DNA of 64,000 nt from Pseudanabaena sp. FACHB-2040 (GTDB taxonomy: Bacteria; Cyanobacteriota; Cyanobacteriia; Phormidesmidales; Phormidesmidaceae): NCBI RefSeq assembly GCF_014696715.1, contig NZ_JACJQO010000017.1, positions 124,001-188,000 on the forward strand, in the 5' to 3' direction. How positions within the stretch are numbered: position 1 is the stretch's first letter; each line of letters starts with the position of its first letter. Shown one piece after another: positions 1 through 64,000 of this stretch. The notes under the pieces are model-generated. The model was not told the DNA's origin and made no database searches. It saw only the letters and a list, made by a program, of their open reading frames with translations. The position numbers were made by a program, and so were the translations under genes.

Positions 1-32
1 GTCAGCTCTTTTAATTTTAGAAGGGTTGGGGA

Positions 33-962
33 TCAGCGCTGGGCCTGGCTCGCTCGCTCAGAACAGGCTTCACCAGCAAGGCCTTCAGCCAAACACTTCT
101 CAAACCGGATTTGCCAGACTGTCTGTTTGGGCATTTGGTCAGCATAAGCTAGGGCCTGCTCATAGAGAGGAATACTGAGAGCAGTGTTGCCCTGTAGCTG
201 ATTAATCTGAGCCTTTAAGTAAAGCAGATCAGGGTTTTCAGGAGCAGCCTGCAGCGCCAAGTTGACCTCTTTGATCGCCTCGTCGTATCGGCCAAGATCC
301 CTTAGCCCAATGGCAATGCCTCGATTTGCCAGATAGGGCGGATGGCTGCTGCGGAGGCGAGCAATAGCCTGATCAGGGTTAGCAAAGGGCAGGTTGACTG
401 CCAGCAGCAAATCCATAAATCCTTTGAGCAAGCTCAACTCAGGATCGTTGCGGTTGATATCTTCGGCTTGCCCCAGCTCGTTAAAGACCTGCTGCAGCAT
501 TCTTAGGGCCGTAGGGGTGCCCCGAGCAATGCCCTGAGTCTGCAAAACATAGCCCCCTTCTAGAAAAATGCCAACAGCGGTATATAGGTGTCCGCGCAGC
601 GGATCGGCATCGACCAGAGCTCGCGCCTTTTGCTGCGTAAGCTTGGCCCGTCGATCCATTTCGGCCAGGTCTTGATCCAGGTATGCCATAGCTGACGCCA
701 TCGCCTGAACCATCGGCTCATCGGGTTCACTCGCCAAGGCAGCATTGATGAGCTGCCGCGCTTCTACATAGTCGCCAGCGTAGAACATCGCATTAAAAGC
801 CTCTTCGGAGGCGTCGCCAATGCTGTGAGGATTGACCGTGCGGAATGGGTCAGCCGCGAACGCGGGCAAGCTCGCAAGGCTAATCGTGACAGCCAAAGTC
901 CCTGCAAACCAGCGCTGAAACTGTTGAGCGTGGCGAGAAAACTTAAAAGATCGCAGTGCCAT
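33..962 (-). CDS. Exported TPR-repeat protein (Sll0314/Alr1548-like)
   Basis: Protein of about 309 residues. A basic N-terminus is followed by a hydrophobic stretch and an Ala-X-Ala site (ASLPAFA), which reads as a Sec signal peptide, so the protein is probably periplasmic or thylakoid-lumenal. The mature part has helical TPR-like repeats; the clearest lies in the last third (LGRYDEAIKEVNLALQAAPENP). It resembles the cyanobacterial Sll0314/Alr1548 TPR family; that name is from memory. The frame stays open 9 codons upstream (to 989), but the start at 962 puts the basic residues directly before the hydrophobic core. Partner proteins cannot be told from the sequence. Confidence 0.8.
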   Translation of the reverse strand: MALRSFKFSRHAQQFQRWFAGTLAVTISLASLPAFAADPFRTVNPHSIGDASEEAFNAMFYAGDYVEARQLINAALASEPDEPMVQAMASAMAYLDQDLAEMDRRAKLTQQKARALVDADPLRGHLYTAVGIFLEGGYVLQTQGIARGTPTALRMLQQVFNELGQAEDINRNDPELSLLKGFMDLLLAVNLPFANPDQAIARLRSSHPPYLANRGIAIGLRDLGRYDEAIKEVNLALQAAPENPDLLYLKAQINQLQGNTALSIPLYEQALAYADQMPKQTVWQIRFEKCLAEGLAGEACSERASQAQR

Positions 963-1210
963 AGAAATACCGTGTGTGCAGAACCACAACCAGTGAGCAA
1001 TCTAATTCTGAAACCAGGATAGCGTTTACTAGGCAGCAACCGTGTAGCAGCCAGTTGCATCAAAGCTTCCTGTCAAGGGGGCGACAGTTGGGGGCCAGAG
1101 AAAGGGGGCTTCAGTGACTGTCTCCAGACCGTCGGTTTCTGTTTCCGGATAAAGAGCAGCGGTCTAGAGCTAGCTTGTAGCCGACTATACCTGAAGACGG
1201 CAAACTACTG

Positions 1211-1293
1211 GGGGAGTTCCCTGAGAGTTCTTGAGAGTTCTTGAGAGTTTTCTGGAAGTTCTCTGGGAGTTTTCTGGAAGTTCTCTGAAAGTT
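1211..1293. repeat. Eight direct repeats phased at 10-11 bp, upstream of ABC/rsmG
   Basis: The pentamer RAGTT (GAGTT or AAGTT) starts at 1214, 1225, 1235, 1245, 1256, 1267, 1278 and 1289, within larger units such as CTGAGAGTTC and TCTGGAAGTT. The spacing of 10-11 bp puts each copy on the same face of the helix. A possible -10 element (TATAAC, about 1299-1304) follows immediately. The arrangement resembles a tandem response-regulator binding array, as in Pho boxes with about 11-bp spacing, but the core does not match the known cyanobacterial Pho box. The next gene on the plus strand starts 150 bp downstream. The rest of 963-1442 shows nothing else recognisable. Confidence 0.6.
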
Positions 1294-1442
1294 GTCCTTA
1301 TAACAGAGGGTCTGTAGCGAATCCGGGCGAGTTGCTTAAGCCAGCCTGTAGCATGGGTAAAGAGATGCCGTCGTTACAGCTTCTAGTCCTGTTTCAGCTT
1401 GCCGGTCGGGCATACTGAAGCTAAGCAAACTTTCCTTGTTTA

Positions 1443-2099
1443 ATGCTTTACCTCCGCAACCTTACTTACCACCCCACTGCTAGTCCTGTAGCCATTTTGA
1501 AAAACATTTCACTCGAACTGGCTCCCCAGGAGATGGGGCTGGTAACTGGGCCGAGTGGCTCTGGCAAAAGTACGCTGCTAGAAATCATGGCAGGGTTAGC
1601 CCAGCCAACCCTAGGCGTCATCCAGTGGCGAGACCAACCTCTCAATACGGAATCGTTGCAACAGATTGCTGGGCTGGTTTTTCAGTTTCCAGAGCGCCAC
1701 TTCTGTGGCCATACCATTTTAGAAGAACTGCGCTTGGGGCACCCAGAGCTAACCCAGGAGCGGATGAGAGAAGCGATGGCAGCAGTGGGTTTGAGCGATA
1801 TAGATCTCGATGTCATGCCCCACTCCCTCAGTGGTGGGCAGCAAAGACGCCTGGCTCTAGCGGTGCAGCTAATCCGCCAGCCCTATCTGCTTTTGCTGGA
1901 TGAGCCTACTGCTGGGCTGGACTGGTCAATGCGGCGGCAGGTAGTCGATCTTCTCAAGCAGCTGAAGCAAGAGTGGAGCCTGCTAGTGGTTTCCCACGAC
2001 GCGGAGGAGCTGTCGATGCTTGCCGATCGGTGCTGGCGGATCGACCACGGAGAACTAACTCCGGTGCCCCAGCCCTCTAAGCTCAAGGTGGTTTCTTAA
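1443..2099 (+). CDS. ECF-type ABC transporter ATP-binding protein
   Basis: A 218-residue P-loop ATPase with every ABC motif: Walker A GPSGSGKST near residue 37, a Q-loop reading VFQFPERHF, signature LSGGQQRR, Walker B LLLLDEPT and an H-loop in VVSHDAEE. The QFPE form of the Q-loop is typical of energy-coupling-factor (EcfA/CbiO) ATPases that power vitamin or metal uptake with an EcfT and an S component. No T or S gene adjoins it; the only S component in the window is bioY at 18080. It lies 5 bp before rsmG and is probably co-transcribed, downstream of the phased repeats at 1211-1293. The substrate is unknown. Confidence 0.85.
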   Translation: MLYLRNLTYHPTASPVAILKNISLELAPQEMGLVTGPSGSGKSTLLEIMAGLAQPTLGVIQWRDQPLNTESLQQIAGLVFQFPERHFCGHTILEELRLGHPELTQERMREAMAAVGLSDIDLDVMPHSLSGGQQRRLALAVQLIRQPYLLLLDEPTAGLDWSMRRQVVDLLKQLKQEWSLLVVSHDAEELSMLADRCWRIDHGELTPVPQPSKLKVVS

Positions 2100-2104
2100 C
2101 AGAT

Positions 2105-2866
2105 ATGACAACCGCATTTTCTTCGCTACCCACTTTGGGTGACACCTGGCAGAAAACTCTGCAGTGGCAGCCTGACAAGTCTCAAAGGGCACTTTTTCAA
2201 AAGCTCTATAAAGGCATTTTGCAGGGCAATCAACAGTTCAACCTAACCCGCATCACAGCTCCAGAAGAATTTTGGGAAAAGCACCTGTGGGATTCGCTGC
2301 TGGGCATTGCTCCCTGGCTGCCGACTGCAGAGCCATCAGAAATAGCCGTTCCCCCCGTCCAACGGGTGATCGACATTGGTACCGGGGGCGGCTTTCCGGG
2401 ACTGCCGGTTGCGATCGCACAGCCCACCTGGCAAATCACCTGCCTCGACTCAACCCGCAAGAAAATTGCTTTTCTAGCGGAACTTAGCCAGTCTCTAGGT
2501 CTCGATCAGGTTCAGACAGCCGCCGATCGAGCCGAGTCTTTTGGTCGCCACCCTGCCCAGCGGGAAAGTTACGACTTGGCCCTTATCCGAGCCGTTGGGC
2601 CAGTCACCGTTTGCGCCGAATATGCCCTGCCCCTAGTCAAAGTCAACGGCGTTGCAGTGCTCTACCGAGGTCAGTGGACAGCAGCCGAAGCCAGCGCCCT
2701 AGGCGAAGCGGCAGCCCGCTTGGGAGGAGGCGACATTGAGGTGCAGGCAGCAACCACACCCCTGACTCAGGGTGTTCGGCACTGCCTTTACATCCGCAAG
2801 CAGAGCTCTACCCCAGTTGAGTTTCCGCGCGCGCCGGGGACACCTGCGAAGCAGCCATTGGGGTGA
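2105..2866 (+). CDS. rsmG: 16S rRNA (guanine527-N7)-methyltransferase RsmG
   Basis: A 253-residue SAM-dependent methyltransferase that modifies G527 of 16S rRNA in the 530 loop. The SAM-binding motif I reads VIDIGTGGGFPGLP, and the FNLTRI and EEFWEKHLWDSL stretches before it are typical of GidB/RsmG. The N- and C-terminal extensions make it longer than the E. coli enzyme (about 207 residues), as is common in cyanobacteria; the last 25 residues look unstructured. The ABC ATPase stop is 5 bp upstream, suggesting one transcript. The gene end is followed by a purine-rich low-complexity stretch shared with the convergent TerB gene. Confidence 0.93.
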   Translation: MTTAFSSLPTLGDTWQKTLQWQPDKSQRALFQKLYKGILQGNQQFNLTRITAPEEFWEKHLWDSLLGIAPWLPTAEPSEIAVPPVQRVIDIGTGGGFPGLPVAIAQPTWQITCLDSTRKKIAFLAELSQSLGLDQVQTAADRAESFGRHPAQRESYDLALIRAVGPVTVCAEYALPLVKVNGVAVLYRGQWTAAEASALGEAAARLGGGDIEVQAATTPLTQGVRHCLYIRKQSSTPVEFPRAPGTPAKQPLG

Positions 2867-2896
2867 AGAATCAGGGACAGGGAGACGCGTCTTCCT

Positions 2897-3346
2897 CTAT
2901 CCCCGATTCTTGATATTCATCACCTGCACAATCTGCAGGGCCATGTCGCCCGGAATTTCCAGAATTCGGTACAGATCGTCGAGGAAAGACTGTTCCTGGG
3001 GCGCGACTGTGCCATCGGAGAGCACTAAGTCAGTGGCGATCGCAAAGGCGGTTTCTCGCAGATCTTGGGGCAGAGATTGTTTGGCTAGGGCGATCAGCTC
3101 GCCCGGGCCATACTGCTTTAGCATCACCAACAGCTTGTCAAACATCCGATGCATCACGTCGGCAGAGTAGCTGTTAAAGAGCTGCATTCGAGAAAGGGCC
3201 AGGGTCATTTCCTGGCCTTCTTGTTCTGAGAGGTAGCCGTCGGCTGCGATCGCAACTAGAGCCACACAAGCAAAAGATTCTGCCGCACTTAAACTCACCG
3301 CTGCCGGTTTGACTTCGGTTTCGAAAACACCGTCTGATGGCCCCAT
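2897..3346 (-). CDS. TerB-family (tellurite resistance B-like) protein
   Basis: A 149-residue all-helical protein of the TerB fold. Signature segments are LVAIAADGYLSEQE near residue 31 and the second half-repeat ATDLVLSDGTVAPQEQSFLDDL near residue 105, acidic helix-loop-helix elements that bind metal in TerB structures. Stand-alone TerB proteins are common in cyanobacteria, usually without a ter operon, and there is none here. It converges on rsmG with a gap of about 30 bp. Family assignment is firm; the physiological role is unknown and tellurite resistance should not be assumed. Confidence 0.8.
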   Translation of the reverse strand: MGPSDGVFETEVKPAAVSLSAAESFACVALVAIAADGYLSEQEGQEMTLALSRMQLFNSYSADVMHRMFDKLLVMLKQYGPGELIALAKQSLPQDLRETAFAIATDLVLSDGTVAPQEQSFLDDLYRILEIPGDMALQIVQVMNIKNRG

Positions 3347-3463
3347 AAGCTATCCTCTAACATCGCTAATACATCTTGCCTCAATTCTCTAGGCGCGCAA
3401 TGAGGTTTTGAAGAGACTTTACAGCCTAGCTGCGGGCAGTTTTCGGCACATTAAGATGAGCTT

Positions 3464-3775
3464 TTAGGCAGCGTTTCACCCAGCCCAAGACTGAGGTAAG
3501 GCTTGGCAAAGGTTGCCAACTCGTGTGCGTTGGTTCACCTCGACTAGGGGCAACCTGCTTACTAAAGTGCCTTGCTAGAAGCAGCCTCAGCAATTTAAAG
3601 GCCTGCTACTACAAGCGGTCAACTGGGTGTGATCAAACTCACACGTGGCTGTGACCAAAGTCCTGTTGCTGCGAAGGGCTTTTACGGATACTTAAGAAGA
3701 CTCAACTCTAGCCGAGTCATCTACAGGGAACACACAACCGACCGACAGACCTTCGGGATTCCTGTCGGTTTTTTA
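3464..3775 (+). ncRNA. Candidate structured non-coding RNA ending in a terminator
   Basis: This gap between two minus-strand genes has no convincing reading frame but dense pairing on the plus strand. TTGGCAA/TTGCCAA (3503-3509 with 3513-3519) forms a perfect hairpin that competes with AGGTTGCC/GGCAACCT (3510-3517 with 3549-3556). GGTCA/TGACC (3617-3621 with 3652-3656) encloses GTGTGA/TCACAC (3627-3632 with 3639-3644). GACTC/GAGTC pairs at 3699-3718. An intrinsic terminator ends the stretch, with no plus-strand gene before it. A weak -10 (TAAGAT, 3452-3457) would start it near 3464. I could not match it to tmRNA, RNase P or SRP RNA. A 6S-type or novel RNA is possible. Confidence 0.42.
3741..3775 (+). 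terminator. Rho-independent terminator, plus strand
   Basis: ACCGACAG (3741-3748) pairs perfectly with CTGTCGGT (3762-3769), and the loop contains a CC-TTCG-GG cap. A run of T residues (3769-3774) follows. No plus-strand protein gene precedes it since rsmG ended 870 bp earlier, beyond the convergent TerB gene, so it most likely ends the candidate RNA upstream. Confidence 0.85.
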
Positions 3776-3817
3776 TTGCTCTTTTTCGAGATCAGATTTG
3801 AGGTCAGGCCCTTCTGA

Positions 3818-4453
3818 TCAGCGCATCGCTGACATCGTGTTTTTCCAGGTCAACTCCCGACAAAGGACAGTTAAGGCTCGCTGGTCAGCTCCCTGGAAAA
3901 GCCCACTATCGATTAGTTGGGTTAGCACCTGCTGGGCCAGCTGCGTAGCAAAGGTGCCGCCCGATCTCAGCAGCTGACTGTAATAGGAAAACTGAGGCTG
4001 GCCCTGAGGGCTCAAGTGAAAGCGGTACACCTCTTCTCCGCTCATCTGATAAACCGGCGTATTCACAGGCACCACTGCCCTGGGAATACCGTGCCAGCCG
4101 TGGCAGGTGCCGTCATCAAGCTCCAGAGTGCCAATCAGAACGACGCCCAGCAGTATGCGGGTTTCCTGCACCAGATCGGGTGTAAACAGCGGGTCGGGTT
4201 CGCTAGAGAGGCGAGGGCCGCTATTGAGAAACATGGGGTTAGACAGCTGCGAGTTGTAAACCAGGCCCACAGCCCAGTGCCGATTCTCATTCTCTAAGCT
4301 GACAAACTGGCCAAAGCCAAAGTCTTCAGCACAGGGCGGGGCAGAGACATCCTGCTGATCATCGACCTGCACCACATAGTCATGGTGAGAGTTGGATTTG
4401 ACTACTTTGCCAATACGGCAGCGCTGCGGTGTTGCCTGATCAAACAGATCCAT
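3818..4453 (-). CDS. HAS-barrel domain protein, conserved in cyanobacteria
   Basis: A 211-residue protein. Its N-terminal 90 residues match the HAS barrel (HerA/ATP-synthase N-terminal beta barrel): GKVVKSNSHHDYVVQV, then FGQFVSLENENRHWAVGLVY. The remainder is not recognised. HAS barrels in HerA and F1-ATPase mediate oligomer contacts, but the motor ATPase domain is absent here. The start at 4453 is supported by a strong Shine-Dalgarno (GGAGG, five bases before the ATG). It lies downstream of apcD on the same strand, separated by a terminator, so it probably has its own promoter. Function unknown. Confidence 0.65.
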   Translation of the reverse strand: MDLFDQATPQRCRIGKVVKSNSHHDYVVQVDDQQDVSAPPCAEDFGFGQFVSLENENRHWAVGLVYNSQLSNPMFLNSGPRLSSEPDPLFTPDLVQETRILLGVVLIGTLELDDGTCHGWHGIPRAVVPVNTPVYQMSGEEVYRFHLSPQGQPQFSYYSQLLRSGGTFATQLAQQVLTQLIDSGLFQGADQRALTVLCRELTWKNTMSAMR

Positions 4454-4490
4454 GTTTCCTCCACCCGCTAAGAATCAAGATCAAGAGAAA

Positions 4491-4517
4491 TAAAAAGGGC
4501 ACAGCTAAGCTGCGCCC
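4491..4517 (-). terminator. Rho-independent terminator of apcD
   Basis: On the minus strand a roughly 10-bp stem (GGGCGCAGCT with AGCTGTGCCC, one G-T wobble) is followed by a T-rich tract. It sits 40 bp past the apcD stop and separates apcD from the HAS-barrel gene. Confidence 0.75.
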
Positions 4518-4557
4518 CTACCATTGTGCAAGGAAATCAGAACTCAGTTCAAACGTT

Positions 4558-5043
4558 CTATGACATTGCCTGGATCAGGAAGTCAAAGTAAGGCCGAGCT
4601 TCACCCGCATCGTCATCAGAGAGTAGGCTGAGGGAAGCCTCTTTGAGACAACGAATGGCCTCAGCCATGCCAGGGACAGGCACGTTGAGCGCGTTGTACA
4701 TTTCTCGCACCCCAACAATGCCGATGCTCTCAATCGGACCACTGTTGCCAGCTAGCACACCGTAGGTGATCAGGCGCAGGTACCAGCCATAGTCTCGAAT
4801 GCACAGAGCCCGCTGCTTCTGACCATAGGCATTGCCACCAGGGGCGATGAAGTCAGGACGGCGTCTCCAGAGCTCTTTGCTGGCCTGATCAACGATTTTT
4901 TTCTCGTTGTCTGCCAATGTGGTGGCGATTCGCATCCGCTGGTCGCCGGTCTTTAAATAGTCTTCAATCGTCTTGAGCTCGCCGCTGGTAGGGTAGCGCA
5001 GCTCATCGTCGGCGTTGAGAATTACTTGGCTAACGACTGACAT
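4558..5043 (-). CDS. apcD: Allophycocyanin alpha-B subunit ApcD
   Basis: A 161-residue phycobiliprotein. It is one of the terminal emitters of the phycobilisome core, passing excitation to photosystems and important for transfer to PSI. The opening [20 protein letters not shown] is characteristic of ApcD rather than ApcA (MSIVTKSIVNAD). The chromophore cysteine lies in [12 protein letters not shown], close to the usual Cys81. The frame is open for 31 more codons upstream (to 5136), but that extension is unrelated to the family and the conserved N-terminus begins at 5043. The gene stands alone, as apcD usually does outside apcABC, and ends in its own terminator. About 400 bp of upstream sequence on this strand could hold its promoter. 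Confidence 0.95.
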
Positions 5044-5449
5044 AGTTTTTTGATGACCGCGATGACACTGTATCAACGATAGTTTAGCGACTTCAGGGCA
5101 CCCAAGAAAAGCGCCTTTCTCATCTAAACGCTTCAACGCTTACTTTTGTTGGGCCAACTACGTCCCTACTAAAAAGCCGATTTCCGGTTTTCTACGGGGG
5201 GTTTGGCTATTTATCTAGAGAGTTGTTAACTGAATGAGAAAGGGGTTTCTTTTGTAAAGAATTTGAAACATCTTTCAAGCCACAGCGTTACCCATCGCCG
5301 CCGCAATCACTACAGGTGCGCTAGATCAGCAGCACTGGGGCAATTAGCAAAGAGCATTAGAGCTGTGGAATGAACCCAGTAGAAAAAAACACCACAAACT
5401 CAACCGAGATTGCTAGAGTCAGAGACTGGACTGACGCGGGGCATGGGCA

Positions 5450-6817
5450 ATGGCTGACTGGCAAGCGGGCGCGACCTTGGATCTTGAGATTACTGACCTT
5501 AATAGCACAGGAGATGGTCTGGGTCGCTGGGATGGCCGGGTGGTCTTTGTGCCCGACACGGTACCGGGAGATACTATTCGCACCAAGCTAGTGCAGGTAA
5601 AACCGACCTTTGCGCGAGGCAAGCTGGTGGAGGTGGTTACGGCCTCGGCAGAGCGGGTGCGTCCGGCCTGTATTGTGGCAGACAAGTGCGGCGGCTGTCA
5701 GTGGCAGGCGGTGTCTTATGAGGCTCAGCTGGCGGCCAAGCAGCAACAGGTTGAGGAAGCGCTCAGACGCATCGGCGGGTTTGCTGACCTTGCTATCAGC
5801 CCGATCCTAGGGGCTGAGAACTCGCTGGGTTATCGCAACAAGGTGACCTACCCCCTAGCTCGATCTTCCGAAGGCCAGGTCAAGGCAGGCTACTACCGTA
5901 AGGGCAGCCACAAGCTGGTGAATCTCAATCAGTGCCCGGTGCAGGATGGGCGGCTGAACCCACTGCTGGCGGAGGTGAAGCAAGACATTCAGGCTCAGGG
6001 CTGGTCGATTTACGATGAGAAACGGCATCATGGGCGGCTGCGCCACCTGTCTCTACGGATCGGGCGACGTACCGGACAAATCCTGCTAACGCTGGTTTCC
6101 ACAGTGCGAGATTTGCAAAATCTGGAGAAGCAGGCTCAGGTGTGGCTAGAGCGCTACCCTGACTTAGTAGGGGTTTGCCTCAACTACAATCCGGCTAAGA
6201 CCAATGCCATCTTGGGGGAGGAAACCCGCGCTGTGGCAGGGCGGCCGTATTTGGAAGAATCCTTTGCTGGGTTAACTTTTCGCATTCATCCCACCACGTT
6301 TTTTCAGGTCTACACAGAGCAGGCCGAGCGCATATTGGGGGTGATTTTGGAGGAGCTGGCGCTCCAGGGCAGCGAAACGGTGATCGATGCTTATGCCGGG
6401 GTTGGGACGCTGACACTGCCAGTGGCGCAGCGATCGCGCCGCTGCATTGGCCTAGAAGTTCAGCCTGAGGCCGTGCAGCAGGGCTTGGCAAATGCGGCTT
6501 TGAACGACATTGAAAACGTAGAGTTTCGATCGGGCAGTGTTGAGCAGCTGCTGCCGCAGGTAGCCGGAGAATTGGAGGGGGGGCCAGATGTGGTGCTCCT
6601 AGATCCGCCGCGTAAGGGCTGCGATCGCACTGTCCTCGATGCCCTAATTGAGCTAAACCCAGCCCGCATTGTCTACATGAGCTGCAACCCAGCCACCCTG
6701 GCCCGCGACCTGAAGATCCTCTGCGAAGAGGGGGGCTACCGGATCCAGCGGGTACAGCCTGCCGACTTCTTTCCTCAAACCGCGCATGTAGAGTGTGCTG
6801 CATTTCTGATAGCTTAG
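5450..6817 (+). CDS. rlmD: 23S rRNA (uracil-C5)-methyltransferase, RlmD/RumA family
   Basis: A 455-residue SAM-dependent RNA methyltransferase that makes m5U in 23S rRNA (U1939 in E. coli numbering). The N-terminal TRAM/OB domain covers about residues 1-65. Cysteines in CIVADKCGGCQW and a later QCPV give the 4Fe-4S ligand pattern. The SAM motif is VIDAYAGVGTLTLP and the catalytic segment is YMSCNPATLARDL, where the Cys is the nucleophile. Length matches RumA. Some cyanobacterial paralogues target other uridines, so the exact position is inferred. It runs in the same direction as lpxD, 29 bp away. The 5044-5449 gap before it holds no gene I can support. Confidence 0.88.
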   Translation: MADWQAGATLDLEITDLNSTGDGLGRWDGRVVFVPDTVPGDTIRTKLVQVKPTFARGKLVEVVTASAERVRPACIVADKCGGCQWQAVSYEAQLAAKQQQVEEALRRIGGFADLAISPILGAENSLGYRNKVTYPLARSSEGQVKAGYYRKGSHKLVNLNQCPVQDGRLNPLLAEVKQDIQAQGWSIYDEKRHHGRLRHLSLRIGRRTGQILLTLVSTVRDLQNLEKQAQVWLERYPDLVGVCLNYNPAKTNAILGEETRAVAGRPYLEESFAGLTFRIHPTTFFQVYTEQAERILGVILEELALQGSETVIDAYAGVGTLTLPVAQRSRRCIGLEVQPEAVQQGLANAALNDIENVEFRSGSVEQLLPQVAGELEGGPDVVLLDPPRKGCDRTVLDALIELNPARIVYMSCNPATLARDLKILCEEGGYRIQRVQPADFFPQTAHVECAAFLIA

Positions 6818-6846
6818 AATCGCCCTGATTCAAAGCCAGTCGCCCC

Positions 6847-7893
6847 ATGAAGTTTAGCGAAATTGCCGCCAAAATTGGGATTACCGAACAGTCAAGCCTG
6901 AGCGAGTACGCCGATCGCGACCCAGAGATTGCCGGGGTGAGCGCTGTGGAGCAGGCTGAGGCTGGAGCACTGAGCTATATCGAGGGAGCCAAGTTTGCCC
7001 ATTTTGTGGCAACCACTCAGGCCAGCGCCCTGATCTTGCCCAAAAATGAAGCCTTGCAGGCTCAAGCCAGCGAGCGAGGAATTGCTTGGCTAAGCACACC
7101 CGATCCACGGCTGGGGTTTGCCCGTGCGATCGCACTCTTTTACCAGCCATTTAAGCCAGCTCCCGGCATTCACCCCACGGCGATCATCGATCCCTCCGTA
7201 ACGCTGGGGGAAGAGGTTGCAATTGGGGCCTACGTGGTGATTCAAGCCGGGGTCAAAATCGGCAGCGGCGTTTGCATTCAACCTAATGTGGTGGTTTATC
7301 CCCACGTTGAGATTGGCGATGGCACGGTGCTCCACGCCAACTGCGTCATCCATGAGCGCACTAAATTAGGCCGGGCCTGTGTGATTCACAGCGGTGCAGC
7401 CATTGGCTCCGAAGGCTTTGGCTTTGTGCCCACGGCCCAGGGTTGGGAGAAAATGGAGCAGTCTGGCTATACGGTGCTGGAAGATGGCGTTGAGATCGGC
7501 TGCAACTCTACGGTCGATCGCCCCGCTGTGGGCGAAACCCGCATTAAGCGAGGCACTAAGCTCGACAACCTAGTACATGTTGCTCACGGCTGCCAAGTGG
7601 GCGAAGGCGTGGTGATGGCGGCTCAGGTAGGCATGGCGGGCGGCGTAATTATCGGCAACCGGGTGATTTTGGCAGGGCAGGTGGGCATTGCTAACCAGGC
7701 CAAGATTGGAGATGGTGCGATCGCAACCGCCAAAGCGGGCATTCACAGCGATGTCGAAGCTGGCAGCATCGTGGCTGGATCTCCCGCCATTTCCCATAAG
7801 CTGTTTTTGAAAGCCGCTGCAGTTTACAACCGCCTGCCAGAAATGTATCAGACCCTCAAGCAGCTCCAGAGGCAATTTACTTCCACCAAATAG
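6847..7893 (+). CDS. lpxD: UDP-3-O-acylglucosamine N-acyltransferase LpxD
   Basis: A 348-residue enzyme that adds the N-linked acyl chain from acyl-ACP to UDP-3-O-acylglucosamine in lipid A synthesis, in the cytoplasm. The N-terminal uridine-binding domain (about 1-100) is followed by a long left-handed beta helix of hexapeptide repeats (VTLGEEVAIGAYVVIQAGVKIG and on). The LDNLVHVAHGCQVGEG segment near residue 240 carries the catalytic histidine. The C-terminal helix (YNRLPEMYQTLKQLQ) is typical. It lies 29 bp after rlmD and is probably on the same transcript. The other lpx genes are not in this window. Confidence 0.92.
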   Translation: MKFSEIAAKIGITEQSSLSEYADRDPEIAGVSAVEQAEAGALSYIEGAKFAHFVATTQASALILPKNEALQAQASERGIAWLSTPDPRLGFARAIALFYQPFKPAPGIHPTAIIDPSVTLGEEVAIGAYVVIQAGVKIGSGVCIQPNVVVYPHVEIGDGTVLHANCVIHERTKLGRACVIHSGAAIGSEGFGFVPTAQGWEKMEQSGYTVLEDGVEIGCNSTVDRPAVGETRIKRGTKLDNLVHVAHGCQVGEGVVMAAQVGMAGGVIIGNRVILAGQVGIANQAKIGDGAIATAKAGIHSDVEAGSIVAGSPAISHKLFLKAAAVYNRLPEMYQTLKQLQRQFTSTK

Positions 7894-8236
7894 TTATCCC
7901 TGGACTTTCCAACGGACTCGCTTTGGTGAAAATTCCATGGATTGTCAACTTAAATCACAAGAGTTTTCGCTTTGTAAAAGTTCATATCTTTTTGGATGTG
8001 CCGTTGTGAGTTTGTCTTCGGCCGGGCAGAGCAATACCCCCTGACAACAGCGGTTTTTCGAGGAATGCTTGCTTTGCAAAGATTCCTCTGAACTAGCAGC
8101 TCTGTCAGTAGTCAAAGCAATCTGCACAATTTTTAGCGCTTAACTTTTGCTTTACAATTTTGGCAACGTCAAGATCCACTGACTTCGTTCTTCTGACCCT
8201 GTTTGCCGCACCCACTGACCCCGGTTACTTGCGCCT
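7894..8236. other. Intergenic region without a recognisable gene
   Basis: These 343 bp are AT-richer than the flanking genes. A short minus-strand frame across the middle shows no family resemblance or ribosome site. A TTTACAAT element near 8151 is one half of an RpaB/HLR1-like site, but no second half is properly spaced. It probably holds the promoter of the downstream branching-enzyme gene. Confidence 0.4.
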
Positions 8237-9826
8237 ATGGCTATCGGATATCTCGCTCTGGTTCTCCATGCCCACCTGCCCTTCGTTCGCCACCCCGAAA
8301 GCGACTACGTCTTAGAAGAGGAATGGCTGTTTGAGGCCATTACCGAAACCTACGTCCCGCTGCTCATGATGTTTGAGGGGCTCAAGCGAGACGGGGTTGA
8401 CTTCAAATTGACGATGAGCATGACGCCGCCCCTGGTGTCGATGCTGCGAGACCCCCTGCTGCAGGAGCGCTACGACGCTCACCTAGCCCAGCTCGAAGAA
8501 CTGACTGAAATGGAGGTTGAGCGCAACGTCCATAACGGTCACCTGCGCTACCTGGCCGAGCACTACGCCCGCGAGTTTAACCACGTCCGTCAAGTCTGGG
8601 AGCAGTACAGTGGCGATCTGGTCACTGCCTTCAAGCAGTACCAAGACAGCAACAACCTAGAAATCATTACCTGCGGCGCGACCCACGGCTACCTGCCGCT
8701 GATGAAGATGTACCCCCAGGCTGTGTGGGCACAAATTCAGGTTGCCTGTGAGCACTACGAAGAAAACTTTGGCCGTCCGCCCAGGGGCATCTGGCTGCCC
8801 GAGTGTGCCTACTATGAAGGGCTAGAGCGCATGCTGGCCGATGCTGGTTTGCGCTACTTCTTGACCGACGGCCACGGCATTCTCTACGCTCGGCCCCGGC
8901 CCCGCTTCGGTTCCTATGCCCCAATCTTCACTGAAACTGGCGTCGCTGCCTTTGGCCGCGATCACGAGTCATCCCAGCAGGTATGGTCTTCCCAGGTGGG
9001 CTACCCCGGTGCTGCTGAGTACCGAGAGTTTTACCGCGACTTGGGCTGGGATGCCGAGTACGAGTACATTAAGCCCTACGTCATGCCCAACGGCCAGCGC
9101 AAAAACGTGGGCATCAAGTACCACAAGATCACGGGCAAAGGTCTAGGGCTCTCAGAGAAGGAATGGTACGACCCCTACTGGGCCCGCGAAAAAGCTGCCG
9201 AACATGCGAGCAACTTCATGTTTAATCGGGAGCAGCAGGTGCAGTACCTACACAACCTGACACAGCGCCCACCGATTATCGTCTCTCCCTACGATGCTGA
9301 GCTGTTTGGCCACTGGTGGTACGAAGGCCCTTGGTTTATTGATTACCTGTTCCGCAAGAGCTGGTATGACCAGAGCACCTACGAAATGACCCACCTGGCT
9401 GACTACTTGCAAACCAATCCCTCTCAGCAGGTCTGTCGCCCCTCTCAATCGAGCTGGGGTTACAAAGGTTTTCACGAGTACTGGCTCAACGAGACCAATT
9501 CCTGGATCTACCCCCATTTGCATAAAGCCGCCGAGCGCATGATTGAGCTGGCCAAGCGCGAACCCGCCGACGAACTGGAGTGGAAAGCGCTCAACCAGGC
9601 CGCGAGAGAGCTGTTGCTGGCGCAGTCCTCTGACTGGGCCTTCATCATGCGGACTGGCACCATGGTGCCCTATGCAATTCGCCGCACCCGCTCCCACCTG
9701 ATGCGCTTCAACAAGATTTGGGAAGACGTCAATCAGGGCAAAGTTGACTCAGGCTGGCTGGAGAAAGTAGAAGCCATCGACAACATCTTTCCCAGCATCA
9801 ACTACCGCGTCTACCGGCCTGTCTAG
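8237..9826 (+). CDS. GH57 1,4-alpha-glucan branching enzyme
   Basis: A 529-residue glycoside hydrolase family 57 protein of the branching-enzyme type, forming alpha-1,6 branches in glycogen. The N-terminal catalytic domain starts GYLALVLHAHLPFVRHPE. The nucleophile motif WLPECAYYEG has Glu at about residue 189 and the acid motif SPYDAELFGHWWYEGP has Asp at about residue 353. The C-terminal DUF1957 helical domain includes SSWGYKGFHEYWLNETNSWIYPHL. Length and motif order match the bacterial and archaeal GH57 branching enzymes, which are distinct from the GH13 GlgB also usual in cyanobacteria. Single gene with its own inverted repeat downstream. Confidence 0.9.
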   Translation: MAIGYLALVLHAHLPFVRHPESDYVLEEEWLFEAITETYVPLLMMFEGLKRDGVDFKLTMSMTPPLVSMLRDPLLQERYDAHLAQLEELTEMEVERNVHNGHLRYLAEHYAREFNHVRQVWEQYSGDLVTAFKQYQDSNNLEIITCGATHGYLPLMKMYPQAVWAQIQVACEHYEENFGRPPRGIWLPECAYYEGLERMLADAGLRYFLTDGHGILYARPRPRFGSYAPIFTETGVAAFGRDHESSQQVWSSQVGYPGAAEYREFYRDLGWDAEYEYIKPYVMPNGQRKNVGIKYHKITGKGLGLSEKEWYDPYWAREKAAEHASNFMFNREQQVQYLHNLTQRPPIIVSPYDAELFGHWWYEGPWFIDYLFRKSWYDQSTYEMTHLADYLQTNPSQQVCRPSQSSWGYKGFHEYWLNETNSWIYPHLHKAAERMIELAKREPADELEWKALNQAARELLLAQSSDWAFIMRTGTMVPYAIRRTRSHLMRFNKIWEDVNQGKVDSGWLEKVEAIDNIFPSINYRVYRPV

Positions 9827-9858
9827 ACAAGCTCTCCCACAGTTCCCTCTGCTAGCAG

Positions 9859-9888
9859 TGAAAGGCAAACCTACAGGTTTGCCTTTCA
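9859..9888 (+). terminator. Probable terminator after the GH57 gene
   Basis: A perfect 13-bp inverted repeat (TGAAAGGCAAACC with GGTTTGCCTTTCA) with a four-base loop lies 33 bp past the stop. There is no long T run beyond the T residues inside the stem, so it could work in either direction or act in 3'-end stabilisation. Confidence 0.65.
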
Positions 9889-9995
9889 TAAATTTCCCTT
9901 GAACTTCTCTCAGGGACCGACAAAATGGCAAAAGCTCTTGTGCTAGCTTGATTTAGGCAATCATAACGCCCTAAAACCAACCCTCCAACATTTCA

Positions 9996-10469
9996 ATGCC
10001 CTTGAACCCAAAGAAACCGCTGGCTGATTCATCCGCATCAATAGGGGCTACGGACGTACTCCTCAAGGCATTAGCGGCTAAAAAAAGGCGCGCTCACAGC
10101 CAGGTAACGGCCATGGAGTATGCCAAGACAAGCCAGGAATTTTCTAAATTCATGTTGGCTGCTAGCCTGATCGCGATTCCGGCTTATCTCTTACTTTTCG
10201 TTCTGGCAATTCCCTACGATGCAGACAAGGGCAAGACCATTGGGCTGGTTGTGATTACCCCGTCTCTGTTATTTCTGCTAGCAGCTTTTGCCTTTGCCGC
10301 CAGTTTTTTAAGAATGCGGCCAAAACCCATTTCTACTTTCCCTGAAAAGGCAGACATAGCCCTTAGAAGGGCTGTGACTGAGCACAGTCGGCTGACCTTG
10401 CTGGGGGCTTTGAGCGCAGCTGTTGGATGCGTTTGGGGAGTAGCGGTTGTGGTTAAAGGCCATCTCTAA
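9996..10469 (+). CDS. Hypothetical membrane protein, three predicted helices
   Basis: A 157-residue protein I do not recognise. The first 50 residues are hydrophilic and basic (KALAAKKRRAHSQV). Hydrophobic segments follow near residues 52-72 (FMLAASLIAIPAYLLLFVLA), 82-104 (GLVVITPSLLFLLAAFAFAA) and 132-153 (LTLLGALSAAVGCVWGVAVV). The starting ATG is preceded by CAACATTTCA with no clear Shine-Dalgarno. Codon use looks like its neighbours. It is bounded by the GH57 hairpin and a further hairpin, so it is probably monocistronic. Confidence 0.6.
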   Translation: MPLNPKKPLADSSASIGATDVLLKALAAKKRRAHSQVTAMEYAKTSQEFSKFMLAASLIAIPAYLLLFVLAIPYDADKGKTIGLVVITPSLLFLLAAFAFAASFLRMRPKPISTFPEKADIALRRAVTEHSRLTLLGALSAAVGCVWGVAVVVKGHL

Positions 10470-10484
10470 TTTGACGATTGGCCA

Positions 10485-10510
10485 ATAAAAACCCCGGCAG
10501 TTAGCCGGGG
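10485..10510 (-). terminator. Orphan terminator oriented on the minus strand
   Basis: CCCCGGC (10492-10498) pairs with GCCGGGG (10504-10510) around a five-base loop. The T run (TTTTTATT) follows only when read on the minus strand. No minus-strand gene lies to the right until 11725, and plus-strand genes intervene. It may end an unannotated minus-strand transcript or act bidirectionally for the hypothetical gene at 9996. Confidence 0.7.
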
Positions 10511-10680
10511 AACCCCATCAGGAGACGCCTATTTCGATGTGCAAGTGCTTTGCAGACTGCGCGATAAGCGATGTGATCTAGCCTAACGAACCTACTCAGG
10601 AATAGGGGAAGTTTGCGGAATTAACACAAAATTTTTATCGAGGATTTAATAGAGATGCTTTAAGGGGGGAACTGATGCGT
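10511..10680 (-). ncRNA. Possible small RNA feeding the orphan terminator
   Basis: Between 10511 and 10804 I see no protein gene. On the minus strand an AT-rich block (10620-10665) with possible -10 elements (TATTAA, TAAAAA) lies about 110-170 bp before the minus-strand terminator at 10485-10510. That would fit a transcript of about 130-150 nt. I could not match it to Yfr1 or Yfr2 motifs. This is inference from the terminator orientation only. Confidence 0.25.
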
Positions 10681-10921
10681 CCGTATCCCGAATCTTAAAG
10701 GCGGCAAAACCAGCTAAGGAGTCTTAGAAGCCGCGTCTAACTGAACTTGAGAAGGAGTGGGATCGCCCCAGAGACGTGTAAGATTAAAACAGGTGTAACA
10801 AAACATGAACGTAGGCTTAGCTATTGTCATCCGTGCCACCTGCTACTGCCCGCAGTGTCTGTTCACCCCCTTACTTGCAGCCCCATCTCGTTTTTCTCAA
10901 TTCCCTTGTCGGCATTGCCCT

Positions 10922-11149
10922 ATGGCTTTCTTTCGCGCCTATATTGCCCCACTCTTCATTGTTCTCATTTTTGTAGTGGCGATGGTTGCCGTTAGCGCCC
11001 GCATTTTTCTGCCGAGCGACATGATGGCTCCTGCCCCGATTGAGACACTGGAGCAACCGACTCAGTCTCCTGAAGTTTCCCTCGCAGGTGACTCACTGCC
11101 ACCGGGAATTTCCATGCTGCTGCACGGTCAACCCGACCATCCTGTATAG
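10922..11149 (+). CDS. Small single-helix membrane protein, probably conserved
   Basis: A 75-residue protein: MAFFRAYIAPLFIVLIFVVAMVAVSARIFLP forms one transmembrane helix, followed by an acidic Pro-rich tail. The frame is open upstream to an ATG at 10805, but that extension is Cys-rich and lacks the look of a conserved N-terminus; ATG 10922 begins the membrane anchor directly. I recall similar small cyanobacterial proteins but no function. It lies 39 bp before the GNAT gene on the same strand and may share its transcript. Confidence 0.6.
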   Translation: MAFFRAYIAPLFIVLIFVVAMVAVSARIFLPSDMMAPAPIETLEQPTQSPEVSLAGDSLPPGISMLLHGQPDHPV

Positions 11150-11188
11150 GGCATCTGTGTCAGACGTTCAGGGGGAACAGCCGCGCTA

Positions 11189-11665
11189 ATGAGTTTTTTG
11201 CCGGGCTACTGTCTGCAGCGGGGCTCAGGGCTAGACCGAGCACTGCTGGTGAAGGTGATGCAGCGAGCTCACTCTGAGATTAGCCCAGGTCAATCTCTTA
11301 GCCATGTGGCTGCTACAGTAGACCAGCATTTCTCAGGTGAAACTCCGCTTTGGTGGGTTTATCCAGACAAATCTGGGGAAGCAGGCCCCGCAGGCTCGCC
11401 GGTAGCCTGCCTGTGGTTGGGCAACGCGATTGACCAGCGCAGCGGCGAACGGCATGCTTACGTCTTGCTGCTATTTGTAGAGGCTGACCATCGGCGGCAA
11501 GGGCTGGCTACCGCCTTGCTGAAGCAGGGACACAAATGGGCTCAACAGCGCGGTGATCGACAAATTGCTCTACAGGTGCTCAGCAGCAACGAGGCGGCTC
11601 TACAGCTCTATCAAAAACTAGGCTATATCCCTGCTTCAGTCCTGATGACGCGGCCCTTAGAATAA
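11189..11665 (+). CDS. GNAT-family N-acetyltransferase
   Basis: A 158-residue protein with the GNAT fold. Motif A for acetyl-CoA binding reads VEADHRRQGLATALLKQGHKWA (the R/Q-X-X-G-X-A loop) near residue 98, and motif B is ALQVLSSNEAALQLYQKLGY. The N-terminus (MSFLPGYCLQRGSGLDRALLVKVM) is typical of a cyanobacterial GNAT group. The substrate cannot be told from sequence. It converges with the DUF721 gene at 11725. Confidence 0.85.
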   Translation: MSFLPGYCLQRGSGLDRALLVKVMQRAHSEISPGQSLSHVAATVDQHFSGETPLWWVYPDKSGEAGPAGSPVACLWLGNAIDQRSGERHAYVLLLFVEADHRRQGLATALLKQGHKWAQQRGDRQIALQVLSSNEAALQLYQKLGYIPASVLMTRPLE

Positions 11666-11724
11666 TTGGGCAGGCGGAGCCGCTAACGAAGCGGAGCCTT
11701 ACAGACCTATAGACCGTTGGGAAG

Positions 11725-12288
11725 CTACCGAGTCTGCCAGCCTTTAGCGATACAGAGACTGCACATAGACCAGCGCTTGAGTTCACCCTCTGGGCAGGGA
11801 CAGCTACAGCGCGGGCACTGGGCCTGACGGCGGGCTTCTTCTTGGCGGCGCTCAGCCCACTGCTGAAAGGCTTCGAGGGCAGTCTTAGGGAATGGGACTG
11901 GGACAGACAGGGGCGCGGCTTGAGCTAGGTAGCTGGGGTGCGATCGCAACCCCTCCTCATCGGCTCCCGCTCGCTCTCGCCGATCTCGCGGGCGGCGAAA
12001 CCAGTCTCCAGTAGAAAATCGGATGTCTTGAATAGGCGGCTTGACTAGAGCATTGATCTTCTCTAAAATTCGCAGGCGCTCAAAGGTGAGCGTTTGGCTC
12101 CAAGCCGCGTTGGCAACTGCCACATACAAAATGTCCTGGTCAATCCGCACAGGCTTAGTCTGCACGGCGACCGAAGGCCCGACCACCCGAGGCCAGCAGT
12201 CTGAAATTTGGCGAAACTGCCCTTGCTTGCGCCACTGAGGCTGGGTTTCTAGCTGGTTAATTAACCGATTAAGGGCATCTAGGGGCAT
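11725..12288 (-). CDS. DUF721/DciA-like protein with C-terminal Cys cluster
   Basis: A 187-residue protein. Residues 1-95 carry the DUF721 (DciA) fold: LNRLINQLETQPQWRKQGQFRQISDCWPRVVG, then the KH-like LYVAVANAAWSQTLTFERLRILEKIN. DciA proteins interact with the replicative helicase DnaB and help load it in bacteria without DnaC. The linker is basic (RRPRDRRERAG). The end has CPRCSCPCPEG and CSLC, possibly a small zinc ribbon, an addition I associate with cyanobacterial members. It is divergent from the SPOR-like gene, with 186 bp between the starts. Helicase loading is inferred from the family. Confidence 0.75.
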   Translation of the reverse strand: MPLDALNRLINQLETQPQWRKQGQFRQISDCWPRVVGPSVAVQTKPVRIDQDILYVAVANAAWSQTLTFERLRILEKINALVKPPIQDIRFSTGDWFRRPRDRRERAGADEEGLRSHPSYLAQAAPLSVPVPFPKTALEAFQQWAERRQEEARRQAQCPRCSCPCPEGELKRWSMCSLCIAKGWQTR

Positions 12289-12474
12289 TTTTTCTCAGTG
12301 TTAGCAGCACCAGACTTGGAAAGCTTCTGGGTTTATGCTGGGTTTGTTCTTAGGTTTATTCTACAAAAACAGGTCAAATCTTAGTCAAACAGCTTGTCAA
12401 GTCAGAAGAAATCAGTAACATATGTGTCTGAGTCTTTTTACCTCAAAACACTTTAGAGAAAGTGGCCGCCGCTC

Positions 12475-13836
12475 ATGCCCAGGCAATCCTTAGTCTCAGC
12501 TTCAGCTCCCAGCACCGACAGCAGCCTCAAGCCGCCGCTACAGCAGGCTTTAGCCAGCCTGTCAGTGGATCTCGAAACAGAGCTAATGCGCTACCGCCAG
12601 AGCCGCAAGGGCAGCGCTTCCGCACCAGCTTCCCGAGGACTGGGGTTTCGTAAACGGCGTCAGCCCCTTGATCTGATTCAGGTGGAAGGCAAAACAGAGT
12701 CCCAGGCAGCAACCAATTTGGCAGCCGCGCCTGTAGAAACGCCACTGCCGCCACCACTGCCACCCAATCCTCGGCTGGAGCAGACCGTCGCCATCTCAGG
12801 CAGCCCCTTAGCCAGAATTGAGGCCCCACCATCAGATAGCCCTGAGCCGGATGTTAGTGAACCGGAAGGATCGCTAGCTCACTACGAGTCCATTCCAGAC
12901 GACTTTTTGGAGACTACCGAAGCGCTGCTTAGAAGCACAGCAGCTAATGAACCTTCTCCGCCCTCTCGCGATACCGTCTACTCCCCCTCATTAGTCCGGC
13001 GACTGACGACCCCTCTGGGAATTGGGGCATTCCTGCTGTTGTTAGTCAGCAGTGCCGGGCTGGGGTACCTGATGACCACTCCTAAAGCCATTAACCACCT
13101 CTGGAATCACCCAACGCTGCAGGCGCTGCGGGGCCAGTCAGGAGAGGCCGGAGATCCCTCGGCAACCGGAGATACCCCAGCAACCCGTGTATTTGAACCG
13201 GGTTTGGAAGGGCTAGGCCCAGACCTCTCTCAACAAGAGTTTGTTGACCTGAACCGAGGCTCTCTCAGCACCCTGCCCTCAGGCGCTGCCGGTGCCCCAA
13301 CCATAGCCTCCACACCTCTTGCCCTAGCTGGGCCACCGAGTTCTCTGCCCACCCCAGCGGCGAGTGGGGCCGAGGCCAAGCCTGCCAACACAGCGGCAGC
13401 CCCGCCTACTCCAACACCCGCCCCGACTGCTCCCACCGTCGCCATTCGCACACCCGTTACGGTGCCAGCCACAATCCGTCCGGTGCAGGCCCCTAGAGCC
13501 CCGGCTCCAGCGGCAGCAGCTCCAGTAGCTCCTCAGCCCGCTGCACCCACCCCAGCCCCGCAGCCCCAGTCTGCTCCACCGCCTTTACCCTCTCCTAGCC
13601 CCCAGCCAGTAGCCGCCGCACCTGCTGCTGCTCCCAGCTACTATGTGGTCACAGACTACACTGGCGATCAGTCTCTTTCTAATGCTCGCGATGCCGTTGG
13701 TGAAGCCTACGTGCGCAACTTCCCCGCGGGTGCTCGGATTCAGATGGGCGCATTTGAGCAGCAGTCTTCGGCTCAAGACTTGGTGCAGAACCTGCAGCAA
13801 CAGGGTATCTCTGCTGAGGTTTATGCTCCTGAGTGA
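12475..13836 (+). CDS. Single-pass membrane protein with Pro/Ala-rich region and SPOR-like end
   Basis: A 453-residue protein. Residues 1-170 are hydrophilic and cytoplasmic by topology. A transmembrane helix lies near 182-203 (IGAFLLLLVSSAGLGYLM). The following part contains a long Ala/Pro/Thr-rich low-complexity linker (about 285-385). The last 65 residues resemble a SPOR-type domain (ARIQMGAFEQQSSAQDLVQNLQQQGISAEVY). SPOR domains bind denuded peptidoglycan at division septa, so a cell-wall role is plausible but inferred. An identical frame continues from before the ATG only briefly. The low-complexity linker is GC-rich and may vary in length between strains. Confidence 0.75.
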   Translation: MPRQSLVSASAPSTDSSLKPPLQQALASLSVDLETELMRYRQSRKGSASAPASRGLGFRKRRQPLDLIQVEGKTESQAATNLAAAPVETPLPPPLPPNPRLEQTVAISGSPLARIEAPPSDSPEPDVSEPEGSLAHYESIPDDFLETTEALLRSTAANEPSPPSRDTVYSPSLVRRLTTPLGIGAFLLLLVSSAGLGYLMTTPKAINHLWNHPTLQALRGQSGEAGDPSATGDTPATRVFEPGLEGLGPDLSQQEFVDLNRGSLSTLPSGAAGAPTIASTPLALAGPPSSLPTPAASGAEAKPANTAAAPPTPTPAPTAPTVAIRTPVTVPATIRPVQAPRAPAPAAAAPVAPQPAAPTPAPQPQSAPPPLPSPSPQPVAAAPAAAPSYYVVTDYTGDQSLSNARDAVGEAYVRNFPAGARIQMGAFEQQSSAQDLVQNLQQQGISAEVYAPE

Positions 13837-13893
13837 CCCTTAGATAAACTGGCTCTGGCGCTTGGCTTATGAGGTGGTTCTGGAAGATCTGCT

Positions 13894-14493
13894 TCAAGGT
13901 GTGCTGGCTGGGCGCAGCATAGCCGCTCCGGTCCCACATTGTCTCCTAGTAGATGCCACCTGCCAGGGAAAGGCACAGGATCCTACGTATCGGGTATGAG
14001 CAGGCAAGTTCGTTTCTGTTGAACCACAGGTAGAACTCAAGGCCCCATTGAGATAGCAAGCTCTTACCACTTCTGCTCTGGCAAAGATGGTGTTGCTGTT
14101 AAAGAACACAACAACCTCAGGGTTGCTGCGGTCTGCTGGGTAGGGCTGGCCCCAAAGAAAGTAATAGAAGCCACCGCCGCCTCGCTTAGCCCACACATCA
14201 AACCCAATATTGTCAAAGCGTCCGCTCTGCCATATGTAGAATCCTGCAGACTGAAGGGTTTGCGGAAAGGCGTACAGTTGCTCCGTCGTCTGGGTAGGTC
14301 GGGGAGCCTGAGGTGCAGGTGGGGCGGATGTAGGTCTAGGGCCTGCGCCACCGCCGCAAAGAGAGCCTAAATCAATTGAGCCACCTGATTCCGTCACAAA
14401 GAGGCAAGGCGAATCTTCATCGGCAAGGGTTGGGGATGCCTGGAATAGTCCCACAAGTACCAGGCTAGCCACCAAAGCAAACTTTCTCGACAT
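13894..14493 (-). CDS. Exported hypothetical protein
   Basis: A protein of 199 residues with a clear Sec signal peptide (MSRKFALVASLVLVGLFQASPTLA). The mature N-terminus carries a CLFVTESGGSIDLGSLCGG motif with two Cys residues, a pattern I associate with short secreted cyanobacterial proteins. Other Cys residues near the C-terminus could form disulfides. ATG 14493 is preceded by GGAG at suitable spacing; a TTG 12 bp upstream overlaps that ribosome site. Function unknown. The 14494-14831 gap to the next gene holds its promoter and that of the PspA gene, with no other gene seen. Confidence 0.65.
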   Translation of the reverse strand: MSRKFALVASLVLVGLFQASPTLADEDSPCLFVTESGGSIDLGSLCGGGAGPRPTSAPPAPQAPRPTQTTEQLYAFPQTLQSAGFYIWQSGRFDNIGFDVWAKRGGGGFYYFLWGQPYPADRSNPEVVVFFNSNTIFARAEVVRACYLNGALSSTCGSTETNLPAHTRYVGSCAFPWQVASTRRQCGTGAAMLRPASTP

Positions 14494-14831
14494 TACGCGC
14501 TCCAAAAATATTCAGTCCTACCAGCTGTAGTTCCTCGTTCCTCATACAGAGATGCTTTTAAGCCTGTATTGAGGCTCAGCGTTAACTAACGCAGGCAGCC
14601 TTAACATGGCCAATCAAGGAGCAGGAATTCGATTTAATTCACCCACTTCATAGGAAATTCGACTTCATCTAGAGTCTTCTTGGCGACATCTTTACAGCTT
14701 TAGAACAGCAGCCCAGACTAAAACCTGATTTAAGCAGCCAAACGCTACTAAATGGGTATACCTGCATCCCACGTTTCAGGGCCTCCCTGTTATGCTTCTA
14801 AGCAGAGAGCTGTTTAGGCAAGGTATGTGTC

Positions 14832-15536
14832 ATGGGACTGCTAGATCGCCTTTCACGGGTCATTCGCGCCAACCTCAATAGCGCCGTCAATCAGGCTGAA
14901 GATCCGGAAAAAATACTAGAGCAGGCCGTAGAGGAGATGCAGGCCAACCTGATCCAGCTGCGGCAGGCAGTGGCCCAAGCGATCGCAACTCAAAAACGCA
15001 CTGAGCGCCAGAGCGAACAGGCCACCAGAACTGCTCAAGAATGGTACAACCGAGCCCAGCTAGCGCTGCAGAAGGGCGAAGACGACATGGCGAGAGAAGC
15101 CCTGACTCGCCGCAAGACTTACGTCGATACCGCCACCGCAATGGACGCTCAAATTTTCCAGCAGCGGGATGTGGTGGAAAAGCTTAAAAGCAACATGCGG
15201 GCCTTAGAAGGCAAAATTACCGAAGCCAAAACCAAAAAGGATATGTACATCGCCCGCGCCCGCTCTGCTGCTGCCTCGCAGCGGATCCAGGAGATGATCG
15301 GGGAGGTCGGCACACCGGGTGCGATCGCAGCCTTTGACCGCATGGAAGAGCGCGTCATGGATCTAGAGGCCCGCTCCGAAGCCGTGGCCGAACTCAACGC
15401 CGGAGACAGCCTAGAAAAACAGTTTCAGGCCCTGGAGCAAGCGCCCGACTCCATCGATGCAGAGCTAGCCGCCATGCGGGCTCGACTGATGACGGGTTCT
15501 GAAGAGACAGGCAATAGCCTACCCCCCGGAGCCTAA
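14832..15536 (+). CDS. PspA/IM30 (Vipp1) family membrane-remodelling protein
   Basis: A 234-residue, almost fully helical coiled-coil protein. The amphipathic N-terminal helix (MGLLDRLSRVIRANLNSAVN) and the DPEKILEQAVEEMQANLIQLRQAVAQAIA segment are the family signature. PspA/IM30 proteins are ESCRT-III relatives that polymerise on membranes and maintain plasma or thylakoid membranes. The C-terminus ends soon after the sixth helix (SIDAELAAMRARL), so the extra Vipp1 C-terminal helix appears short or absent. I therefore leave PspA against Vipp1 open. It has its own upstream region of over 300 bp. Confidence 0.9.
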   Translation: MGLLDRLSRVIRANLNSAVNQAEDPEKILEQAVEEMQANLIQLRQAVAQAIATQKRTERQSEQATRTAQEWYNRAQLALQKGEDDMAREALTRRKTYVDTATAMDAQIFQQRDVVEKLKSNMRALEGKITEAKTKKDMYIARARSAAASQRIQEMIGEVGTPGAIAAFDRMEERVMDLEARSEAVAELNAGDSLEKQFQALEQAPDSIDAELAAMRARLMTGSEETGNSLPPGA

Positions 15537-15553
15537 ATGTCTTTCTTGAACTC

Positions 15554-15808
15554 CTAGTCCGAAGACTCCAAAGACTCCGGAGACTCCGAAGTATTACCAG
15601 CTCGATCCAAATACTGGGTATCGACTAAAAAAGCACCGCGCTCAAAGCGAACACCCCAATAGCCTCCAGGCCGCCGATCCAAGACAATCCCTTCATCACC
15701 CACCTGCAAAACGTCAGGAGGGCGCAGCATGGGCATAGAATCAGCAGTTTTGAAGTAGGGGGGCAGGCTAGTCAGGCGAACGCGATCGCCAACAGTAAAA
15801 GAAGACAT
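15554..15808 (-). CDS. sipA: SipA, DUF3148 regulator interacting with NblS
   Basis: An 84-residue SH3-like beta protein. The core DRVRLTSLPPYFKTADSMPM and the GDEGIVLDRRPGGYWGVRFERGAFL segment are the DUF3148 signature. In Synechococcus, SipA binds the histidine kinase NblS (Hik33) and modulates the NblS-RpaB stress and light pathway. The 13-residue acidic Ser/Glu tail is low-complexity. It converges with the PspA gene with only 17 bp between stops. NblS itself is not in this window. Confidence 0.85.
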   Translation of the reverse strand: MSSFTVGDRVRLTSLPPYFKTADSMPMLRPPDVLQVGDEGIVLDRRPGGYWGVRFERGAFLVDTQYLDRAGNTSESPESLESSD

Positions 15809-16013
15809 AGAGACAGCAAAAAGTAAGAAGTATTTCTTAAACGCCCAACCGGGCTATCGAGAGAGGGGCCAAAAGTTAAGAGACAAACGCCCTTAACCCC
15901 GCTACTGCCATTATCGGCCCGATTTCAACTACCGACGCAGAACCTCCCCCATCTCCCCGAGTCTTCCCCTCTACCCGTCCACTGATCCACCCATCTACCC
16001 CCTCACCCATCTC

Positions 16014-17057
16014 TCAAGGCACCTGCCAAGCCCGATCGTGATACTGCTGTGGCTCGGCATAAGGATCGACAGGTTCAGCAGCGTGGTCGTGGCCATGATG
16101 GCCGTGATCGTGACCGTGGTGATGCCCGTGGTCGTGCCCGTGATCATGACCGTGGCTGCTGCCGTTGCTAGCAAAAGCAGCCCGCCGGAACTTACACATC
16201 TCGCAGTTCATCTGCACCTGGCCCAGGTGAGTCTCCAATTCGCGCTGGCGCAAGACCCGAAGCAGTTGCGGGTGGATACCCATTTCGGGCAGGCAAACAA
16301 CCGGGGTACCTGGGTTTTCGGCCTGCTGAAGGGCCGAGATTTCAAAGATCTTCTTCATCAGCACCCCAGTAAACATGAAGTAGGGCAGCATGATGATCCG
16401 CTTGGGCTGGTATAGGTGGGCGCGGCGGAAGCCTTCTTCTAAGCGGGGATGAGTGATGCCGATAAAGCAGATCTCAACCGTTTTGTAACCGCTGCCCTCC
16501 CAGAGCACGCGGGCTAGTTTAAAGACATCGCCATTAGCGTCGGGATCGCTGGCTCCCCGGCCCACAAAGAGCAGCACCGTGTCTTCTCGGCTAATGCCCT
16601 CTGGATTAAAGGCTGGCGTATCGAGCTGGGCCAGTCGGTCCTGCCAGAGGGTGAGAATTTCGGGGGTGATGCCGAAGTGGCGACCGTAGTGGAAAGTCAC
16701 CTGGGGATGGCGCTGCCTAGCTCGATCTAGCTCGTTGGTCACGTCAAACTTGTTGTGCCGCGCCGCAAACAGCAGGATTGGCAGCACCGAGATATCGGTA
16801 AAACCTTTGGCAACACACTGGTCTACCCCATCTTGAATCGTCGGCTCGGTCAGCTCCAAGAAGCAGGGGATGACGGGTCTGGAGGCATCTAAAGCCTGAT
16901 AGGCAGCGGCAAACTCTAGAAGGCTGTCGCGGCCCTGGCTGTCGCGGCTGCCGTGGCCCACCATCAGCAGGGGCCGTTGACTGGGCAGCAGGGGCAGCAC
17001 CGGAGAATGCTCCGAGGCAAAGTCGTTCAGTGTGGTAATGATAGGTGCAGTTGACAT
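16014..17057 (-). CDS. Sirohydrochlorin chelatase with His-rich tail
   Basis: A 347-residue CbiX/SirB-type chelatase that inserts Fe2+ (or Co2+) into sirohydrochlorin for sirohaem or cobalamin synthesis. Two homologous half-domains are visible: [17 protein letters not shown] near residue 30 with the metal-site His, and [17 protein letters not shown] near residue 165. The CEMCKF motif near 285 gives cysteines that may hold a Fe-S centre. The tail is a run of HGHD and HGHH units (about 300-330) that should bind metal, a known feature of some CbiX proteins. Repeat number there may vary. The 15809-16013 gap downstream is C-rich and low-complexity. Confidence 0.88.
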
Positions 17058-17181
17058 GGAGGAGTGCTAAGGGAACGCCAGGACACCTATCTGTTCAATA
17101 CAGTAGGGTTCAGGATGCTTCGTCATCTTAGCCCAGAGCTTTGATTGGAGATATGCCGGAGGTAGGCATCGGGAGGCCAGA

Positions 17182-17991
17182 ATGGAGAACAATTTGGACT
17201 GGCAAAAGCAGAACTGGCGGCAGCGGGTTCGGTTTTACCTAAAAGATACCGAGACGACAGCGGGACGGTGGTTGAATGGTGCGATCGCATTTCTAATCCT
17301 GCTCTCCTCCGCCATCTTTGTCGTCGAAACCTACCCAATTTCAGAACGCCTCTACAGCTTTCTCAATGTTTTGGACTGGATTATTCTGGTGGGCTTTACC
17401 CTGGAATATTCACTCCGGCTGTGGTCTGCCGAACGGCCGCTGCTCTACGTTTTTAGCCTTTATGGCCTGCTCGATCTGCTGGCGATTCTGCCCTTTTTTG
17501 TGGGCTTTTGGGACGTTCGTTTTATCCGGCTGCTGCGCTGGCTGCGGTTTCTGCGGCTGGTTCGCTTTTTTGAAGATCGAGTGCTGTTTGGCTACATCAG
17601 CGGCACCGACACCCTGATTGTCGCCCGCATCGTCTTTACCCTAGTAGCGATCATCTTTATCTACTCTGGGCTGATTTTTCAGGTGGAACACGGCCAAAAC
17701 CCAGATTTTGGCACCTTTTTAGATGCCGTCTATTTTGCGGTCGCCACCATGACCACAGTCGGCTTTGGCGATGTCACCCCCTTATCCGAAGTCGGTCGGG
17801 GCCTGACTGTGATGATGATTTTGACTGGCGTAGCGCTGATTCCGACCCAAATTGGAGAGCTCATTCGGGAATTTGTTAAAGTCACTCACTCCGTACAAAC
17901 TCTGTGCCAAAGCTGCGATCTTAGGCTCCACGACGCCGATGCTCAGTTCTGCAAACGCTGCGGAGCCCGACTGCCGCCGCCCTCTAGCTAA
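17182..17991 (+). CDS. Voltage-gated-like K+ channel with C-terminal zinc ribbon
   Basis: A 269-residue ion transporter with six transmembrane segments. The S4-like stretch has spaced arginines (FIRLLRWLRFLRLVRFF) near residues 113-129. The pore helix and selectivity filter read TMTTVGFGD near residue 190, the potassium signature. After S6 the tail holds two CXXC pairs (CQSC and CKRC) within about 25 residues, a small zinc ribbon. It sits in the inner membrane. Divergent from the chelatase gene. The zinc ribbon may regulate gating, which is inference. Confidence 0.87.
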   Translation: MENNLDWQKQNWRQRVRFYLKDTETTAGRWLNGAIAFLILLSSAIFVVETYPISERLYSFLNVLDWIILVGFTLEYSLRLWSAERPLLYVFSLYGLLDLLAILPFFVGFWDVRFIRLLRWLRFLRLVRFFEDRVLFGYISGTDTLIVARIVFTLVAIIFIYSGLIFQVEHGQNPDFGTFLDAVYFAVATMTTVGFGDVTPLSEVGRGLTVMMILTGVALIPTQIGELIREFVKVTHSVQTLCQSCDLRLHDADAQFCKRCGARLPPPSS

Positions 17992-18079
17992 CCCGTAGCC
18001 AAATTTTTAGAGCCCCGTTGCCGCTTTCGCAAAGCCTGCTAACCTGAAAGTCTGAATCCTGCTAATCGTTACTTTTGCA

Positions 18080-18694
18080 GTGAAAACACAAAAGGTGTTG
18101 GCACCATTCGAACTGCTCTGGGCACTGATTGGGCTAGTCCTAACCATTGCCGCTACCTGGATGGAAACGTTCATCCTCAATGCTCCCTGGGATTGGAGCC
18201 AGACCGGGCTGCGGGTGCAGTCGCTAGGCGTGACCTTTCAGGTCGGGGCCGTCCTGCTGACCGGGTGCCTAGGCGGCAAAAACGCGGCAGCGCTGTCTCA
18301 AATTGCCTACTTGTTTTTGGGGCTAATCCTGTTTCAGGTCTTTGAGCTGCCGGTCTTTACTCAGGGTGGCGGCCTTAGCTACGTCCGCGAACCCGGCTTT
18401 GGCTACCTGATTGGCTTTGTTCCGGCAGGCTGGATCTGCGGCTACCTGGCCTTTCGATCTGCTCCCAAAATTGAAACGCTGGCCTACAGCAGCGTGTGCG
18501 GCCTAGGCATGATTCACGGCTGTGGGCTGGCCTACCTGACGCTGGCCTCGCTGCTAGGCTGGCTGCAAACGACCAGCGCCTCCTACTGGGATCTATTGCT
18601 AACCTACTCCATTCAGCCGCTGCCTGGGCAACTGGCTGTAGTGTGTGCCGTAGCTGTGATAGCCTTTGTGATGCGGCATCTCCTGTTTTATTAG
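18080..18694 (+). CDS. bioY: Biotin transporter S component BioY
   Basis: A 204-residue membrane protein with about six helices. The segment FTQGGGLSYVREPGFGYLIGF near residue 95 is the BioY signature that forms the biotin site. It starts at a GTG. BioY proteins work with EcfA/EcfT or alone; no energising subunits adjoin, though an ECF-type ATPase lies at 1443. lspA starts only 6 bp after its stop, so the two are almost certainly co-transcribed. The gap before the gene follows the K+ channel on the same strand, so a longer transcript is possible. Confidence 0.87.
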   Translation: MKTQKVLAPFELLWALIGLVLTIAATWMETFILNAPWDWSQTGLRVQSLGVTFQVGAVLLTGCLGGKNAAALSQIAYLFLGLILFQVFELPVFTQGGGLSYVREPGFGYLIGFVPAGWICGYLAFRSAPKIETLAYSSVCGLGMIHGCGLAYLTLASLLGWLQTTSASYWDLLLTYSIQPLPGQLAVVCAVAVIAFVMRHLLFY

Positions 18695-18700
18695 AGGGCT

Positions 18701-19219
18701 ATGAGCGTTCGCAATCACCTATTTTGGGTTGCCGCAGTGGCAAGCTTGGTAGCAGATCAGATCACCAAGCGCTGGATTCTCAGCACCTTCGAGTTGACCA
18801 ACCCACCTCAAACCGTGGCGATCTGGCCCGGGGTCTTTCATTTCACCTATGTCACTAACACCGGTGCAGCCTTTAGCCTGTTCAGTGAAAATGGTGAATG
18901 GCTGAAGTGGCTGTCGCTGCTGGTCAGCCTGGGGCTGGTGGCTCTGGGCCTCTGGGCTAACCTACCGAACCGTTGGGAGCAGGCAGGCTATGGGTTTATT
19001 TTGGGGGGAGCCCTCGGCAACGGCATCGACCGTCTCCTGGCCGGGGAAGTCGTTGACTTTTTGGATTTTCGCCTGATCCAGTTCCCTATTTTCAATCTTG
19101 CCGATGTCTTTATCAACATTGGTATCATCTGTTTGCTGGTGGCGGCCTTCGTGTATCCGCCCAAGGCCAACGGCAACGGCTCTGGTCATGGTGGTAGCAG
19201 TAATCCCACTGGCAAGTAG
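18701..19219 (+). CDS. lspA: Lipoprotein signal peptidase (signal peptidase II)
   Basis: A 172-residue inner-membrane aspartyl protease that cleaves prolipoprotein signal peptides. Four hydrophobic segments are visible. The two catalytic aspartates are in GGALGNGIDRL and FNLADVFINIG, and the VTNTGAAFSL segment is the conserved TNxGAAFS box. The C-terminus is Gly/Asn/Ser-rich. It begins 6 bp after bioY and lies 72 bp before the PBP gene. A TPR lipoprotein with a lipobox at 41091 would be a substrate. Confidence 0.95.
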   Translation: MSVRNHLFWVAAVASLVADQITKRWILSTFELTNPPQTVAIWPGVFHFTYVTNTGAAFSLFSENGEWLKWLSLLVSLGLVALGLWANLPNRWEQAGYGFILGGALGNGIDRLLAGEVVDFLDFRLIQFPIFNLADVFINIGIICLLVAAFVYPPKANGNGSGHGGSSNPTGK

Positions 19220-19291
19220 CAAACTGGAGAAAATCAGTTAGTAAGGAAGCTGTTCTAGCGCTAGCGATTAGAATAGGTCAGTACCCCCCGG

Positions 19292-21571
19292 TTGGGATCC
19301 GCTCCATCGATGACGCCGCAATCGCCGCCACCCCCGCCTCGTACGGTTCTGGGAAAGATTACCCAGGCGTTTCAGGCCGCCCAGGCCCAGGTTGATTTCT
19401 CTAAGCTGGCCCTCAAGAAGGGGGCTCGTAATGCCACCTTGCAGGTGACTACGGGCGACCAGGAAGCCGTTTACCCGCTGCTGGGCGAACATTACATCCT
19501 AGGGCGTAGCTCTCAGCAGAGCGACATCGTTGTGCGTAGCCCGATTGTTAGTCAGGTACACGTGACCTTGACGCGCGATCGCAACCTTCCTGGCGAGCCC
19601 TTTGTCCTCAAAGATCGGGACTCGACTAACGGAGTCTATCGGGGCAAAAAGAAACTCAAAAAGACCATCTTGAACCACGGTGACCTGATCACCCTGGGGC
19701 CACCCGAGCTGACCGATGCCGTTACACTGCGCTACATTGATCCGCCCCCCTGGTACGTGCAGACTGCTCGCTACGGTCTCTACGGCTTTACTGGGCTTTC
19801 CCTGGCAGTAGGCACCTGGATTGTCGCCCTAGAGTGGCCCAAAATCCCCATACGACCGTTGCCAGAGTCGGTGCAGGGTCCTGTCGTGATCTATGCCCAG
19901 GAAGATGGGCAGTCGATACCCCTGCGGCAGCAGGTTACCCAGGCTCATCGGGAACAGGCTCGCATCTCTGATTTTTCGCCCTATCTGCCTCGGGCCGTCA
20001 TGGCCTCAGAAGACTCTCGCTATAACTGGCACCTGGGGGTTGACCCGATTGGCACCCTGCGAGCGGCGCTGGCCAACGTGCGTGGTGGCGAGATCCTCGA
20101 GGGCGGCAGCACCATTACTCAGCAGCTAGCCCGCAGTATCTACCGGGAATATGTAGGCACCGAAGATTCGGCTGCTCGTAAAATCCGCGAGGCCGTCGTA
20201 GCGCTAAAGCTAGAGACGTTTTACAGCAAAGACGACCTGATGCGGCTTTACCTGAACCGGGTGTTTTTGGGCAACAACCTGTACGGTTTTGAAGATGCTG
20301 CTCGGTTCTACTTCGACAAATCTTCCGCCGATCTCAACCTGTCAGAAGCGGCGACACTGGTGGGCATTTTGCCAGCCCCCAATGCCTTTAACCCGGTGCA
20401 AGACTACGAAGCTGCCGTTGATTTCCGCGATCGGGTGCTAACTCGCATGGTGACTCTGGGCATGGTCAGCCAGGAAGAGGCTCGCCGCGCCCGTCGTACC
20501 CGCATTGAGATCAGCCCTAAGGCCCGCGAGCAGCTACAGAGCACTCGGGCTCCCTTTTTCTATAGCTATGTCTTTGACGAGCTCGATCAGGTTTTGGGCT
20601 CCTCCCTGGCGCGAGAAGGCAATTTCATCGTGCTGACCTCGCTGAACCTGGATATGCAGGCTGAGGCCGAAGCTACCCTGCGAGAAGCTGTGGCTACCGC
20701 CGGTCAAGAACAGGCGTTTACAGAGGGGGCGATTGTCACCCTAGACACAACAAGCGGGGCGATTCAGGCACTGGTGGGTGGGGTAGACTACCAGACCAGC
20801 CAGTTTAACCGGGCCTCCCAAGCCCTGCGCCAGCCCGGATCGACCTTTAAGGTGTTTGCCTACGCCTCGGCCCTAGAGCAGGGAGCCAGTCCAGGTCAGA
20901 CCTATAGCTGCAGCAACTTAGTTTCGGGGGGGCAGGAGTTTCAGGGCTGCCGCTCGGGCTCGGGGGCGCTAGATATGTACGCTGCTATGGCCCGCTCTGA
21001 GAACGTGGTGGCGATACGGATTGCCGAAGAAGCCGGTCTAGGTAACGTGATCCAGACGGCTGAGCGGTTGGGCATTGAGTCGGAGCTCAACCCCACGCCG
21101 GGGCTAGTGCTGGGGGAGAGCGAGGTCACGCCGCTGGAGATCACAGGGTCGTTTGCTGCGATCGCAAACAACGGCATTTGGAATCGGCCCCACGGCGTCA
21201 TGCAGGTGCTCGACAGCAGCGACTGTATCAACCCCCAAGATTTCAGTACCTGCCGCGTGATCTACGAGTTTGGTCAGGCGGGAGATGGCCAGATTGAGGC
21301 CCTACCAGCGCCCGTCGCCAGTACTCTAGTCGGGCTGCTCCAGGGCGTGGTGCAGGGAGGCACAGGCCGCAGCGCCTTTTTAGGTCTGGGGGAAGGGGGC
21401 AAGACCGGCACCACCAACGACAACCGGGATCTGTGGTTTATCGGGTTTGTCCCCGGCTACAACCTGACTACAGGGGTTTGGTTGGGCAACGACGACAACT
21501 CTTCCACTGATGGCAGCAGCGGCCAAGCCGCTGCCGTCTGGGGGAACTACATGCGGCAAATCGTGCGCTAG
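19292..21571 (+). CDS. Class A penicillin-binding protein with N-terminal FHA domain
   Basis: A 759-residue bifunctional peptidoglycan synthase. Domain order: FHA phosphothreonine-binding domain at about 45-145 (YILGRSSQQSDIVVRSPIVS, with RDSTNGVY); transmembrane helix near 162-180; GT51 glycosyltransferase at about 205-380 (EDSRYNWHLGVD, GGSTITQQLAR); transpeptidase at about 450-740 with RQPGSTFKVF (SXXK), ARSENVV (SXN) and GKTGTTNDN (KTG). The FHA precedes the membrane segment, so it is cytoplasmic and could tie wall synthesis to Ser/Thr kinase signalling. FHA-PBP fusions exist in cyanobacteria. It follows lspA on the same strand. Confidence 0.92.
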   Translation: MGSAPSMTPQSPPPPPRTVLGKITQAFQAAQAQVDFSKLALKKGARNATLQVTTGDQEAVYPLLGEHYILGRSSQQSDIVVRSPIVSQVHVTLTRDRNLPGEPFVLKDRDSTNGVYRGKKKLKKTILNHGDLITLGPPELTDAVTLRYIDPPPWYVQTARYGLYGFTGLSLAVGTWIVALEWPKIPIRPLPESVQGPVVIYAQEDGQSIPLRQQVTQAHREQARISDFSPYLPRAVMASEDSRYNWHLGVDPIGTLRAALANVRGGEILEGGSTITQQLARSIYREYVGTEDSAARKIREAVVALKLETFYSKDDLMRLYLNRVFLGNNLYGFEDAARFYFDKSSADLNLSEAATLVGILPAPNAFNPVQDYEAAVDFRDRVLTRMVTLGMVSQEEARRARRTRIEISPKAREQLQSTRAPFFYSYVFDELDQVLGSSLAREGNFIVLTSLNLDMQAEAEATLREAVATAGQEQAFTEGAIVTLDTTSGAIQALVGGVDYQTSQFNRASQALRQPGSTFKVFAYASALEQGASPGQTYSCSNLVSGGQEFQGCRSGSGALDMYAAMARSENVVAIRIAEEAGLGNVIQTAERLGIESELNPTPGLVLGESEVTPLEITGSFAAIANNGIWNRPHGVMQVLDSSDCINPQDFSTCRVIYEFGQAGDGQIEALPAPVASTLVGLLQGVVQGGTGRSAFLGLGEGGKTGTTNDNRDLWFIGFVPGYNLTTGVWLGNDDNSSTDGSSGQAAAVWGNYMRQIVR

Positions 21572-21706
21572 TCCGCGTGAGCTAATCCGCAGAGGTTAAT
21601 CTATAGGCTAGGTGCCCTAGCGGCTCATTCCGAAGACTTATAGGCAGTAGAGCAAATCTGCTGCCCAATTTAAGTATGCTGAGCTTGAGTCGGTCAGGGG
21701 GTTCAC

Positions 21707-23653
21707 ATGGAATTTTCAGCCAGTTACCGACATTTTCCGGGCTATGTGCTGGTTCTAGACCAGCAGGGCCAGATTCTCGACGCCAGCCAGGACTGGCTAA
21801 ACCAGTTGAGGTATCCACCTGAACAGGTATTGGGCCGAGTTTGGACTGAGCGGGTGGCCGAATTTGACCGGCCCCAGGCAGAGGCGCTGCTGCACCGTTG
21901 TGGCCAGGGTGAGCTGGTGCGATCGCAACCACTTTGCTTCATCACAGCAACCGGCGCAACCCTAGCGGTAACGGTTTGCGCCAATCTCCAGCCCCAGCCC
22001 GCCGAGGTCAGTTTTTTGCTTCTGCTGACAGCGGTCGATGTGCCTACCGCAGATCAAGTTTTGCAGGCGTTTGATGATCCCTTCCGGCGGTTGGTTGAGA
22101 ACATTCCCCAGGTTTTTTGGGTGCACGATCCGGTTACCCATAGCACCCTCTACCTCAGCCCCGCCTACGAAACGATTTGGGGGCGGCCCTGCCAAGAAGT
22201 CTATGACAATACCCTGACCTTTTCGGAGAGCGTGCATCCAGAGGATCGCGATCGCGTTCGTACCGCGCTTCAGGCTGAGTGGGAAGAGAGTAAGCCCTTT
22301 AACCAGGAGTACCGGATCATTCGCCCAGATGGAGAAATCCGCTGGATTCGTGACAGGGCATTTTTGAGCAGCAATGAGAGCCAGGAGATCGATCGAATTT
22401 TTGGCCTCGCCGCCGACATCACCGAACAAAAGCAGGCAGAAGAACTGCTCAACAGCCTGATGATCAAAACAGGCGCAGTAGCAGGCCAAGACTTTTTTCC
22501 AGTCTTAGCTCAACAGCTGGCCACAGCGCTAGCGGTGCCCTATGTGGTGATCACTGAGTATCGCCAGGGAATGCTGCGGACATTGGCGGCCTGGATAGAC
22601 GAGCATCTTCACCCCAACCTGTCTTACCCCCTAGAGCAAACGCCTTGCGAAATCGTTATGAAGGAGGGGTACTACTACTGCCCTGAGCACGTCAGTCGGC
22701 AGTTTCCCTATGCCCCTTTTCTAGCAGAGTGGCAGTCTCTTGCTTATATGGGAGTTGCCTTGCAGGACAATCGGGGGCAGTCTATGGGCCATCTGTGCAT
22801 TTTGTCTCGCCACCCACTACCCCAGCCCGAGTATTGCGAAGCACTGCTGCGCCTCTTTGCCATCCGAGCCGTGACCGAGCTGCAGCGCCAGCGGGTAGAG
22901 ATTGCCCTACAGCAGCTCAACACTGGGCTAGAAGCGCGGGTGCAGCAGCGCACAGCTCAGCTAGAAGCCGTTAATCGAGAACTTGAGTCGTTTTCCTACT
23001 CGGTATCTCACGATCTGCGGGCACCGCTGCGGCACATTCGGGGCTTTATCGATATGCTCAGTGAGCACCTGCAACCCACCGCTGCCGACCCCACCACGGC
23101 CCACTACCTAAACACCATCCAAAATAGCGCCCACAAGATGGACCAGCTGATTGAAGGACTGCTAGCCCTCTCACGGGTGGGTCGCCGCCAGCTTAAGCGC
23201 CAGCCCATTGAGCTTAATGGGCTGGTAGACAGTGCGATCGCACTGCTCTCTCCCCCCAATACAGCTGCTGCTAATGCCGTCTTTAGCGTCGCTAAACTGC
23301 CTGTGGTTGAAGGCGATCCGAGCCTACTGCAGCAAGTCTTTAGCAACCTGATTGACAACGCGCTCAAGTTTAGCCAGCACCGCCAGCCCGCCAGAATCGA
23401 AATTGGCGTCTTGCCCGATCAAACCCTCTACGTGCGAGACAACGGGGTTGGCTTTGCCATGGATCAGGCCGATCGGCTCTTTAGCCCCTTTCAGCAGCTC
23501 CATAGCCGAGGAAAGTTTGGCGGTATGGGCCTGGGCCTAGCGGTTGTGCAGCGAATTATTCAGCGGCATGGCGGTGAGATCTGGGCTGAGAGCCAGCCAG
23601 AGCAGGGCACTACCTTCTTCTTCAAACTCCCTGAAACTATCGCGCCAGAGTAG
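21707..23653 (+). CDS. PAS-PAS-GAF sensor histidine kinase
   Basis: A 648-residue soluble kinase. A first PAS domain covers about 10-100, and a second PAS with PAC covers about 125-245 (VFWVHDPVTHSTLYLSPAYETIWGR; IRWIRDRAFL). A GAF-like domain covers about 250-400. A short coiled coil precedes HisKA, with the phospho-His in SYSVSHDLRAPLRHIRGF near residue 430. The HATPase domain has FSNLIDNALKFS, RDNGVGFAM and GMGLGLAVVQRI. No transmembrane helix, so it is cytoplasmic. The C-terminal type resembles phytochrome-like kinases, but no bilin cysteine is evident. It lies 228 bp before a receiver-GGDEF-EAL gene on the same strand, a plausible partner. Confidence 0.88.
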   Translation: MEFSASYRHFPGYVLVLDQQGQILDASQDWLNQLRYPPEQVLGRVWTERVAEFDRPQAEALLHRCGQGELVRSQPLCFITATGATLAVTVCANLQPQPAEVSFLLLLTAVDVPTADQVLQAFDDPFRRLVENIPQVFWVHDPVTHSTLYLSPAYETIWGRPCQEVYDNTLTFSESVHPEDRDRVRTALQAEWEESKPFNQEYRIIRPDGEIRWIRDRAFLSSNESQEIDRIFGLAADITEQKQAEELLNSLMIKTGAVAGQDFFPVLAQQLATALAVPYVVITEYRQGMLRTLAAWIDEHLHPNLSYPLEQTPCEIVMKEGYYYCPEHVSRQFPYAPFLAEWQSLAYMGVALQDNRGQSMGHLCILSRHPLPQPEYCEALLRLFAIRAVTELQRQRVEIALQQLNTGLEARVQQRTAQLEAVNRELESFSYSVSHDLRAPLRHIRGFIDMLSEHLQPTAADPTTAHYLNTIQNSAHKMDQLIEGLLALSRVGRRQLKRQPIELNGLVDSAIALLSPPNTAAANAVFSVAKLPVVEGDPSLLQQVFSNLIDNALKFSQHRQPARIEIGVLPDQTLYVRDNGVGFAMDQADRLFSPFQQLHSRGKFGGMGLGLAVVQRIIQRHGGEIWAESQPEQGTTFFFKLPETIAPE

Positions 23654-23881
23654 AGCCAGACAGACTCAAAGCGCTAAAGAAGTTCACAAATCTCGAATTC
23701 TGACCGACACAGCTGAATTTAGCCAAAAACCAACCTTTGGGAATTTGTAGAAGCTTGCAACATTTTCTATGTTTAATTCATCGTGTCCAAGGGTTTTCTA
23801 AAGTAGAACGATCGGCCATCTTTTAAGACAGCATGGCCCAGCTGCCTCGCCTGCTCCGCTCTCCCTGCAGATCCCCCCATC

Positions 23882-26317
23882 TTGCATAGGCATCATTCAA
23901 TGAATCGGCTTAATTCTGCGCTGTACCCTGCTGAAGGGAACCCTTGCCCTTTTCAGAGCCCATCTTCTCTGCATCTGCTGATTGTTGAAGATGCCCCTGA
24001 AGATGTAGAGCTAGTCGTACACGTTCTCAAAACCGCTGATATTCAATTCACCTTTGACGTAGCCGATACCCTTGAGGGCTGTCGGATCTGCCTGGCCGAT
24101 CATCGCTATGACGCTGTTTTAGCCGATTATCGGCTGCCGTCATTGCAGGCTCCTCAAGTGCTGGACTTGCTGCTGCAGTCTTACCAAGATCTGCCCTTTA
24201 TTTTAGTGACCGGCAGCTTGGGCGAAGAAGCAGCGGTAGACTGCATCAAGGCGGGCATGACCGACTATGTTCTAAAAGATCGCTTATTTCGCCTGCCCAC
24301 TGTGCTGCAGCGGGCTTTGGCTGAGTGGGCGCTGCGACAACAGCAAAAGCAGGCCCTCAGTCGCCTTGAACAAAATGCTTGGCGAGAGTCGATCCTTAAC
24401 CGCATCGTCAAGGCCATGCGGGAAACCCTGCTCCTCGACGAGGTGCTGCAAAGCACCGCCGACCAGCTACAGCAGGCGCTTGCCGTTAGTCAGTGCCTGA
24501 TTTTGCGGCCCCACGAGCAGCAGATGCAGGTTCAGTACCTCAGTCAAAGACTGGCTCAAGGAGATGACTTGCCTCCTGCCCTGCCCGATCAGCTTGGTTT
24601 GCAACCTAGGCCAGACCCATTCCATATCCTGCTGTTTGCTGAGGCTCCCTTAACGCTGCAAATCCTGGATGATGAGTCTCCGCAATGGCACAAAGCATTT
24701 AGGGCGGCGGGGGTGCGATCGCTCATTGGGGTGCCGCTGGTGTATCAGCAGCGCTATCTGGGAGCTATTTGTCTGCAGCAGACAGACCATCAGCGTCAAT
24801 GGTCTGAATCGGAGATTATGCTGGTACAGGCTGTGGCCGATCAGTGCGCCATTGCCATTCATCAGGCGGAGCTCTATCAGCAGGCCCAGATTGAGCTGGA
24901 GCAGCGACGACGAGCCGAAGCCCAACTGCGCCACGATGCCTTTCACGATACCCTCACTGGCCTGCCCAACCGGGCTCTGTTTATTGATCGCTTGAGCCAC
25001 GCCCTGCAGCTCTCTCGGCGGCGCACCTCAGAAGATCGCCAGCGCCACCCCCACGACTTTGCCGTGCTCTTTCTCGATCTAGACGATTTTAAGGTGGTCA
25101 ACGACAGTCTCAGCCACTATGCGGGCGATTACCTGCTGAGCGTCATGGCCCAGCGCCTGAGCACCTGTCTTAGAACTGGAGACACCTTGGCTCGTTTGGG
25201 CGGCGACGAGTTCTCGATTCTGCTGGAAGACGTGGATGCCCTCACGACCGTTATTGATGTGATTGATGAGATTCAATCTGTTTTAAAGCTGCCGCTGCTG
25301 CTAGAGAATACTGAGGTCTTTGTTAGTGCCAGCATTGGTGTGGTGCTCAACAATTCCCACTACACCCAACCCTCCGAGCTCTTGCGAGATGCCGAAATTG
25401 CGATGTACCGGGCCAAACACGCTGGGCCCGGCCGTTATCAGGTGTTTGACACTTCTATGCACCTGCAGGTGAGCCGTCGCCTGAAGCTGGAGAACAGCCT
25501 GCGGCGGGCAATTGAGCGGCAGGAGCTGTGGGTGGCCTATCAGCCCATTGTGGATTTGAGCCGTCATCAGGTGGTTGGCTTTGAAGCCCTGGTTCGCTGG
25601 AATCACCCGCTGCACGGGCAGATCTCCCCAGTCGAATTTATTCCCATCGCTGAGCACACAGGCCTAATCATTCCTTTGGGGCTGTGGGTTTTAGAGCATG
25701 CCTGTGTGCAGCTTCAGCATTGGCGCGAGCAGACTGCCGCCAGTAACGAGCTGACCATAAGTATTAACTTATCTGGCAAGCAGTTTGCCCAACCCGATCT
25801 GATTGAGCGAATCGACGAGATTTTACGCCAAACTCAGCTGACGGGCTCGGCATTGAAGCTGGAGGTGACTGAGTCGGTGCTGATCGAGAATGAGGAGATT
25901 GCCGCTCAAACGCTACACCAACTGCGACATCGCGGCATCGAGGTGTGCATTGATGACTTTGGCACCGGCTATTCCTCCTTGAGCTATCTGCATCGGTTTC
26001 CGGTCGATGTCTTGAAAATTGATCGATCCTTCGTCTCTAGTATTTCTGCCCGCCCAGAAAACCAGGAAGTGGTCAAGGCCATTTTGAGCCTAGGGCTTAA
26101 TTTGGGGCTGACGGTGGTTGCCGAAGGCGTAGAAACCCCAGAGGAGCTGCAATTTTTGCAGAGACAGCAGTGCGAGCAGGCTCAGGGCTACTGGTTTGCG
26201 CCACCGCTGGCAGCGGCTCAGGCCGAAGACATGCTACACCCCGCGTATGCCCAGCACCCGACTTACCAGTTAGAGGGGGCATCAGCGCCGCCGCACCTTA
26301 CTGACCATCTTGCGTGA
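23882..26317 (+). CDS. Receiver-GAF-GGDEF-EAL cyclic-di-GMP protein
   Basis: An 811-residue protein. The receiver (about 30-150) has the phospho-acceptor Asp in AVLADYRLPS and Lys in DYVLKDR. A GAF domain lies at about 175-320. The GGDEF domain (about 350-520) has HDTLTGLPNRALF and the active RLGGDEF, with an inhibitory I-site RTGD five residues before it. The EAL domain (about 545-790) has GFEALVRW, KLEVTES, DDFGTGYSSL and EGVETPEE, so both catalytic halves look intact. It could make and degrade c-di-GMP under phosphorylation by the kinase upstream. The 3' end overlaps the convergent nurA-like gene by 36 bp. The starting codon at 23882 is TTG; an ATG at 23900 is equally possible. Confidence 0.9.
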   Translation: MHRHHSMNRLNSALYPAEGNPCPFQSPSSLHLLIVEDAPEDVELVVHVLKTADIQFTFDVADTLEGCRICLADHRYDAVLADYRLPSLQAPQVLDLLLQSYQDLPFILVTGSLGEEAAVDCIKAGMTDYVLKDRLFRLPTVLQRALAEWALRQQQKQALSRLEQNAWRESILNRIVKAMRETLLLDEVLQSTADQLQQALAVSQCLILRPHEQQMQVQYLSQRLAQGDDLPPALPDQLGLQPRPDPFHILLFAEAPLTLQILDDESPQWHKAFRAAGVRSLIGVPLVYQQRYLGAICLQQTDHQRQWSESEIMLVQAVADQCAIAIHQAELYQQAQIELEQRRRAEAQLRHDAFHDTLTGLPNRALFIDRLSHALQLSRRRTSEDRQRHPHDFAVLFLDLDDFKVVNDSLSHYAGDYLLSVMAQRLSTCLRTGDTLARLGGDEFSILLEDVDALTTVIDVIDEIQSVLKLPLLLENTEVFVSASIGVVLNNSHYTQPSELLRDAEIAMYRAKHAGPGRYQVFDTSMHLQVSRRLKLENSLRRAIERQELWVAYQPIVDLSRHQVVGFEALVRWNHPLHGQISPVEFIPIAEHTGLIIPLGLWVLEHACVQLQHWREQTAASNELTISINLSGKQFAQPDLIERIDEILRQTQLTGSALKLEVTESVLIENEEIAAQTLHQLRHRGIEVCIDDFGTGYSSLSYLHRFPVDVLKIDRSFVSSISARPENQEVVKAILSLGLNLGLTVVAEGVETPEELQFLQRQQCEQAQGYWFAPPLAAAQAEDMLHPAYAQHPTYQLEGASAPPHLTDHLA

Positions 26318-27451
26318 GAAGCGCAGCTTAATCGACTCCTGCTCGGCCCATTCCTGCAGGATGCGGTAAAACACCTGCCGATCCTGGGTTTGCAGCACCG
26401 CTGTTTGGTCTGCCGTTTCAATGGCGTAGGGGTAGCCGCCGCCGACGACCACCTCGGCTCGCACCCAGTCTAATACTGCATCGAGCTGCCCAGCTTCCCA
26501 CAGCCACAGGGGGATTTCTAGGCGCACCGGGTAGTTATCGCGGGTGGTCTTGAGGTAGGTAAAGCCAATGCGATCGCACAGCTCCCCATACTGCTCTAAA
26601 ATGCCGCCGCGATCGCAACGATAGAGGGGACTGCGATCGCCCCAGTCAAGGTAGGGAGTGAGCACCTGAGCATCGTGAATGCGCTCGGTTTCTAGCAGAG
26701 CACAGGTGTGGTGCAGCAGCCGGGTCAGGTCGTGGGCATAGGAGGTATCAACATAGCCCACCAGCGGCACTCGATACTGTTCGCTAGCCTTGAGCAGCTT
26801 CAAGATGGCCTGGACATAGGCGGCCTGACTCTCATCGTCGAAAGGCTCGGCAAAAGTGACGACCAGCGACCCGTCAAAAAAGACCAGGCAGCGCTGAGAG
26901 TCGGCGCAAGACTCCATAAACTCCACCAGCCGCTCGATCTCCATTTCAAACCGGCGAATGTTCACCCGCCGATCGCCCAATTGCCCCTGCGGCCCAGTCT
27001 TTAGATCGTCCGGCGTGAGAATTTCCAGGCGAATGTCTTTTTTGTAGCTGCCCGTCGGCAGGTGAGGATTTTCAAACCAGCCAATTTGGATTAAAGCAAT
27101 CGGCAGAGACAGATCTTTGCTGGGGAAAATCTGCGACCCGTCCACAGCAAACGTGGTAATGCCGGTGAGCACCTGCCGCACCCAGTCATGCCCTTCCTCC
27201 CGATTCGCCCAACGGCACGGAAAACGGACTATACCCTTGTCGTCCACCGGCCCATCCTCTAACGGCCGAGCACCTGCAGGTAGAGGCACGCCCTTCATCC
27301 GCCCAATACGCTGGTCTAGCGGCAGCGAGCCATACTCAGCCCACCCCTTTCGGTATGCCTTCAATAACTCATAAGTTTGCAGATTAAAGCCGGAAAAGGC
27401 GTCTTTGTTTTCCTCCAGCAATCTGCGAATCTGCGATGGACTGATCGGCAT
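26282..27451 (-). CDS. NurA-domain nuclease
   Basis: A 389-residue protein of the NurA family. The conserved core is TFAVDGSQIFPSKD near residue 100, whose Asp is a metal ligand, with a second acidic site in CLVFFDGSLVV near residue 195 and YVDTSYAHDLTRLL later. In archaea NurA works with the HerA ATPase in DNA end resection; cyanobacterial NurA proteins are less studied. The frame is open to 27607, but the upstream part includes translated low-complexity sequence, and ATG 27451 begins a plausible N-terminus (MPISPSQIRRLLEENKDAF). Its 3' end overlaps the c-di-GMP gene by 36 bp. Several HIP1 sites cluster inside it (26568-26641). Confidence 0.8.
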   Translation of the reverse strand: MPISPSQIRRLLEENKDAFSGFNLQTYELLKAYRKGWAEYGSLPLDQRIGRMKGVPLPAGARPLEDGPVDDKGIVRFPCRWANREEGHDWVRQVLTGITTFAVDGSQIFPSKDLSLPIALIQIGWFENPHLPTGSYKKDIRLEILTPDDLKTGPQGQLGDRRVNIRRFEMEIERLVEFMESCADSQRCLVFFDGSLVVTFAEPFDDESQAAYVQAILKLLKASEQYRVPLVGYVDTSYAHDLTRLLHHTCALLETERIHDAQVLTPYLDWGDRSPLYRCDRGGILEQYGELCDRIGFTYLKTTRDNYPVRLEIPLWLWEAGQLDAVLDWVRAEVVVGGGYPYAIETADQTAVLQTQDRQVFYRILQEWAEQESIKLRFSRKMVSKVRRR

Positions 27452-27760
27452 AGGCCCACAACTGCCTGTGTAGAACGCCCACAGTAGGACGAACGTATTG
27501 ATTGGCGCAATTTTAGCCGGAAGTGAGGGATTTGTCATGTGCGGGTCTTGGGAGACGCGTCCCCTCTTCTCTCCCACTCCTCTGCCCCCCCGCTCTGCGT
27601 CTCTCATCTCAGCATAGATTTTTCTCTCAAAAAATCATTAAACGCCCTTGATCTCAGTTGCAGAATGTAAACCTGTGTTTCAATTCCCGTTACAACTGCC
27701 AGAACCCTTCAAAAACCCCCAATCCCGCGTGATAGGATGCCGTGGTAACTTTCTCGCGAA

Positions 27761-29011
27761 GTGGAGAACAGGCCCTTGTCACTCCGGGTTGCAGTCGTTG
27801 GATCGGGTCCGGCAGGCTCCTCAGCTGCTGAGACATTAGCCAAAGCAGGCATTGAAACGTATCTCTTTGAGCGCAAGCTAGATAACGCCAAGCCCTGCGG
27901 CGGGGCGATCCCCCTCTGCATGGTGGATGAATTTGAGCTGCCTCCGGAAATTATTGACCGGCGGGTGCGCAAGATGAAAATGATCTCGCCCTCCAATATC
28001 GAGGTCAATATCGGCAGTACTCTCAAAGAAGACGAGTACATCGGCATGTGCCGTCGGGAAGTGCTCGATGGATTTTTGCGCGACCGGGCAGCCATGCTGG
28101 GAGCCAAGCTGATCAACGGTACGGTGCACACGCTCGAATTGCCCAAGGGCAGCAATGATCCCTACACGCTCCACTACACTGCTCACTCCGAGGCAGGACT
28201 CGTGGGTGAGAGCAAATCGCTGCAGGTAGACCTGGTAATTGGCGCTGATGGGGCCAACTCCCGCGTGGCCAAGGCGATTGATGCCGGAGATTATAACTAT
28301 GCGATCGCATTCCAAGAGCGCATTCGGCTGCCCGCCGACAAAATGGCCTACTACGAAGATCTGGCCGAAATGTACGTGGGCAACGATGTCTCTCCTGACT
28401 TTTATGCCTGGGTCTTCCCCAAATACGACCACGTAGCCGTGGGTACCGGCACCATGCGGGTCAACCAGGCCAAGATCAAGCAGCTGCAGGCGGGCATCCG
28501 GGAACGGGCAGCTCACCGGCTCGAAGGCGGCGAGATCATCAAGGTTGAAGCCCACCCCATTCCTGAGCATCCCCGCCCCCGGCGTGTGGTTGGTCGAGTG
28601 GCTCTGGTCGGTGATGCTGCGGGTACCGTCACTAAGTCCTCTGGTGAGGGCATTTACTTTGCGGCCAAGTCTGCCCGCATGTGCGCCGAGGCCATCGTGG
28701 AATTTTCCAATGGCGGTCAGCGCATCCCCACCGAAGACGAGCTCAAGGTCTACCTGAAGCGCTGGGACAGAATGTACGGCATCACCTACAAGGTGTTAGA
28801 CATACTGCAAACCGTGTTTTACCGCACCGATGCTACCCGCGAAGCCTTCGTGGAAATGTGCGCCGACATGGATGTGCAAAAGCTCACCTTTGACAGCTAC
28901 CTCTACAAAACCGTAGTGCCTGCTAACCCGCTGGTGCAGATGAAGATAACGGCTAAAACCGTCGGCAGTTTGCTGCGCGGCAACGCTCTATCTCCCACTC
29001 GCGGCTGGTAG
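27761..29011 (+). CDS. chlP: Geranylgeranyl reductase ChlP
   Basis: A 416-residue flavoprotein that reduces geranylgeranyl diphosphate or geranylgeranyl-chlorophyll to the phytyl form, supplying phytol for chlorophyll and tocopherol. The FAD-binding motif is VAVVGSGPAGSSAAE near residue 9, followed by NAKPCGGAIPLCMVDEF and a second FAD motif VALVGDAAGTVTKSSGEGI near 282. Sequence closely tracks other cyanobacterial ChlP throughout. I take the GTG at 27761; an internal TTG (27776) would give a start nearer that of Synechocystis ChlP. It ends in a strong terminator. Confidence 0.95.
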   Translation: MENRPLSLRVAVVGSGPAGSSAAETLAKAGIETYLFERKLDNAKPCGGAIPLCMVDEFELPPEIIDRRVRKMKMISPSNIEVNIGSTLKEDEYIGMCRREVLDGFLRDRAAMLGAKLINGTVHTLELPKGSNDPYTLHYTAHSEAGLVGESKSLQVDLVIGADGANSRVAKAIDAGDYNYAIAFQERIRLPADKMAYYEDLAEMYVGNDVSPDFYAWVFPKYDHVAVGTGTMRVNQAKIKQLQAGIRERAAHRLEGGEIIKVEAHPIPEHPRPRRVVGRVALVGDAAGTVTKSSGEGIYFAAKSARMCAEAIVEFSNGGQRIPTEDELKVYLKRWDRMYGITYKVLDILQTVFYRTDATREAFVEMCADMDVQKLTFDSYLYKTVVPANPLVQMKITAKTVGSLLRGNALSPTRGW

Positions 29012-29055
29012 CGATCGCAACCTCCAAGAAGCAAAACATCTTTCCTTAACAGCAG

Positions 29056-29090
29056 CTAGGAGCAGGTCAGTAACCTGCTCCTAGTTTTTT
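29056..29090 (+). terminator. Rho-independent terminator of chlP
   Basis: A perfect 12-bp stem (CTAGGAGCAGGT with ACCTGCTCCTAG) with a five-base loop is followed by six T residues, 45 bp past the chlP stop. Confidence 0.93.
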
Positions 29091-29196
29091 ATGCGAGTTA
29101 GGCACCTTGCCTGACACTTCAAGGCAGTGATTTTTGTTGCGATCGCAAAAAGGCCGAGCCGGCCCAGAAAAGCAGGCGGTTAATTAATGATGAAAA

Positions 29197-30330
29197 CTAT
29201 GTGCCTTGAGGTTCAGCACTCAAAAGAAACCCCGTCTCTTTAAGCAGCTGCTGTAGTTTGGCGTGAGGCAGTTTCGTGTCTTTTTTGTTATTTCCCCATA
29301 TCTCAAAATAGAAGTTTCGCATCAGTGCAATAATGCTGCGGTACTTCACGATGCTGGCCACATAGAATTCATCTAGCTTGATGTCCCTATCAGCATGAAT
29401 CTGCTCAATATTGTCGAGTAATAGAGATCCCAACTCGTAGGGTTGTAAGCCCTCTTTTGCGCCATATTTTTTCAGTATCCTGCGCTTATCGTTCTCCGGG
29501 CACAAATTATACGCTGATCGAATCAGGTGGCTAAGGTTTCGCAGAATCTCTCCGTAATCGTAAAAGGTGTTCTCTTGGAAAAAAGTCTCTTCATCCTTCG
29601 TCAGCGTAAAACTCCTGTCAAGCGCTAAACCAAAATCAGTTAGATAGATCTGCTCACCATCGGTAAGGACGTTGCAAAAATGTGCGTCGAAGTGGATAAT
29701 CTCCTTCGCCCGCAAAAAGGCGATGGTCGTGCATAAGTCATCCAGAGATTGCTGGAATTTGCTGGGGTTTTCTCTGAGCCATGTTTCTAAAACATGCGGT
29801 ATATACTCCAAGAACAGAACCAACTCATGGTCGGCACTCGCTCTATCTAACATGTATTTCCCGGCGTTCGCACTATTACCCCAGTACTCCACAAAGCCCT
29901 TTAGACGCTCCCTATCCACGTCTGCACGCTGCGCAAAGAACGGAACAATCCGGTAATGGTACATTAGCGGAAAGGTGGCGATCTCCCCATCAAGCACCCA
30001 ATTGGTAGTCTTGATATGTGTCACAAGTTCACGGAAGACCCCTAGCCCGGCAACCCCCAAACCAGCAGAGCCGAGTCCGTAATTAAAGTAAGTTGGCAGG
30101 TCGTAAAGGTTTCTAGTAGAGAACAAGTTGTCATATTCAATGTTTGTGACTGGAATGCGTTTCACAAAAATTTTGGATTGCCCAAGAACTATGGTGTGAG
30201 TGAGTTCCCAACTCAAGCCTGAGTGACTATCGCCGAGCAGGGAATGCAGTTGCGCATTATCCAGCTGAGCAATCTGTGAACTGAGCTTGAAGTATCTCTT
30301 CCTTCTAAGTTCTATGGGGTTCTTATCCAT
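29197..30330 (-). CDS. Protein-kinase-like protein
   Basis: A 377-residue protein with a kinase-like core. The catalytic loop reads IIHFDAHFCNVLTDG (H-X-D-X4-N) near residue 215 and the metal motif is TDFGLALD near 233. A Lys in KIFVKRIPV near residue 54 could be the ATP-binding Lys. It resembles atypical kinases of the aminoglycoside/choline or RIO-like kind more than classical Hanks kinases. The first 40 residues are duplicated as a broken copy at 33010-33113. It lies at the left edge of the AT-richer accessory segment. The substrate is unknown. Confidence 0.65.
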   Translation of the reverse strand: MDKNPIELRRKRYFKLSSQIAQLDNAQLHSLLGDSHSGLSWELTHTIVLGQSKIFVKRIPVTNIEYDNLFSTRNLYDLPTYFNYGLGSAGLGVAGLGVFRELVTHIKTTNWVLDGEIATFPLMYHYRIVPFFAQRADVDRERLKGFVEYWGNSANAGKYMLDRASADHELVLFLEYIPHVLETWLRENPSKFQQSLDDLCTTIAFLRAKEIIHFDAHFCNVLTDGEQIYLTDFGLALDRSFTLTKDEETFFQENTFYDYGEILRNLSHLIRSAYNLCPENDKRRILKKYGAKEGLQPYELGSLLLDNIEQIHADRDIKLDEFYVASIVKYRSIIALMRNFYFEIWGNNKKDTKLPHAKLQQLLKETGFLLSAEPQGT

Positions 30331-30355
30331 TTTTCTTGCCCAGTCCCATCATAAG
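30227..30355. repeat. Left copy of a ~125-bp direct repeat (kinase gene 5' end)
   Basis: This stretch covers the start of the kinase-like gene and about 25 bp upstream of it. A diverged copy in the same orientation lies at 33010-33137. The two copies flank the amidase and AraC genes. The region 30356-30532 between this repeat and the amidase stop holds no gene. Confidence 0.8.
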
Positions 30356-30532
30356 AAGCCACATTAATACCAGTAGAGCACGCCTTATCGAGGCATTAGT
30401 TTAATACGGCACCAATGAGGGCGTTCCAACAACCGAGATAAACAGCGGCAGACAACCTCGGCATTACCATCAGCCCCCTCATCCGTTCATTTCATCGATT
30501 TGTTGTGCCGCGAATCGCTAATCTGCAACCCA

Positions 30533-31975
30533 TCAATATCCGGGTGGGTGCGAAACTGTACCAGTAACCGCCACAATTTTCTCGGTTAGATCGAGAAGCT
30601 GATAATCCTTCCACCGTTTACCAACAAGATGAATGCCAATCGGCAATCCATTCTGAGTTTGTCCGATTGGCAGCACTACCACAGGATGCCCAGTCAAGGT
30701 GAAGATACTGGTATAAGCAACACCCCCTAGAACATAAGGCACTTGCTGGCCTTCTATATGAATAGGCTTACCAGGAGTCTGATGCTTAAAGGCTGGAAAA
30801 GGAACAACTGGGCAAATCCACGCATCCCATTGCGCGAGAAAGCGATCCATCTGCTGCATGAGGCGAGATCGTCGAGCCAAGGCTGTACTGTATTGCTTCA
30901 ACGTCAACCTTGAGCCTCTCAACGCACCCTTGATTACACTACCGCCTGCAATTATCTTCCGCAGATTGTCTTTCAAGATCGGCTGAACCGGAATCGGTCG
31001 AGATGCTAGCCATGCGCCAATCAGCTCGCCGTAGGTTTCCCAGGCACTCGTGTAATCGAAATTCGAGGGCGATGCTTTTTCAAGCTGGCATCCTTGCTCA
31101 ATCAAAATTTGTGTCACCTTCGTAAGCACGTTTCGGGTTTCCTGACTGGCAGAGATCTCTCCAAAGTCATCTGTCCAAGCAATCCGATAGGTGTTGAGTG
31201 GGCGAGAATCAGCCGCTTGTGGTGGGGCAGGAGCAGCATAAATCCATCGTTCATCTTCACCCTCGACGATTGAGAGCCAAAGCTTTAGATCTTCGACCGC
31301 ACGAGTCATGACACCCGGAGCATAAAGATATTGAAGCCCTGTGTCGCCCTCCAAGGGAGCAGGCCATGCGCCTGCCATTGAAACCCGATTTTCTGTCGGT
31401 TTGATGCCAAATACTCCACAGAAGTGAGCCGGAATTCGAGCAGATCCCCCCAACCCAGTACAGACATCCATTGGGACAAATCCGGCGGCAACTGCGGCTG
31501 CGCTTCCGCCACTGCTTCCTCCCGCAGTACAAGATAAATCCCAAGGATTATTGGTTCGCCCAAAATCAGAAAGAGCCTGCATATCAGAAGCAAGAATCGC
31601 CATGTTGGTTTTTCCCAGCAGAATTGCCCCTGATGCTTTCATGCGAGCAATGATCGTGGCATCTTGTGTTGGGATGTAGTCAAAGAACTTTTTATAGCCG
31701 CAAGTCGATCGCAGTCCAACCGTTTCGTAGCAGTCTTTAGCGGTTATCGGCACACCATGTAATGCACCCCAGATTTCTCCTTTAGTAATCGCCTTATCCG
31801 CAGCTCTCGCTTGTTGTCTGGCGTGTTCTTCATCCAGCGTGACAATCGCATTAACTTTTGGGTTGTGCGTTTTGATTTGCTGAAGATGCGCCTCTAAAAC
31901 GTCTTGGGCTGAAACTTGACGCTCGCGAATCGCTTTGGCTATCTGGCTAGCTGTCCAAAATACAAGATCACTCAT
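30533..31975 (-). CDS. Amidase-signature family hydrolase
   Basis: A 480-residue amidase of the Ser-cisSer-Lys type. The catalytic Lys lies in GVPITAKDCYE near residue 79. The signature CTAGGSSGGSAAAVAAG near 150 holds the cis-Ser, and the nucleophile Ser lies in TGLGGSARIPAHFCGVFGIKP near 177. The usual GSDTGGSIR sequence is changed to TGLGGSAR, which could alter the oxyanion region. It hydrolyses carboxylic amides; GatA is unlikely because gatB/gatC are absent and such variants are catabolic. An AraC regulator lies 110 bp upstream on the same strand and may control it. Confidence 0.85.
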   Translation of the reverse strand: MSDLVFWTASQIAKAIRERQVSAQDVLEAHLQQIKTHNPKVNAIVTLDEEHARQQARAADKAITKGEIWGALHGVPITAKDCYETVGLRSTCGYKKFFDYIPTQDATIIARMKASGAILLGKTNMAILASDMQALSDFGRTNNPWDLSCTAGGSSGGSAAAVAAGFVPMDVCTGLGGSARIPAHFCGVFGIKPTENRVSMAGAWPAPLEGDTGLQYLYAPGVMTRAVEDLKLWLSIVEGEDERWIYAAPAPPQAADSRPLNTYRIAWTDDFGEISASQETRNVLTKVTQILIEQGCQLEKASPSNFDYTSAWETYGELIGAWLASRPIPVQPILKDNLRKIIAGGSVIKGALRGSRLTLKQYSTALARRSRLMQQMDRFLAQWDAWICPVVPFPAFKHQTPGKPIHIEGQQVPYVLGGVAYTSIFTLTGHPVVVLPIGQTQNGLPIGIHLVGKRWKDYQLLDLTEKIVAVTGTVSHPPGY

Positions 31976-32085
31976 AGGTGCTGAAATTCAATTCTGAATG
32001 GTTTTGCTCAACGCCGAGCTTAGTCAAAACCATTACGGCTTGTCTTTCGCGATCTTCCAAAAATTATCGTGATCCACCAAAAACT

Positions 32086-32976
32086 TTAGAGTGAGTTTCG
32101 ATAAGCCTTAGGTGTGACACTCGTATGCTCACGAAATACTTTTGTAAAATGGCTCTGGTTCTGAAACCCGACTCGATGGCACACTTCAACGATCGCCAAT
32201 TCAGGCCGGCTCAGTAATTGTTTTGCTCGCTCAATGCGGCATTGTGTCACATATTGGTAAGGCGCAACGCCGATCGACTGTTTGAACAGACCAGCAAAAT
32301 AGTGGGGGCTCATTTGCACGACGGCTGCAATCTCCCCTAAACTCAGCGACTGATCAAGATTGTCTTGGATATATGCGATCGCAGTTTTGAGTTTGTAAGG
32401 AGATAGCCCACCTGAATACTCTTTGATAATTGCGTTTCGGGTTGCATATCGTCTAATCAAGTGCGTTGCTAAAGCTGTTGCCATCGATTCTGCATAAAGC
32501 TGACTATCGCTGCCTGCAAATTCAAGTTCTCGTTTAAGCTCTAGTCCCATGTGATAGATCAGCGGATCTCGTCCCAAGACTTGTGGTGTGAGTTCAATTT
32601 GCTCTACGCCCAAATTTCTGTCTGTTACCAGTGCCAGTAAATCTGGATGAAGCGACATCAACATAAATTCCGCATTGCCATACGCTTCGGTACTTAAGCT
32701 TTCGTGCGCGGGATTAATGGCAACATTACCTGGCCAGAACTGTTTGTAGACTCGACGATTTGCCTTAAACTCAGTTGACTCGTAGCTCAACCCAATACTT
32801 ATGATGTGCACCGGAAAGGCATAGTCGGGAGTTGCATGAATGGGCTGGCGATGATATTCAAAATGAATTCCCTTCCATCCGGCCTGCTGGCTAGACATGA
32901 CAGGCGGTAATGGTAAAACCTGCTGCCAAGCGTCTGATCGCTCAAGCTGAACGAGCCGAGGTTCAAGGTTTTGCAT
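32086..32976 (-). CDS. AraC-family transcriptional regulator
   Basis: A 296-residue regulator. The N-terminal 170 residues form a probable cupin-like ligand domain. The C-terminal 100 residues hold two helix-turn-helix units: LSLGEIAAVVQMSPHYFAGLFKQ near 215 and AIVEVCHRVGFQNQSHFTKVFRE near 262. This is the AraC/XylS DNA-binding domain. It is the first gene of an AraC-amidase pair on the minus strand, so the amidase is the likely target. A related but broken AraC gene lies at 37991-38400. Confidence 0.88.
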   Translation of the reverse strand: MQNLEPRLVQLERSDAWQQVLPLPPVMSSQQAGWKGIHFEYHRQPIHATPDYAFPVHIISIGLSYESTEFKANRRVYKQFWPGNVAINPAHESLSTEAYGNAEFMLMSLHPDLLALVTDRNLGVEQIELTPQVLGRDPLIYHMGLELKRELEFAGSDSQLYAESMATALATHLIRRYATRNAIIKEYSGGLSPYKLKTAIAYIQDNLDQSLSLGEIAAVVQMSPHYFAGLFKQSIGVAPYQYVTQCRIERAKQLLSRPELAIVEVCHRVGFQNQSHFTKVFREHTSVTPKAYRNSL

Positions 32977-33009
32977 GGCTTTGATGATTGATGGAAGGTA
33001 AAAATTATT

Positions 33010-33113
33010 CTATCGTCAAGTAGAGAACGCAGTTGAGTATTATTCAACTGAGCAATTTATGAGTTGAGCTTGAAGTATTCCTTCCTTTTAGGTTCTATAG
33101 GGTTCTTATCCAT
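33010..33113 (-). pseudogene. Broken copy of the kinase-like gene's 5' end
   Basis: Read on the minus strand from ATG 33113 it gives MDKNPIEPKRKEYFKLNS, a stop codon, then IAQLNNTQLRSLLDD, against MDKNPIELRRKRYFKLSS and QIAQLDNAQLHSLLGD in the intact gene at 30330. Homology stops near 33010 and continues about 24 bp upstream of the ATG (to about 33137). It is the right copy of the direct repeat flanking the AraC-amidase pair. No rest of the kinase gene follows. Confidence 0.85.
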
Positions 33114-33279
33114 TTTTCCTGCCCAGTCACATCATGAAAAACTACGTAAATACAAAGCGTTTAATTGATATGGTAACGATTGAGGTGTTCCACCGATTCA
33201 GCTATCAAGTAGAAACGACCTTCGTACTCAAACAGTGATCTATGCTCCGTTCCAGTTCAGCGATATGTTAGGCGCTGTC

Positions 33280-34044
33280 TTAAGCAAGAGTGGCTGAAAA
33301 ACACAATTGGTCATCATGTGACCTTGGTTTTAATCCATCTTTGTAATTAGCGCAGAGGGTAACATCAACGTATCCATGCTCTCGCAAACACATGATGAAT
33401 TCTTCCCGCCCAAACCAATGTAACGGAAGATGCTGTAATTCTGTGTCAATTAACTTTCCGTCTTTCCATTTCTCGTAACGAATGAGCGTGTGTTCAACTT
33501 GCTCTATCCAATCAATCGAGGATGACGTTTGCATCACAATCACTGAGCCATCCGAGCATTGGATAGGCTGCCGTTGCTTCACAGTATGTTCTGTCTTGAA
33601 GGAGTCAACAGGCAATTCTAGATCAATGAAGATTTGCCCATTAGGTTCTAGATGTCTAGCACATGCTCGTAAGGCTGCGATCGCAGCTGTTCGGCTGCCT
33701 AGCAACATAAATGACCCTAAAGTTATGACGATTGCACTGAACCTACCCGGGACATCTAGGTTTTCTATTGAACCCTCATAAAGTACGGGATTTAAGCCTC
33801 TTACTGCACAGTTCTGTTTACAAGCAGTCAACATGTCAGGGGATGCGTCGATTCCCTCGACATCTAATCCTGCCTCCAGTAAAGGAATTAGTAAACGTCC
33901 TGTCCCAACCATTGCCTCCAAAATTCTTCCACCAATTCTGGAAAGATGTTGAATGAAGTAAGGAACATCAGGGTACTCTCCGCCGACTGGCTTGGTCAGT
34001 TCATACACCTCAGTACACAAAGTTCCGTATGTGGTTAGCCTCAT
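33280..34044 (-). CDS. Class I SAM-dependent methyltransferase
   Basis: A 254-residue methyltransferase. Motif I reads ILEAMVGTGRLLIPLLEAG near residue 41, where the usual E/DxGxGxG appears as EAMVGTGR. Motif II is VEGIDASPDML, and the post-motif FSAIVITLGSFMLL is followed by LEPNGQIFIDLEL. This is the Methyltransf_25/11 type acting on small molecules. The substrate is not evident. It lies next to the broken kinase copy in the accessory segment and is monocistronic by spacing. The sequence 33138-33279 downstream holds nothing recognised. Confidence 0.8.
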   Translation of the reverse strand: MRLTTYGTLCTEVYELTKPVGGEYPDVPYFIQHLSRIGGRILEAMVGTGRLLIPLLEAGLDVEGIDASPDMLTACKQNCAVRGLNPVLYEGSIENLDVPGRFSAIVITLGSFMLLGSRTAAIAALRACARHLEPNGQIFIDLELPVDSFKTEHTVKQRQPIQCSDGSVIVMQTSSSIDWIEQVEHTLIRYEKWKDGKLIDTELQHLPLHWFGREEFIMCLREHGYVDVTLCANYKDGLKPRSHDDQLCFSATLA

Positions 34045-34320
34045 CTCTATCGCCCACCGCTAGTCGAGCAATGCTTTAACAATAACTTCCTAAGCCGCTC
34101 ATCTCAGACAAATCAACTAGAGAGTCAGTGAAGCTAAAAGACGGGCTGAGGCACTGGGCAGGCTTTGTGGATGTATCGTGTTGTGGCTAAGCTGGTGGCG
34201 ATCTTGTTCCTCGCTCCTGCTGCTGACCCTACTCAAAAAAATCTTTTATACGGTTGACGCCTACGTAGCACACACCGTATTCTCAATCCTTAAGCTGTCG
34301 TGCGCGGCAGCCTAGACCCG

Positions 34321-34514
34321 GAACTCATTGACTTAGCGCCGCCTGCAAGTGTTCTCAGCACAAACAGGCGACTGTTCCCCCGAAGCTGACTTGGGCAGTT
34401 CGGAGGCGTGGGGTTAGTTTACCTCCCCTGCCGCCCCGATTGCACACAACCACGGGGCTGCTAGGAAAGTGAGTTCTGGTTTCCTAGTTCACACTACATA
34501 GGGACCAGAACCAC
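34321..34514 (+). promoter_or_regulatory. Hairpin-rich 5' leader of the 81-residue protein gene
   Basis: Several short hairpins follow one another: GCCTG/CAGGC, CCGAA/TTCGG, GGGG/CCCC around a TTAGTTTACCT loop, CCCCG/CGGGG, and CTAGGAAA/TTTCCTAG about 25 bp before the ATG. The element GTTAGTTTACC recurs as GTCAGTTTACC in the leader of the paralogous gene at 62451-62696. No Rfam riboswitch is recognised by eye. The rest of 34045-34320 shows no gene. Confidence 0.45.
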
Positions 34515-34760
34515 ATGTTTCAATCAAACGATTTGGGTGCTCAGCCACCCACAGTTCCACCTGTCCAATCAACCAAGCGCAAACCGAGACGCGAGAAGGT
34601 GACCAATGTGCTCTACGGCAGCCTAGAAGTGCTCGATCGCACCATCAAGCATCTGCACACCCTCCACTACGCCGACCCCGACGACTGGAGCGACCCTATT
34701 CCCAGCGGCAAAGACAGCCAGTGGATGGCGGTGTTGATCAAGCACCTGCTGATTGAGTAG
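34515..34760 (+). CDS. Small 81-residue protein, paralogue of 62451-62696
   Basis: An unrecognised hydrophilic protein. A basic, Pro-rich N-terminus (MFQSNDLGAQPPTVPP) is followed by a conserved core: VLYGSLEVLDRTIKHLHTLHY, a Trp-Ser near residue 59, then SQWMAVLIKHLLIE. The protein at 62451-62696 has the same length and aligns along its whole length (LLFGEPDALQLVINTLHVLGY, AWSKP, GEVVRVLFKTVLID), sharing even the MFQSN start and bases around the ATG. The core looks like a helix-loop-helix scaffold. I believe similar small proteins occur in other filamentous cyanobacteria but know no function. It follows a structured leader. Confidence 0.75.
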   Translation: MFQSNDLGAQPPTVPPVQSTKRKPRREKVTNVLYGSLEVLDRTIKHLHTLHYADPDDWSDPIPSGKDSQWMAVLIKHLLIE

Positions 34761-35016
34761 GTCTTTGTAGGGTCGGTTCCGCACATTTACACAGATAGCC
34801 AGGGGATTTGATTCCCTGGCTCATGTCGCAAAAGGCTTCAACTCCCCTAGACGATTGTTTTGCCTTTAATGAGAACGAATTGGTTTAATGGCTTGGCTAC
34901 TCGCCATAGTTTTTCACCTTATCATCCTGAATTTAGATACTATCGCTCAACCTCTACCTAACCTTAAACAATGGATAAAAAGCTCGTGACTGCCTCCCCT
35001 CACATAACCGAAGCAC

Positions 35017-36240
35017 CTATAAACTCTTTGGTATGATGACAGCCCCAATAGTGCTGTCCACTGCCTGACAAACTTGTTTTTTGTATATCCACAGCAGTGC
35101 AGCGAGTACGACTAGAGAAACTCCTACTAATCCGTAGGTCGCTGTCATACCAAAGTTTTGACTAATTGGTTGAGAGACGATAGGAGAGAGAAATTGACCT
35201 AAAAACATAAACATGGTTAGCCCTCCTAATGCTCTCCCTCGCAGAGCATCTGGAACTTCATTAGCAGTCCAGACATTTAGGTTTGGCATCATTAAACCCA
35301 ACCCGATGCCAGTCGGGATCAACACCAATAGTATCAGTGAGTAGCTGCTGGCAACTCCAATACCAACGTAACCTAGCCCAATTAGCCCAAAAGCGATCGC
35401 CAGAATCTTGATAAAGCTAAAGCGTTTTTTAACTCTGCCATAGTTCATAGAAGCAAAGGCACTGAAAAGAATAGAAAATGCGATCGCTAACCCAGTTTGA
35501 GTAGCTCCGGCCCCTGAAAGCTGCTCAAGGTAAAAAGGCAACTGTACCGGAATCAGGTAAAAGGCAATCTGCTGTAGCATTACACAAGCGTATATCAGCA
35601 CCAACAGCTTTACAGGCAGCTTTGCAGTAGGCACGGGCGTATCAGCGCTTACAACATCAGCTTTAATCCGCAATGGCTCATATAAGCTAAACACAATACC
35701 CGGTATCAATAGCCACGAAAACAGGTAGATCAAAAAGGGAAAACGCCAGTTCAAATCGGCAATAAACCCACCCACTGATAGAAACAGAACACCGCCAAAA
35801 CCCATAAATGCCGCTTGTAAACCCATAAAGTTCGCACGTGCATCGCCCTGGTAATAGTCTGCAATCAGTGTCGTTGCGCTGACCATCACACCTGCTACTG
35901 CCAGCCCTAGCAACGCTCGCCCGACAAGAATAGTAAAGACCGAATTCAGCACAAAACCTGAGCTTCCAGCAAAGCCATACAGAATTGCAGAGCCCAACAA
36001 CAGAGACTTGCGGCCAATTTTATCAACGGCTTGCCCAGCGATCGGCGAACCGATCACAATAAATAGGGCAGGCACTGTCAAGACTAGCCGTACCCAAAAT
36101 TCGGAATTGGCAACGTTCGAAAAGTGCGCCTGCATAGCAGGTAGAGAAGGCGCTATGGTGGCTCCTGACATCACTGTGAGTGTGCTGGCTAGCAAAATTG
36201 TAATTTTCGTCAGCCCTGCGTTTGGATCTTGAGTTCTCAT
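35017..36240 (-). CDS. MFS transporter (drug/metabolite efflux type)
   Basis: A 407-residue protein with about 12 hydrophobic helices. The loop 2-3 motif reads GQAVDKIGRKSLLLGSA near residue 67 and the fourth and fifth helices contain GRALLGLAVAGVMVSATTLIADYY, typical of DHA1-type exporters. It is the last gene of the run OYE, NTF2-like, MFS on the minus strand, 159 bp after the NTF2-like gene. The set suggests export or detoxification of an electrophilic compound, an inference. The 34761-35016 gap on its 3' side holds nothing recognised. Confidence 0.87.
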   Translation of the reverse strand: MRTQDPNAGLTKITILLASTLTVMSGATIAPSLPAMQAHFSNVANSEFWVRLVLTVPALFIVIGSPIAGQAVDKIGRKSLLLGSAILYGFAGSSGFVLNSVFTILVGRALLGLAVAGVMVSATTLIADYYQGDARANFMGLQAAFMGFGGVLFLSVGGFIADLNWRFPFLIYLFSWLLIPGIVFSLYEPLRIKADVVSADTPVPTAKLPVKLLVLIYACVMLQQIAFYLIPVQLPFYLEQLSGAGATQTGLAIAFSILFSAFASMNYGRVKKRFSFIKILAIAFGLIGLGYVGIGVASSYSLILLVLIPTGIGLGLMMPNLNVWTANEVPDALRGRALGGLTMFMFLGQFLSPIVSQPISQNFGMTATYGLVGVSLVVLAALLWIYKKQVCQAVDSTIGAVIIPKSL

Positions 36241-36399
36241 AAAATTACGAGGGGTTGTAATAGAGCTGATATCTAGTGACTGTGCAAAGACTTACAGCCT
36301 TCTCAACCTGGAGAGTTAGCCAAGAAAGCTAAAATCCAGTTAACAAACATAGAGATGATTGCCTTGTTCCATTGGTTATCTCTTCAATACATCAATAAG

Positions 36400-36777
36400 T
36401 TAGGTTTGTAGGATGGGTGTTACTTGTCCTGTAATCATTTGCCACTTTCCATCACGTTTGATGTAAACGTGCAAATCTCTGACTCGTTTTTGTCCTCGCT
36501 CCTTCATGTTCAATGTCATGCGGAAATTGACTACTGCAACTGTGTCAGCATACCAATGCACTTGAACCTCATCTGTCGTGTACGATTCAACCTCAGCGTG
36601 CTTAACGTTTTCCAGTTCCATTTGCTTGTCTGCAACTCGGCCATCTGGGAAAACAGCTAAAAAGTCGTCCGGCAGATCGCGATCAACTACTGCCACATCA
36701 CGTTCTAGTAAAGCGTCAAGAAAGGCAGCATCTAGTTCGAGAATAAGGCGTTCCTCAGTTACTCTATCAATTGTCAT
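36400..36777 (-). CDS. NTF2-like (SnoaL/DUF4440) protein
   Basis: A 125-residue cone-shaped alpha+beta fold protein. The N-terminal helix LDAAFLDALLERDVAVVDRDLPDDF and later strands VVNFRMTLNMKERG and DLHVYIKRDGKWQMITGQ are typical of DUF4440/SnoaL-like proteins. Such proteins act as small enzymes or binding domains. It starts 33 bp after the old yellow enzyme stop, so the two are probably one operon. Function not assignable. Confidence 0.8.
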   Translation of the reverse strand: MTIDRVTEERLILELDAAFLDALLERDVAVVDRDLPDDFLAVFPDGRVADKQMELENVKHAEVESYTTDEVQVHWYADTVAVVNFRMTLNMKERGQKRVRDLHVYIKRDGKWQMITGQVTPILQT

Positions 36778-36810
36778 TTGTCTAATAGCTCTTTGTATTT
36801 TTATGTCAAT

Positions 36811-37905
36811 TTAACTCGCGACTTTTTCTAAGAAAGGATAGTCCGTATACCCTTCTTTACCACCGCCGTAAAACGTTTCAGGATCGGGTTCATTCAACGA
36901 AGTATTTAGCTTGAAGCGGCTTGGCAAGTCTGGATTTGCTAAGAACAACTTTCCAAAAGAGATCAGATCTGCGCTTCCATCGGCTAACGCAGCATTTGCT
37001 GTTTCATAGGTGTAGTTTCCATTAGAAATTAATGTCCCTTGATAAAGGGGACGAAACAAAGGAGTCACAGGATTGATTACATCTCGACTCTTCAAATCTA
37101 TTTCGTTCGGTTCCATTAAATGGACATAGGCCAACCCGACGGGGTTAAGCGCTTCAAGCACGTAACTAAAGGTCGCTTGAGGATTTGAGTCAACCATGCC
37201 ATAGAATGTGTTGCTGGGTGAGAGCTTGATGCCAACCCGGTCTGCTCCCCAAATACTAGAAACCGCTTCAACGACCTCCATCAGAAATTTGGCTCGATTC
37301 TTAATTGAGCCACCGTACTCATCATTTCTTTGGTTGGAACCGTCTTGCAGGAATTGGTCAATCAGGTATCCAAATGCACCATGCAGTTCAATACCGTCGA
37401 ATCCAGCCGCTTTAGCATTCTTGGCACCAGAGCGAAACTGCTCAACAACTTCAGAGATTTCGTGTTTTTCCAAAGCCCGGGGCGTTTCCATGGCCACTTT
37501 GCCAGTCGGAGTGTGCAGTTCACCAACAGGTGCGATCGCACTCGGTGCAACAGGCTGTTTTCCGCCTAGTAGGGAGGGATGGGAAATTCTGCCGGAGTGC
37601 CACAACTGTAGAAAAATCTTTCCACCTGCATCGTGTACTGCGCCTGTCACCATTTGCCATGCCTCAATCTGCTCCGGCGAATAAATGCCCGGACAGTTCA
37701 TGTACCCATTACTCATGGGTGAAACCATTGTGCACTCGGTGATGATCAAACCTGCGGATGCTCGTTGAGCGTAGTAGGTTGCCATTAAAGAATTGGGGAT
37801 ACCCCCCATTGCTCGCAGCCGAGTCATAGGTGCCATAATGATGCGATTGGCGAGGCTGTTAGAACCGAGTTCGATGGGTGAGAAAAGATTGATTGCTGTA
37901 CTCAT
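36811..37905 (-). CDS. Old yellow enzyme family alkene reductase
   Basis: A 364-residue FMN-dependent TIM-barrel oxidoreductase that reduces activated C=C bonds with NADPH. Family motifs: LANRIIMAPMTRLRA near residue 18, WHSGRISHPSLL, the active-site HGAFGYLIDQFLQDGSNQRNDEYGGS (H..G and Y pattern) near 180, and ADLISFGKLFLANPDLP near the end. The longest frame runs to 38085, but its first 60 codons are the out-of-frame tail of the broken AraC gene, so ATG 37905 is the start. It heads the OYE, NTF2-like, MFS run. Confidence 0.92.
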   Translation of the reverse strand: MSTAINLFSPIELGSNSLANRIIMAPMTRLRAMGGIPNSLMATYYAQRASAGLIITECTMVSPMSNGYMNCPGIYSPEQIEAWQMVTGAVHDAGGKIFLQLWHSGRISHPSLLGGKQPVAPSAIAPVGELHTPTGKVAMETPRALEKHEISEVVEQFRSGAKNAKAAGFDGIELHGAFGYLIDQFLQDGSNQRNDEYGGSIKNRAKFLMEVVEAVSSIWGADRVGIKLSPSNTFYGMVDSNPQATFSYVLEALNPVGLAYVHLMEPNEIDLKSRDVINPVTPLFRPLYQGTLISNGNYTYETANAALADGSADLISFGKLFLANPDLPSRFKLNTSLNEPDPETFYGGGKEGYTDYPFLEKVAS

Positions 37906-37990
37906 GGCTCTTTCTCTGAGTTTGAGCCTAAGCGTATCAGGTATAAACCTTGTCGTCTTGAATGATCTTGCTTTTATCAGTACGTTCTTG

Positions 37991-38400
37991 CTAAGAAGCC
38001 CGAAACTGACTAGGTGAAGTTCCAACCTGGCGTTTGAAATGACGGGCCAGGTGACTTTGATCCACAAAACCGACTTGAGTAGCAATGCTTGCGATTGACA
38101 GATTTGTATTTCTAAGCAACCGTTTGGCTGCTCAATCCGATATTTGATTAGATATTGATGTGGGGTTAGGCCCGTAGATTATTTGAATAGATGACTAAAG
38201 TAATAAGGACTCATCTGCACCGCCTCAGCTAACTCTATTAGGCTGAGACTCTGTGCTGAATGTGCATTGATATAGTCAGTTACTTGTCGCAGCCGAGCTT
38301 GCGGTAATCCATCAGAGTAGCTTCGAATCTTGGGCTTCTGCGTTGAGTAGTATTGCACTATATGAGCAGAAGCAGAATTGGCCAGCGCGTCGTATCAGTG
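37991..38400 (-). pseudogene. AraC-family regulator pseudogene
   Basis: On the minus strand the reading gives LRQVTDYINAHSAQSLSLIE, LAEAVQMSPYYFSHLFK, then a TAA stop, then STGLTPHQYLIKYRIEQ. After one frameshift the other frame continues KRLLRNTNLSIASIATQVGF, VDQSHLARHFKRQVGTSPSQ, FRAS and a stop at 37991. These are the two HTH units of an AraC C-terminal domain with an in-frame stop and a frame change, and the N-terminal ligand domain is largely missing. It lies directly upstream of the OYE gene on the same strand, where an activator would sit. Confidence 0.88.
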
Positions 38401-38617
38401 TCTAAACCGCTGTGATCCCCTGAGTAGGTTAATCATAAGTTCCAAAAACCTACCTAAAAAGCTGTTTGAATGCCCTTTAGGCCAAAAAGCCTTTGCAACT
38501 GCTAAGGCATTATCCGTTTACAATAGTCGGGGCAATATTGGGGGTATGCTTTCCCCTACAGCGGTCAATCACTAGAAGCGTCACTCACCACACTATTTAG
38601 GTCACCCCACTCAAGCC

Positions 38618-39979
38618 GTGCTCAAAGCCTTTCGTGGATCATTTCTAGACTTTGTAAACGACCCCTTCTACACATCCGAAGCTGAAAGCGTCCGCTACTT
38701 TTCAGATGGCCTGCTGGTAGTTGAGCAAGGTCGATTAAAAGCCTTAGGGGACTATGACAAGCTCAAGCCACAGTACGCTGGCGTTCCCGTTGAAGACTAT
38801 TCCGGCAAGCTGATCACACCAGGCTTTATTGATCTGCACATTCATTTTCCACAGACGGAAATGATCGCGGCCTATGGTGAGCAGCTTTTGGAGTGGTTAG
38901 ACACGTATACCTTTCCCACCGAAAGCAAGTTCAAAGATCGGGCCTATGCTCAGCAGGTAGCCTCTCTCTTTCTAGATGAGCTGCTGAGAAACGGCACGAC
39001 CACTGCTGTTGTCCTGGCTGCTGTCTATCCAGAGTCTGCCGACGCATTTTTTGAAGAAGCTGACCGCCGCCGCCTGCGGATGGTAGCTGGCAAAGTCATG
39101 ATGGATCGCAATGCTCCAGACTTTCTCTTAGATACAGCAGTCTCTTCCTATCAAGACAGCAAGACCCTAATTGAGAAATGGCATGGGCACAACCGCCTGC
39201 TATACGCTGTGACACCTCGCTTTGCACCTACCTCGACCCCAGAACAGCTACAGCTAGCGGCAAAACTTCTGCAGGAGTATCCTGGCACCTACCTACATAC
39301 TCATCTGTCTGAGAATGTCGCTGAAGTCGCCTGGGTAAAAGAACTTTTTCCAGATTGCCAGGGCTATCTAGATGTCTACGATCAGGTAGGGCTGGTAGGA
39401 GAGCGCTCCCTCTTTGCCCACTGCATTCAACTGACAGAAGCAGAATTTGAGCGATTGGCAGCTGCAAAAGCAACCATTGCCTTTTGCCCAACTTCTAACC
39501 TGTTTCTTGGCAGTGGGCTCTTTAAGCTAGAAAAGGCGAAATCGGTGGATTGTCCGATTCGATTAGGGCTAGCGACCGATGTTGGAGCAGGCACCAGTTT
39601 TTCTATGCTGCAAACTGCCAACGAAGCTTACAAAGTGGCTCAGTTGAGACAGCAAAAGCTCTCTCCCTTTCAGGCTCTCTTTTTAGCAACCTTGGGCGGT
39701 GCCAGAGCCCTAGCGTTGGACGATAAAATCGGTAGCTTTGCAGTCGGTCGAGAAGCTGATTTTGTTGTTCTCGACCCTCGCTCTACGCCCGTCATGGCCT
39801 TTCGCAATGCGGAAGCCAGCCCAGCTTCCCTAATAGAACTCGCCGATCGACTCTTCTCCCTAGTGATTATGGGAGATGATCGGGCGGTTCAGGCCACCTA
39901 TATCTTGGGTGAATTGGCCCACAGCAAAGGACAAGCGGGGAATCTGCCAGCCGCAAATTCCCCGCTTAAGATTCTCTAA
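38618..39979 (+). CDS. guaD: Guanine deaminase
   Basis: A 453-residue zinc amidohydrolase that converts guanine to xanthine and ammonia in purine salvage or catabolism. Metal and substrate motifs are in order: GFIDLHIHFPQTEMIAAYG (HXH) near residue 73, YLHTHLSENVAEV near 227, LFAHCIQLTE near 266, and LATDVGAGTSFSM near 317 with the catalytic Asp. The PQTE segment is typical of guanine deaminase rather than other amidohydrolases. The start is GTG at 38618. It begins 640 bp past the OYE start and marks the return to core-like sequence. 38401-38617 holds no gene. Confidence 0.93.
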   Translation: MLKAFRGSFLDFVNDPFYTSEAESVRYFSDGLLVVEQGRLKALGDYDKLKPQYAGVPVEDYSGKLITPGFIDLHIHFPQTEMIAAYGEQLLEWLDTYTFPTESKFKDRAYAQQVASLFLDELLRNGTTTAVVLAAVYPESADAFFEEADRRRLRMVAGKVMMDRNAPDFLLDTAVSSYQDSKTLIEKWHGHNRLLYAVTPRFAPTSTPEQLQLAAKLLQEYPGTYLHTHLSENVAEVAWVKELFPDCQGYLDVYDQVGLVGERSLFAHCIQLTEAEFERLAAAKATIAFCPTSNLFLGSGLFKLEKAKSVDCPIRLGLATDVGAGTSFSMLQTANEAYKVAQLRQQKLSPFQALFLATLGGARALALDDKIGSFAVGREADFVVLDPRSTPVMAFRNAEASPASLIELADRLFSLVIMGDDRAVQATYILGELAHSKGQAGNLPAANSPLKIL

Positions 39980-40109
39980 ATCAGAGAGCCGAACTTATTT
40001 CCGGGCTTCTGCACTCTCTTCGCTAAAGAGCCAAAAGTGCCTCTTTGGGGGTTTTGTCTTTACTATCCGCAGTCACAACGGCAGTGGCAGCTTTTAAGCT
40101 ATCGGTGCC

Positions 40110-40865
40110 TCACTTATTCTTGGCAGGAACGGAAACAGTAACGTCATCGTCAGCGCCAAGGGTGCTTTCCTCAGAGGCTTCGGGGTCGGGCATTACATCT
40201 TCCATGTCGTCGGCATCTACAGCAGCGGCTTCTTCTTCTGCTTCAGAGTCCATATCAGCGCCATCGGTGCTTCTAGGAGGGGTAACAACTTCCATCGCCT
40301 CAGAAAGGCTTCCTGGCATTGGAGCATCTGATTCAATATCTGCAGCTGTCGCTGCATCATCTTCATCAGAAAGCGGCGTTACGGGCTCAGACTTAACAAT
40401 ATCTTCCTGGGCCTTTTCTGCTGCGGGAGATGATTCAGACGCTTTCCCGCTCACCGATATTTCGGGCGTTTTCTCAATAGGAGAACCCCCTCGCTTCATG
40501 TCAATGTCTACAGTCACTTGTGAGTCAGCTGCATTGGCCTGATCGTGGTCGGCTCCGGCTTGGGGCATGGTTAGGGCAAACAGGTCGCCACTTTCAGCAA
40601 CTTGCCGAATGACGCTAGCATCTAGGTTTGTTTGATTGCGCCTTTCAGCGAGCTTAGCGATCTCCCAACCCACTGCTTCGCCCATACGCACGGCATCTTC
40701 AAGGCTGGCATAGGATTTTTGGGCCAGCTTATTTAGCAGCATGTCCAACTCCTTGTTGCCGCGCCGTGTGGAGGGGTTTACGCCCCGCGACATTAGAACT
40801 GCTTTAGCTCCCCGTCTCAGGGCCTTTTGGGTTTGATTTCCTTGAAGTTGATTACGCTGAACCAT
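40110..40865 (-). CDS. Hypothetical protein with acidic disordered C-terminal half
   Basis: A 251-residue protein I do not recognise. Residues 1-100 are helical and basic near the start (QTQKALRRGAKAVLMSRGVNPSTRRGNKELDMLLNK may be DNA- or protein-binding, unproven). Residues 115-245 are very rich in Asp, Glu, Ala and Ser and look disordered. Base composition of the second half is skewed, which also opens a spurious plus-strand frame opposite it. It converges with guaD. Confidence 0.6.
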   Translation of the reverse strand: MVQRNQLQGNQTQKALRRGAKAVLMSRGVNPSTRRGNKELDMLLNKLAQKSYASLEDAVRMGEAVGWEIAKLAERRNQTNLDASVIRQVAESGDLFALTMPQAGADHDQANAADSQVTVDIDMKRGGSPIEKTPEISVSGKASESSPAAEKAQEDIVKSEPVTPLSDEDDAATAADIESDAPMPGSLSEAMEVVTPPRSTDGADMDSEAEEEAAAVDADDMEDVMPDPEASEESTLGADDDVTVSVPAKNK

Positions 40866-41090
40866 ACTGTCCTCTCTGCGTCCTGTCGCTTGGAATGGGG
40901 TTAATCAGACAGAACTTTGGGCTGGCTCTAAAGACCTCAGCCCTGCCCGGTTCAGTGTTAGTCTGTAGTACTTTTCCCTGACGGGCCCGCTGTCTGCATC
41001 ACATCCTAGGGTGCAGCGGCGGGCGCTATACTCCCTCAAGAGATTGGTCTTTTACGGCTCTAAGTAACCTTCTAGAAAGAGGCAACAATC

Positions 41091-41873
41091 TTGAGTAGGA
41101 GAAAGTCATGGAACCTGCATGGGGTGGCTTGTTTAGGGCTATTGACAGTCTTAGCCGGCTGTAGCCGGGAACCGCCTATCGCAATGGTGTCAGCAGCGCC
41201 AAGCAAAACTCTTCAGGTCGCTCTTGCCTATCCAGCCTTTTTGATCGATACTCAGGCAGCTGAACGCTACCGGCAGGCAGGGCTGAGCTATCGGCAGGCA
41301 GGGAACTTGGAGGCTGCGATCGCAACCCTCAAAATTGCCGCCGCCCTCGATCCGCTCAATCCCAGTAGCCATGTCATCCTGGGCTGGACTCAGCATTTGG
41401 CAGGCAATCAAGGGCTAGCCGCCCAAACCCTACAAACCGCCCTCAGGCAAGATCCTGACTTCATCCCGGCTCTGAACGCCCTGGGCATTGTCTATTTAGT
41501 CAGCGGAGATCTGCAAGCCGCCGTTACCACCCACACCCGCGCCACCGAACTCAAGCCCGACAACGAAATTGCTCACTACAACCTCAGCCTGGCCCACGAA
41601 AGACTAGGAGAGTTCAAAGCCGCCATTGACCACGCCGAAATAGCGACCCAGCTAGAGCCGAGCAACCCCCACCCCTGGGTAGCGCTGGCGCTGGCGCACC
41701 AGTCCAACGGCAGCCTAGCTCAAGCTCAAACCCTATATCAAAAGGTAGTGCAAATTGATGGCCGCTACCGCAGCAGCAGCCATCTGCCACGCCTAGAGCA
41801 GGCTGGCTTTAGCCCTGACCAAATTCTCAAGGTCGAAGCTCTTCTGGCGAGCAGCCTAACCGACGAGAGTTGA
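41091..41873 (+). CDS. TPR-repeat lipoprotein
   Basis: A 260-residue protein starting at a TTG with a Shine-Dalgarno (AGAAAGAGG) 7 bp before it. The signal peptide ends in a lipobox VLAGC near residue 23, so it should be lipidated and membrane-anchored. At least four TPR units follow (AGLSYRQAGNLEAAIATLKIAAALDPLNP; LGWTQHLAGNQGLAAQTL; LGIVYLVSGDLQAAVTTH; LAHERLGEFKAAIDHAE). It probably scaffolds a complex at the membrane. Partners unknown. 40866-41090 upstream holds its promoter and that of the divergent gene. Confidence 0.82.
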   Translation: MSRRKSWNLHGVACLGLLTVLAGCSREPPIAMVSAAPSKTLQVALAYPAFLIDTQAAERYRQAGLSYRQAGNLEAAIATLKIAAALDPLNPSSHVILGWTQHLAGNQGLAAQTLQTALRQDPDFIPALNALGIVYLVSGDLQAAVTTHTRATELKPDNEIAHYNLSLAHERLGEFKAAIDHAEIATQLEPSNPHPWVALALAHQSNGSLAQAQTLYQKVVQIDGRYRSSSHLPRLEQAGFSPDQILKVEALLASSLTDES

Positions 41874-42036
41874 TGGTTTGCAACAACCTAGCGACAAAGC
41901 CAGCAGCAGGACTGCAGGAAAGATAAACCGTATCTCACGCGTTATCCCATAGAGACTTCATTACTATGGATAGCTATAGGAATCAGGTTTAGCCCACTCT
42001 CTCCAGCTACCCCACCGCATACTCCCTGAGGCTACT

Positions 42037-42348
42037 GTGACCTCAAAAAAACCCTCAGACAAAGCCAGCAGTAAAAAACAAGCGCCACCAGCTTCACCTC
42101 CGTCTCCGCCTCCAGCCAGTAGTGGAGGGTTAAAGGTGCAGGTCATCTATCTAGCGGCCCGCAGCGGCAGCGCCAAAAGCCCTGCTAAAGACGCGCTATG
42201 GTTTGCCACCTATCCCATCATTCCGCGCACTGGCGACTGCCTTTTTCGCGACGGTATGTACTACCGAGTAGAGCGCGTATTTCTCTACGAAAATACAGCT
42301 CCAGGCTGGTGTGCAGACATAGAAGTTTCTTATTACGGACGTCGCTAA
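42037..42348 (+). CDS. Conserved hypothetical protein, Pro/Ser-rich N-terminus
   Basis: A 103-residue protein from a GTG start. Residues 1-37 are Lys/Ser/Pro-rich and probably disordered. The rest (VQVIYLAARSGSAKSPAKD, then PRTGDCLFRDGMYYRVERVFLYE and WCADIEVSYYG) looks like a small beta-rich domain. Such a segment reminds me of a small cyanobacterial family, but I cannot name it. It is transcribed in the same direction as the TPR lipoprotein and the RRM gene. 41874-42036 holds nothing else. Confidence 0.6.
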   Translation: MTSKKPSDKASSKKQAPPASPPSPPPASSGGLKVQVIYLAARSGSAKSPAKDALWFATYPIIPRTGDCLFRDGMYYRVERVFLYENTAPGWCADIEVSYYGRR

Positions 42349-42359
42349 CCTTTATCTGG

Positions 42360-42538
42360 CAACCATCTTGGCCCCCGGATCATCCCCCTAAAGGCTGTGC
42401 TAATCTAAGTTGTGTGTATGAAAGTAGTTTGTTTCTGGTAGGTCGGTTGATCACGGTTTTGACTCGGTCTGAGATCATGGATGTGCACCGCTCCGAATCG
42501 AACTCGCTACACGTCATATATTCGTTGGAGTTGTGTTT
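42360..42538 (+). promoter_or_regulatory. Long 5' region of the RRM-protein gene
   Basis: About 180 bp separates the previous stop from the RRM start, with no other gene. Long untranslated leaders are common in cyanobacterial rbp genes, which are typically cold-induced. GATCAC and GAGATC near 42450-42475 can pair weakly. The promoter position is not resolved. Confidence 0.35.
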
Positions 42539-42883
42539 ATGTCCATTTACGTAGGGAATCTGTCCTACAACGCTACTCAGGAAGACCTAACCTCCGTTTT
42601 TGAGGAGTATGGCAAGGTCAACCGAGTTACGCTGCCGACCGACCGCGAAACAGGTCGCCCTCGGGGATTTGCCTTCGTTGAAATGAGCAGCGAAACCGAA
42701 GAAGATGCTGCCATTGAAGCCCTAGATGGAGCTGAGTGGATGGGCCGCGAACTGCGGGTCAACAAAGCCCGCCCACGTCAGGGGGGCAGTCGCGATCGCA
42801 CCTCTGCACCCTCTGACAACAGAGGTGGTTGGGGCGACAGTCAAGATCGTGGCAGTCGCGATCGCGAGTTCTCCCGCTGGTAA
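42539..42883 (+). CDS. RNA-binding protein of the RRM (Rbp) family
   Basis: A 114-residue protein. One RRM domain occupies residues 1-80: RNP2 is IYVGNLSY and RNP1 is RGFAFVEM. A Gly/Arg/Asp/Ser-rich tail follows (DRGSRDREFSRW). Cyanobacterial Rbp proteins bind mRNA and are often cold-inducible, and some localise thylakoid mRNAs. The open frame starts two codons upstream at a GTG, but ATG 42539 begins the family N-terminus MSIYVGNLSY. It ends 110 bp before a bidirectional terminator. Confidence 0.93.
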   Translation: MSIYVGNLSYNATQEDLTSVFEEYGKVNRVTLPTDRETGRPRGFAFVEMSSETEEDAAIEALDGAEWMGRELRVNKARPRQGGSRDRTSAPSDNRGGWGDSQDRGSRDREFSRW

Positions 42884-42992
42884 AGTTGGCTCAAGCCCTA
42901 CCCCTGCTAACCAGTGCAGAACCTTGTCAAACCGAGGTTAGGACTATTGCTAGGTAAGGTGTAGCTGCACCTCGAACATTTTTCTGAATAGC

Positions 42993-43028
42993 AAAAAAAG
43001 AGATGTGGCCCATCACATCTCTTTTTTT
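42993..43028. terminator. Bidirectional Rho-independent terminator
   Basis: AGATGTG pairs with CACATCT around a six-base loop. It is flanked by seven A residues on one side and a run of T residues on the other, so it can end both the RRM gene on the plus strand and the convergent phytochelatin-synthase-like gene. Confidence 0.92.
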
Positions 43029-43037
43029 GCTCAACCC

Positions 43038-43787
43038 TCAACGCTCTCCAGCACTTTCCAGAGAAGTAATCAGCAAAAACCCTCGGGTCCGACTAGAAAC
43101 AGTATCTACCGTATTGGTTGCCTGCCAAAGATCTTCAGCCTTGACCCAAACCGGGGGGTATTTGTAGCGCGAAACATTCAAGACAAGAAACTGATCTGTG
43201 TCGGCATCGTAAGCTGCCACAGGAGAAATATGACCACCCCGTTCCTGACCAATGGCTCGGCGCAGGTAGTTGATCAACACAAAATTGCCTGGTTCACCAA
43301 GGTTGGCCGCAATCAGCTGGCGAAACGCCTCCAGACTAACGTCACCGCCGTAGTAAGTTTCAGCTCTGACCGGGTAGCTCTCCAAAATTCCAGCCAGTTC
43401 GGCCAGAGTCAACCCCTGTCGCTCAATCGTGTCACGGGTTATGATTGCCTCAGTCTTCTCGCTAAATAGGTTCTCCTGAGTGAAGTATTGCTGATCCCAT
43501 TGGGGTGCTGCAGGTGCAGAGATGCCCAGCGCATTCAGCACCATCACCATACTGGCAACTCCGCAAAAAGCCTGGTTAACCTGAGTCACAAACTGGCTCA
43601 TTAGAGGAATGAAGTCAGTCTGAGCTTCGCTCTCCAAAAGTAGGGCCTGACCTTCAGGCGAAGTGAGCGAGGTTAAGTGATCCGGCAAGGGCAGAGTTTG
43701 AGCAGCCAGCCTCTCTGGATGCAGCAAAACGCTCAACCCAGTCCCTAGCAGTAAAGGCACAATTAGCGCAGGCTGCAAAAACCTCAT
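43038..43787 (-). CDS. Phytochelatin-synthase-like cysteine protease
   Basis: A 249-residue protein with an N-terminal signal peptide (ALIVPLLLGTGLSVLL, then LAAQ). The papain-like catalytic residues are all present: Cys in QAFCGVASMVMVLNALG near residue 75, His in GGHISPVAAYD near 185, and Asp in LVLNVSRYK context following. It resembles the cyanobacterial enzyme Alr0975, which removes glycine from glutathione to make gamma-Glu-Cys and has little phytochelatin synthesis. The signal peptide suggests it acts in the periplasm or lumen. Confidence 0.88.
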   Translation of the reverse strand: MRFLQPALIVPLLLGTGLSVLLHPERLAAQTLPLPDHLTSLTSPEGQALLLESEAQTDFIPLMSQFVTQVNQAFCGVASMVMVLNALGISAPAAPQWDQQYFTQENLFSEKTEAIITRDTIERQGLTLAELAGILESYPVRAETYYGGDVSLEAFRQLIAANLGEPGNFVLINYLRRAIGQERGGHISPVAAYDADTDQFLVLNVSRYKYPPVWVKAEDLWQATNTVDTVSSRTRGFLLITSLESAGER

Positions 43788-44450
43788 TGCAAATCGCTCA
43801 AATAGAGGACTCTATTTTTCAACGATTGAGCCTGTTTTGTCTAGCTGTTGGCTCAAAGCGAGGGCAAAAAACAAATATCGTCATACAACAGGCCGACCAA
43901 GGACAATTTTGTAGCTAGATCTGCGTAGGCAACAGTACTCAAAAGCAGACAAGCCATCCGATCTCTAGCGGATTTACTGCTTAGTTTTGCTAAGAGAATT
44001 CACAGGTTATAAACAACCTGTTATCGACCAAAGTCAACAATGGCCCAAATTTCTAATCAAATTAAGGCTTGAATTAAGCTGCAAATCTGAACCAAATTAA
44101 CACGTTCACACCAAGGGGTAATATCTCTTATAAAAGTCCTCTTCTAAGAGTATTGATCTATACATTTGAAGCTCTATAAGCCATAAATCTTCCAAGTACG
44201 CATTAAACGATTACATCTTTCTCACAGTGCAGTTCGCGTTGTCAGGCCCATCTCTTTAAACAACTTTTTTGTTTACGCAAGTAAAATCAGTATATTTTTA
44301 GCGCTGTTTTATGAACAAACGTAAACCTGGATAAACATCCACGAAGCGCTCATTGTTCAGTGTTAGCCCGGTGCTGTGGCCCTGAGCAAAGCTGTTATTA
44401 CTCAGTTAAGCCAAACAACCTGTAAGACACAACCGGGAGACCCCACTTTT
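43788..44450. other. AT-rich intergenic region upstream of the globin module
   Basis: A 660-bp stretch without a recognisable gene. It is markedly AT-richer than its surroundings, with several TATAAA/TATATT-like sequences (for example TTATAAAAG near 44131, TATATTTTT near 44291). It probably contains the promoter of the protoglobin gene. A frame open from 44376 runs into the protoglobin, but its first 25 codons do not look like part of that family. Confidence 0.5.
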
Positions 44451-45005
44451 ATGGCGCTTAATCCTACAGAATTTATGGATTGCATGACCCGCAGAATGGT
44501 TTTTTCTGATGCAGATAAAGCCAGTCTCAATACCAATGCTGATTGGGGCCTGAGCATCGCTTCAGATATGGCCGACGTTTTCTACGGATACATGGGTAAG
44601 GATGAGGAAATGAGCGCCATTCTCAATGAGAGCGAAGGGCGCATTCATCGTCTCCGCGAAACCTTTGTGCAGTGGTTCTATGAGATGTTTACGGGCATGG
44701 ACAGCTGGGGCGAAGCCTACGCTGACCGTCGCTGGCGGATCGGTCTGATTCACGTCAGGATTGGCATTGGCCCGCAGCACGTCGTTCCAGCCATGGCAAT
44801 TGTGGTGCGTGAAGCTGGACTGCGGGTAACCCAAGAAGGCAAATCCGAAGAACTCAGAGATGCGCTGGCTCGGGTCTGCATGATTGACCTGGCGTTTATC
44901 GAGCAGGCTTATCTTGAAGTCACTTCAGCTGCAGTGTTAAAAGAAACCGGCTGGTCTGAGCGGCTATTTAGACGCATGATCACCACTGGCGCAGCCGCCA
45001 TGTAG
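44451..45005 (+). CDS. Stand-alone protoglobin
   Basis: A 184-residue protein with the protoglobin / globin-coupled-sensor fold and no output domain. After a helical N-terminus (MALNPTEFMDCMTRRMVFSD) come FYGYMGKDEEM and FVQWFYEMFTGMD. The proximal haem His is probably in RWRIGLIHVRIGIGPQHVVP near residue 104, matching the family pattern of IGxxHxRIGI. The family binds haem and senses O2, NO or CO. The ATG at 44451 begins the domain cleanly. It is the first gene of a module with a roadblock protein, GTPase and DUF4388 protein, separated from the roadblock gene by two strong hairpins. Gas sensing here is inferred. Confidence 0.82.
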   Translation: MALNPTEFMDCMTRRMVFSDADKASLNTNADWGLSIASDMADVFYGYMGKDEEMSAILNESEGRIHRLRETFVQWFYEMFTGMDSWGEAYADRRWRIGLIHVRIGIGPQHVVPAMAIVVREAGLRVTQEGKSEELRDALARVCMIDLAFIEQAYLEVTSAAVLKETGWSERLFRRMITTGAAAM

Positions 45006-45090
45006 GTAAACGCTAGCCTACCTTCAAGCGTTTACTTTTGATCAAAAAACGACTGGTAAGTTCGGTCGCTGTTAGTCATCAACTTACCAG
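45006..45090 (+). terminator. Two perfect hairpins between protoglobin and roadblock genes
   Basis: GTAAACGCT (45006-45014) pairs with AGCGTTTAC (45027-45035) and is followed by TTTT. Then CTGGTAAGTT (45053-45062) pairs perfectly with AACTTACCAG (45081-45090). The first looks like a partial terminator or attenuator and begins right at the protoglobin stop. The second has no T run and may stabilise the downstream mRNA. They could set different levels of globin and downstream proteins. Confidence 0.65.
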
Positions 45091-45146
45091 ACTGATATTT
45101 GCTTCTCCTCTTCTCAACTTTTCACCTTCTTTGGACGATTTCTACC

Positions 45147-45518
45147 ATGTCTATCAACCTAGAAAAGCTCAGCTCTATTCTGCAGAACTTTGTCTCTAGC
45201 ACTAATGATGTTCAAGGCGCTGCTCTGGTAACTCCCGATGGCTTGCCGCTGGCAGCAACCTTGCCTGGCGGTATGGATGAAGAGCGGGTATCGGCTATGT
45301 CAGCCGCTATGCTCTCACTGGGCGAGCGAATTGGCAGTGAGCTGGCTCGCGGCATGATCGATCGAATTTATGTAGAAGGCAATACGGGCTACGGCATTTT
45401 GACCAGCTGTGGCGAAGATGCCGTCTTCCTAGTGCTGGCGAATCAAGCAGCTAAGCAAGGTCTGCTAATGCTGGAGATCAAACGGGCAGTCGCTGAACTC
45501 AAGCTGCTGTTGGTATAG
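45147..45518 (+). CDS. Roadblock/LC7-domain protein (MglB-like)
   Basis: A 123-residue protein filled by one roadblock/LC7 domain: SINLEKLSSILQNFVSSTND near the start, ALVTPDGLPLAATLPG, then MSAAMLSLGERIGSELARG and a final ALAN-like strand with LLMLEIKRAVAELKLLL. MglB-type roadblock dimers bind and activate partner Ras-like GTPases; the GTPase is the next gene, 78 bp away. The ATG at 45147 opens the domain, whereas the longer frame from 45099 adds a hydrophobic leader unlike the family. Confidence 0.87.
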   Translation: MSINLEKLSSILQNFVSSTNDVQGAALVTPDGLPLAATLPGGMDEERVSAMSAAMLSLGERIGSELARGMIDRIYVEGNTGYGILTSCGEDAVFLVLANQAAKQGLLMLEIKRAVAELKLLLV

Positions 45519-45596
45519 GGTTAACCGGGGGAGAGGTGGTCTGCCTGTCCCCTTAGTTGCAGTTCTTCAGCTAACTTCTTTTGCCCGTGAAATCGA

Positions 45597-46145
45597 ATGG
45601 AAATAATGCGCTTGGTCGTCACCGGACCTGTGGGGGCAGGGAAATCTACCTTCATCCGAGCGGTGAGTGAAATTGAAGTTGTCGATACCGACCGTCGGGC
45701 AACGGACGAAACGGCGCAGCTTAAGCACAAAACAACTGTTGCTTTTGATTTTGGTCGGCTGCAGTTTGGTCCCGCGATGGCGCTGCACCTCTATGGCACT
45801 CCCGGCCAGGATCGCTTTGACTTCATGTGGGATATTTTGATTCGCAAAGCCCACGCCTACATTGTGCTGGTAGCAGCTCACCGTCCCCACGAATTTCGGT
45901 ATGCTCGTCGTCTGCTCAGCTTTATGCAGCAGCGATCGCAAGCTCCCCTGATCATCGGTCTGACCCACCACGATCTTCCCGATGCCTGGTCGACAGACAA
46001 CGTACTTCTAGCCCTGGGCTATGTGCAGGGCAAGCAGCCTCCCCCCATCGTGATTGTGAATGCCAATGACCGGCAGTCGGTAGCCCAGGCGGTAGTGCTA
46101 CTCGTGAAGCACTACATGGATCAGCAGCAGCCTTGCAAGGTTTAA
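45597..46145 (+). CDS. Small Ras-like GTP-binding protein (MglA/conservon type)
   Basis: A 182-residue P-loop protein. G1 is VTGPVGAGKSTFIRA, G2 is probably the Thr in HKTTVAFDFG, and G3 is LYGTPGQDRFDFMWD. The G4 position reads GLTHHDLPDAW instead of NKXD, so the Asn-Lys that gives guanine specificity is replaced; only the Asp is kept. The same change is common in bacterial proteins of this branch. It sits between a roadblock gene and a DUF4388 gene, 22 bp before the latter. Probably a switch driven by its neighbours. GTP use needs testing. Confidence 0.87.
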   Translation: MEIMRLVVTGPVGAGKSTFIRAVSEIEVVDTDRRATDETAQLKHKTTVAFDFGRLQFGPAMALHLYGTPGQDRFDFMWDILIRKAHAYIVLVAAHRPHEFRYARRLLSFMQQRSQAPLIIGLTHHDLPDAWSTDNVLLALGYVQGKQPPPIVIVNANDRQSVAQAVVLLVKHYMDQQQPCKV

Positions 46146-46167
46146 ACTCACTCTCTACCCTTGACCT

Positions 46168-47022
46168 ATGGCTATTACAGGACACCTCGCAGAATTTTCC
46201 CTGGCTGAGATTTTTCAATTCTTAGAGCAGGGCCACAAGTCCGGTCTATTAACAGTTACCCCTCTGCCCGAGCCCGTAGGGGCAGATGCGCCTCGCACCT
46301 ATTACATCTGGCTTCATCAAGGACGAATTGTGGGAGCCGCCAATCGCTCTGACCAGCGCGGCCTAATGACGCTGATCAGCCAGCGGGGTTGGCTAGGCGA
46401 TCGAGCCGCTACCCGGTTGGCTCAAAGCTGCAGCCTCTCAGCTCCCATCGGGCTGTGCTTTAAGTCACAGGGCTGGCTGCAGGCAGATCAGCTCAAGCTG
46501 TTGTTTTATGTTCAGGTCATGCAGCAGGTCTGTGCCCTCTTTACCCATGAAGACGGCTGGTTTCATTTTGACAGTGGCAGCCAGGCTCCCGCCATGGAGT
46601 TAACTGGGCTGAGCGCCCCTGCTGTAGAAGTCACTCTGTCAGGCTTACGCGCCTTAAAAAACTGGGCTTCCCTAGAAGACAAACTGCCCGATCCGGCTTC
46701 TTGTCTCGTCGCAGCTATCGAAGGCAAACCCTCCCTCAAGCTCAATCAAATTGAGTGGCAGGTGTGGGAGTTTACTGACGGCAAAACACCGCTCAAGGTG
46801 ATTGCACAGCATTTACAGCAGCCCATCGACAAAATTCAAAAGGTTGCATTCCGCCTGAGCTTGGTCAATCTGGTCGAAGAAGTGCCGATGGTTGCTATGC
46901 CCCCTGCGGCAGAACCTCAAACGGTACCCCAGGCCGAACCTGCCGCAGAAGCTGAGCCCTCCAACAACTTGAGCCAGTCTTTTCTGCAAAACCTGCTCAG
47001 TTTCTTGACAGGCCAGTCTTAA
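46168..47022 (+). CDS. DUF4388 (PATAN)-domain protein
   Basis: A 284-residue protein. The N-terminal DUF4388 domain shows its usual opening: ITGHLAEFSLAEIFQFLEQGHKSGLLTV, then YYIWLHQGRIVGAAN. A second part near residues 195-245 looks like a small winged-helix (WQVWEFTDGKTPLKVIAQHL, KVAFRLSLVNLVEEV). The last 45 residues are Pro/Ala/Glu-rich with a C-terminal helix. PATAN/DUF4388 domains occur with two-component and GTPase systems in cyanobacteria and deltaproteobacteria and act as adaptor or effector. Fourth gene of the globin-GTPase module. Confidence 0.85.
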   Translation: MAITGHLAEFSLAEIFQFLEQGHKSGLLTVTPLPEPVGADAPRTYYIWLHQGRIVGAANRSDQRGLMTLISQRGWLGDRAATRLAQSCSLSAPIGLCFKSQGWLQADQLKLLFYVQVMQQVCALFTHEDGWFHFDSGSQAPAMELTGLSAPAVEVTLSGLRALKNWASLEDKLPDPASCLVAAIEGKPSLKLNQIEWQVWEFTDGKTPLKVIAQHLQQPIDKIQKVAFRLSLVNLVEEVPMVAMPPAAEPQTVPQAEPAAEAEPSNNLSQSFLQNLLSFLTGQS

Positions 47023-47034
47023 GGACAAGAAAAT

Positions 47035-47232
47035 ATGGCGATTCTTCAAGCTTTTCTGCAAATTCTGCAAGTTCTGGAGTGGAGCGCTTCCTTCGACGGT
47101 AAATGGCTAGCTGGAGTGGGCCTGTACTTGCTGTGGTGGCAGGTCAGTGGAGCCAGCCCCATCCTGGCCAGCTACAGCCTGATCGCCCTGGGGCTGATCC
47201 TCTGGTTTTGTCAGCAAGAGTCGGAGTATTAG
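47035..47232 (+). CDS. Tiny hydrophobic protein at the end of the globin-GTPase module
   Basis: A 65-residue protein, 12 bp after the DUF4388 stop and preceded by AAGGA at suitable spacing. It is largely hydrophobic (LAGVGLYLLWWQVSG; SYSLIALGLILWFC), consistent with two short membrane segments. I do not recognise the family. Spacing and strand suggest translation with the module; it could be a membrane anchor for the system. Confidence 0.6.
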   Translation: MAILQAFLQILQVLEWSASFDGKWLAGVGLYLLWWQVSGASPILASYSLIALGLILWFCQQESEY

Positions 47233-47327
47233 GGAGTAGCCCTGCTCCAAGAAACCGGAAGACGAGACGACAACTCCTAACTTGCAGTAGAGTAAGGGGC
47301 GTACTTCATCGGCATCGCCCTATCGCT

Positions 47328-47483
47328 ATGGAATGGACTGCTGAAGCTGAAGCCCGATTGAAAGAAATTCCGTTTTTTGTCAGACCAGCGGCCCGCAAAA
47401 AGATTGAGAAGCTGGCCCAAGAGATGGGGGCAGCGCAGATTACGGTCGAGGTCTATGAACAGGCCAAGCAAAAGTTTGGGTAG
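47328..47483 (+). CDS. PCP_red-domain small protein (ChlB C-terminal-like)
   Basis: A 51-residue protein matching the PCP_red domain found at the C-terminus of ChlB/BchB: WTAEAEARLKEIPFFVRPAA, RKKIEKLAQEMG and ITVEVYEQAK. As a stand-alone protein its role is unknown; in ChlB the segment contributes to protochlorophyllide binding. The longer frame from 47103 is mostly the shadow of the preceding gene; ATG 47328 begins the domain. Complete for this short family. Confidence 0.8.
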   Translation: MEWTAEAEARLKEIPFFVRPAARKKIEKLAQEMGAAQITVEVYEQAKQKFG

Positions 47484-47502
47484 ATCGAGACTGGGCCAGA
47501 AG

Positions 47503-47625
47503 GAAGACAGCGGGCAGGAGGTTCGAGGTGCCGCACTTATTTTTCCAGATGTGAAAGTCCACGTTCAGACCACTAACCGCTATTACTACCCGGATGTGAT
47601 GGTGACCTGTGATGAGCGGGATTAG
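47503..47625 (+). pseudogene. Uma2-family fragment
   Basis: The reading VRGAALIFPDVKVHVQTTNR then YYYPDVMVTCDERD and a stop matches the core strand of Uma2 nucleases (cf. YRPDVIVLDKRE in the intact Uma2 at 63358). The N-terminal half and the following EVxS catalytic strand are absent. It is a remnant with no start of its own, directly after the PCP_red gene. Confidence 0.75.
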
Positions 47626-47720
47626 GCGTTTGCACTGCACTCCAAAGGTGTCGCGTTTCGCTGCGCTTAACGCCAACCCAAAAGAGGCTGAAAGAATTTA
47701 ATTTAGAACCAGCGCAGCTT

Positions 47721-48254
47721 TTAGCGGGCAGAGGCAATTAGAGACTCCAGACGTGCTTTGGCAACCGCTTCGTTGGCAGCGATATCGGGGTGGCTGATAT
47801 CGGTAGACTGAGCGCCACTGCCAGACTGGGCCGAGCCTACGTTCATCAGTCGTAGTCGGTTGGAGAGGCAAAAGGCTAGCCCTCGGTAGAAACGCTTGCC
47901 AAAGGCCAAGTCAGTGTCGGCCCGCTCTAGCAGCTGTTCTTGGGAAACTGATAAGACAATAATGTCGGTCTCAGCAATAACAGTTGCCGACGGTGGGCGA
48001 TTATCGACAAAAGACATCTCACCAATGACTTCGCCTGTGGCCAAGTGCGCTACGGTGCGTTGCTGATCGGGGGGACCTAGGGTGCCAGTTTTAACCTCTA
48101 GCGTACCGTCAAGCAAGAGATAGAGAGCTGTGATCGGCTGCCCTTCCTGGATCAGCACACCGCCCGCCGAAATGCTGACTCGTTCACCGCTATGCCGCAG
48201 CCAATCAACATCTTCGTCAGACAGTTCTCCAAGTAGCAATAGGGAATTTCTCAT
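47721..48254 (-). CDS. Cyclic-nucleotide-binding-domain protein lacking the phosphate Arg
   Basis: A 177-residue protein. A CRP-like cNMP-binding beta roll spans residues 15-120 (GGVLIQEGQPITALYLLLDGTLEV; GEVIGEMSFVDNRPPSATV). The phosphate-binding cassette keeps the Glu (GEM) but has Pro where canonical domains have the Arg that holds the cyclic phosphate (usual PR-S/A-A becomes PPSA). It may therefore not bind cAMP or may bind another ligand. No HTH domain follows; the C-terminus is helical and polar. Confidence 0.8.
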   Translation of the reverse strand: MRNSLLLLGELSDEDVDWLRHSGERVSISAGGVLIQEGQPITALYLLLDGTLEVKTGTLGPPDQQRTVAHLATGEVIGEMSFVDNRPPSATVIAETDIIVLSVSQEQLLERADTDLAFGKRFYRGLAFCLSNRLRLMNVGSAQSGSGAQSTDISHPDIAANEAVAKARLESLIASAR

Positions 48255-48384
48255 AGCCCTTTTCAGTCATAGTTTTACGGAGTGGTAGATGCCGCCAAGC
48301 CTGACTGATTGTAACGAAATCTTATACCAGCACACGATTCTTGGGCTGATTGGCTGGTATTGCTTGCAGAAAGGTGAATTTTTC

Positions 48385-49173
48385 TTAAAGTAGCAGCGCG
48401 ATCGCAGTAAAGGCTAGATGAGTGCTGACATGAGCCGTCATCGCAGCCTCCAAACTGTGCTTCCAGTAGAGCCAACCAAAAACCAGACCGCCCAGACCAT
48501 TCAAAATTAGGGTTCTAAACAGCAGCCAGGGGGTTAGGGGAAGCTGAGCCAAGACAAAGGGCAGGTGCGCCAGACCAAAGAGTAGGGCCGTCAGCACAAT
48601 CGCACCCCACACCAAGCCACTGCCCACCTCCCTGCGCCGCCGAAACAGCCGCCAGCCCAACCAGAGCAGCAGCGTCATCAGCCCCCAGCGCATCAGTAGT
48701 TCTTCGGTAATGCCGCCATAAAGCACCGCGCTCAGGGTCGTTCCCCAGCTGCGGTTGGCCGTAATCGCAAGCGCCTGCCCCGCTGCCCCCAGCCGCGGCA
48801 AAATCAGCGCATCCGACAGCACTGCGATCGCAGCAAAAAGCACCCCGCCTCCTACTGCCACAGGCAGCTCGTTGCGCAGCGGAGCCAACGCTTTTAGGCC
48901 CTGCGTTGCAGCATTCGCTAGGTAAGAGCGAAAACTCAGGTTAGGCGCTAGCTTGAGGCCCACGGCAGTTGCGATCGCAAGTAGCACCGTCGGCTGAATC
49001 AACGAGAGAATCACCAAACCTCCAGGAGAAAATTCGGTTTGATCCTGCGGAATGAGCTGCTGAAGTTGCGGCAACAAAATGAACGGCAGCGCCAAAATAC
49101 CTAAAAAACCCAGACCAAACAACAGCCAAAATGGCCTCAAGAACTGTCCCTGAAGAGGCGATGTCTCTGTCAT
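48385..49173 (-). CDS. CPBP-family intramembrane metalloprotease
   Basis: A 262-residue multi-pass membrane protein. The catalytic motifs are ITEELLMRWG (EEXXXR) near residue 150, FGLAHLPF (FXXXH) near 201, and HVSTHLAFTAIALLL (HXXXN-like, with His replacing the last residue) at the end. These form the CAAX-processing/bacteriocin-immunity (Abi) fold. Physiological substrates of cyanobacterial members are unknown. About eight hydrophobic segments. It lies 113 bp downstream of the RluA-family gene on the same strand; the gap is G-rich. Confidence 0.85.
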   Translation of the reverse strand: MTETSPLQGQFLRPFWLLFGLGFLGILALPFILLPQLQQLIPQDQTEFSPGGLVILSLIQPTVLLAIATAVGLKLAPNLSFRSYLANAATQGLKALAPLRNELPVAVGGGVLFAAIAVLSDALILPRLGAAGQALAITANRSWGTTLSAVLYGGITEELLMRWGLMTLLLWLGWRLFRRRREVGSGLVWGAIVLTALLFGLAHLPFVLAQLPLTPWLLFRTLILNGLGGLVFGWLYWKHSLEAAMTAHVSTHLAFTAIALLL

Positions 49174-49227
49174 AAACCGGCTGCAACAGTGAGAGGGGCG
49201 TTAGATCTATCCTACAGTGCCCGGAAT

Positions 49228-49282
49228 GGGGCGCGGGATCGGGGTGGGGAGGATGGGGGAGGGAGGGAGGATGGGGGAGACT
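49228..49282 (+). repeat. G-run low-complexity repeat, possible G-quadruplex
   Basis: The plus strand has many runs of three to five G residues (GGGG, GGGG, GGATGGGGG, GGGAGGGAGG, ATGGGGGAG) in about 55 bp. Runs this close could fold into a G-quadruplex. It lies between the RluA-family stop and the CPBP start, both on the opposite strand, so the mRNA there would be C-rich. Confidence 0.65.
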
Positions 49283-49286
49283 GGCC

Positions 49287-50219
49287 TCACTCGCGCAACT
49301 CTATGGGAGGCGGGCAGCAAAAATCTAGCTGCTCTTCTGTACGGGGATGGGGAAACTTGAGTCGGTAGGCGTGGAGCCAATAGCCGCAGTCGCCGGGGAC
49401 TGGCAGCTTTTCCTGCGGATTAGCGGGGGTGGGTCGGGGGAGGCCGCCTGGGGTATAGAGGGGATCGCCTAGCAGTGGGTAGCCTGCGGCTGCCAGGTGA
49501 ATGCGAATCTGGTGGGGGCGTCCGGTGCGGATGGTGACTTCTAGTAGGGTATTGCTGGGGCTGCGCCGGAGAATGAGTCCTTCGCTGTGGGCGGGCAGGC
49601 CGTTGGGAGTGGCTCCGTACACATAGCCCAGAACGGGGTGGGGCACTTTGCCGATGGGCGTGGTCAGGGTGAAGCGATCGGGCAGGTTGCAGGGGCCAAT
49701 CAGCGCTCGGTAGGTTTTGCGAATGGCGGCAGGGCCGGACTGGCTAGTAGACTCGCGCATCTGGCGGCTGAGCTGGGATTTGGCTAGATGCGATCGCGCC
49801 AGCAGCAGCAGCCCCGAGGTGCCCCGGCCCAAGCGGTGAATCGGTACTGGCGTGTCTTGGGGATAGCGGTGCTGTACCTGCCGCAACAGCGTGTGCTCTA
49901 AAAAGCCGCCCCCCGGCAGCACCGGCAGCCCTGAGGGCTTGGCCACCAGCAATAAATCTGTGTCTTCATAGAGCACCTCAAAGGCCAGGGGTACTGCTGG
50001 CTCTTCCCAAGGCGGACGGCAATAGGTGAGCTGCTGTCCCAGGTGTAGGGGCGTGTCTGGGGCAGCAGGCTGGCCGTTGAGCAGTACCTGGCCCGCAGCA
50101 ATGCGTGCCTGCCAGTCCTCGCGGCTAGAGTGGCGGTAGCGGCTGGCATAGTACTCCAGCAGGGTCAGCCCCTCAGCAGATTTTTTCACCTGTTCCTGAT
50201 AGGTCCAGCCCTGATTCAT
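49287..50219 (-). CDS. RluA-family RNA pseudouridine synthase
   Basis: A 310-residue pseudouridine synthase. An S4-like N-terminal segment (about 15-75: SREDWQARIAAGQVLLNGQP) precedes the catalytic domain. The catalytic Asp of the RluA type should lie in the PIHRLGRGTSGLLLLARS segment near residue 130; here it reads HRLGRGTSGL, with Gly where HRLDRxTSG normally has Asp. That is a striking substitution of the key residue. The C-terminal GRPHQIRIHLAAAGYPLLGDPLY motif is intact. I call the family firmly but activity is uncertain. Minus-strand gene upstream of the CPBP gene. Confidence 0.87.
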   Translation of the reverse strand: MNQGWTYQEQVKKSAEGLTLLEYYASRYRHSSREDWQARIAAGQVLLNGQPAAPDTPLHLGQQLTYCRPPWEEPAVPLAFEVLYEDTDLLLVAKPSGLPVLPGGGFLEHTLLRQVQHRYPQDTPVPIHRLGRGTSGLLLLARSHLAKSQLSRQMRESTSQSGPAAIRKTYRALIGPCNLPDRFTLTTPIGKVPHPVLGYVYGATPNGLPAHSEGLILRRSPSNTLLEVTIRTGRPHQIRIHLAAAGYPLLGDPLYTPGGLPRPTPANPQEKLPVPGDCGYWLHAYRLKFPHPRTEEQLDFCCPPPIELRE

Positions 50220-50246
50220 GTGCAGTAAGCGGCAGCGATCAACGGG

Positions 50247-50327
50247 TCAAAGCGACTTTTGGCGTTGCTGTCTGACTTTGGCTCCAGCGATATAGCGCTG
50301 CATCTTCTGAGGCGGCAGATTGAGCAT
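50247..50327 (-). CDS. Possible 26-residue peptide or gene remnant
   Basis: A short frame from ATG 50327 reads MLNLPPQKMQRYIAGAKVRQ then QRQKSL and stop. It is basic and helical, resembling the N-terminal segment of some cyanobacterial nucleotidyltransferase-type proteins. It lies between the cyclase (stop at 50424) and the RluA-family gene, all on the minus strand. Too short to judge; it may be a remnant. The rest of 50328-50423 shows nothing else. Confidence 0.25.
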   Translation of the reverse strand: MLNLPPQKMQRYIAGAKVRQQRQKSL

Positions 50328-50423
50328 GGTTGGCCTGGGATCTTGCCTAGGAAGGTTATCTGTCTTTTCTAGCTTAAATCCTGACTCTACAGACCCGACT
50401 ACAGTGCGGAGCTAGGGAAAAGG

Positions 50424-52610
50424 CTAGCGCTTTTGAGAAAACGACCAAACCCCATCCCAATGGTCAGGAATGTCTTGGGCTATCGTCTGATTGATGCGCT
50501 CTAGATACAGTTTGGCGGGAGCATCAGCAGGGTTGGCCGTTAGAACTTGCTGAAAGCAAGCTTGGGCAGCCGATAAGTTGTGGCTAGAGTATTCCTTCAG
50601 CCCTAGCTCAAACTCGTTGAGAGTTTGCAGCTTGCGGTGGCGGACAGTTTCTGGCTCGGCATCGAGCACCTCATAGATGGCAATCGGTTCGGTGCGGCCC
50701 TTTACAATTGTGCGGGCTAGAAACCGCACCTGATAGCGATCGCAATCTGCAACTCTGGCGAGCACATGCTCTGAGACGATCAGGGAGACCCCAAACAGGT
50801 TGGTTAGCCCCTCTAAGCGAGCCGCCAAGTTAACTGTGTCTGATAGGGCATCGCCCTGCATGCGGTTGTGTTCACCCACCATCCCCACCATCAGGTGCCC
50901 AAAATGCAGGCCAATCCCGACATCGATAGGCATGTCTCCCAATGCCTGCCGAGCGGAGTTAAACGCCCATATCCTCTGAAACTGAGCAATACAGGCATCT
51001 AGGGCATCCTCCACCCGATCCGGGAAAATAGCCATCACGCCATCCCCTAAGAACTTCACGACAAAACCGTTGTGGGAACGAATTTCGGGAGAAATGTCTT
51101 GGAGATAGTCGTTGATGAAGTCAAAGGCTTCATCTGGAGCCATTTTCTCCGCTAGGCTGGTGAACCTGCGGATGTCGGAAAACATGACTGTCATTTCTTT
51201 GCTGACGTGATCTCCTAGGTCAATGTCGGTGACGCTTTGCTTGTCAAAAAACTTTAAATACTCCGGTGGGAAAAATCGGGCAAAGGCATTTTTTTGGGCT
51301 TCTAGCGTCTGAAATGACTCCTGCAGTTTTAGGGCCATGCTGTTAAACGAGGCGGCTAGTTCGCCCACCTCGTCGGTGCGCTTAATGTCCATACGTCGAT
51401 CCCAGCGGCCATTGGCAATCTCTTTGACCGCTGCATTCAGCTTTAGGATCGGTTCGGTGACACGGCGAGTTAGGAAAATGCCGACCAGGATTGCGATCGC
51501 AAGTGCCCCTGCGCACAGCGCTGCCGTTATTCGGTTGTTGGCGTTGATCCGGGCCATAAAGTCTGACTCAGGTACCACCACCACAATCAGCCAATCCAGC
51601 CCGTAGCCATCACTAAAAGGCAGCACCTCCAAAAAGTGCCGCTCACCATTTAGCTTAAAGTTGAGCTGCAGCGGCCGTTGAATGTTGTCTAGCCGCCAGT
51701 AGCGATCCTGCAAAAACTGGGTTGACTGCTGCACCAGGGGATTTGTGCTGTTTAGGGCTTTGAGAAATTTAGGCTCTTTGCCCTCTGCCACAACCATCAG
51801 CGGCTCATCGGTCGAGCTAGAAATTAAATGTCCAGAGCGATCAATGACAAAGGCCTGCCCCGACTTGCCAATCTCTAACGTTGTTAGAAAAGAGCGAAAT
51901 TCCTCTGGCAGCACGACATCCGTTGCGCAGACGCCCAGCAGTTCCTTACCCCAGCGGTCATAAACAGGCAAACTAGCAGTGACATTGGGTAGCCCGGTGG
52001 TAAAAGCAAGATAGACATCCGTCCAGGCGGGGCCTTCTGCCATCGTCGCGGCTTGAAACCAGGGTCGTTCACGGGAGTCATAGCGCTTGTCCGCCTTGTA
52101 GAGAAAGTGCTGGCGGCTGCCCCGCACATCCAAACTGTAATAGTCTCGCAAGAATTTATTGGAGGCATTGCCATAGGAGAGCTGTAGCTGCCCGGTGTCA
52201 GGCGATCGCAATACCCCAAAAAACTCCCCCGTCCGGGCACTGCCGCAGTAGACAAAGGCTATGGTTGGATAAATCTTCATCTGCTGAAACAGCAGATTCT
52301 CCCCGCTGGTTGCTTCGTTAATATCTAGTTCGCCGTAGGCAAAAGACGTCGCGTTAATGCGGTTGATGGCATGGGGGTCGCCAAAATAGCCATGTAGCTC
52401 TTTCTCAATGCGGGCAGATAGTTCACCTCGCAGCTGAGAGGCTAAGTCTTGTACTGCCCGCTGCCCATTTAGAAATGACAGATAGCCCACTAGCCCTACA
52501 GCACTGACCAGCTGAATCAGCATGGGCACCGTAAAAACCAGCCGCAGAGAAGGATGTCTGAGGGCGTAAAACAGGCGGTTGAAGCCTTGGGGGCGAGGTA
52601 GTTGGGCCAT
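50424..52610 (-). CDS. Cache-HAMP class III adenylate/guanylate cyclase
   Basis: A 728-residue membrane receptor cyclase. A first transmembrane helix lies at about 22-42, followed by a dCache-like extracytoplasmic domain to about 340 and a second helix near 355-378 (ALCAGALAIAILVGIFL). HAMP spans about 379-432 (RRVTEPILKLNAAVKEIANG). The cyclase domain (about 470-640) has metal Asp residues in MFSDIRRFTS and GDGVMAIFPD, the Lys of VVKFLGDG, and the transition-state region SDTVNLAARLEG. These residues suit ATP as substrate. A short TPR-like C-terminus follows (SAAQACFQQVLTANPADAPA). The start codon at 52610 leads straight into the membrane segment. Confidence 0.9.
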   Translation of the reverse strand: MAQLPRPQGFNRLFYALRHPSLRLVFTVPMLIQLVSAVGLVGYLSFLNGQRAVQDLASQLRGELSARIEKELHGYFGDPHAINRINATSFAYGELDINEATSGENLLFQQMKIYPTIAFVYCGSARTGEFFGVLRSPDTGQLQLSYGNASNKFLRDYYSLDVRGSRQHFLYKADKRYDSRERPWFQAATMAEGPAWTDVYLAFTTGLPNVTASLPVYDRWGKELLGVCATDVVLPEEFRSFLTTLEIGKSGQAFVIDRSGHLISSSTDEPLMVVAEGKEPKFLKALNSTNPLVQQSTQFLQDRYWRLDNIQRPLQLNFKLNGERHFLEVLPFSDGYGLDWLIVVVVPESDFMARINANNRITAALCAGALAIAILVGIFLTRRVTEPILKLNAAVKEIANGRWDRRMDIKRTDEVGELAASFNSMALKLQESFQTLEAQKNAFARFFPPEYLKFFDKQSVTDIDLGDHVSKEMTVMFSDIRRFTSLAEKMAPDEAFDFINDYLQDISPEIRSHNGFVVKFLGDGVMAIFPDRVEDALDACIAQFQRIWAFNSARQALGDMPIDVGIGLHFGHLMVGMVGEHNRMQGDALSDTVNLAARLEGLTNLFGVSLIVSEHVLARVADCDRYQVRFLARTIVKGRTEPIAIYEVLDAEPETVRHRKLQTLNEFELGLKEYSSHNLSAAQACFQQVLTANPADAPAKLYLERINQTIAQDIPDHWDGVWSFSQKR

Positions 52611-52871
52611 GTTTAAAGCTCACAGCAGAGGGAGCACACGATCTAGTCATCCCCAACAAAAACTCAAGAAGACAACCCTATAGACAGATTCCCACTCGCC
52701 TCTATTATGGCTGCTTGTTGCGATCGCAGCCGTGCCCGTTAAAACCCGCTGTTCTTTAAGGGCTTGGCTATCCAGTCAGCCGCTACTTCCCTACCCCTAC
52801 CTGAGCTATTTCAAGGCAGTAAGATAAATGGGTCGAACTGTCCCGGCAGCCCTGCCCACTGTGTCATTGCC

Positions 52872-53690
52872 ATGTCCGAACTTTTTATGCCTGGCGTCAC
52901 TCCTCCTGGAGAAAACGTGGGTTCTGCCTGGTGGTTTGCGTTTTCAGGCAACCGATTGCTGGTTCACGAAAAAGAGAGCCAGATTGCTATCCCTCAGCTG
53001 CCAACTCTAGAAGCGATCGGGCTAAACCCGCTCAGAACCCAATTCTTGGGTTGGCTAGGCAACCAGCCCTGCCTATCTGCCGAGTTGCCCCAGCAAATGA
53101 CGCCCCCAGCAGACATGGCTCTCCGGGGTCTGCGAGAACTCTACGCGGCCCTAGATGAAACCCTCTTTTCCCTGGCTGGACTAGGCTTTCAGGTCATGGA
53201 GTGGGACCGCACCCACCAATTTTGTGGAGCCTGCGGTCAGCCCACCGAGTCTGCCAACCACGAACGGGCCAAACGCTGCCCCAGCTGCCGCATTACCTAC
53301 TATCCGCGCGTATCGCCAGCCATGATCGTGCTGATCTCTAGGGGCGATGAAATTCTCCTAGGCCGTGCCCCTCGCTTTAGAGCGGGTATGTATGGCCTAA
53401 TTGCAGGCTATGTAGAACCCGGTGAATCTTTAGAAGCGGCGGTTGTGCGGGAAGTCAAAGAAGAAGTGGGCATCACAATTAAAGACTTGCGCTACTGGGG
53501 CTCGCAGCCCTGGCCCTTTCCCCACACGCTAATGGTGGGCTATACCGCTACCTATGCCGAGGGCGATATTGTGATCGATAAGCAGGAACTGGCCGATGCC
53601 GCCTGGTTTCACAAAGACAGCCTACCGCTGCTGCCGCCGCCCGTCAGCATTGCCCGCAAGATGATCGACTGGTTTGTGGAAACTCACTAG
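52872..53690 (+). CDS. nudC: NADH pyrophosphatase NudC (NAD+ diphosphatase)
   Basis: A 272-residue Nudix hydrolase that cleaves NAD(H) to NMN(H) and AMP and may decap NAD-RNA. The N-terminal domain ends with a zinc ribbon (CGACG then CPSC, about residues 115-136). The Nudix box reads GYVEPGESLEAAVVREVKEEVGI near 182, followed by the NudC-specific SQPWPFPHTLM. The longest frame begins at a TTG at 52764, but ATG 52872 opens with MSELFMPGVTPPGENVGSAWW, which matches the usual family N-terminus. 52611-52871 between this gene and the divergent cyclase includes a HIP1 site. Confidence 0.92.
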   Translation: MSELFMPGVTPPGENVGSAWWFAFSGNRLLVHEKESQIAIPQLPTLEAIGLNPLRTQFLGWLGNQPCLSAELPQQMTPPADMALRGLRELYAALDETLFSLAGLGFQVMEWDRTHQFCGACGQPTESANHERAKRCPSCRITYYPRVSPAMIVLISRGDEILLGRAPRFRAGMYGLIAGYVEPGESLEAAVVREVKEEVGITIKDLRYWGSQPWPFPHTLMVGYTATYAEGDIVIDKQELADAAWFHKDSLPLLPPPVSIARKMIDWFVETH

Positions 53691-53699
53691 CTGAGATTT

Positions 53700-53795
53700 G
53701 CGATCGCAAATCCCCCCGCCGGCATTGCAAACAGCGTGGAGGATCCCAGAGAACTGCGATCGCAAATCAGGCAGATGCGATCGCACCTGCCTGAT
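53700..53795. repeat. HIP1 cluster with a hairpin after nudC
   Basis: Three GCGATCGC octamers occur within about 85 bp. The last is centred in the loop of a 9-bp stem, ATCAGGCAG with CTGCCTGAT (53766-53795), making a nested palindrome. The position just past nudC fits a transcription end, but no T run follows. Confidence 0.75.
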
Positions 53796-53855
53796 CCCAG
53801 TTAGACAATCCCACTTCGTAAACCTGCCACCTTAGGCAGACTTATACAACGGAAC

Positions 53856-55469
53856 TTAAGCCGACGTAGACATCAGCTCTTCTACCGGCTGGCACGATTG
53901 CTGAGCCTGGAGCGCCTGATATTCCTTCAGCTGTTGCTGGATCTGATTGCGCACAGTTTCGCGAAAGTCGATAAAGTGCTCAGCCTGGGCGCAGACACCT
54001 AAATAGTTGGGCACCACTTCGGGGTACTTCATCAGCAGGCTAGCCAGGTTAGCCCAAAAGCGAAAACGCGTCTTACGCACCACGCCCTGCCGCCAGAAGA
54101 TAATCAGCATAGCTCGCACAATCACCCAGGTAACGTCAGGGCTGCCTGCAGACTTGGTGCGGTTTTCGTAATACTGACGCTGCCCCTCAGCCAGCATGAT
54201 GAAGTGGCGGTAGGTGCGGTTTAACAGCGATAGCGGGTCCGTCAGGTTCCAGAAGGCAGTGATAAACTCATCGACAATTTCTTCGATAGGCCGGGTCGGC
54301 ACAAAGTTCATCAGCGTCGCCTGATTGATGTCGGCAGATCCCTTATCAACAATCAGTCGTCCTTCCCGGTTTAACCGATGCCACAGAGCGGTGTCGGGCA
54401 GAGCCTGCAACATGCTCAGCATGGCTGTAGGAATCGCGGTTTCCTCAACAAACTGGACAATGCGCTGACCAGCTCCCTGCTTCTCGCCGTCAAAGCCGAT
54501 AATAAAGCCTGCCATGACCCGCAAACCCGACCTAGCGATCGACTTAACAGCTTCAGACAGCGGAGTTCGAGTATTTTGAAACTTTTGGGTCAGGGTGAGG
54601 CTCTCGTCGTCTGGGGTTTCAATGCCCAGAAACACCGTGCCGAAGTTGCAGTCCACCATCATCTTCATCAGCTCTGGATCTTGAGCCAGATCGACTGAAG
54701 CTTCGGTAGCGAAGGAGAAGGGATAGTTGCGCTCCTCGATCCACGGTTTCATGGCGGTCAGCAGACGCTTGACGTTGCGCTTGTTGCCAATAAAGTTGTC
54801 GTCCACCATGAAAATGCTGCGCCGCCAGCCCAGATCGTAGAGATACTGCAGTTCAGCCAGCAGCTGCTCAGGTTCTTTGGTGCGGGGTTTGCGTCCATAG
54901 AGCACAATGATGTCGCAGAACTCGCACTGAAAAGGGCAGCCCCGCGAAAATTGAACTGACATCTCGGCGTAGGCATCGAGTTGCAGCAGATCATATCGAG
55001 GAATGGGCGTGGTGGTAACCGCCGGTCTTTCCCCATTAGAGCGGATAATGCCGCTGGTTTCGCCTCGTTCTATCGCCTCGACAAACAGCGGCAGCGTGAT
55101 CTCACCTTCATCTAGAATGAGGAAGTCGGCTCCAGTGGCTTCAGCTTCGTGGGGTAGAGCCGTTGCGTAGGGGCCGCCTACGGCAACCAGCTTGCCCCGA
55201 CGTTTTGCTTCCTGAATCTGGGCAGCGAAGTCAGCCTTTTGAACGATCATGGCAGACAGCAGCACCAGGTCAGACCAAGCCCACTCTTCCTCAGTAACAT
55301 CTCGAACGTTGCGATCTACCAGCTTAAAATTCCAGGTTTGCGGCAGAATAGCTGCTACAGTCACAATTCCTAGGGGCGGCAGCTGAGCTTTGAAGTTGAC
55401 CAATTCTAGGGTTTTATCAAAGGACCAGAAGCTTTTTGGAAAAAGCGGGTAGATCAACAAAACGTTCAT
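53856..55469 (-). CDS. B12-binding-domain radical SAM protein
   Basis: A 537-residue protein. The N-terminal cobalamin-binding-like Rossmann domain (about 1-155) precedes the radical SAM core; the 4Fe-4S ligands are in SRGCPFQCEFCDIIVLYG (CX3CX2C) near residue 180. The C-terminal 150 residues resemble the DUF4070 type found with this group (EIVDEFITAFWNLTDPLSLLNRTYRH). Members of this class include methyltransferases such as hopanoid enzymes, but the exact substrate cannot be stated. The B12 domain lacks the DXHXXG motif for base-off binding, as usual in this class. Monocistronic by spacing. Confidence 0.85.
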   Translation of the reverse strand: MNVLLIYPLFPKSFWSFDKTLELVNFKAQLPPLGIVTVAAILPQTWNFKLVDRNVRDVTEEEWAWSDLVLLSAMIVQKADFAAQIQEAKRRGKLVAVGGPYATALPHEAEATGADFLILDEGEITLPLFVEAIERGETSGIIRSNGERPAVTTTPIPRYDLLQLDAYAEMSVQFSRGCPFQCEFCDIIVLYGRKPRTKEPEQLLAELQYLYDLGWRRSIFMVDDNFIGNKRNVKRLLTAMKPWIEERNYPFSFATEASVDLAQDPELMKMMVDCNFGTVFLGIETPDDESLTLTQKFQNTRTPLSEAVKSIARSGLRVMAGFIIGFDGEKQGAGQRIVQFVEETAIPTAMLSMLQALPDTALWHRLNREGRLIVDKGSADINQATLMNFVPTRPIEEIVDEFITAFWNLTDPLSLLNRTYRHFIMLAEGQRQYYENRTKSAGSPDVTWVIVRAMLIIFWRQGVVRKTRFRFWANLASLLMKYPEVVPNYLGVCAQAEHFIDFRETVRNQIQQQLKEYQALQAQQSCQPVEELMSTSA

Positions 55470-55720
55470 ATGAAACCCAGGGAGTTCTCAGCTATCCTAG
55501 ATGTTCTGAACAGTGAATCGCAACAAAGTTCAGATCTACTGACAGGAGCGGAGTTCTAATTTTGGGCCCAGGTTGATCAGCTCAAGCAGGTAAAGACACT
55601 GCTAGGAAGCCTTTGAAAATTAGTAACTCGGTAAATTCGTTCGGTAGAGAGCGAATTATTTTTATGTTTTAGTGCTGCAAAGATCAATACACCTGCTGTT
55701 AGGTGGGGTTTCCACCAACC

Positions 55721-56635
55721 ATGAATAAGGCTCGTTTTTTTCATCAGTTTGCTGGGCTATTAAATGCAGGCTTTCCTACAGGCAAAAGCTTGACGATGGC
55801 TGGGCAGAACACTCCAATGCAGCCGTTTTTGGAGCAGCGCAATCGGCGAATTGAGGCAGGCGAGCCGTTAGCTGTTGTGTTGCAACACCGTCAAAGCCCG
55901 TTTACTCGCTGGGAGATTAGCTTGCTGCAGCTAGGTGAAACCAGTGGTGCGTTGGCAGAGGTCAGTCTGCGCCTAGCCAAACAGACGGAGGTGCATCAAC
56001 GGCGAGCCAAGCTGTACGGCTCAGTCATGGTGACATTGGGTATGGTGGTTGTGGTTTTGCTGATTGGGTTGGCGGCATTGCTGCTGGGCACTGACCAGGT
56101 ATTGCGCCCACCTCTGCTCTGGCCTCTAGCCGCACTCTTGGTGTTGGCCCTCGTGGGCAAAGATTTCGTCCGGCTGGAGGGGTTGGGCGGGCTGGAGTAT
56201 TCTCTGCTGCGGCCCATACCTGGGTTGAAAGGTGTGATTGAGGCGCGATCGCAAACCCACGTAGCCGAGCTAGCTCTGCCTTTGCGCTGCGGCCTAGCGA
56301 TGGATCAGGCTCTAGAGCTACTGCGCCCTCGCCTGCAAGATCCGCTGCTGGCAGCAGCTATCGGTACAGCAGCCCAGCAAGTTCGCCGAGGACGGACCTT
56401 GAGCCAAAGCCTGCAGGGAAAAGTGCCGCCTACAACCCTTCAAATGATTCGCACCGGAGAAGAGACCGGCACATTAGACACCTTGCTAGAAAAGCTGGGC
56501 GAATACTATGAGGGCGAACTAGAGCAGCGGCTGCAGCAACTTGAGGGCACTTTGCGCCCCCTGAGCCTGCTGATGCTGGGGGCTGTTGTGTTAACCCTAG
56601 GGCTGCAGATGTTGGGGGGGCTGATAGCAAGCTGA
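55721..56635 (+). CDS. GspF/PilC-like membrane protein
   Basis: A protein of 304 residues with two copies of the T2SSF fold: FFHQFAGLLNAGFPTGKSLTM near the start and HVAELALPLRCGLAMDQALELL near 180, each followed by a TGEETGTLDTLLEKLGEYYEGELEQRL-like helix. Two to three transmembrane segments lie at about 105-150 and 278-300. GspF/PilC proteins are inner-membrane platforms of type II secretion or type IV pili. It is shorter than PilC (about 400) and stands alone, so it is probably an accessory paralogue. ATG 55721 starts the domain; a GTG at 55703 is also in frame. 55470-55720 holds nothing else. Confidence 0.8.
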   Translation: MNKARFFHQFAGLLNAGFPTGKSLTMAGQNTPMQPFLEQRNRRIEAGEPLAVVLQHRQSPFTRWEISLLQLGETSGALAEVSLRLAKQTEVHQRRAKLYGSVMVTLGMVVVVLLIGLAALLLGTDQVLRPPLLWPLAALLVLALVGKDFVRLEGLGGLEYSLLRPIPGLKGVIEARSQTHVAELALPLRCGLAMDQALELLRPRLQDPLLAAAIGTAAQQVRRGRTLSQSLQGKVPPTTLQMIRTGEETGTLDTLLEKLGEYYEGELEQRLQQLEGTLRPLSLLMLGAVVLTLGLQMLGGLIAS

Positions 56636-56649
56636 GGGCTTAGATACCC

Positions 56650-57381
56650 CTAGTTGCGAATTTTAGGGCAGGCTTCTGTCGAGGGTGTTGTCCCGCCATG
56701 CATTGCTAGACAAGGCTGATTGTAAGCAGCTTCTTCTTCAATGGGCAGCGGCATCTGACCAAAGACCATTTCGCAGCTGTAGTCTTCAAAGTTGGGCGTC
56801 ATGGTCAAGGGAATGCCAAATTCTTGGGCGAAAAACTCTTGGGTCGGCAGCTTGCACATATTGACGCACATGGCAGCGCACTGGCTTTGCTCCAGATAGC
56901 GGCACTTCTTAATATATACGGCGCTCTTTTGCAGATTCACGTCGCCATCCGGCCCAGTTACCTCGGCCTGTCGCACCTCAGAGGGGCCTACAAGCCAGCC
57001 AAACATGCGCGTAGCAAACCAGGCATTGAGTTCACACACAAGCTGATTCGGGGCAACCAGCTTGCGAACCAGCGCCAGCACCTGAGATGGCAGCAGCGAA
57101 TTGAGCACCACCAGCACCACATTTTTCTGCTCCTGGGCATTGCGTCCCTGCATCATCTGTTTTGACAGATCTACTAGGCCGTCGTAGCCTTTTAGGCGGG
57201 TCTTCTGACCAACTGCCTTAGCCATCTTGCGGCTAAACAGCCAGATACACAGCCGATCAATTAGGCTGTCTTGATAAATCGTCTTTTCAACCGTTACTTT
57301 AGCGTCGGGAGCAGGGCTGACAACTTTCATAGCACCAAACATTACCACACTCATCATCTCAGGGTAGTGCGCCAGGCTCAT
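56650..57381 (-). CDS. D27-like carotenoid isomerase (DUF4033)
   Basis: A 243-residue protein whose C-terminal half matches DUF4033 of plant D27 beta-carotene isomerases: KKCRYLEQSQCAAMCVNMCKLPTQEFF, then GIPLTMTPNFEDYSCEMVFGQ. The Cys residues in this region are those thought to bind iron in D27. In plants D27 makes 9-cis-beta-carotene for strigolactone synthesis; the cyanobacterial role is unknown. It converges with the PilC-like gene, 14 bp between stops. Confidence 0.83.
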   Translation of the reverse strand: MSLAHYPEMMSVVMFGAMKVVSPAPDAKVTVEKTIYQDSLIDRLCIWLFSRKMAKAVGQKTRLKGYDGLVDLSKQMMQGRNAQEQKNVVLVVLNSLLPSQVLALVRKLVAPNQLVCELNAWFATRMFGWLVGPSEVRQAEVTGPDGDVNLQKSAVYIKKCRYLEQSQCAAMCVNMCKLPTQEFFAQEFGIPLTMTPNFEDYSCEMVFGQMPLPIEEEAAYNQPCLAMHGGTTPSTEACPKIRN

Positions 57382-57536
57382 CAGACACCCTAGCCTAAGG
57401 TTAGGTAACGCTACTTACCTTGCGGGTCGAATTCGCCGGACCTTAATAGATCTATGTTGCCCCATTGAAGGTGGCAACGGAGCAACACAGACAGCCCAGC
57501 AGTGGTTCAGGATCAGCCTTGAGGTGGGTATTTTGC

Positions 57537-57746
57537 TTAGGGTTCGATCGCTTGTTCCCGCAGCCGATCTATTTTTTCACCTGGGGGCAGCTCAATATGG
57601 GTGCCTGGCCGGTCATAGCCCATGATGTGCAGATAGGCTTCCAGCGGAGAGACATGCCAAGAGTCAGTAGACAGGCCGCCCTGAGAAGAATGACGCACCT
57701 GGCAAGCGTACCAACCGTTGGACAGAAGTTGGATTTTGATTTGCAT
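57537..57746 (-). CDS. Small hypothetical protein
   Basis: A 69-residue protein (MQIKIQLLSNGWYACQVRHS; EAYLHIMGYDRPGTHIELPPG) of probable beta-rich fold. I do not recognise it, but composition and codon use look genuine and the ends are well defined. It lies alone in a gene-poor stretch: 57382-57536 on one side and 57747-58115 on the other contain nothing I can support. Confidence 0.55.
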   Translation of the reverse strand: MQIKIQLLSNGWYACQVRHSSQGGLSTDSWHVSPLEAYLHIMGYDRPGTHIELPPGEKIDRLREQAIEP

Positions 57747-58115
57747 AATGCTTACCGTTTTGAAGGGATAGATCTGCTAAGAAACATGGACAGTCTTTGG
57801 AATGGCCAGCGTTGCACCAGTCAAACCAAATTCAGGCCCAGGGGATATGTCATTTGCTCGATCTAAACTGCGTCATCAGATCACCCGTTAGTACCGGGTA
57901 GCTGAGGTTCACCTAGCTGAGTATCAACAGGATGAAGGGAACTACAGTACCCAACGGTCGCTTTCCGTAAATTAACTGAGTTTTTTTGGGCTTTCCCTGA
58001 AGAATTGAGTGTTGATGAACCCCTCTGCAAGGAACGGTTAAGGAGTGATTTACCGGGCAAGCTAGATAGACACTGACCTTCATTGACCGGCCTGCACTGA
58101 CTGGCCTTCTCTGCC

Positions 58116-58964
58116 ATGCAAGCATCCGCTGCTCAGATCGCTCTGCTGATCGATGCCGATAATGTCTCTGCGCTGCCAGAATCGCGCATTGCTCTAATCT
58201 TCTCAAAGCTCGAAAGCCTAGGGACTGTCTCCTTACGCCGAGCCTATGGTCACTGGGGCAAGCCTCATCTCAAGGGATGGGCGGAGGTTTTGCACAAATA
58301 TGCGATCGCACCCATTCAGCAGTTCAACTATTCAGCAGGCAAAAATGCTACCGATATTGCCCTGTCCATAGATGCTATGGACTTGTTCTATAGCGGCAAG
58401 TTTGAGAGCTTTTGCATAGTTTCTTGTGACAGCGACTTCACCCCTCTCGTCGTCCGATTACGAGGTCAGGGTCTTAACGTGTATGGATTCGGCGAGTATG
58501 GCAAAACGGCTATTACTTTCAAAGAAGCCTGCACTGACTTCACCTACCTGGAACGGGGGACAGCCCAGCTCGAGCCTGAGGCAACCACGGCAACCGCCCA
58601 CAGCACTAAATCATCTGGACAGCTTAACGGCTCTGACTCCCAGGCTAGAGTCAATGCCAATGACAAAAACGGACAGGCTGAAAAAGCGCCCGCGCCAGCC
58701 AGCAACAACTCTCAAAATAAGCAGACTAACTCCAATAGCAATGACTCAATCGAGCCGATTTTTCACGAAGCTGTCACTAAAAACCTAAAAAAGGGAGGAT
58801 GGGCTGAAGCCGTTGCCGTAGGCACCTATCTGTCGCGCCATCAAAAACGCAAAGCAGACTACAACACCTCAACCTGGGCTGCTTACTACAAAAAGTTTCC
58901 GCGCACCTTTGAGGTCAAGACTAACAATGGACAAACCCTGATTCGCATAGTAGACAAACCTTGA
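58116..58964 (+). CDS. NYN-domain protein with C-terminal OST-HTH/LOTUS domain
   Basis: A 282-residue protein. The NYN PIN-like nuclease domain (about 1-150) has conserved acidic residues in ALLIDADNVSA, the ATDIALSIDAMDL stretch and SCDSDFTPLVVRLRGQG. A polar Asn/Ser-rich linker covers about 155-210. The end (about 215-282) resembles an OST-HTH/LOTUS domain (LKKGGWAEAVAVGTYLSRHQ, then YKKFPRTFEVK), an RNA-binding winged helix. This fusion (LabA-like NYN plus LOTUS) occurs widely in bacteria and suggests RNA processing. ATG start without a strong Shine-Dalgarno. Confidence 0.88.
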   Translation: MQASAAQIALLIDADNVSALPESRIALIFSKLESLGTVSLRRAYGHWGKPHLKGWAEVLHKYAIAPIQQFNYSAGKNATDIALSIDAMDLFYSGKFESFCIVSCDSDFTPLVVRLRGQGLNVYGFGEYGKTAITFKEACTDFTYLERGTAQLEPEATTATAHSTKSSGQLNGSDSQARVNANDKNGQAEKAPAPASNNSQNKQTNSNSNDSIEPIFHEAVTKNLKKGGWAEAVAVGTYLSRHQKRKADYNTSTWAAYYKKFPRTFEVKTNNGQTLIRIVDKP

Positions 58965-59043
58965 GTCACCCTCGTTCTAGCTGATTGCCCCTGCTGCAGC
59001 GCTAGACTAGGTTACTGGACTCCCTGCCAGACCTTACAAATTT

Positions 59044-61029
59044 ATGGCTCTGCTTACTCTGCGCTCTGTCAAAAAAGATTTCGGCATCAAAGAAATCCTC
59101 AAAGATGCCAACTTTAGCCTGGAAGAGGGCGATAAGGTCGGGCTGATCGGCACCAATGGATCAGGCAAGTCCACGCTGCTCAAGATGATCGCTGGCCTTG
59201 AACCCATCGACAGCGGCGAAATCTGGGTCAATGCGGGTGCTCGCATTGTCTATCTGCCGCAGCAGCCAGAGATGAATGAAGACCACACCGTTCTAGAGCA
59301 GGTCTTTGCCGACGCAGGCGAACAGATGGCGCTGATTCGGGAGTATGAAGACCTGTCTCACCGGATTGGCCATGAGCCAGAAAAAGCTGATGCGCTAATG
59401 ACTCGCCTATCTAGCGTTGCCGCTCAAATTGAGGTAGCAAATGCGTGGGATTTGGAAACCAACGCCAAGGTGATCTTGAGCAAACTAGGCATCGAAGACC
59501 TTGATGCTCGCATTAGCGATCTCTCTGGCGGCTATCGCAAGCGCATTGCCATCGCCGCTGCTCTGCTCTCCGACCCCGATGGGCTGCTGATGGACGAGCC
59601 CACTAACCACCTCGATGCCGAGTCGGTAGAGTGGCTGCAAGATTACCTCAGCCGGTTTCGGGGCGCGCTGCTGCTGATCACCCACGATCGCTACTTCCTC
59701 GACCGGGTGACCAACCGTATTCTCGAGATCGACCGAGGCGACCTCTATGGCTATTCCGGCAACTACGCCTACTACCTAGAGAAAAAGGCCGAAGCTGAAG
59801 AGACTGCGGTCAGCAGCCAGCGCAAGCACGCAGGCGTTTTGCGGCGGGAGTTGGAGTGGCTCAGGCGGGGTCCCAAGGCCCGCAGCACCAAGCAAAAAGC
59901 CCGCATCGACCGGGTTCACGACCTGCAAAACCAGGAGTTTAAACAGGGTCAAGGCAAGGTGGAAATTGCCACGGCAGGTCGCCGCATTGGCAAGAAGGTA
60001 ATCGAACTAGAGAATGTCTCTAAGGGCTATGACGGACGCACCCTGATCGACGGGTTTACCTATACCTTTGCTCCCCTTGATCGAGTCGGCATCATCGGGC
60101 CTAACGGAATCGGTAAATCGACTCTCATGGATATCATTACTAACCGCATCGAGCCTGATTCGGGCCGGGTAGAGCTAGGTACCACTATCCATATTGGCTA
60201 CTTTGACCAACATTCCGAAGATCTGCTGGTCAACCCTGATCAGCGGGTGATCGACTACCTCAAAGAAACAGCAGAACTGGTCAAAACGGTAGACGGCAGC
60301 GTGATTACGGCCTCTCAAATGCTGGAGCGGTTTCTGTTTCCACCTAACCAGCAGTATTCGCCTATCCACAAGCTCTCTGGGGGGGAACGGCGGCGGCTGT
60401 TTTTGCTTCAGGTGCTGCTGGGTGCGCCAAATGTGCTGATTTTAGACGAGCCGACCAACGACCTGGATGTGCAGACTCTGGCCGTGCTGGAGGAATATCT
60501 AGAGGAATTTAACGGCTGTGTGATTGTGGTGTCGCACGATCGCTACTTCCTTGATCGCACCGTTGAGACGATCTTTGCCTTTGAAGGGGTAGGCAAGCTA
60601 CGTCAGTATCCCGGCAATTACTCGGTCTATCTAGATTATCGTAAAGCCGCAGAGGACGAGCAGAAGGAGGATAGAAAGGCAGAGGGCAGAGGGCAGAGAG
60701 CGGAGGGTAGAGGACAAAAGGCAGAAGGGAAACAAACCTCTCTCCTTTCTCCTCCTGCCTCTCCTAATCAAACAAACGGAGGGCCTGCTCAGGGATCGGC
60801 TGAGCAAGCTAAGAAGCTCTCCTATAAGGAAAAGCGCGAGTACGAGCAGCTAGAGGCGCAGATTCCGAAGATGGAGGCTGAAAAAGAGGAGCTGGAGAAG
60901 ATTCTCTACAAAAGCCCGCCAGGTGGCTACAGCGAGGTGCAGAAGCTGTCTGAGCGTCTGGCAGAACTCACGCAGACAATTGATACGGCCACGGAGCGGT
61001 GGATGAATTTGGCGGAGCGTATGGAGTAG
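59044..61029 (+). CDS. ABC-F family ATPase
   Basis: A 661-residue soluble protein with two ABC cassettes and no membrane segment. Cassette 1 has GTNGSGKST near residue 37 and LSGGYRKR; cassette 2 has GPNGIGKST near 354 and LSGGERRR. The linker between them carries basic residues (RRGPKARSTKQKARIDRVHD) typical of ABC-F. These proteins act on the ribosome (translation factor or antibiotic protection). Residues about 538-570 include a degenerate Gly/Arg/Gln/Ala/Glu repeat from a purine-rich DNA insert, then a coiled coil (YEQLEAQIPKMEAEKEELEK). Closest in layout to the Uup type. Confidence 0.9.
   Translation: MALLTLRSVKKDFGIKEILKDANFSLEEGDKVGLIGTNGSGKSTLLKMIAGLEPIDSGEIWVNAGARIVYLPQQPEMNEDHTVLEQVFADAGEQMALIREYEDLSHRIGHEPEKADALMTRLSSVAAQIEVANAWDLETNAKVILSKLGIEDLDARISDLSGGYRKRIAIAAALLSDPDGLLMDEPTNHLDAESVEWLQDYLSRFRGALLLITHDRYFLDRVTNRILEIDRGDLYGYSGNYAYYLEKKAEAEETAVSSQRKHAGVLRRELEWLRRGPKARSTKQKARIDRVHDLQNQEFKQGQGKVEIATAGRRIGKKVIELENVSKGYDGRTLIDGFTYTFAPLDRVGIIGPNGIGKSTLMDIITNRIEPDSGRVELGTTIHIGYFDQHSEDLLVNPDQRVIDYLKETAELVKTVDGSVITASQMLERFLFPPNQQYSPIHKLSGGERRRLFLLQVLLGAPNVLILDEPTNDLDVQTLAVLEEYLEEFNGCVIVVSHDRYFLDRTVETIFAFEGVGKLRQYPGNYSVYLDYRKAAEDEQKEDRKAEGRGQRAEGRGQKAEGKQTSLLSPPASPNQTNGGPAQGSAEQAKKLSYKEKREYEQLEAQIPKMEAEKEELEKILYKSPPGGYSEVQKLSERLAELTQTIDTATERWMNLAERME
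60676..60735 (+). repeat. Purine-rich repeat inside the ABC-F gene
   Basis: Units of about 7-15 bp related to GGCAGAGG and AGAGGACA repeat here and encode Ala-Glu-Gly-Arg-Gly-Gln type residues in the flexible segment before the C-terminal coiled coil. The frame is kept, so the repeat behaves as an in-frame low-complexity insertion that could vary in length. Confidence 0.75.
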
Positions 61030-61108
61030 TAGTCTTTAGCTAACGCAGGGCAGATAGAGCCTTAGGGAGTTGGCCCATTTTGCTGCCCTGCATTAGCTGT
61101 GAGCGGGG

Positions 61109-61543
61109 TTAGCTAGAGATTTCAAGCAGTTCGATTTCGAAGGTGAGGTTTTCCCCAGCAAGCGGATGGTTTGCGTCTAGGGTAACCTGAGTCTCAGAGA
61201 TGTCTGTAACCAGCACCGGCAGCGGCGGCTGGCCTGCAGGCCCCTGGAGATGGAGCTGTTGCCCCACATCAACGGGAATCTCTGGGGGAATTTGTTCGCG
61301 GTCTACCACCATGACCATTTCATCCCGGTAAGGACCGTAGGCAAGATCTGGAGGAATCATTTTGGTGACGGCTTGACCGGGGCTCAGACCGACCACAGCC
61401 TCTTCAAAACCGGGAATGACGTGACCAGCCCCGATCGCAAACTGTAAAGGATCGCGATTGGCAGAAGAATCAAAGACGGTGCCATCGTCCAGTTTGCCGG
61501 TGTAGTGCACTGATACGGTATCGCCGGGTTTGGCCTGGCTCAT
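61109..61543 (-). CDS. SlyD-like FKBP-type peptidyl-prolyl isomerase
   Basis: A 144-residue protein. The FKBP core is DTVSVHYTGKLDDGTVFDSS and GAGHVIPGFEEAVVGLSPGQ. An inserted IF domain follows (about 70-125: LAYGPYRDEMVMVVDREQIP), then the final strand NHPLAGENLTFEIELLEI closes the FKBP fold, the SlyD arrangement. The His-rich metal tail of E. coli SlyD is absent. ATG 61543 has an excellent Shine-Dalgarno (AGGAGG, 5 bp before), so the longer frame to 61672 is rejected. It acts as a chaperone or prolyl isomerase in the cytoplasm. Confidence 0.93.
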   Translation of the reverse strand: MSQAKPGDTVSVHYTGKLDDGTVFDSSANRDPLQFAIGAGHVIPGFEEAVVGLSPGQAVTKMIPPDLAYGPYRDEMVMVVDREQIPPEIPVDVGQQLHLQGPAGQPPLPVLVTDISETQVTLDANHPLAGENLTFEIELLEISS

Positions 61544-61720
61544 GTTGCCTCCTAAGATGTTGAGGAAATAGCATTTGTTCACCTTAACTAGGTTCTGAGT
61601 CCACTGCCCCTGCCAGAAGGCTTTAATTAAAACTGGTCTGTTGCCTTGACAGCAAGGGTTTTGGCTTGTCATGAGGCAAGTAAACCCTCGTTTAAGGCGG
61701 TTTCGAGGTTTAGAAAATTT

Positions 61721-62248
61721 CTAGAATTGGGCGTTTTCTGGCTGAGAGAGCTGGGGTTGCGCAATGCGATCGCAAGCCCGATCCGTCTTTCGCACGATGG
61801 GAACATGCTGGGTAGCGGCCGCCAAGCCAAACTGCGGCATGTTGCCATAGATGCACTCATACTGGCCGGGCTGCACCTGATAGGTTTCGTGGTAAATGCC
61901 CACGCTGCCGTCTTTGCCGACCTGCCGCATAAAGGTTTGCCAGGCTGCCAGATGAGGGTCGGCGGGGCTACGGGCAAAGCGCTCCAGGTCTTCAAAAGAG
62001 CGCCAGTAAGACACCATCATCGTTGTTAACGGAAACAGACGGAAAAACTGCTCGGCCCCTAAGAACCCTTTTTCTTCAGCGTTTTCATAGAGGGTTTTGA
62101 TCATCGGCGGCATGGCTTGAGCAACTGAGGTCCACTTCCGGAGGTTCCAGAACTGATTGACCCGCATGCCAATGAGAAAGACGACGAAGGGTTCATCTGT
62201 TTTGGCGGTGAAGCGACCAGGGTATACAGTGTTGCGAGGCATATTCAT
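61721..62248 (-). CDS. DUF4188-domain protein
   Basis: A 175-residue protein matching DUF4188: FTAKTDEPFVVFLIGMRVNQ near residue 13, MMVSYWRSFEDLERFARSP near 77 and GIYHETYQVQPGQYECIYGNMP near 117. The fold is a dimeric alpha-beta barrel like small monooxygenases, so a haem-free monooxygenase role has been suggested for relatives, but none is established. The last 30 residues are variable. Its promoter region, 62249-62330, is AT-rich with TTGAATA/TATTCAA-type repeats. Confidence 0.82.
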   Translation of the reverse strand: MNMPRNTVYPGRFTAKTDEPFVVFLIGMRVNQFWNLRKWTSVAQAMPPMIKTLYENAEEKGFLGAEQFFRLFPLTTMMVSYWRSFEDLERFARSPADPHLAAWQTFMRQVGKDGSVGIYHETYQVQPGQYECIYGNMPQFGLAAATQHVPIVRKTDRACDRIAQPQLSQPENAQF

Positions 62249-62259
62249 CTTTGCACCTA

Positions 62260-62332
62260 TTCAATTTGTTGAATAAACTCTAGCTGACGCTAACTTGGAA
62301 TGTCAATAGTTGATTATGCATTTTTTTGAATA
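62260..62332. promoter_or_regulatory. Inverted repeats upstream of the DUF4188 gene
   Basis: TATTCAATTTGTTGAATA (62260-62277) is an almost perfect inverted repeat, and a second TTGAATA occurs near 62323-62331. Such a 18-bp palindrome just ahead of a DUF4188 start fits an operator for a TetR- or HTH-type repressor; no regulator gene adjoins. Confidence 0.6.
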
Positions 62333-62450
62333 GGTTGCGATCGCACCACACCCCGTGACTAGCTCAGTGCAGAGAGCTTGCCCCAGAGATCCAGTGGCCC
62401 TGTCTCTGAGGCAAGCTTCCGCGAACCGCCCTAAGTGCTAACTCGGCTGC

Positions 62451-62696
62451 TTAATCTATCAGCACGGTCTTGAACAGCACCCGCACCACTTCTCCGGGAG
62501 TGCTGGTGGGCTGAGGTTTGCTCCAGGCAGTAGCTTCGGTGTAGCCCAGAACGTGCAGGGTGTTGATCACGAGCTGCAAAGCATCAGGTTCGCCAAAGAG
62601 CAGGTGCCGCACCTTTTTGTGCTGCGGTTCGTGCTTGGGCGTTGGCGTAGGTAAAAGGGTGGACGCTTGAGCGTCCGATTCGTTGGATTGAAACAT
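62451..62696 (-). CDS. Small 81-residue protein, paralogue of 34515-34760
   Basis: Same length and layout as the gene at 34515: MFQSNESDAQASTLLPTPTP, then basic residues, then a core LLFGEPDALQLVINTLHVLGY, AWSKPQPTSTPGEVVRVLFK and a final LID. The bases around the start (CAGAAC..ATGTTTCAATC.AACGA) are also conserved between the two copies, suggesting selection on the initiation region. Function unknown. It is preceded by a roughly 300-bp leader containing hairpins. Confidence 0.75.
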   Translation of the reverse strand: MFQSNESDAQASTLLPTPTPKHEPQHKKVRHLLFGEPDALQLVINTLHVLGYTEATAWSKPQPTSTPGEVVRVLFKTVLID

Positions 62697-62990
62697 GGTG
62701 TTCTGCTTCCTTTAGTTGTGGTGAACAAGCCCCAAAGTTTCCCCTCGTGAAAGGGGTGGGGCGAGGAAAACAGAACACGAAAACCCCAGCACACCGCTTC
62801 GTAGAATACAAATTGGGTGGCTAGGGTAAACTGACCACTAGCCCGTCAATCTGCTCGGTACAGACGCGGGTTAGGTGTCCTGTCGGAGGGGCTAACTCCT
62901 TCAGGCACCGCCGAAGGTCTTCGAGTTCTGCGGATCAGGCTGTCTGGCAAGACAGCTTAATCAACGAGAATACTGATGTAGGCTCTCTGA
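62697..62990 (-). promoter_or_regulatory. Hairpin-rich leader of the 62451 gene
   Basis: Read on the minus strand it holds GCTGTCT/AGACAGC (perfect, loop TGCC), CGAAGA/CCTTCG-like pairing, GTCAGTTTACC (shared with the leader of the paralogue) and CCCC/GGGG around TTTCACGA near the gene. The ribosome site AAGGAAG lies 10 bp before the ATG. No known riboswitch recognised. Confidence 0.4.
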
Positions 62991-63357
62991 GTCAAGCGTA
63001 TAAGTGATATTCGCTTACTAACCCTGCCCCCAAGGGGAGCCTGAGAGTGCCCTTCTAGAAACTCCGAACCCAAATTCTTCAACACCTCCTTTTAATCAGG
63101 TATTTACATCAATCTTTACTCTTAACAGCCATTGATTGAATAAGCTGTCGAGCTAGATCTTGGTGAACTTCTAGCAATTGATAAAGCACTGCTAAAAGAT
63201 TTTTTTCGCCCTCTGCAAGAGATCTATCAAAAAATCAAAAGTAGGATGGGCAAAGGGTGATAACCCGTGCCCATCTTCTAGAAAGAATGGATTTGATGAG
63301 TACGCTTTTCTTTGCCCTCCTACGATTTTGTAGTTGGGAGTGGTAGAGAAATAGGGC
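62991..63357. other. Intergenic region with a possible gene remnant
   Basis: On the minus strand 63109-63234 reads DRSLAEGEKNLLAVLYQLLE then VHQDLARQLIQSMAVKSKD and a stop, with a stop and no start codon just upstream. Its protein-like look suggests the 3' remnant of a gene that I cannot identify. A CCCCAAGGGG palindrome occurs near 63030-63040. Otherwise nothing recognised. Confidence 0.3.
63246..63274. repeat. Inverted repeat, REP-like
   Basis: ATGGGCA (63246-63252) pairs with TGCCCAT (63268-63274), with GGGT/ACCC nested inside. The GTAGGATGGGCA.. form resembles dispersed palindromes seen across cyanobacterial genomes. It lies 84 bp downstream of the Uma2 stop but has no T run. Confidence 0.6.
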
Positions 63358-63975
63358 TTAGCATTCTGCTGATTGAAATACCCTATCTATAGTTAAGTTC
63401 AAATCAGGAAAAATGCTCGATTCAAGCGTTTGCCCCAATACCAAACGGCGTAGCTGATATTCACCCTCTACCAGCTGACAAATCGTAATCGTGGGTTGCT
63501 TTGGTTTACCGATGTAGCGCACTGCCCCTAAAGCCCGATAGTCAACAATCCAATACTCGGCAACGCCCATCGCCTCATATTCCACCAGCTTGTGACCGTA
63601 ATCGTCGCGCCAGTTCGTGCTGACAACTTCAATCAGCAGCGGAAGGGTTCGCCCATACTGCACCGTTGAGGCACTTTCCCAAAGCGGTTCGTTAGCCAGT
63701 TCCCGCTTGTCCAGCACAATCACATCCGGACGATAGCCAGAATCGGGAAGCTGGGGCTTGATCAAACAGCTTTTAGGAATTGTATAGGGCAATGCACCTT
63801 GCCGAAATTTCAGCGTCAGTTCCTCTGCTAGAAAAGCACCGATTAGCTCATGGGAACCTGTAGGCTCCATTTCAATAACAGTACCGCTATGGAGTTCGTA
63901 GTGCCTGCTATCTTCTGGCAGCCATTGCACAAAGGCCTCAAAGCTCATGGGGCCAGTGTCTACCGCTTGAACCAT
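63358..63975 (-). CDS. Uma2-family (DUF820) PD-(D/E)XK nuclease-like protein
   Basis: A 205-residue protein with the DUF820/Uma2 layout: SFEAFVQWLPEDSRHYELHS near residue 11 (E for metal), GYRPDVIVLDKRE near 98, LLIEVVSTNWRDDYGHKLVEYEAMGVAEYWIVD near 130 (the EV.S..T..D...K segment). The Asp, Glu and Lys of a PD-(D/E)XK site are present. Uma2 proteins are very numerous in cyanobacteria and their role is unknown. A fragment of another copy lies at 47503-47625. Complete. Confidence 0.9.
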   Translation of the reverse strand: MVQAVDTGPMSFEAFVQWLPEDSRHYELHSGTVIEMEPTGSHELIGAFLAEELTLKFRQGALPYTIPKSCLIKPQLPDSGYRPDVIVLDKRELANEPLWESASTVQYGRTLPLLIEVVSTNWRDDYGHKLVEYEAMGVAEYWIVDYRALGAVRYIGKPKQPTITICQLVEGEYQLRRLVLGQTLESSIFPDLNLTIDRVFQSAEC

Positions 63976-64000
63976 TGCATCGCCTCCACGCTAGCTCCAT

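Follow-up and report, generated by a model that had tools for sequence, protein, structure and literature searches.

Positions 3699-3775 of the window (the whole stretch of 64,000 nucleotides analysed here, part of the cyanobacterial contig G000:C17) most probably encode a free-standing, trans-acting small RNA (sRNA) of about 77 nt that would be activated by the cAMP receptor protein (CRP) and would act by base pairing with the leaders of target mRNAs. This element is a smaller and different regulatory RNA than the one proposed in a sequence-only reading of the same DNA, in which the full interval 3464-3775 was taken as a candidate structured RNA with alternative pairing. Conserved, apparently unnamed and equipped with CRP boxes, the sRNA would offer a testable post-transcriptional branch for the cAMP-CRP regulon, and comes with a covariance model (R1) and a concrete predicted target. 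Its features are as follows, G001 being the nearest relative, from the same genus:

3628-3643, plus strand: predicted CRP box 1, TGTGATCAAACTCACA; a perfect TGTGAN6TCACA centred at -63.5, 100% identical in G001
3650-3665, plus strand: CRP-like box 2, TGTGACCAAAGTCCTG; centred at -41.5 (class II position), 7/10, degenerate here
3687-3692, plus strand: -10 box GATACT; CATACT or CATAAT in relatives, conserved in alignments, 100% identical in G001
3699-3775, plus strand: sRNA gene of about 77 nt, bounded by the predicted start and the terminator; based on covariance model R1 and homologs
3699-3718, plus strand: 5' stem-loop; GACTC 3699-3703 with GAGTC 3714-3718, or alternatively ACTC 3705-3708 with GAGT 3714-3717
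3711-3735, plus strand: predicted pairing region GCCGAGTCATCTACAGGGAACACAC; near-invariant, 25 contiguous pairs with a same-genome mRNA leader
3740-3775, plus strand: intrinsic terminator; stem 3740-3770 plus T run

Extent, sequence and folding of the sRNA gene

The position of the -10 box sets the predicted start at 3699. The gene contains a 37-nt block, GACTCAACTCTAGCCGAGTCATCTACAGGGAACACAC, that is near-invariant in at least 115 cyanobacterial contigs, and the segment GGGAACACA was identical in 59 of 59 aligned sequences. The consensus of the aligned homologs reads (G/A)ACT(C/G)AACT(C/T)TAGCCGAGTCAT(C/T)(T/A)A(C/T)AGGGAACACAC, followed by a spacer that varies and by the terminator, CCGACAG/CTGTCGG plus T run. 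Folding of 3699-3775 yielded two small hairpins and a z-score of -2.0. At the 5' end, the inner form of the hairpin (ACTC/GAGT) is complete in 55 of the 59 aligned sequences and the outer form (GACTC/GAGTC) in about half of them. The terminator stem is retained in 95% of cells, with a loop of variable length, and a T run follows it in nearly all homologs. Covariation in the 5' stem, a check proposed in the sequence-only reading, proved weak because the sequence of this region hardly varies, and the argument thus draws on the conserved sequence and architecture instead of compensatory change. A small protein was also considered and rejected, the RNA having no start codon and length changes among homologs breaking the frame.

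The stems at the centre of the earlier proposal lie well upstream of this gene. The complementary letters are indeed present, 3503-3509 (TTGGCAA) matching 3513-3519 (TTGCCAA) and 3510-3517 (AGGTTGCC) matching 3549-3556 (GGCAACCT), but both stems are broken in G001 and unconserved, which does not support a functional structure at 3503-3556. The spacer that holds them (3464-3627) is 52-66% identical to G001, and its folding did not stand out from shuffled sequences (z = -0.57 for 3464-3627 and -0.46 for 3490-3560). Nor did the full interval fold better than shuffled sequences, since 11 of 100 shuffles of 3450-3775 folded equally well (z = -1.14). The terminator at 3740-3775, described as having no gene before it, was confirmed, as was the lack of a preceding protein gene on its strand. 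The idea of a regulatory RNA thus holds for the one that ends at this terminator, where conservation strongly backs it, and fails for the extent and the stems originally assigned to it. Mutually exclusive pairing, unconserved at 3503-3556, does occur within the conserved RNA, where 3714-3718 can pair with either 3699-3703 or 3705-3708.

The same reading had mentioned a 6S-type RNA, which would bind RNA polymerase and with which an intergenic, structured RNA ending in a terminator would be compatible. This identity is scarcely credible, as the genome's own 6S RNA is located elsewhere (C22:205737-205922, 90.6 bits), RF00013 had no match here at the gathering or a relaxed threshold, and the RNA, with its 77 nt and two small hairpins, lacks a long interrupted rod. 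More generally, the Rfam scan called for earlier returned none of the Rfam 15 families in the window at the gathering score, and none at a relaxed threshold.

Distribution and conservation among cyanobacteria

Database comparisons revealed a match to the sRNA region in 37 of 59 related genomes, nearly all of them limited to about 90 nt (ca. 3688-3778). Conservation, the other check suggested at the outset, was therefore strong over these positions and absent, outside the genus, before ca. 3628. Identity to G001 reached 100% at 3628-3643, 3687-3698 and 3699-3739, the last two forming a single block (3687-3739). A pattern scan of named genomes identified at least 115 contigs with the sRNA (Leptolyngbyaceae, Nodosilinea, Nostoc, Calothrix, Fischerella and others), and several genomes among the pattern matches listed carry two to five tandem copies. 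With covariance model R1, 50 of 386 genomes matched, 48 of them strongly, and these were spread across the phylum; the own genome contains a single copy (88.3 bits, E 2e-18). Judging from these genomes, the sRNA has been kept by many filamentous cyanobacteria and by some others, including many non-heterocystous lineages such as Leptolyngbya and Nodosilinea. No phage-borne copy was found in viral contigs.

Two tandem arrangements may be mentioned separately. In Cyanomargarita calcarea (L133:2025-3316), five copies occur in tandem, every one with its own CRP box. At another locus (L036:1248-1583), two divergent copies in tandem differ in their 5' stem sequences, each of which still folds into a hairpin (GACTCA/TGAGTT and GACTCAG/CTGGGTC), and share the GGGAACACAC that follows.

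Locus and neighbouring genes

The candidate interval is flanked by a TerB-like gene (2897-3346, minus strand) and a conserved gene with no assigned function (3818-4453, minus strand), beyond which lies an apcD-like phycobilisome gene (4558-5136, minus strand). The product of 3818-4453 is conserved in cyanobacteria, matches neither Pfam nor NCBIfam models and is often encoded beside apcD and the sRNA. Across 116 sRNA loci, apcD is frequently downstream and convergent, either directly or behind a gene of the 3818-4453 type, and on the upstream side a divergent purL-like gene is common. No conserved co-directional downstream gene emerged from the comparison of these loci, as would be expected of a free-standing sRNA and not of a leader element.

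A conserved stem followed by a terminator may look like an attenuator, and the RNA could in principle be a cis-acting leader of a neighbouring gene. We regard this as highly improbable, given that in the window, as in most relatives, the downstream gene points towards the RNA, that tandem copies mostly have their own promoter box, and that neighbouring genes change from one genome to another while the RNA persists. Conserved promoter boxes, a terminator, convergent neighbours and tandem copies are instead the properties of a free-standing unit. No sRNA targets were found among the genes adjoining the sRNA gene.

Promoter organization and probable link to CRP

The sRNA appears to be switched on by CRP, as suggested by the organization of its promoter. 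At the fixed position of box 1, a score of at least 8/10 was obtained in 106 of 113 non-redundant homologous promoters, against 0.4% in shuffles, and the box is one of only four perfect TGTGAN6TCACA sites in the 6.28-Mb own genome. Another of these perfect boxes (L181:1501-1516) is found upstream of a gene for a cytosine-permease-like transporter. Box 2 is weak, yet its TGA-N6-TC core is conserved in position across promoters, and in two relatives lacking box 1 (L038 and L054) box 2 is itself a perfect CRP box. Most tandem copies of the sRNA have their own box 1. The same TGTGAN6TCACA consensus was reported in a survey of cyanobacterial CRP sites, along with a spacing of about 22 bp from the site to the -10 box downstream (PMC2633013). 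The boxes at -63.5 and -41.5 agree with the arrangement of a CRP regulon member, that is, a box at an activating position and a -10 box ca. 22 bp downstream, the distance from box 2 to the -10 box being about 21 bp.

A candidate regulator is available, as the own genome encodes a SyCRP1-type CRP (G000:C19:262971-263672) that is distinct from its NtcA and whose closest NCBIfam model is the cAMP-activated CRP (71.5 bits versus 39.4 for NtcA). Its predicted recognition helix reads RETVTR, similar to the RETVGR of E. coli CRP. A SyCRP1-type CRP was detected in 47 of the 48 genomes with a strong sRNA match versus 62 of 338 other genomes, an association that is confounded by phylogeny, and many CRP-bearing genomes have no sRNA. 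In one genome of the phylum sample (G154), the sRNA is present and no SyCRP1-type CRP was detected at E 1e-50; this genome may serve as a natural experiment on loss of the regulator.

The boxes could alternatively be read by the nitrogen regulator NtcA, which is also encoded in the own genome and whose relaxed motif, GTN10AC (quoted in PMC6166021), fits GTGAN6TCAC as well. Such control seems very unlikely, because the preferred NtcA site is GTAN8TAC, while ca. 95% of homologs have GTGA as the half-site and complete TGTGA/TCACA halves, which correspond to the reported cyanobacterial CRP consensus, are recurrent.

Predicted targets and proposed mode of action

The target search covered the leaders of ca. 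2,000 predicted starts (2.45 Mb of own-genome sequence), with 60 shuffled segments as controls. The best duplex with the exposed segment of the sRNA reached -33.0 kcal/mol, a value as low being found with 0 of 60 shuffled controls. The corresponding site, GTGTGTTTCCTGTAGATGACTCGGC (around G000:C12:64672-64696), can pair with sRNA positions 3711-3735 through 25 contiguous pairs, one of which is G-U; with a longer segment, the duplex was computed at -49.8 kcal/mol, or about -32 after opening costs. This is the only site of such quality in 2.4 Mb of the own genome, and it lies ca. 16-40 nt ahead of the start codon of the gene at G000:C12:64713, whose product looks exported and matches no Pfam or NCBIfam model. 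A chance origin of a 25-pair near-perfect complement right before a start codon is unlikely. Weaker pairing (-36.2 kcal/mol) is predicted for a paralogous gene on C19 (66% identical), where a related site is found equally far from the start codon.

Below the top hit (ranks 5-200), leader complementarity was no better than in shuffled controls. The target proteins are clearly recognizable only within this genus and so fail to account for the phylum-wide conservation of the sRNA; other targets must exist, but none emerged from the own-genome leader scan. One more candidate was set aside, a stretch of 15 nt fully complementary to the sRNA linker and located between genes for a sugar transferase and a HepA-like exporter (L241:1499-1514; G000:C22:145028): its chance expectation is estimated at ca. 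0.1, and it is absent from the two scorable homologous leaders, so that it is probably fortuitous.

The invariant linker might also be mainly protein-binding, the RNA titrating a protein instead of pairing with mRNAs. This alternative would account for a sequence conserved far more strongly than structure and for a leader complementarity that is not enriched globally beyond one hit, yet we hold it to be quite unlikely in view of the 25-pair near-perfect complement before a start codon, which is improbable by chance, and of the retention of much of this complement in the paralogous leader.

If the sRNA pairs with mRNAs, a mode of action can be outlined. When cAMP-bound CRP is active, the sRNA would most likely be transcribed from its two-box promoter, up to the intrinsic terminator. 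The exposed linker AUCUACAGGGAACACAC would then nucleate on a target leader just upstream of the start codon, and the duplex would spread into the 3' arm of the sRNA 5' stem. We infer that initiation would be blocked or the duplex cleaved, reduced translation and/or cleavage being the likeliest outcome for the two predicted own-genome targets, the paralogous genes for exported-looking proteins.

In the leader of the first target (L283:4616-4706; G000:C12), an sRNA-like sequence, AGTCATCAGGAA, is present upstream of the predicted sRNA-binding site and can fold onto it. Activation could occur if the sRNA displaced this partial imitation of itself from the same site. In a speculative and unlikely scenario, the sRNA family is the post-transcriptional arm of the cyanobacterial cAMP-CRP regulon and, at its best target, works by displacing the built-in stem formed by the internal imitation (AGTCATC.AGGAA), so that it could activate rather than repress.

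Comparison with known sRNAs

Among well-known sRNAs, enterobacterial CyaR and Spot 42 are transcribed under the control of cAMP-CRP through a TGTGAN6TCACA box. The present sRNA resembles them in its CRP-type box, short length, exposed pairing segment and terminator, and differs in its hosts, in its two CRP-type boxes at fixed positions and in the tandem copies of some genomes; we know of no sequence relation between them. In cyanobacteria, cAMP-CRP signalling has been connected with motility and type IV pili (PMC2633013), and no sRNA under its control is described in the searchable literature. A description of the present sRNA, by sequence fragments or names, was likewise not found in that literature, nor in Rfam 15; an unnamed entry in some published table of start sites is possible. 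By the features checked, it is neither 6S, Yfr1, PsrR1 nor NsrR1, and probably represents a new family of trans-acting sRNAs.

NsiR3, NsiR4 and NsrR1, which are nitrogen-regulated, are also cyanobacterial trans-acting sRNAs linked to a regulator of the CRP/FNR family, but the box found here is of the CRP type and not GTAN8TAC. In NsrR1, which spans ca. 112 nt and is conserved among heterocystous strains, the NtcA site overlaps the -10 box (PMC6166021); no GTAN8TAC occurs at the -10 box of the present sRNA. Like Yfr1, the latter is short, widely conserved in cyanobacteria and provided with an invariant unpaired motif; the Yfr1 motif, CACUCCUCACACC (PMC4734099), is absent from 3699-3775, where the motif is AGGGAACACAC. 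PsrR1/SyR1 is another conserved cyanobacterial trans-acting sRNA and acts at ribosome-binding regions, but it is ca. 131 nt long and located in the fabF-hoxH spacer, in contrast to the TerB-like gene and apcD that neighbour the present gene, and its 5' primer sequence, ccgagggcatatctaggagaac (PMC2662882), is absent from the sRNA. Finally, NsiR1 shares the occurrence of a cyanobacterial sRNA family in tandem arrays. Its copies form a direct-repeat array upstream of hetF and are tied to heterocyst differentiation, whereas the copies of the present sRNA retain CRP boxes and are located near apcD.
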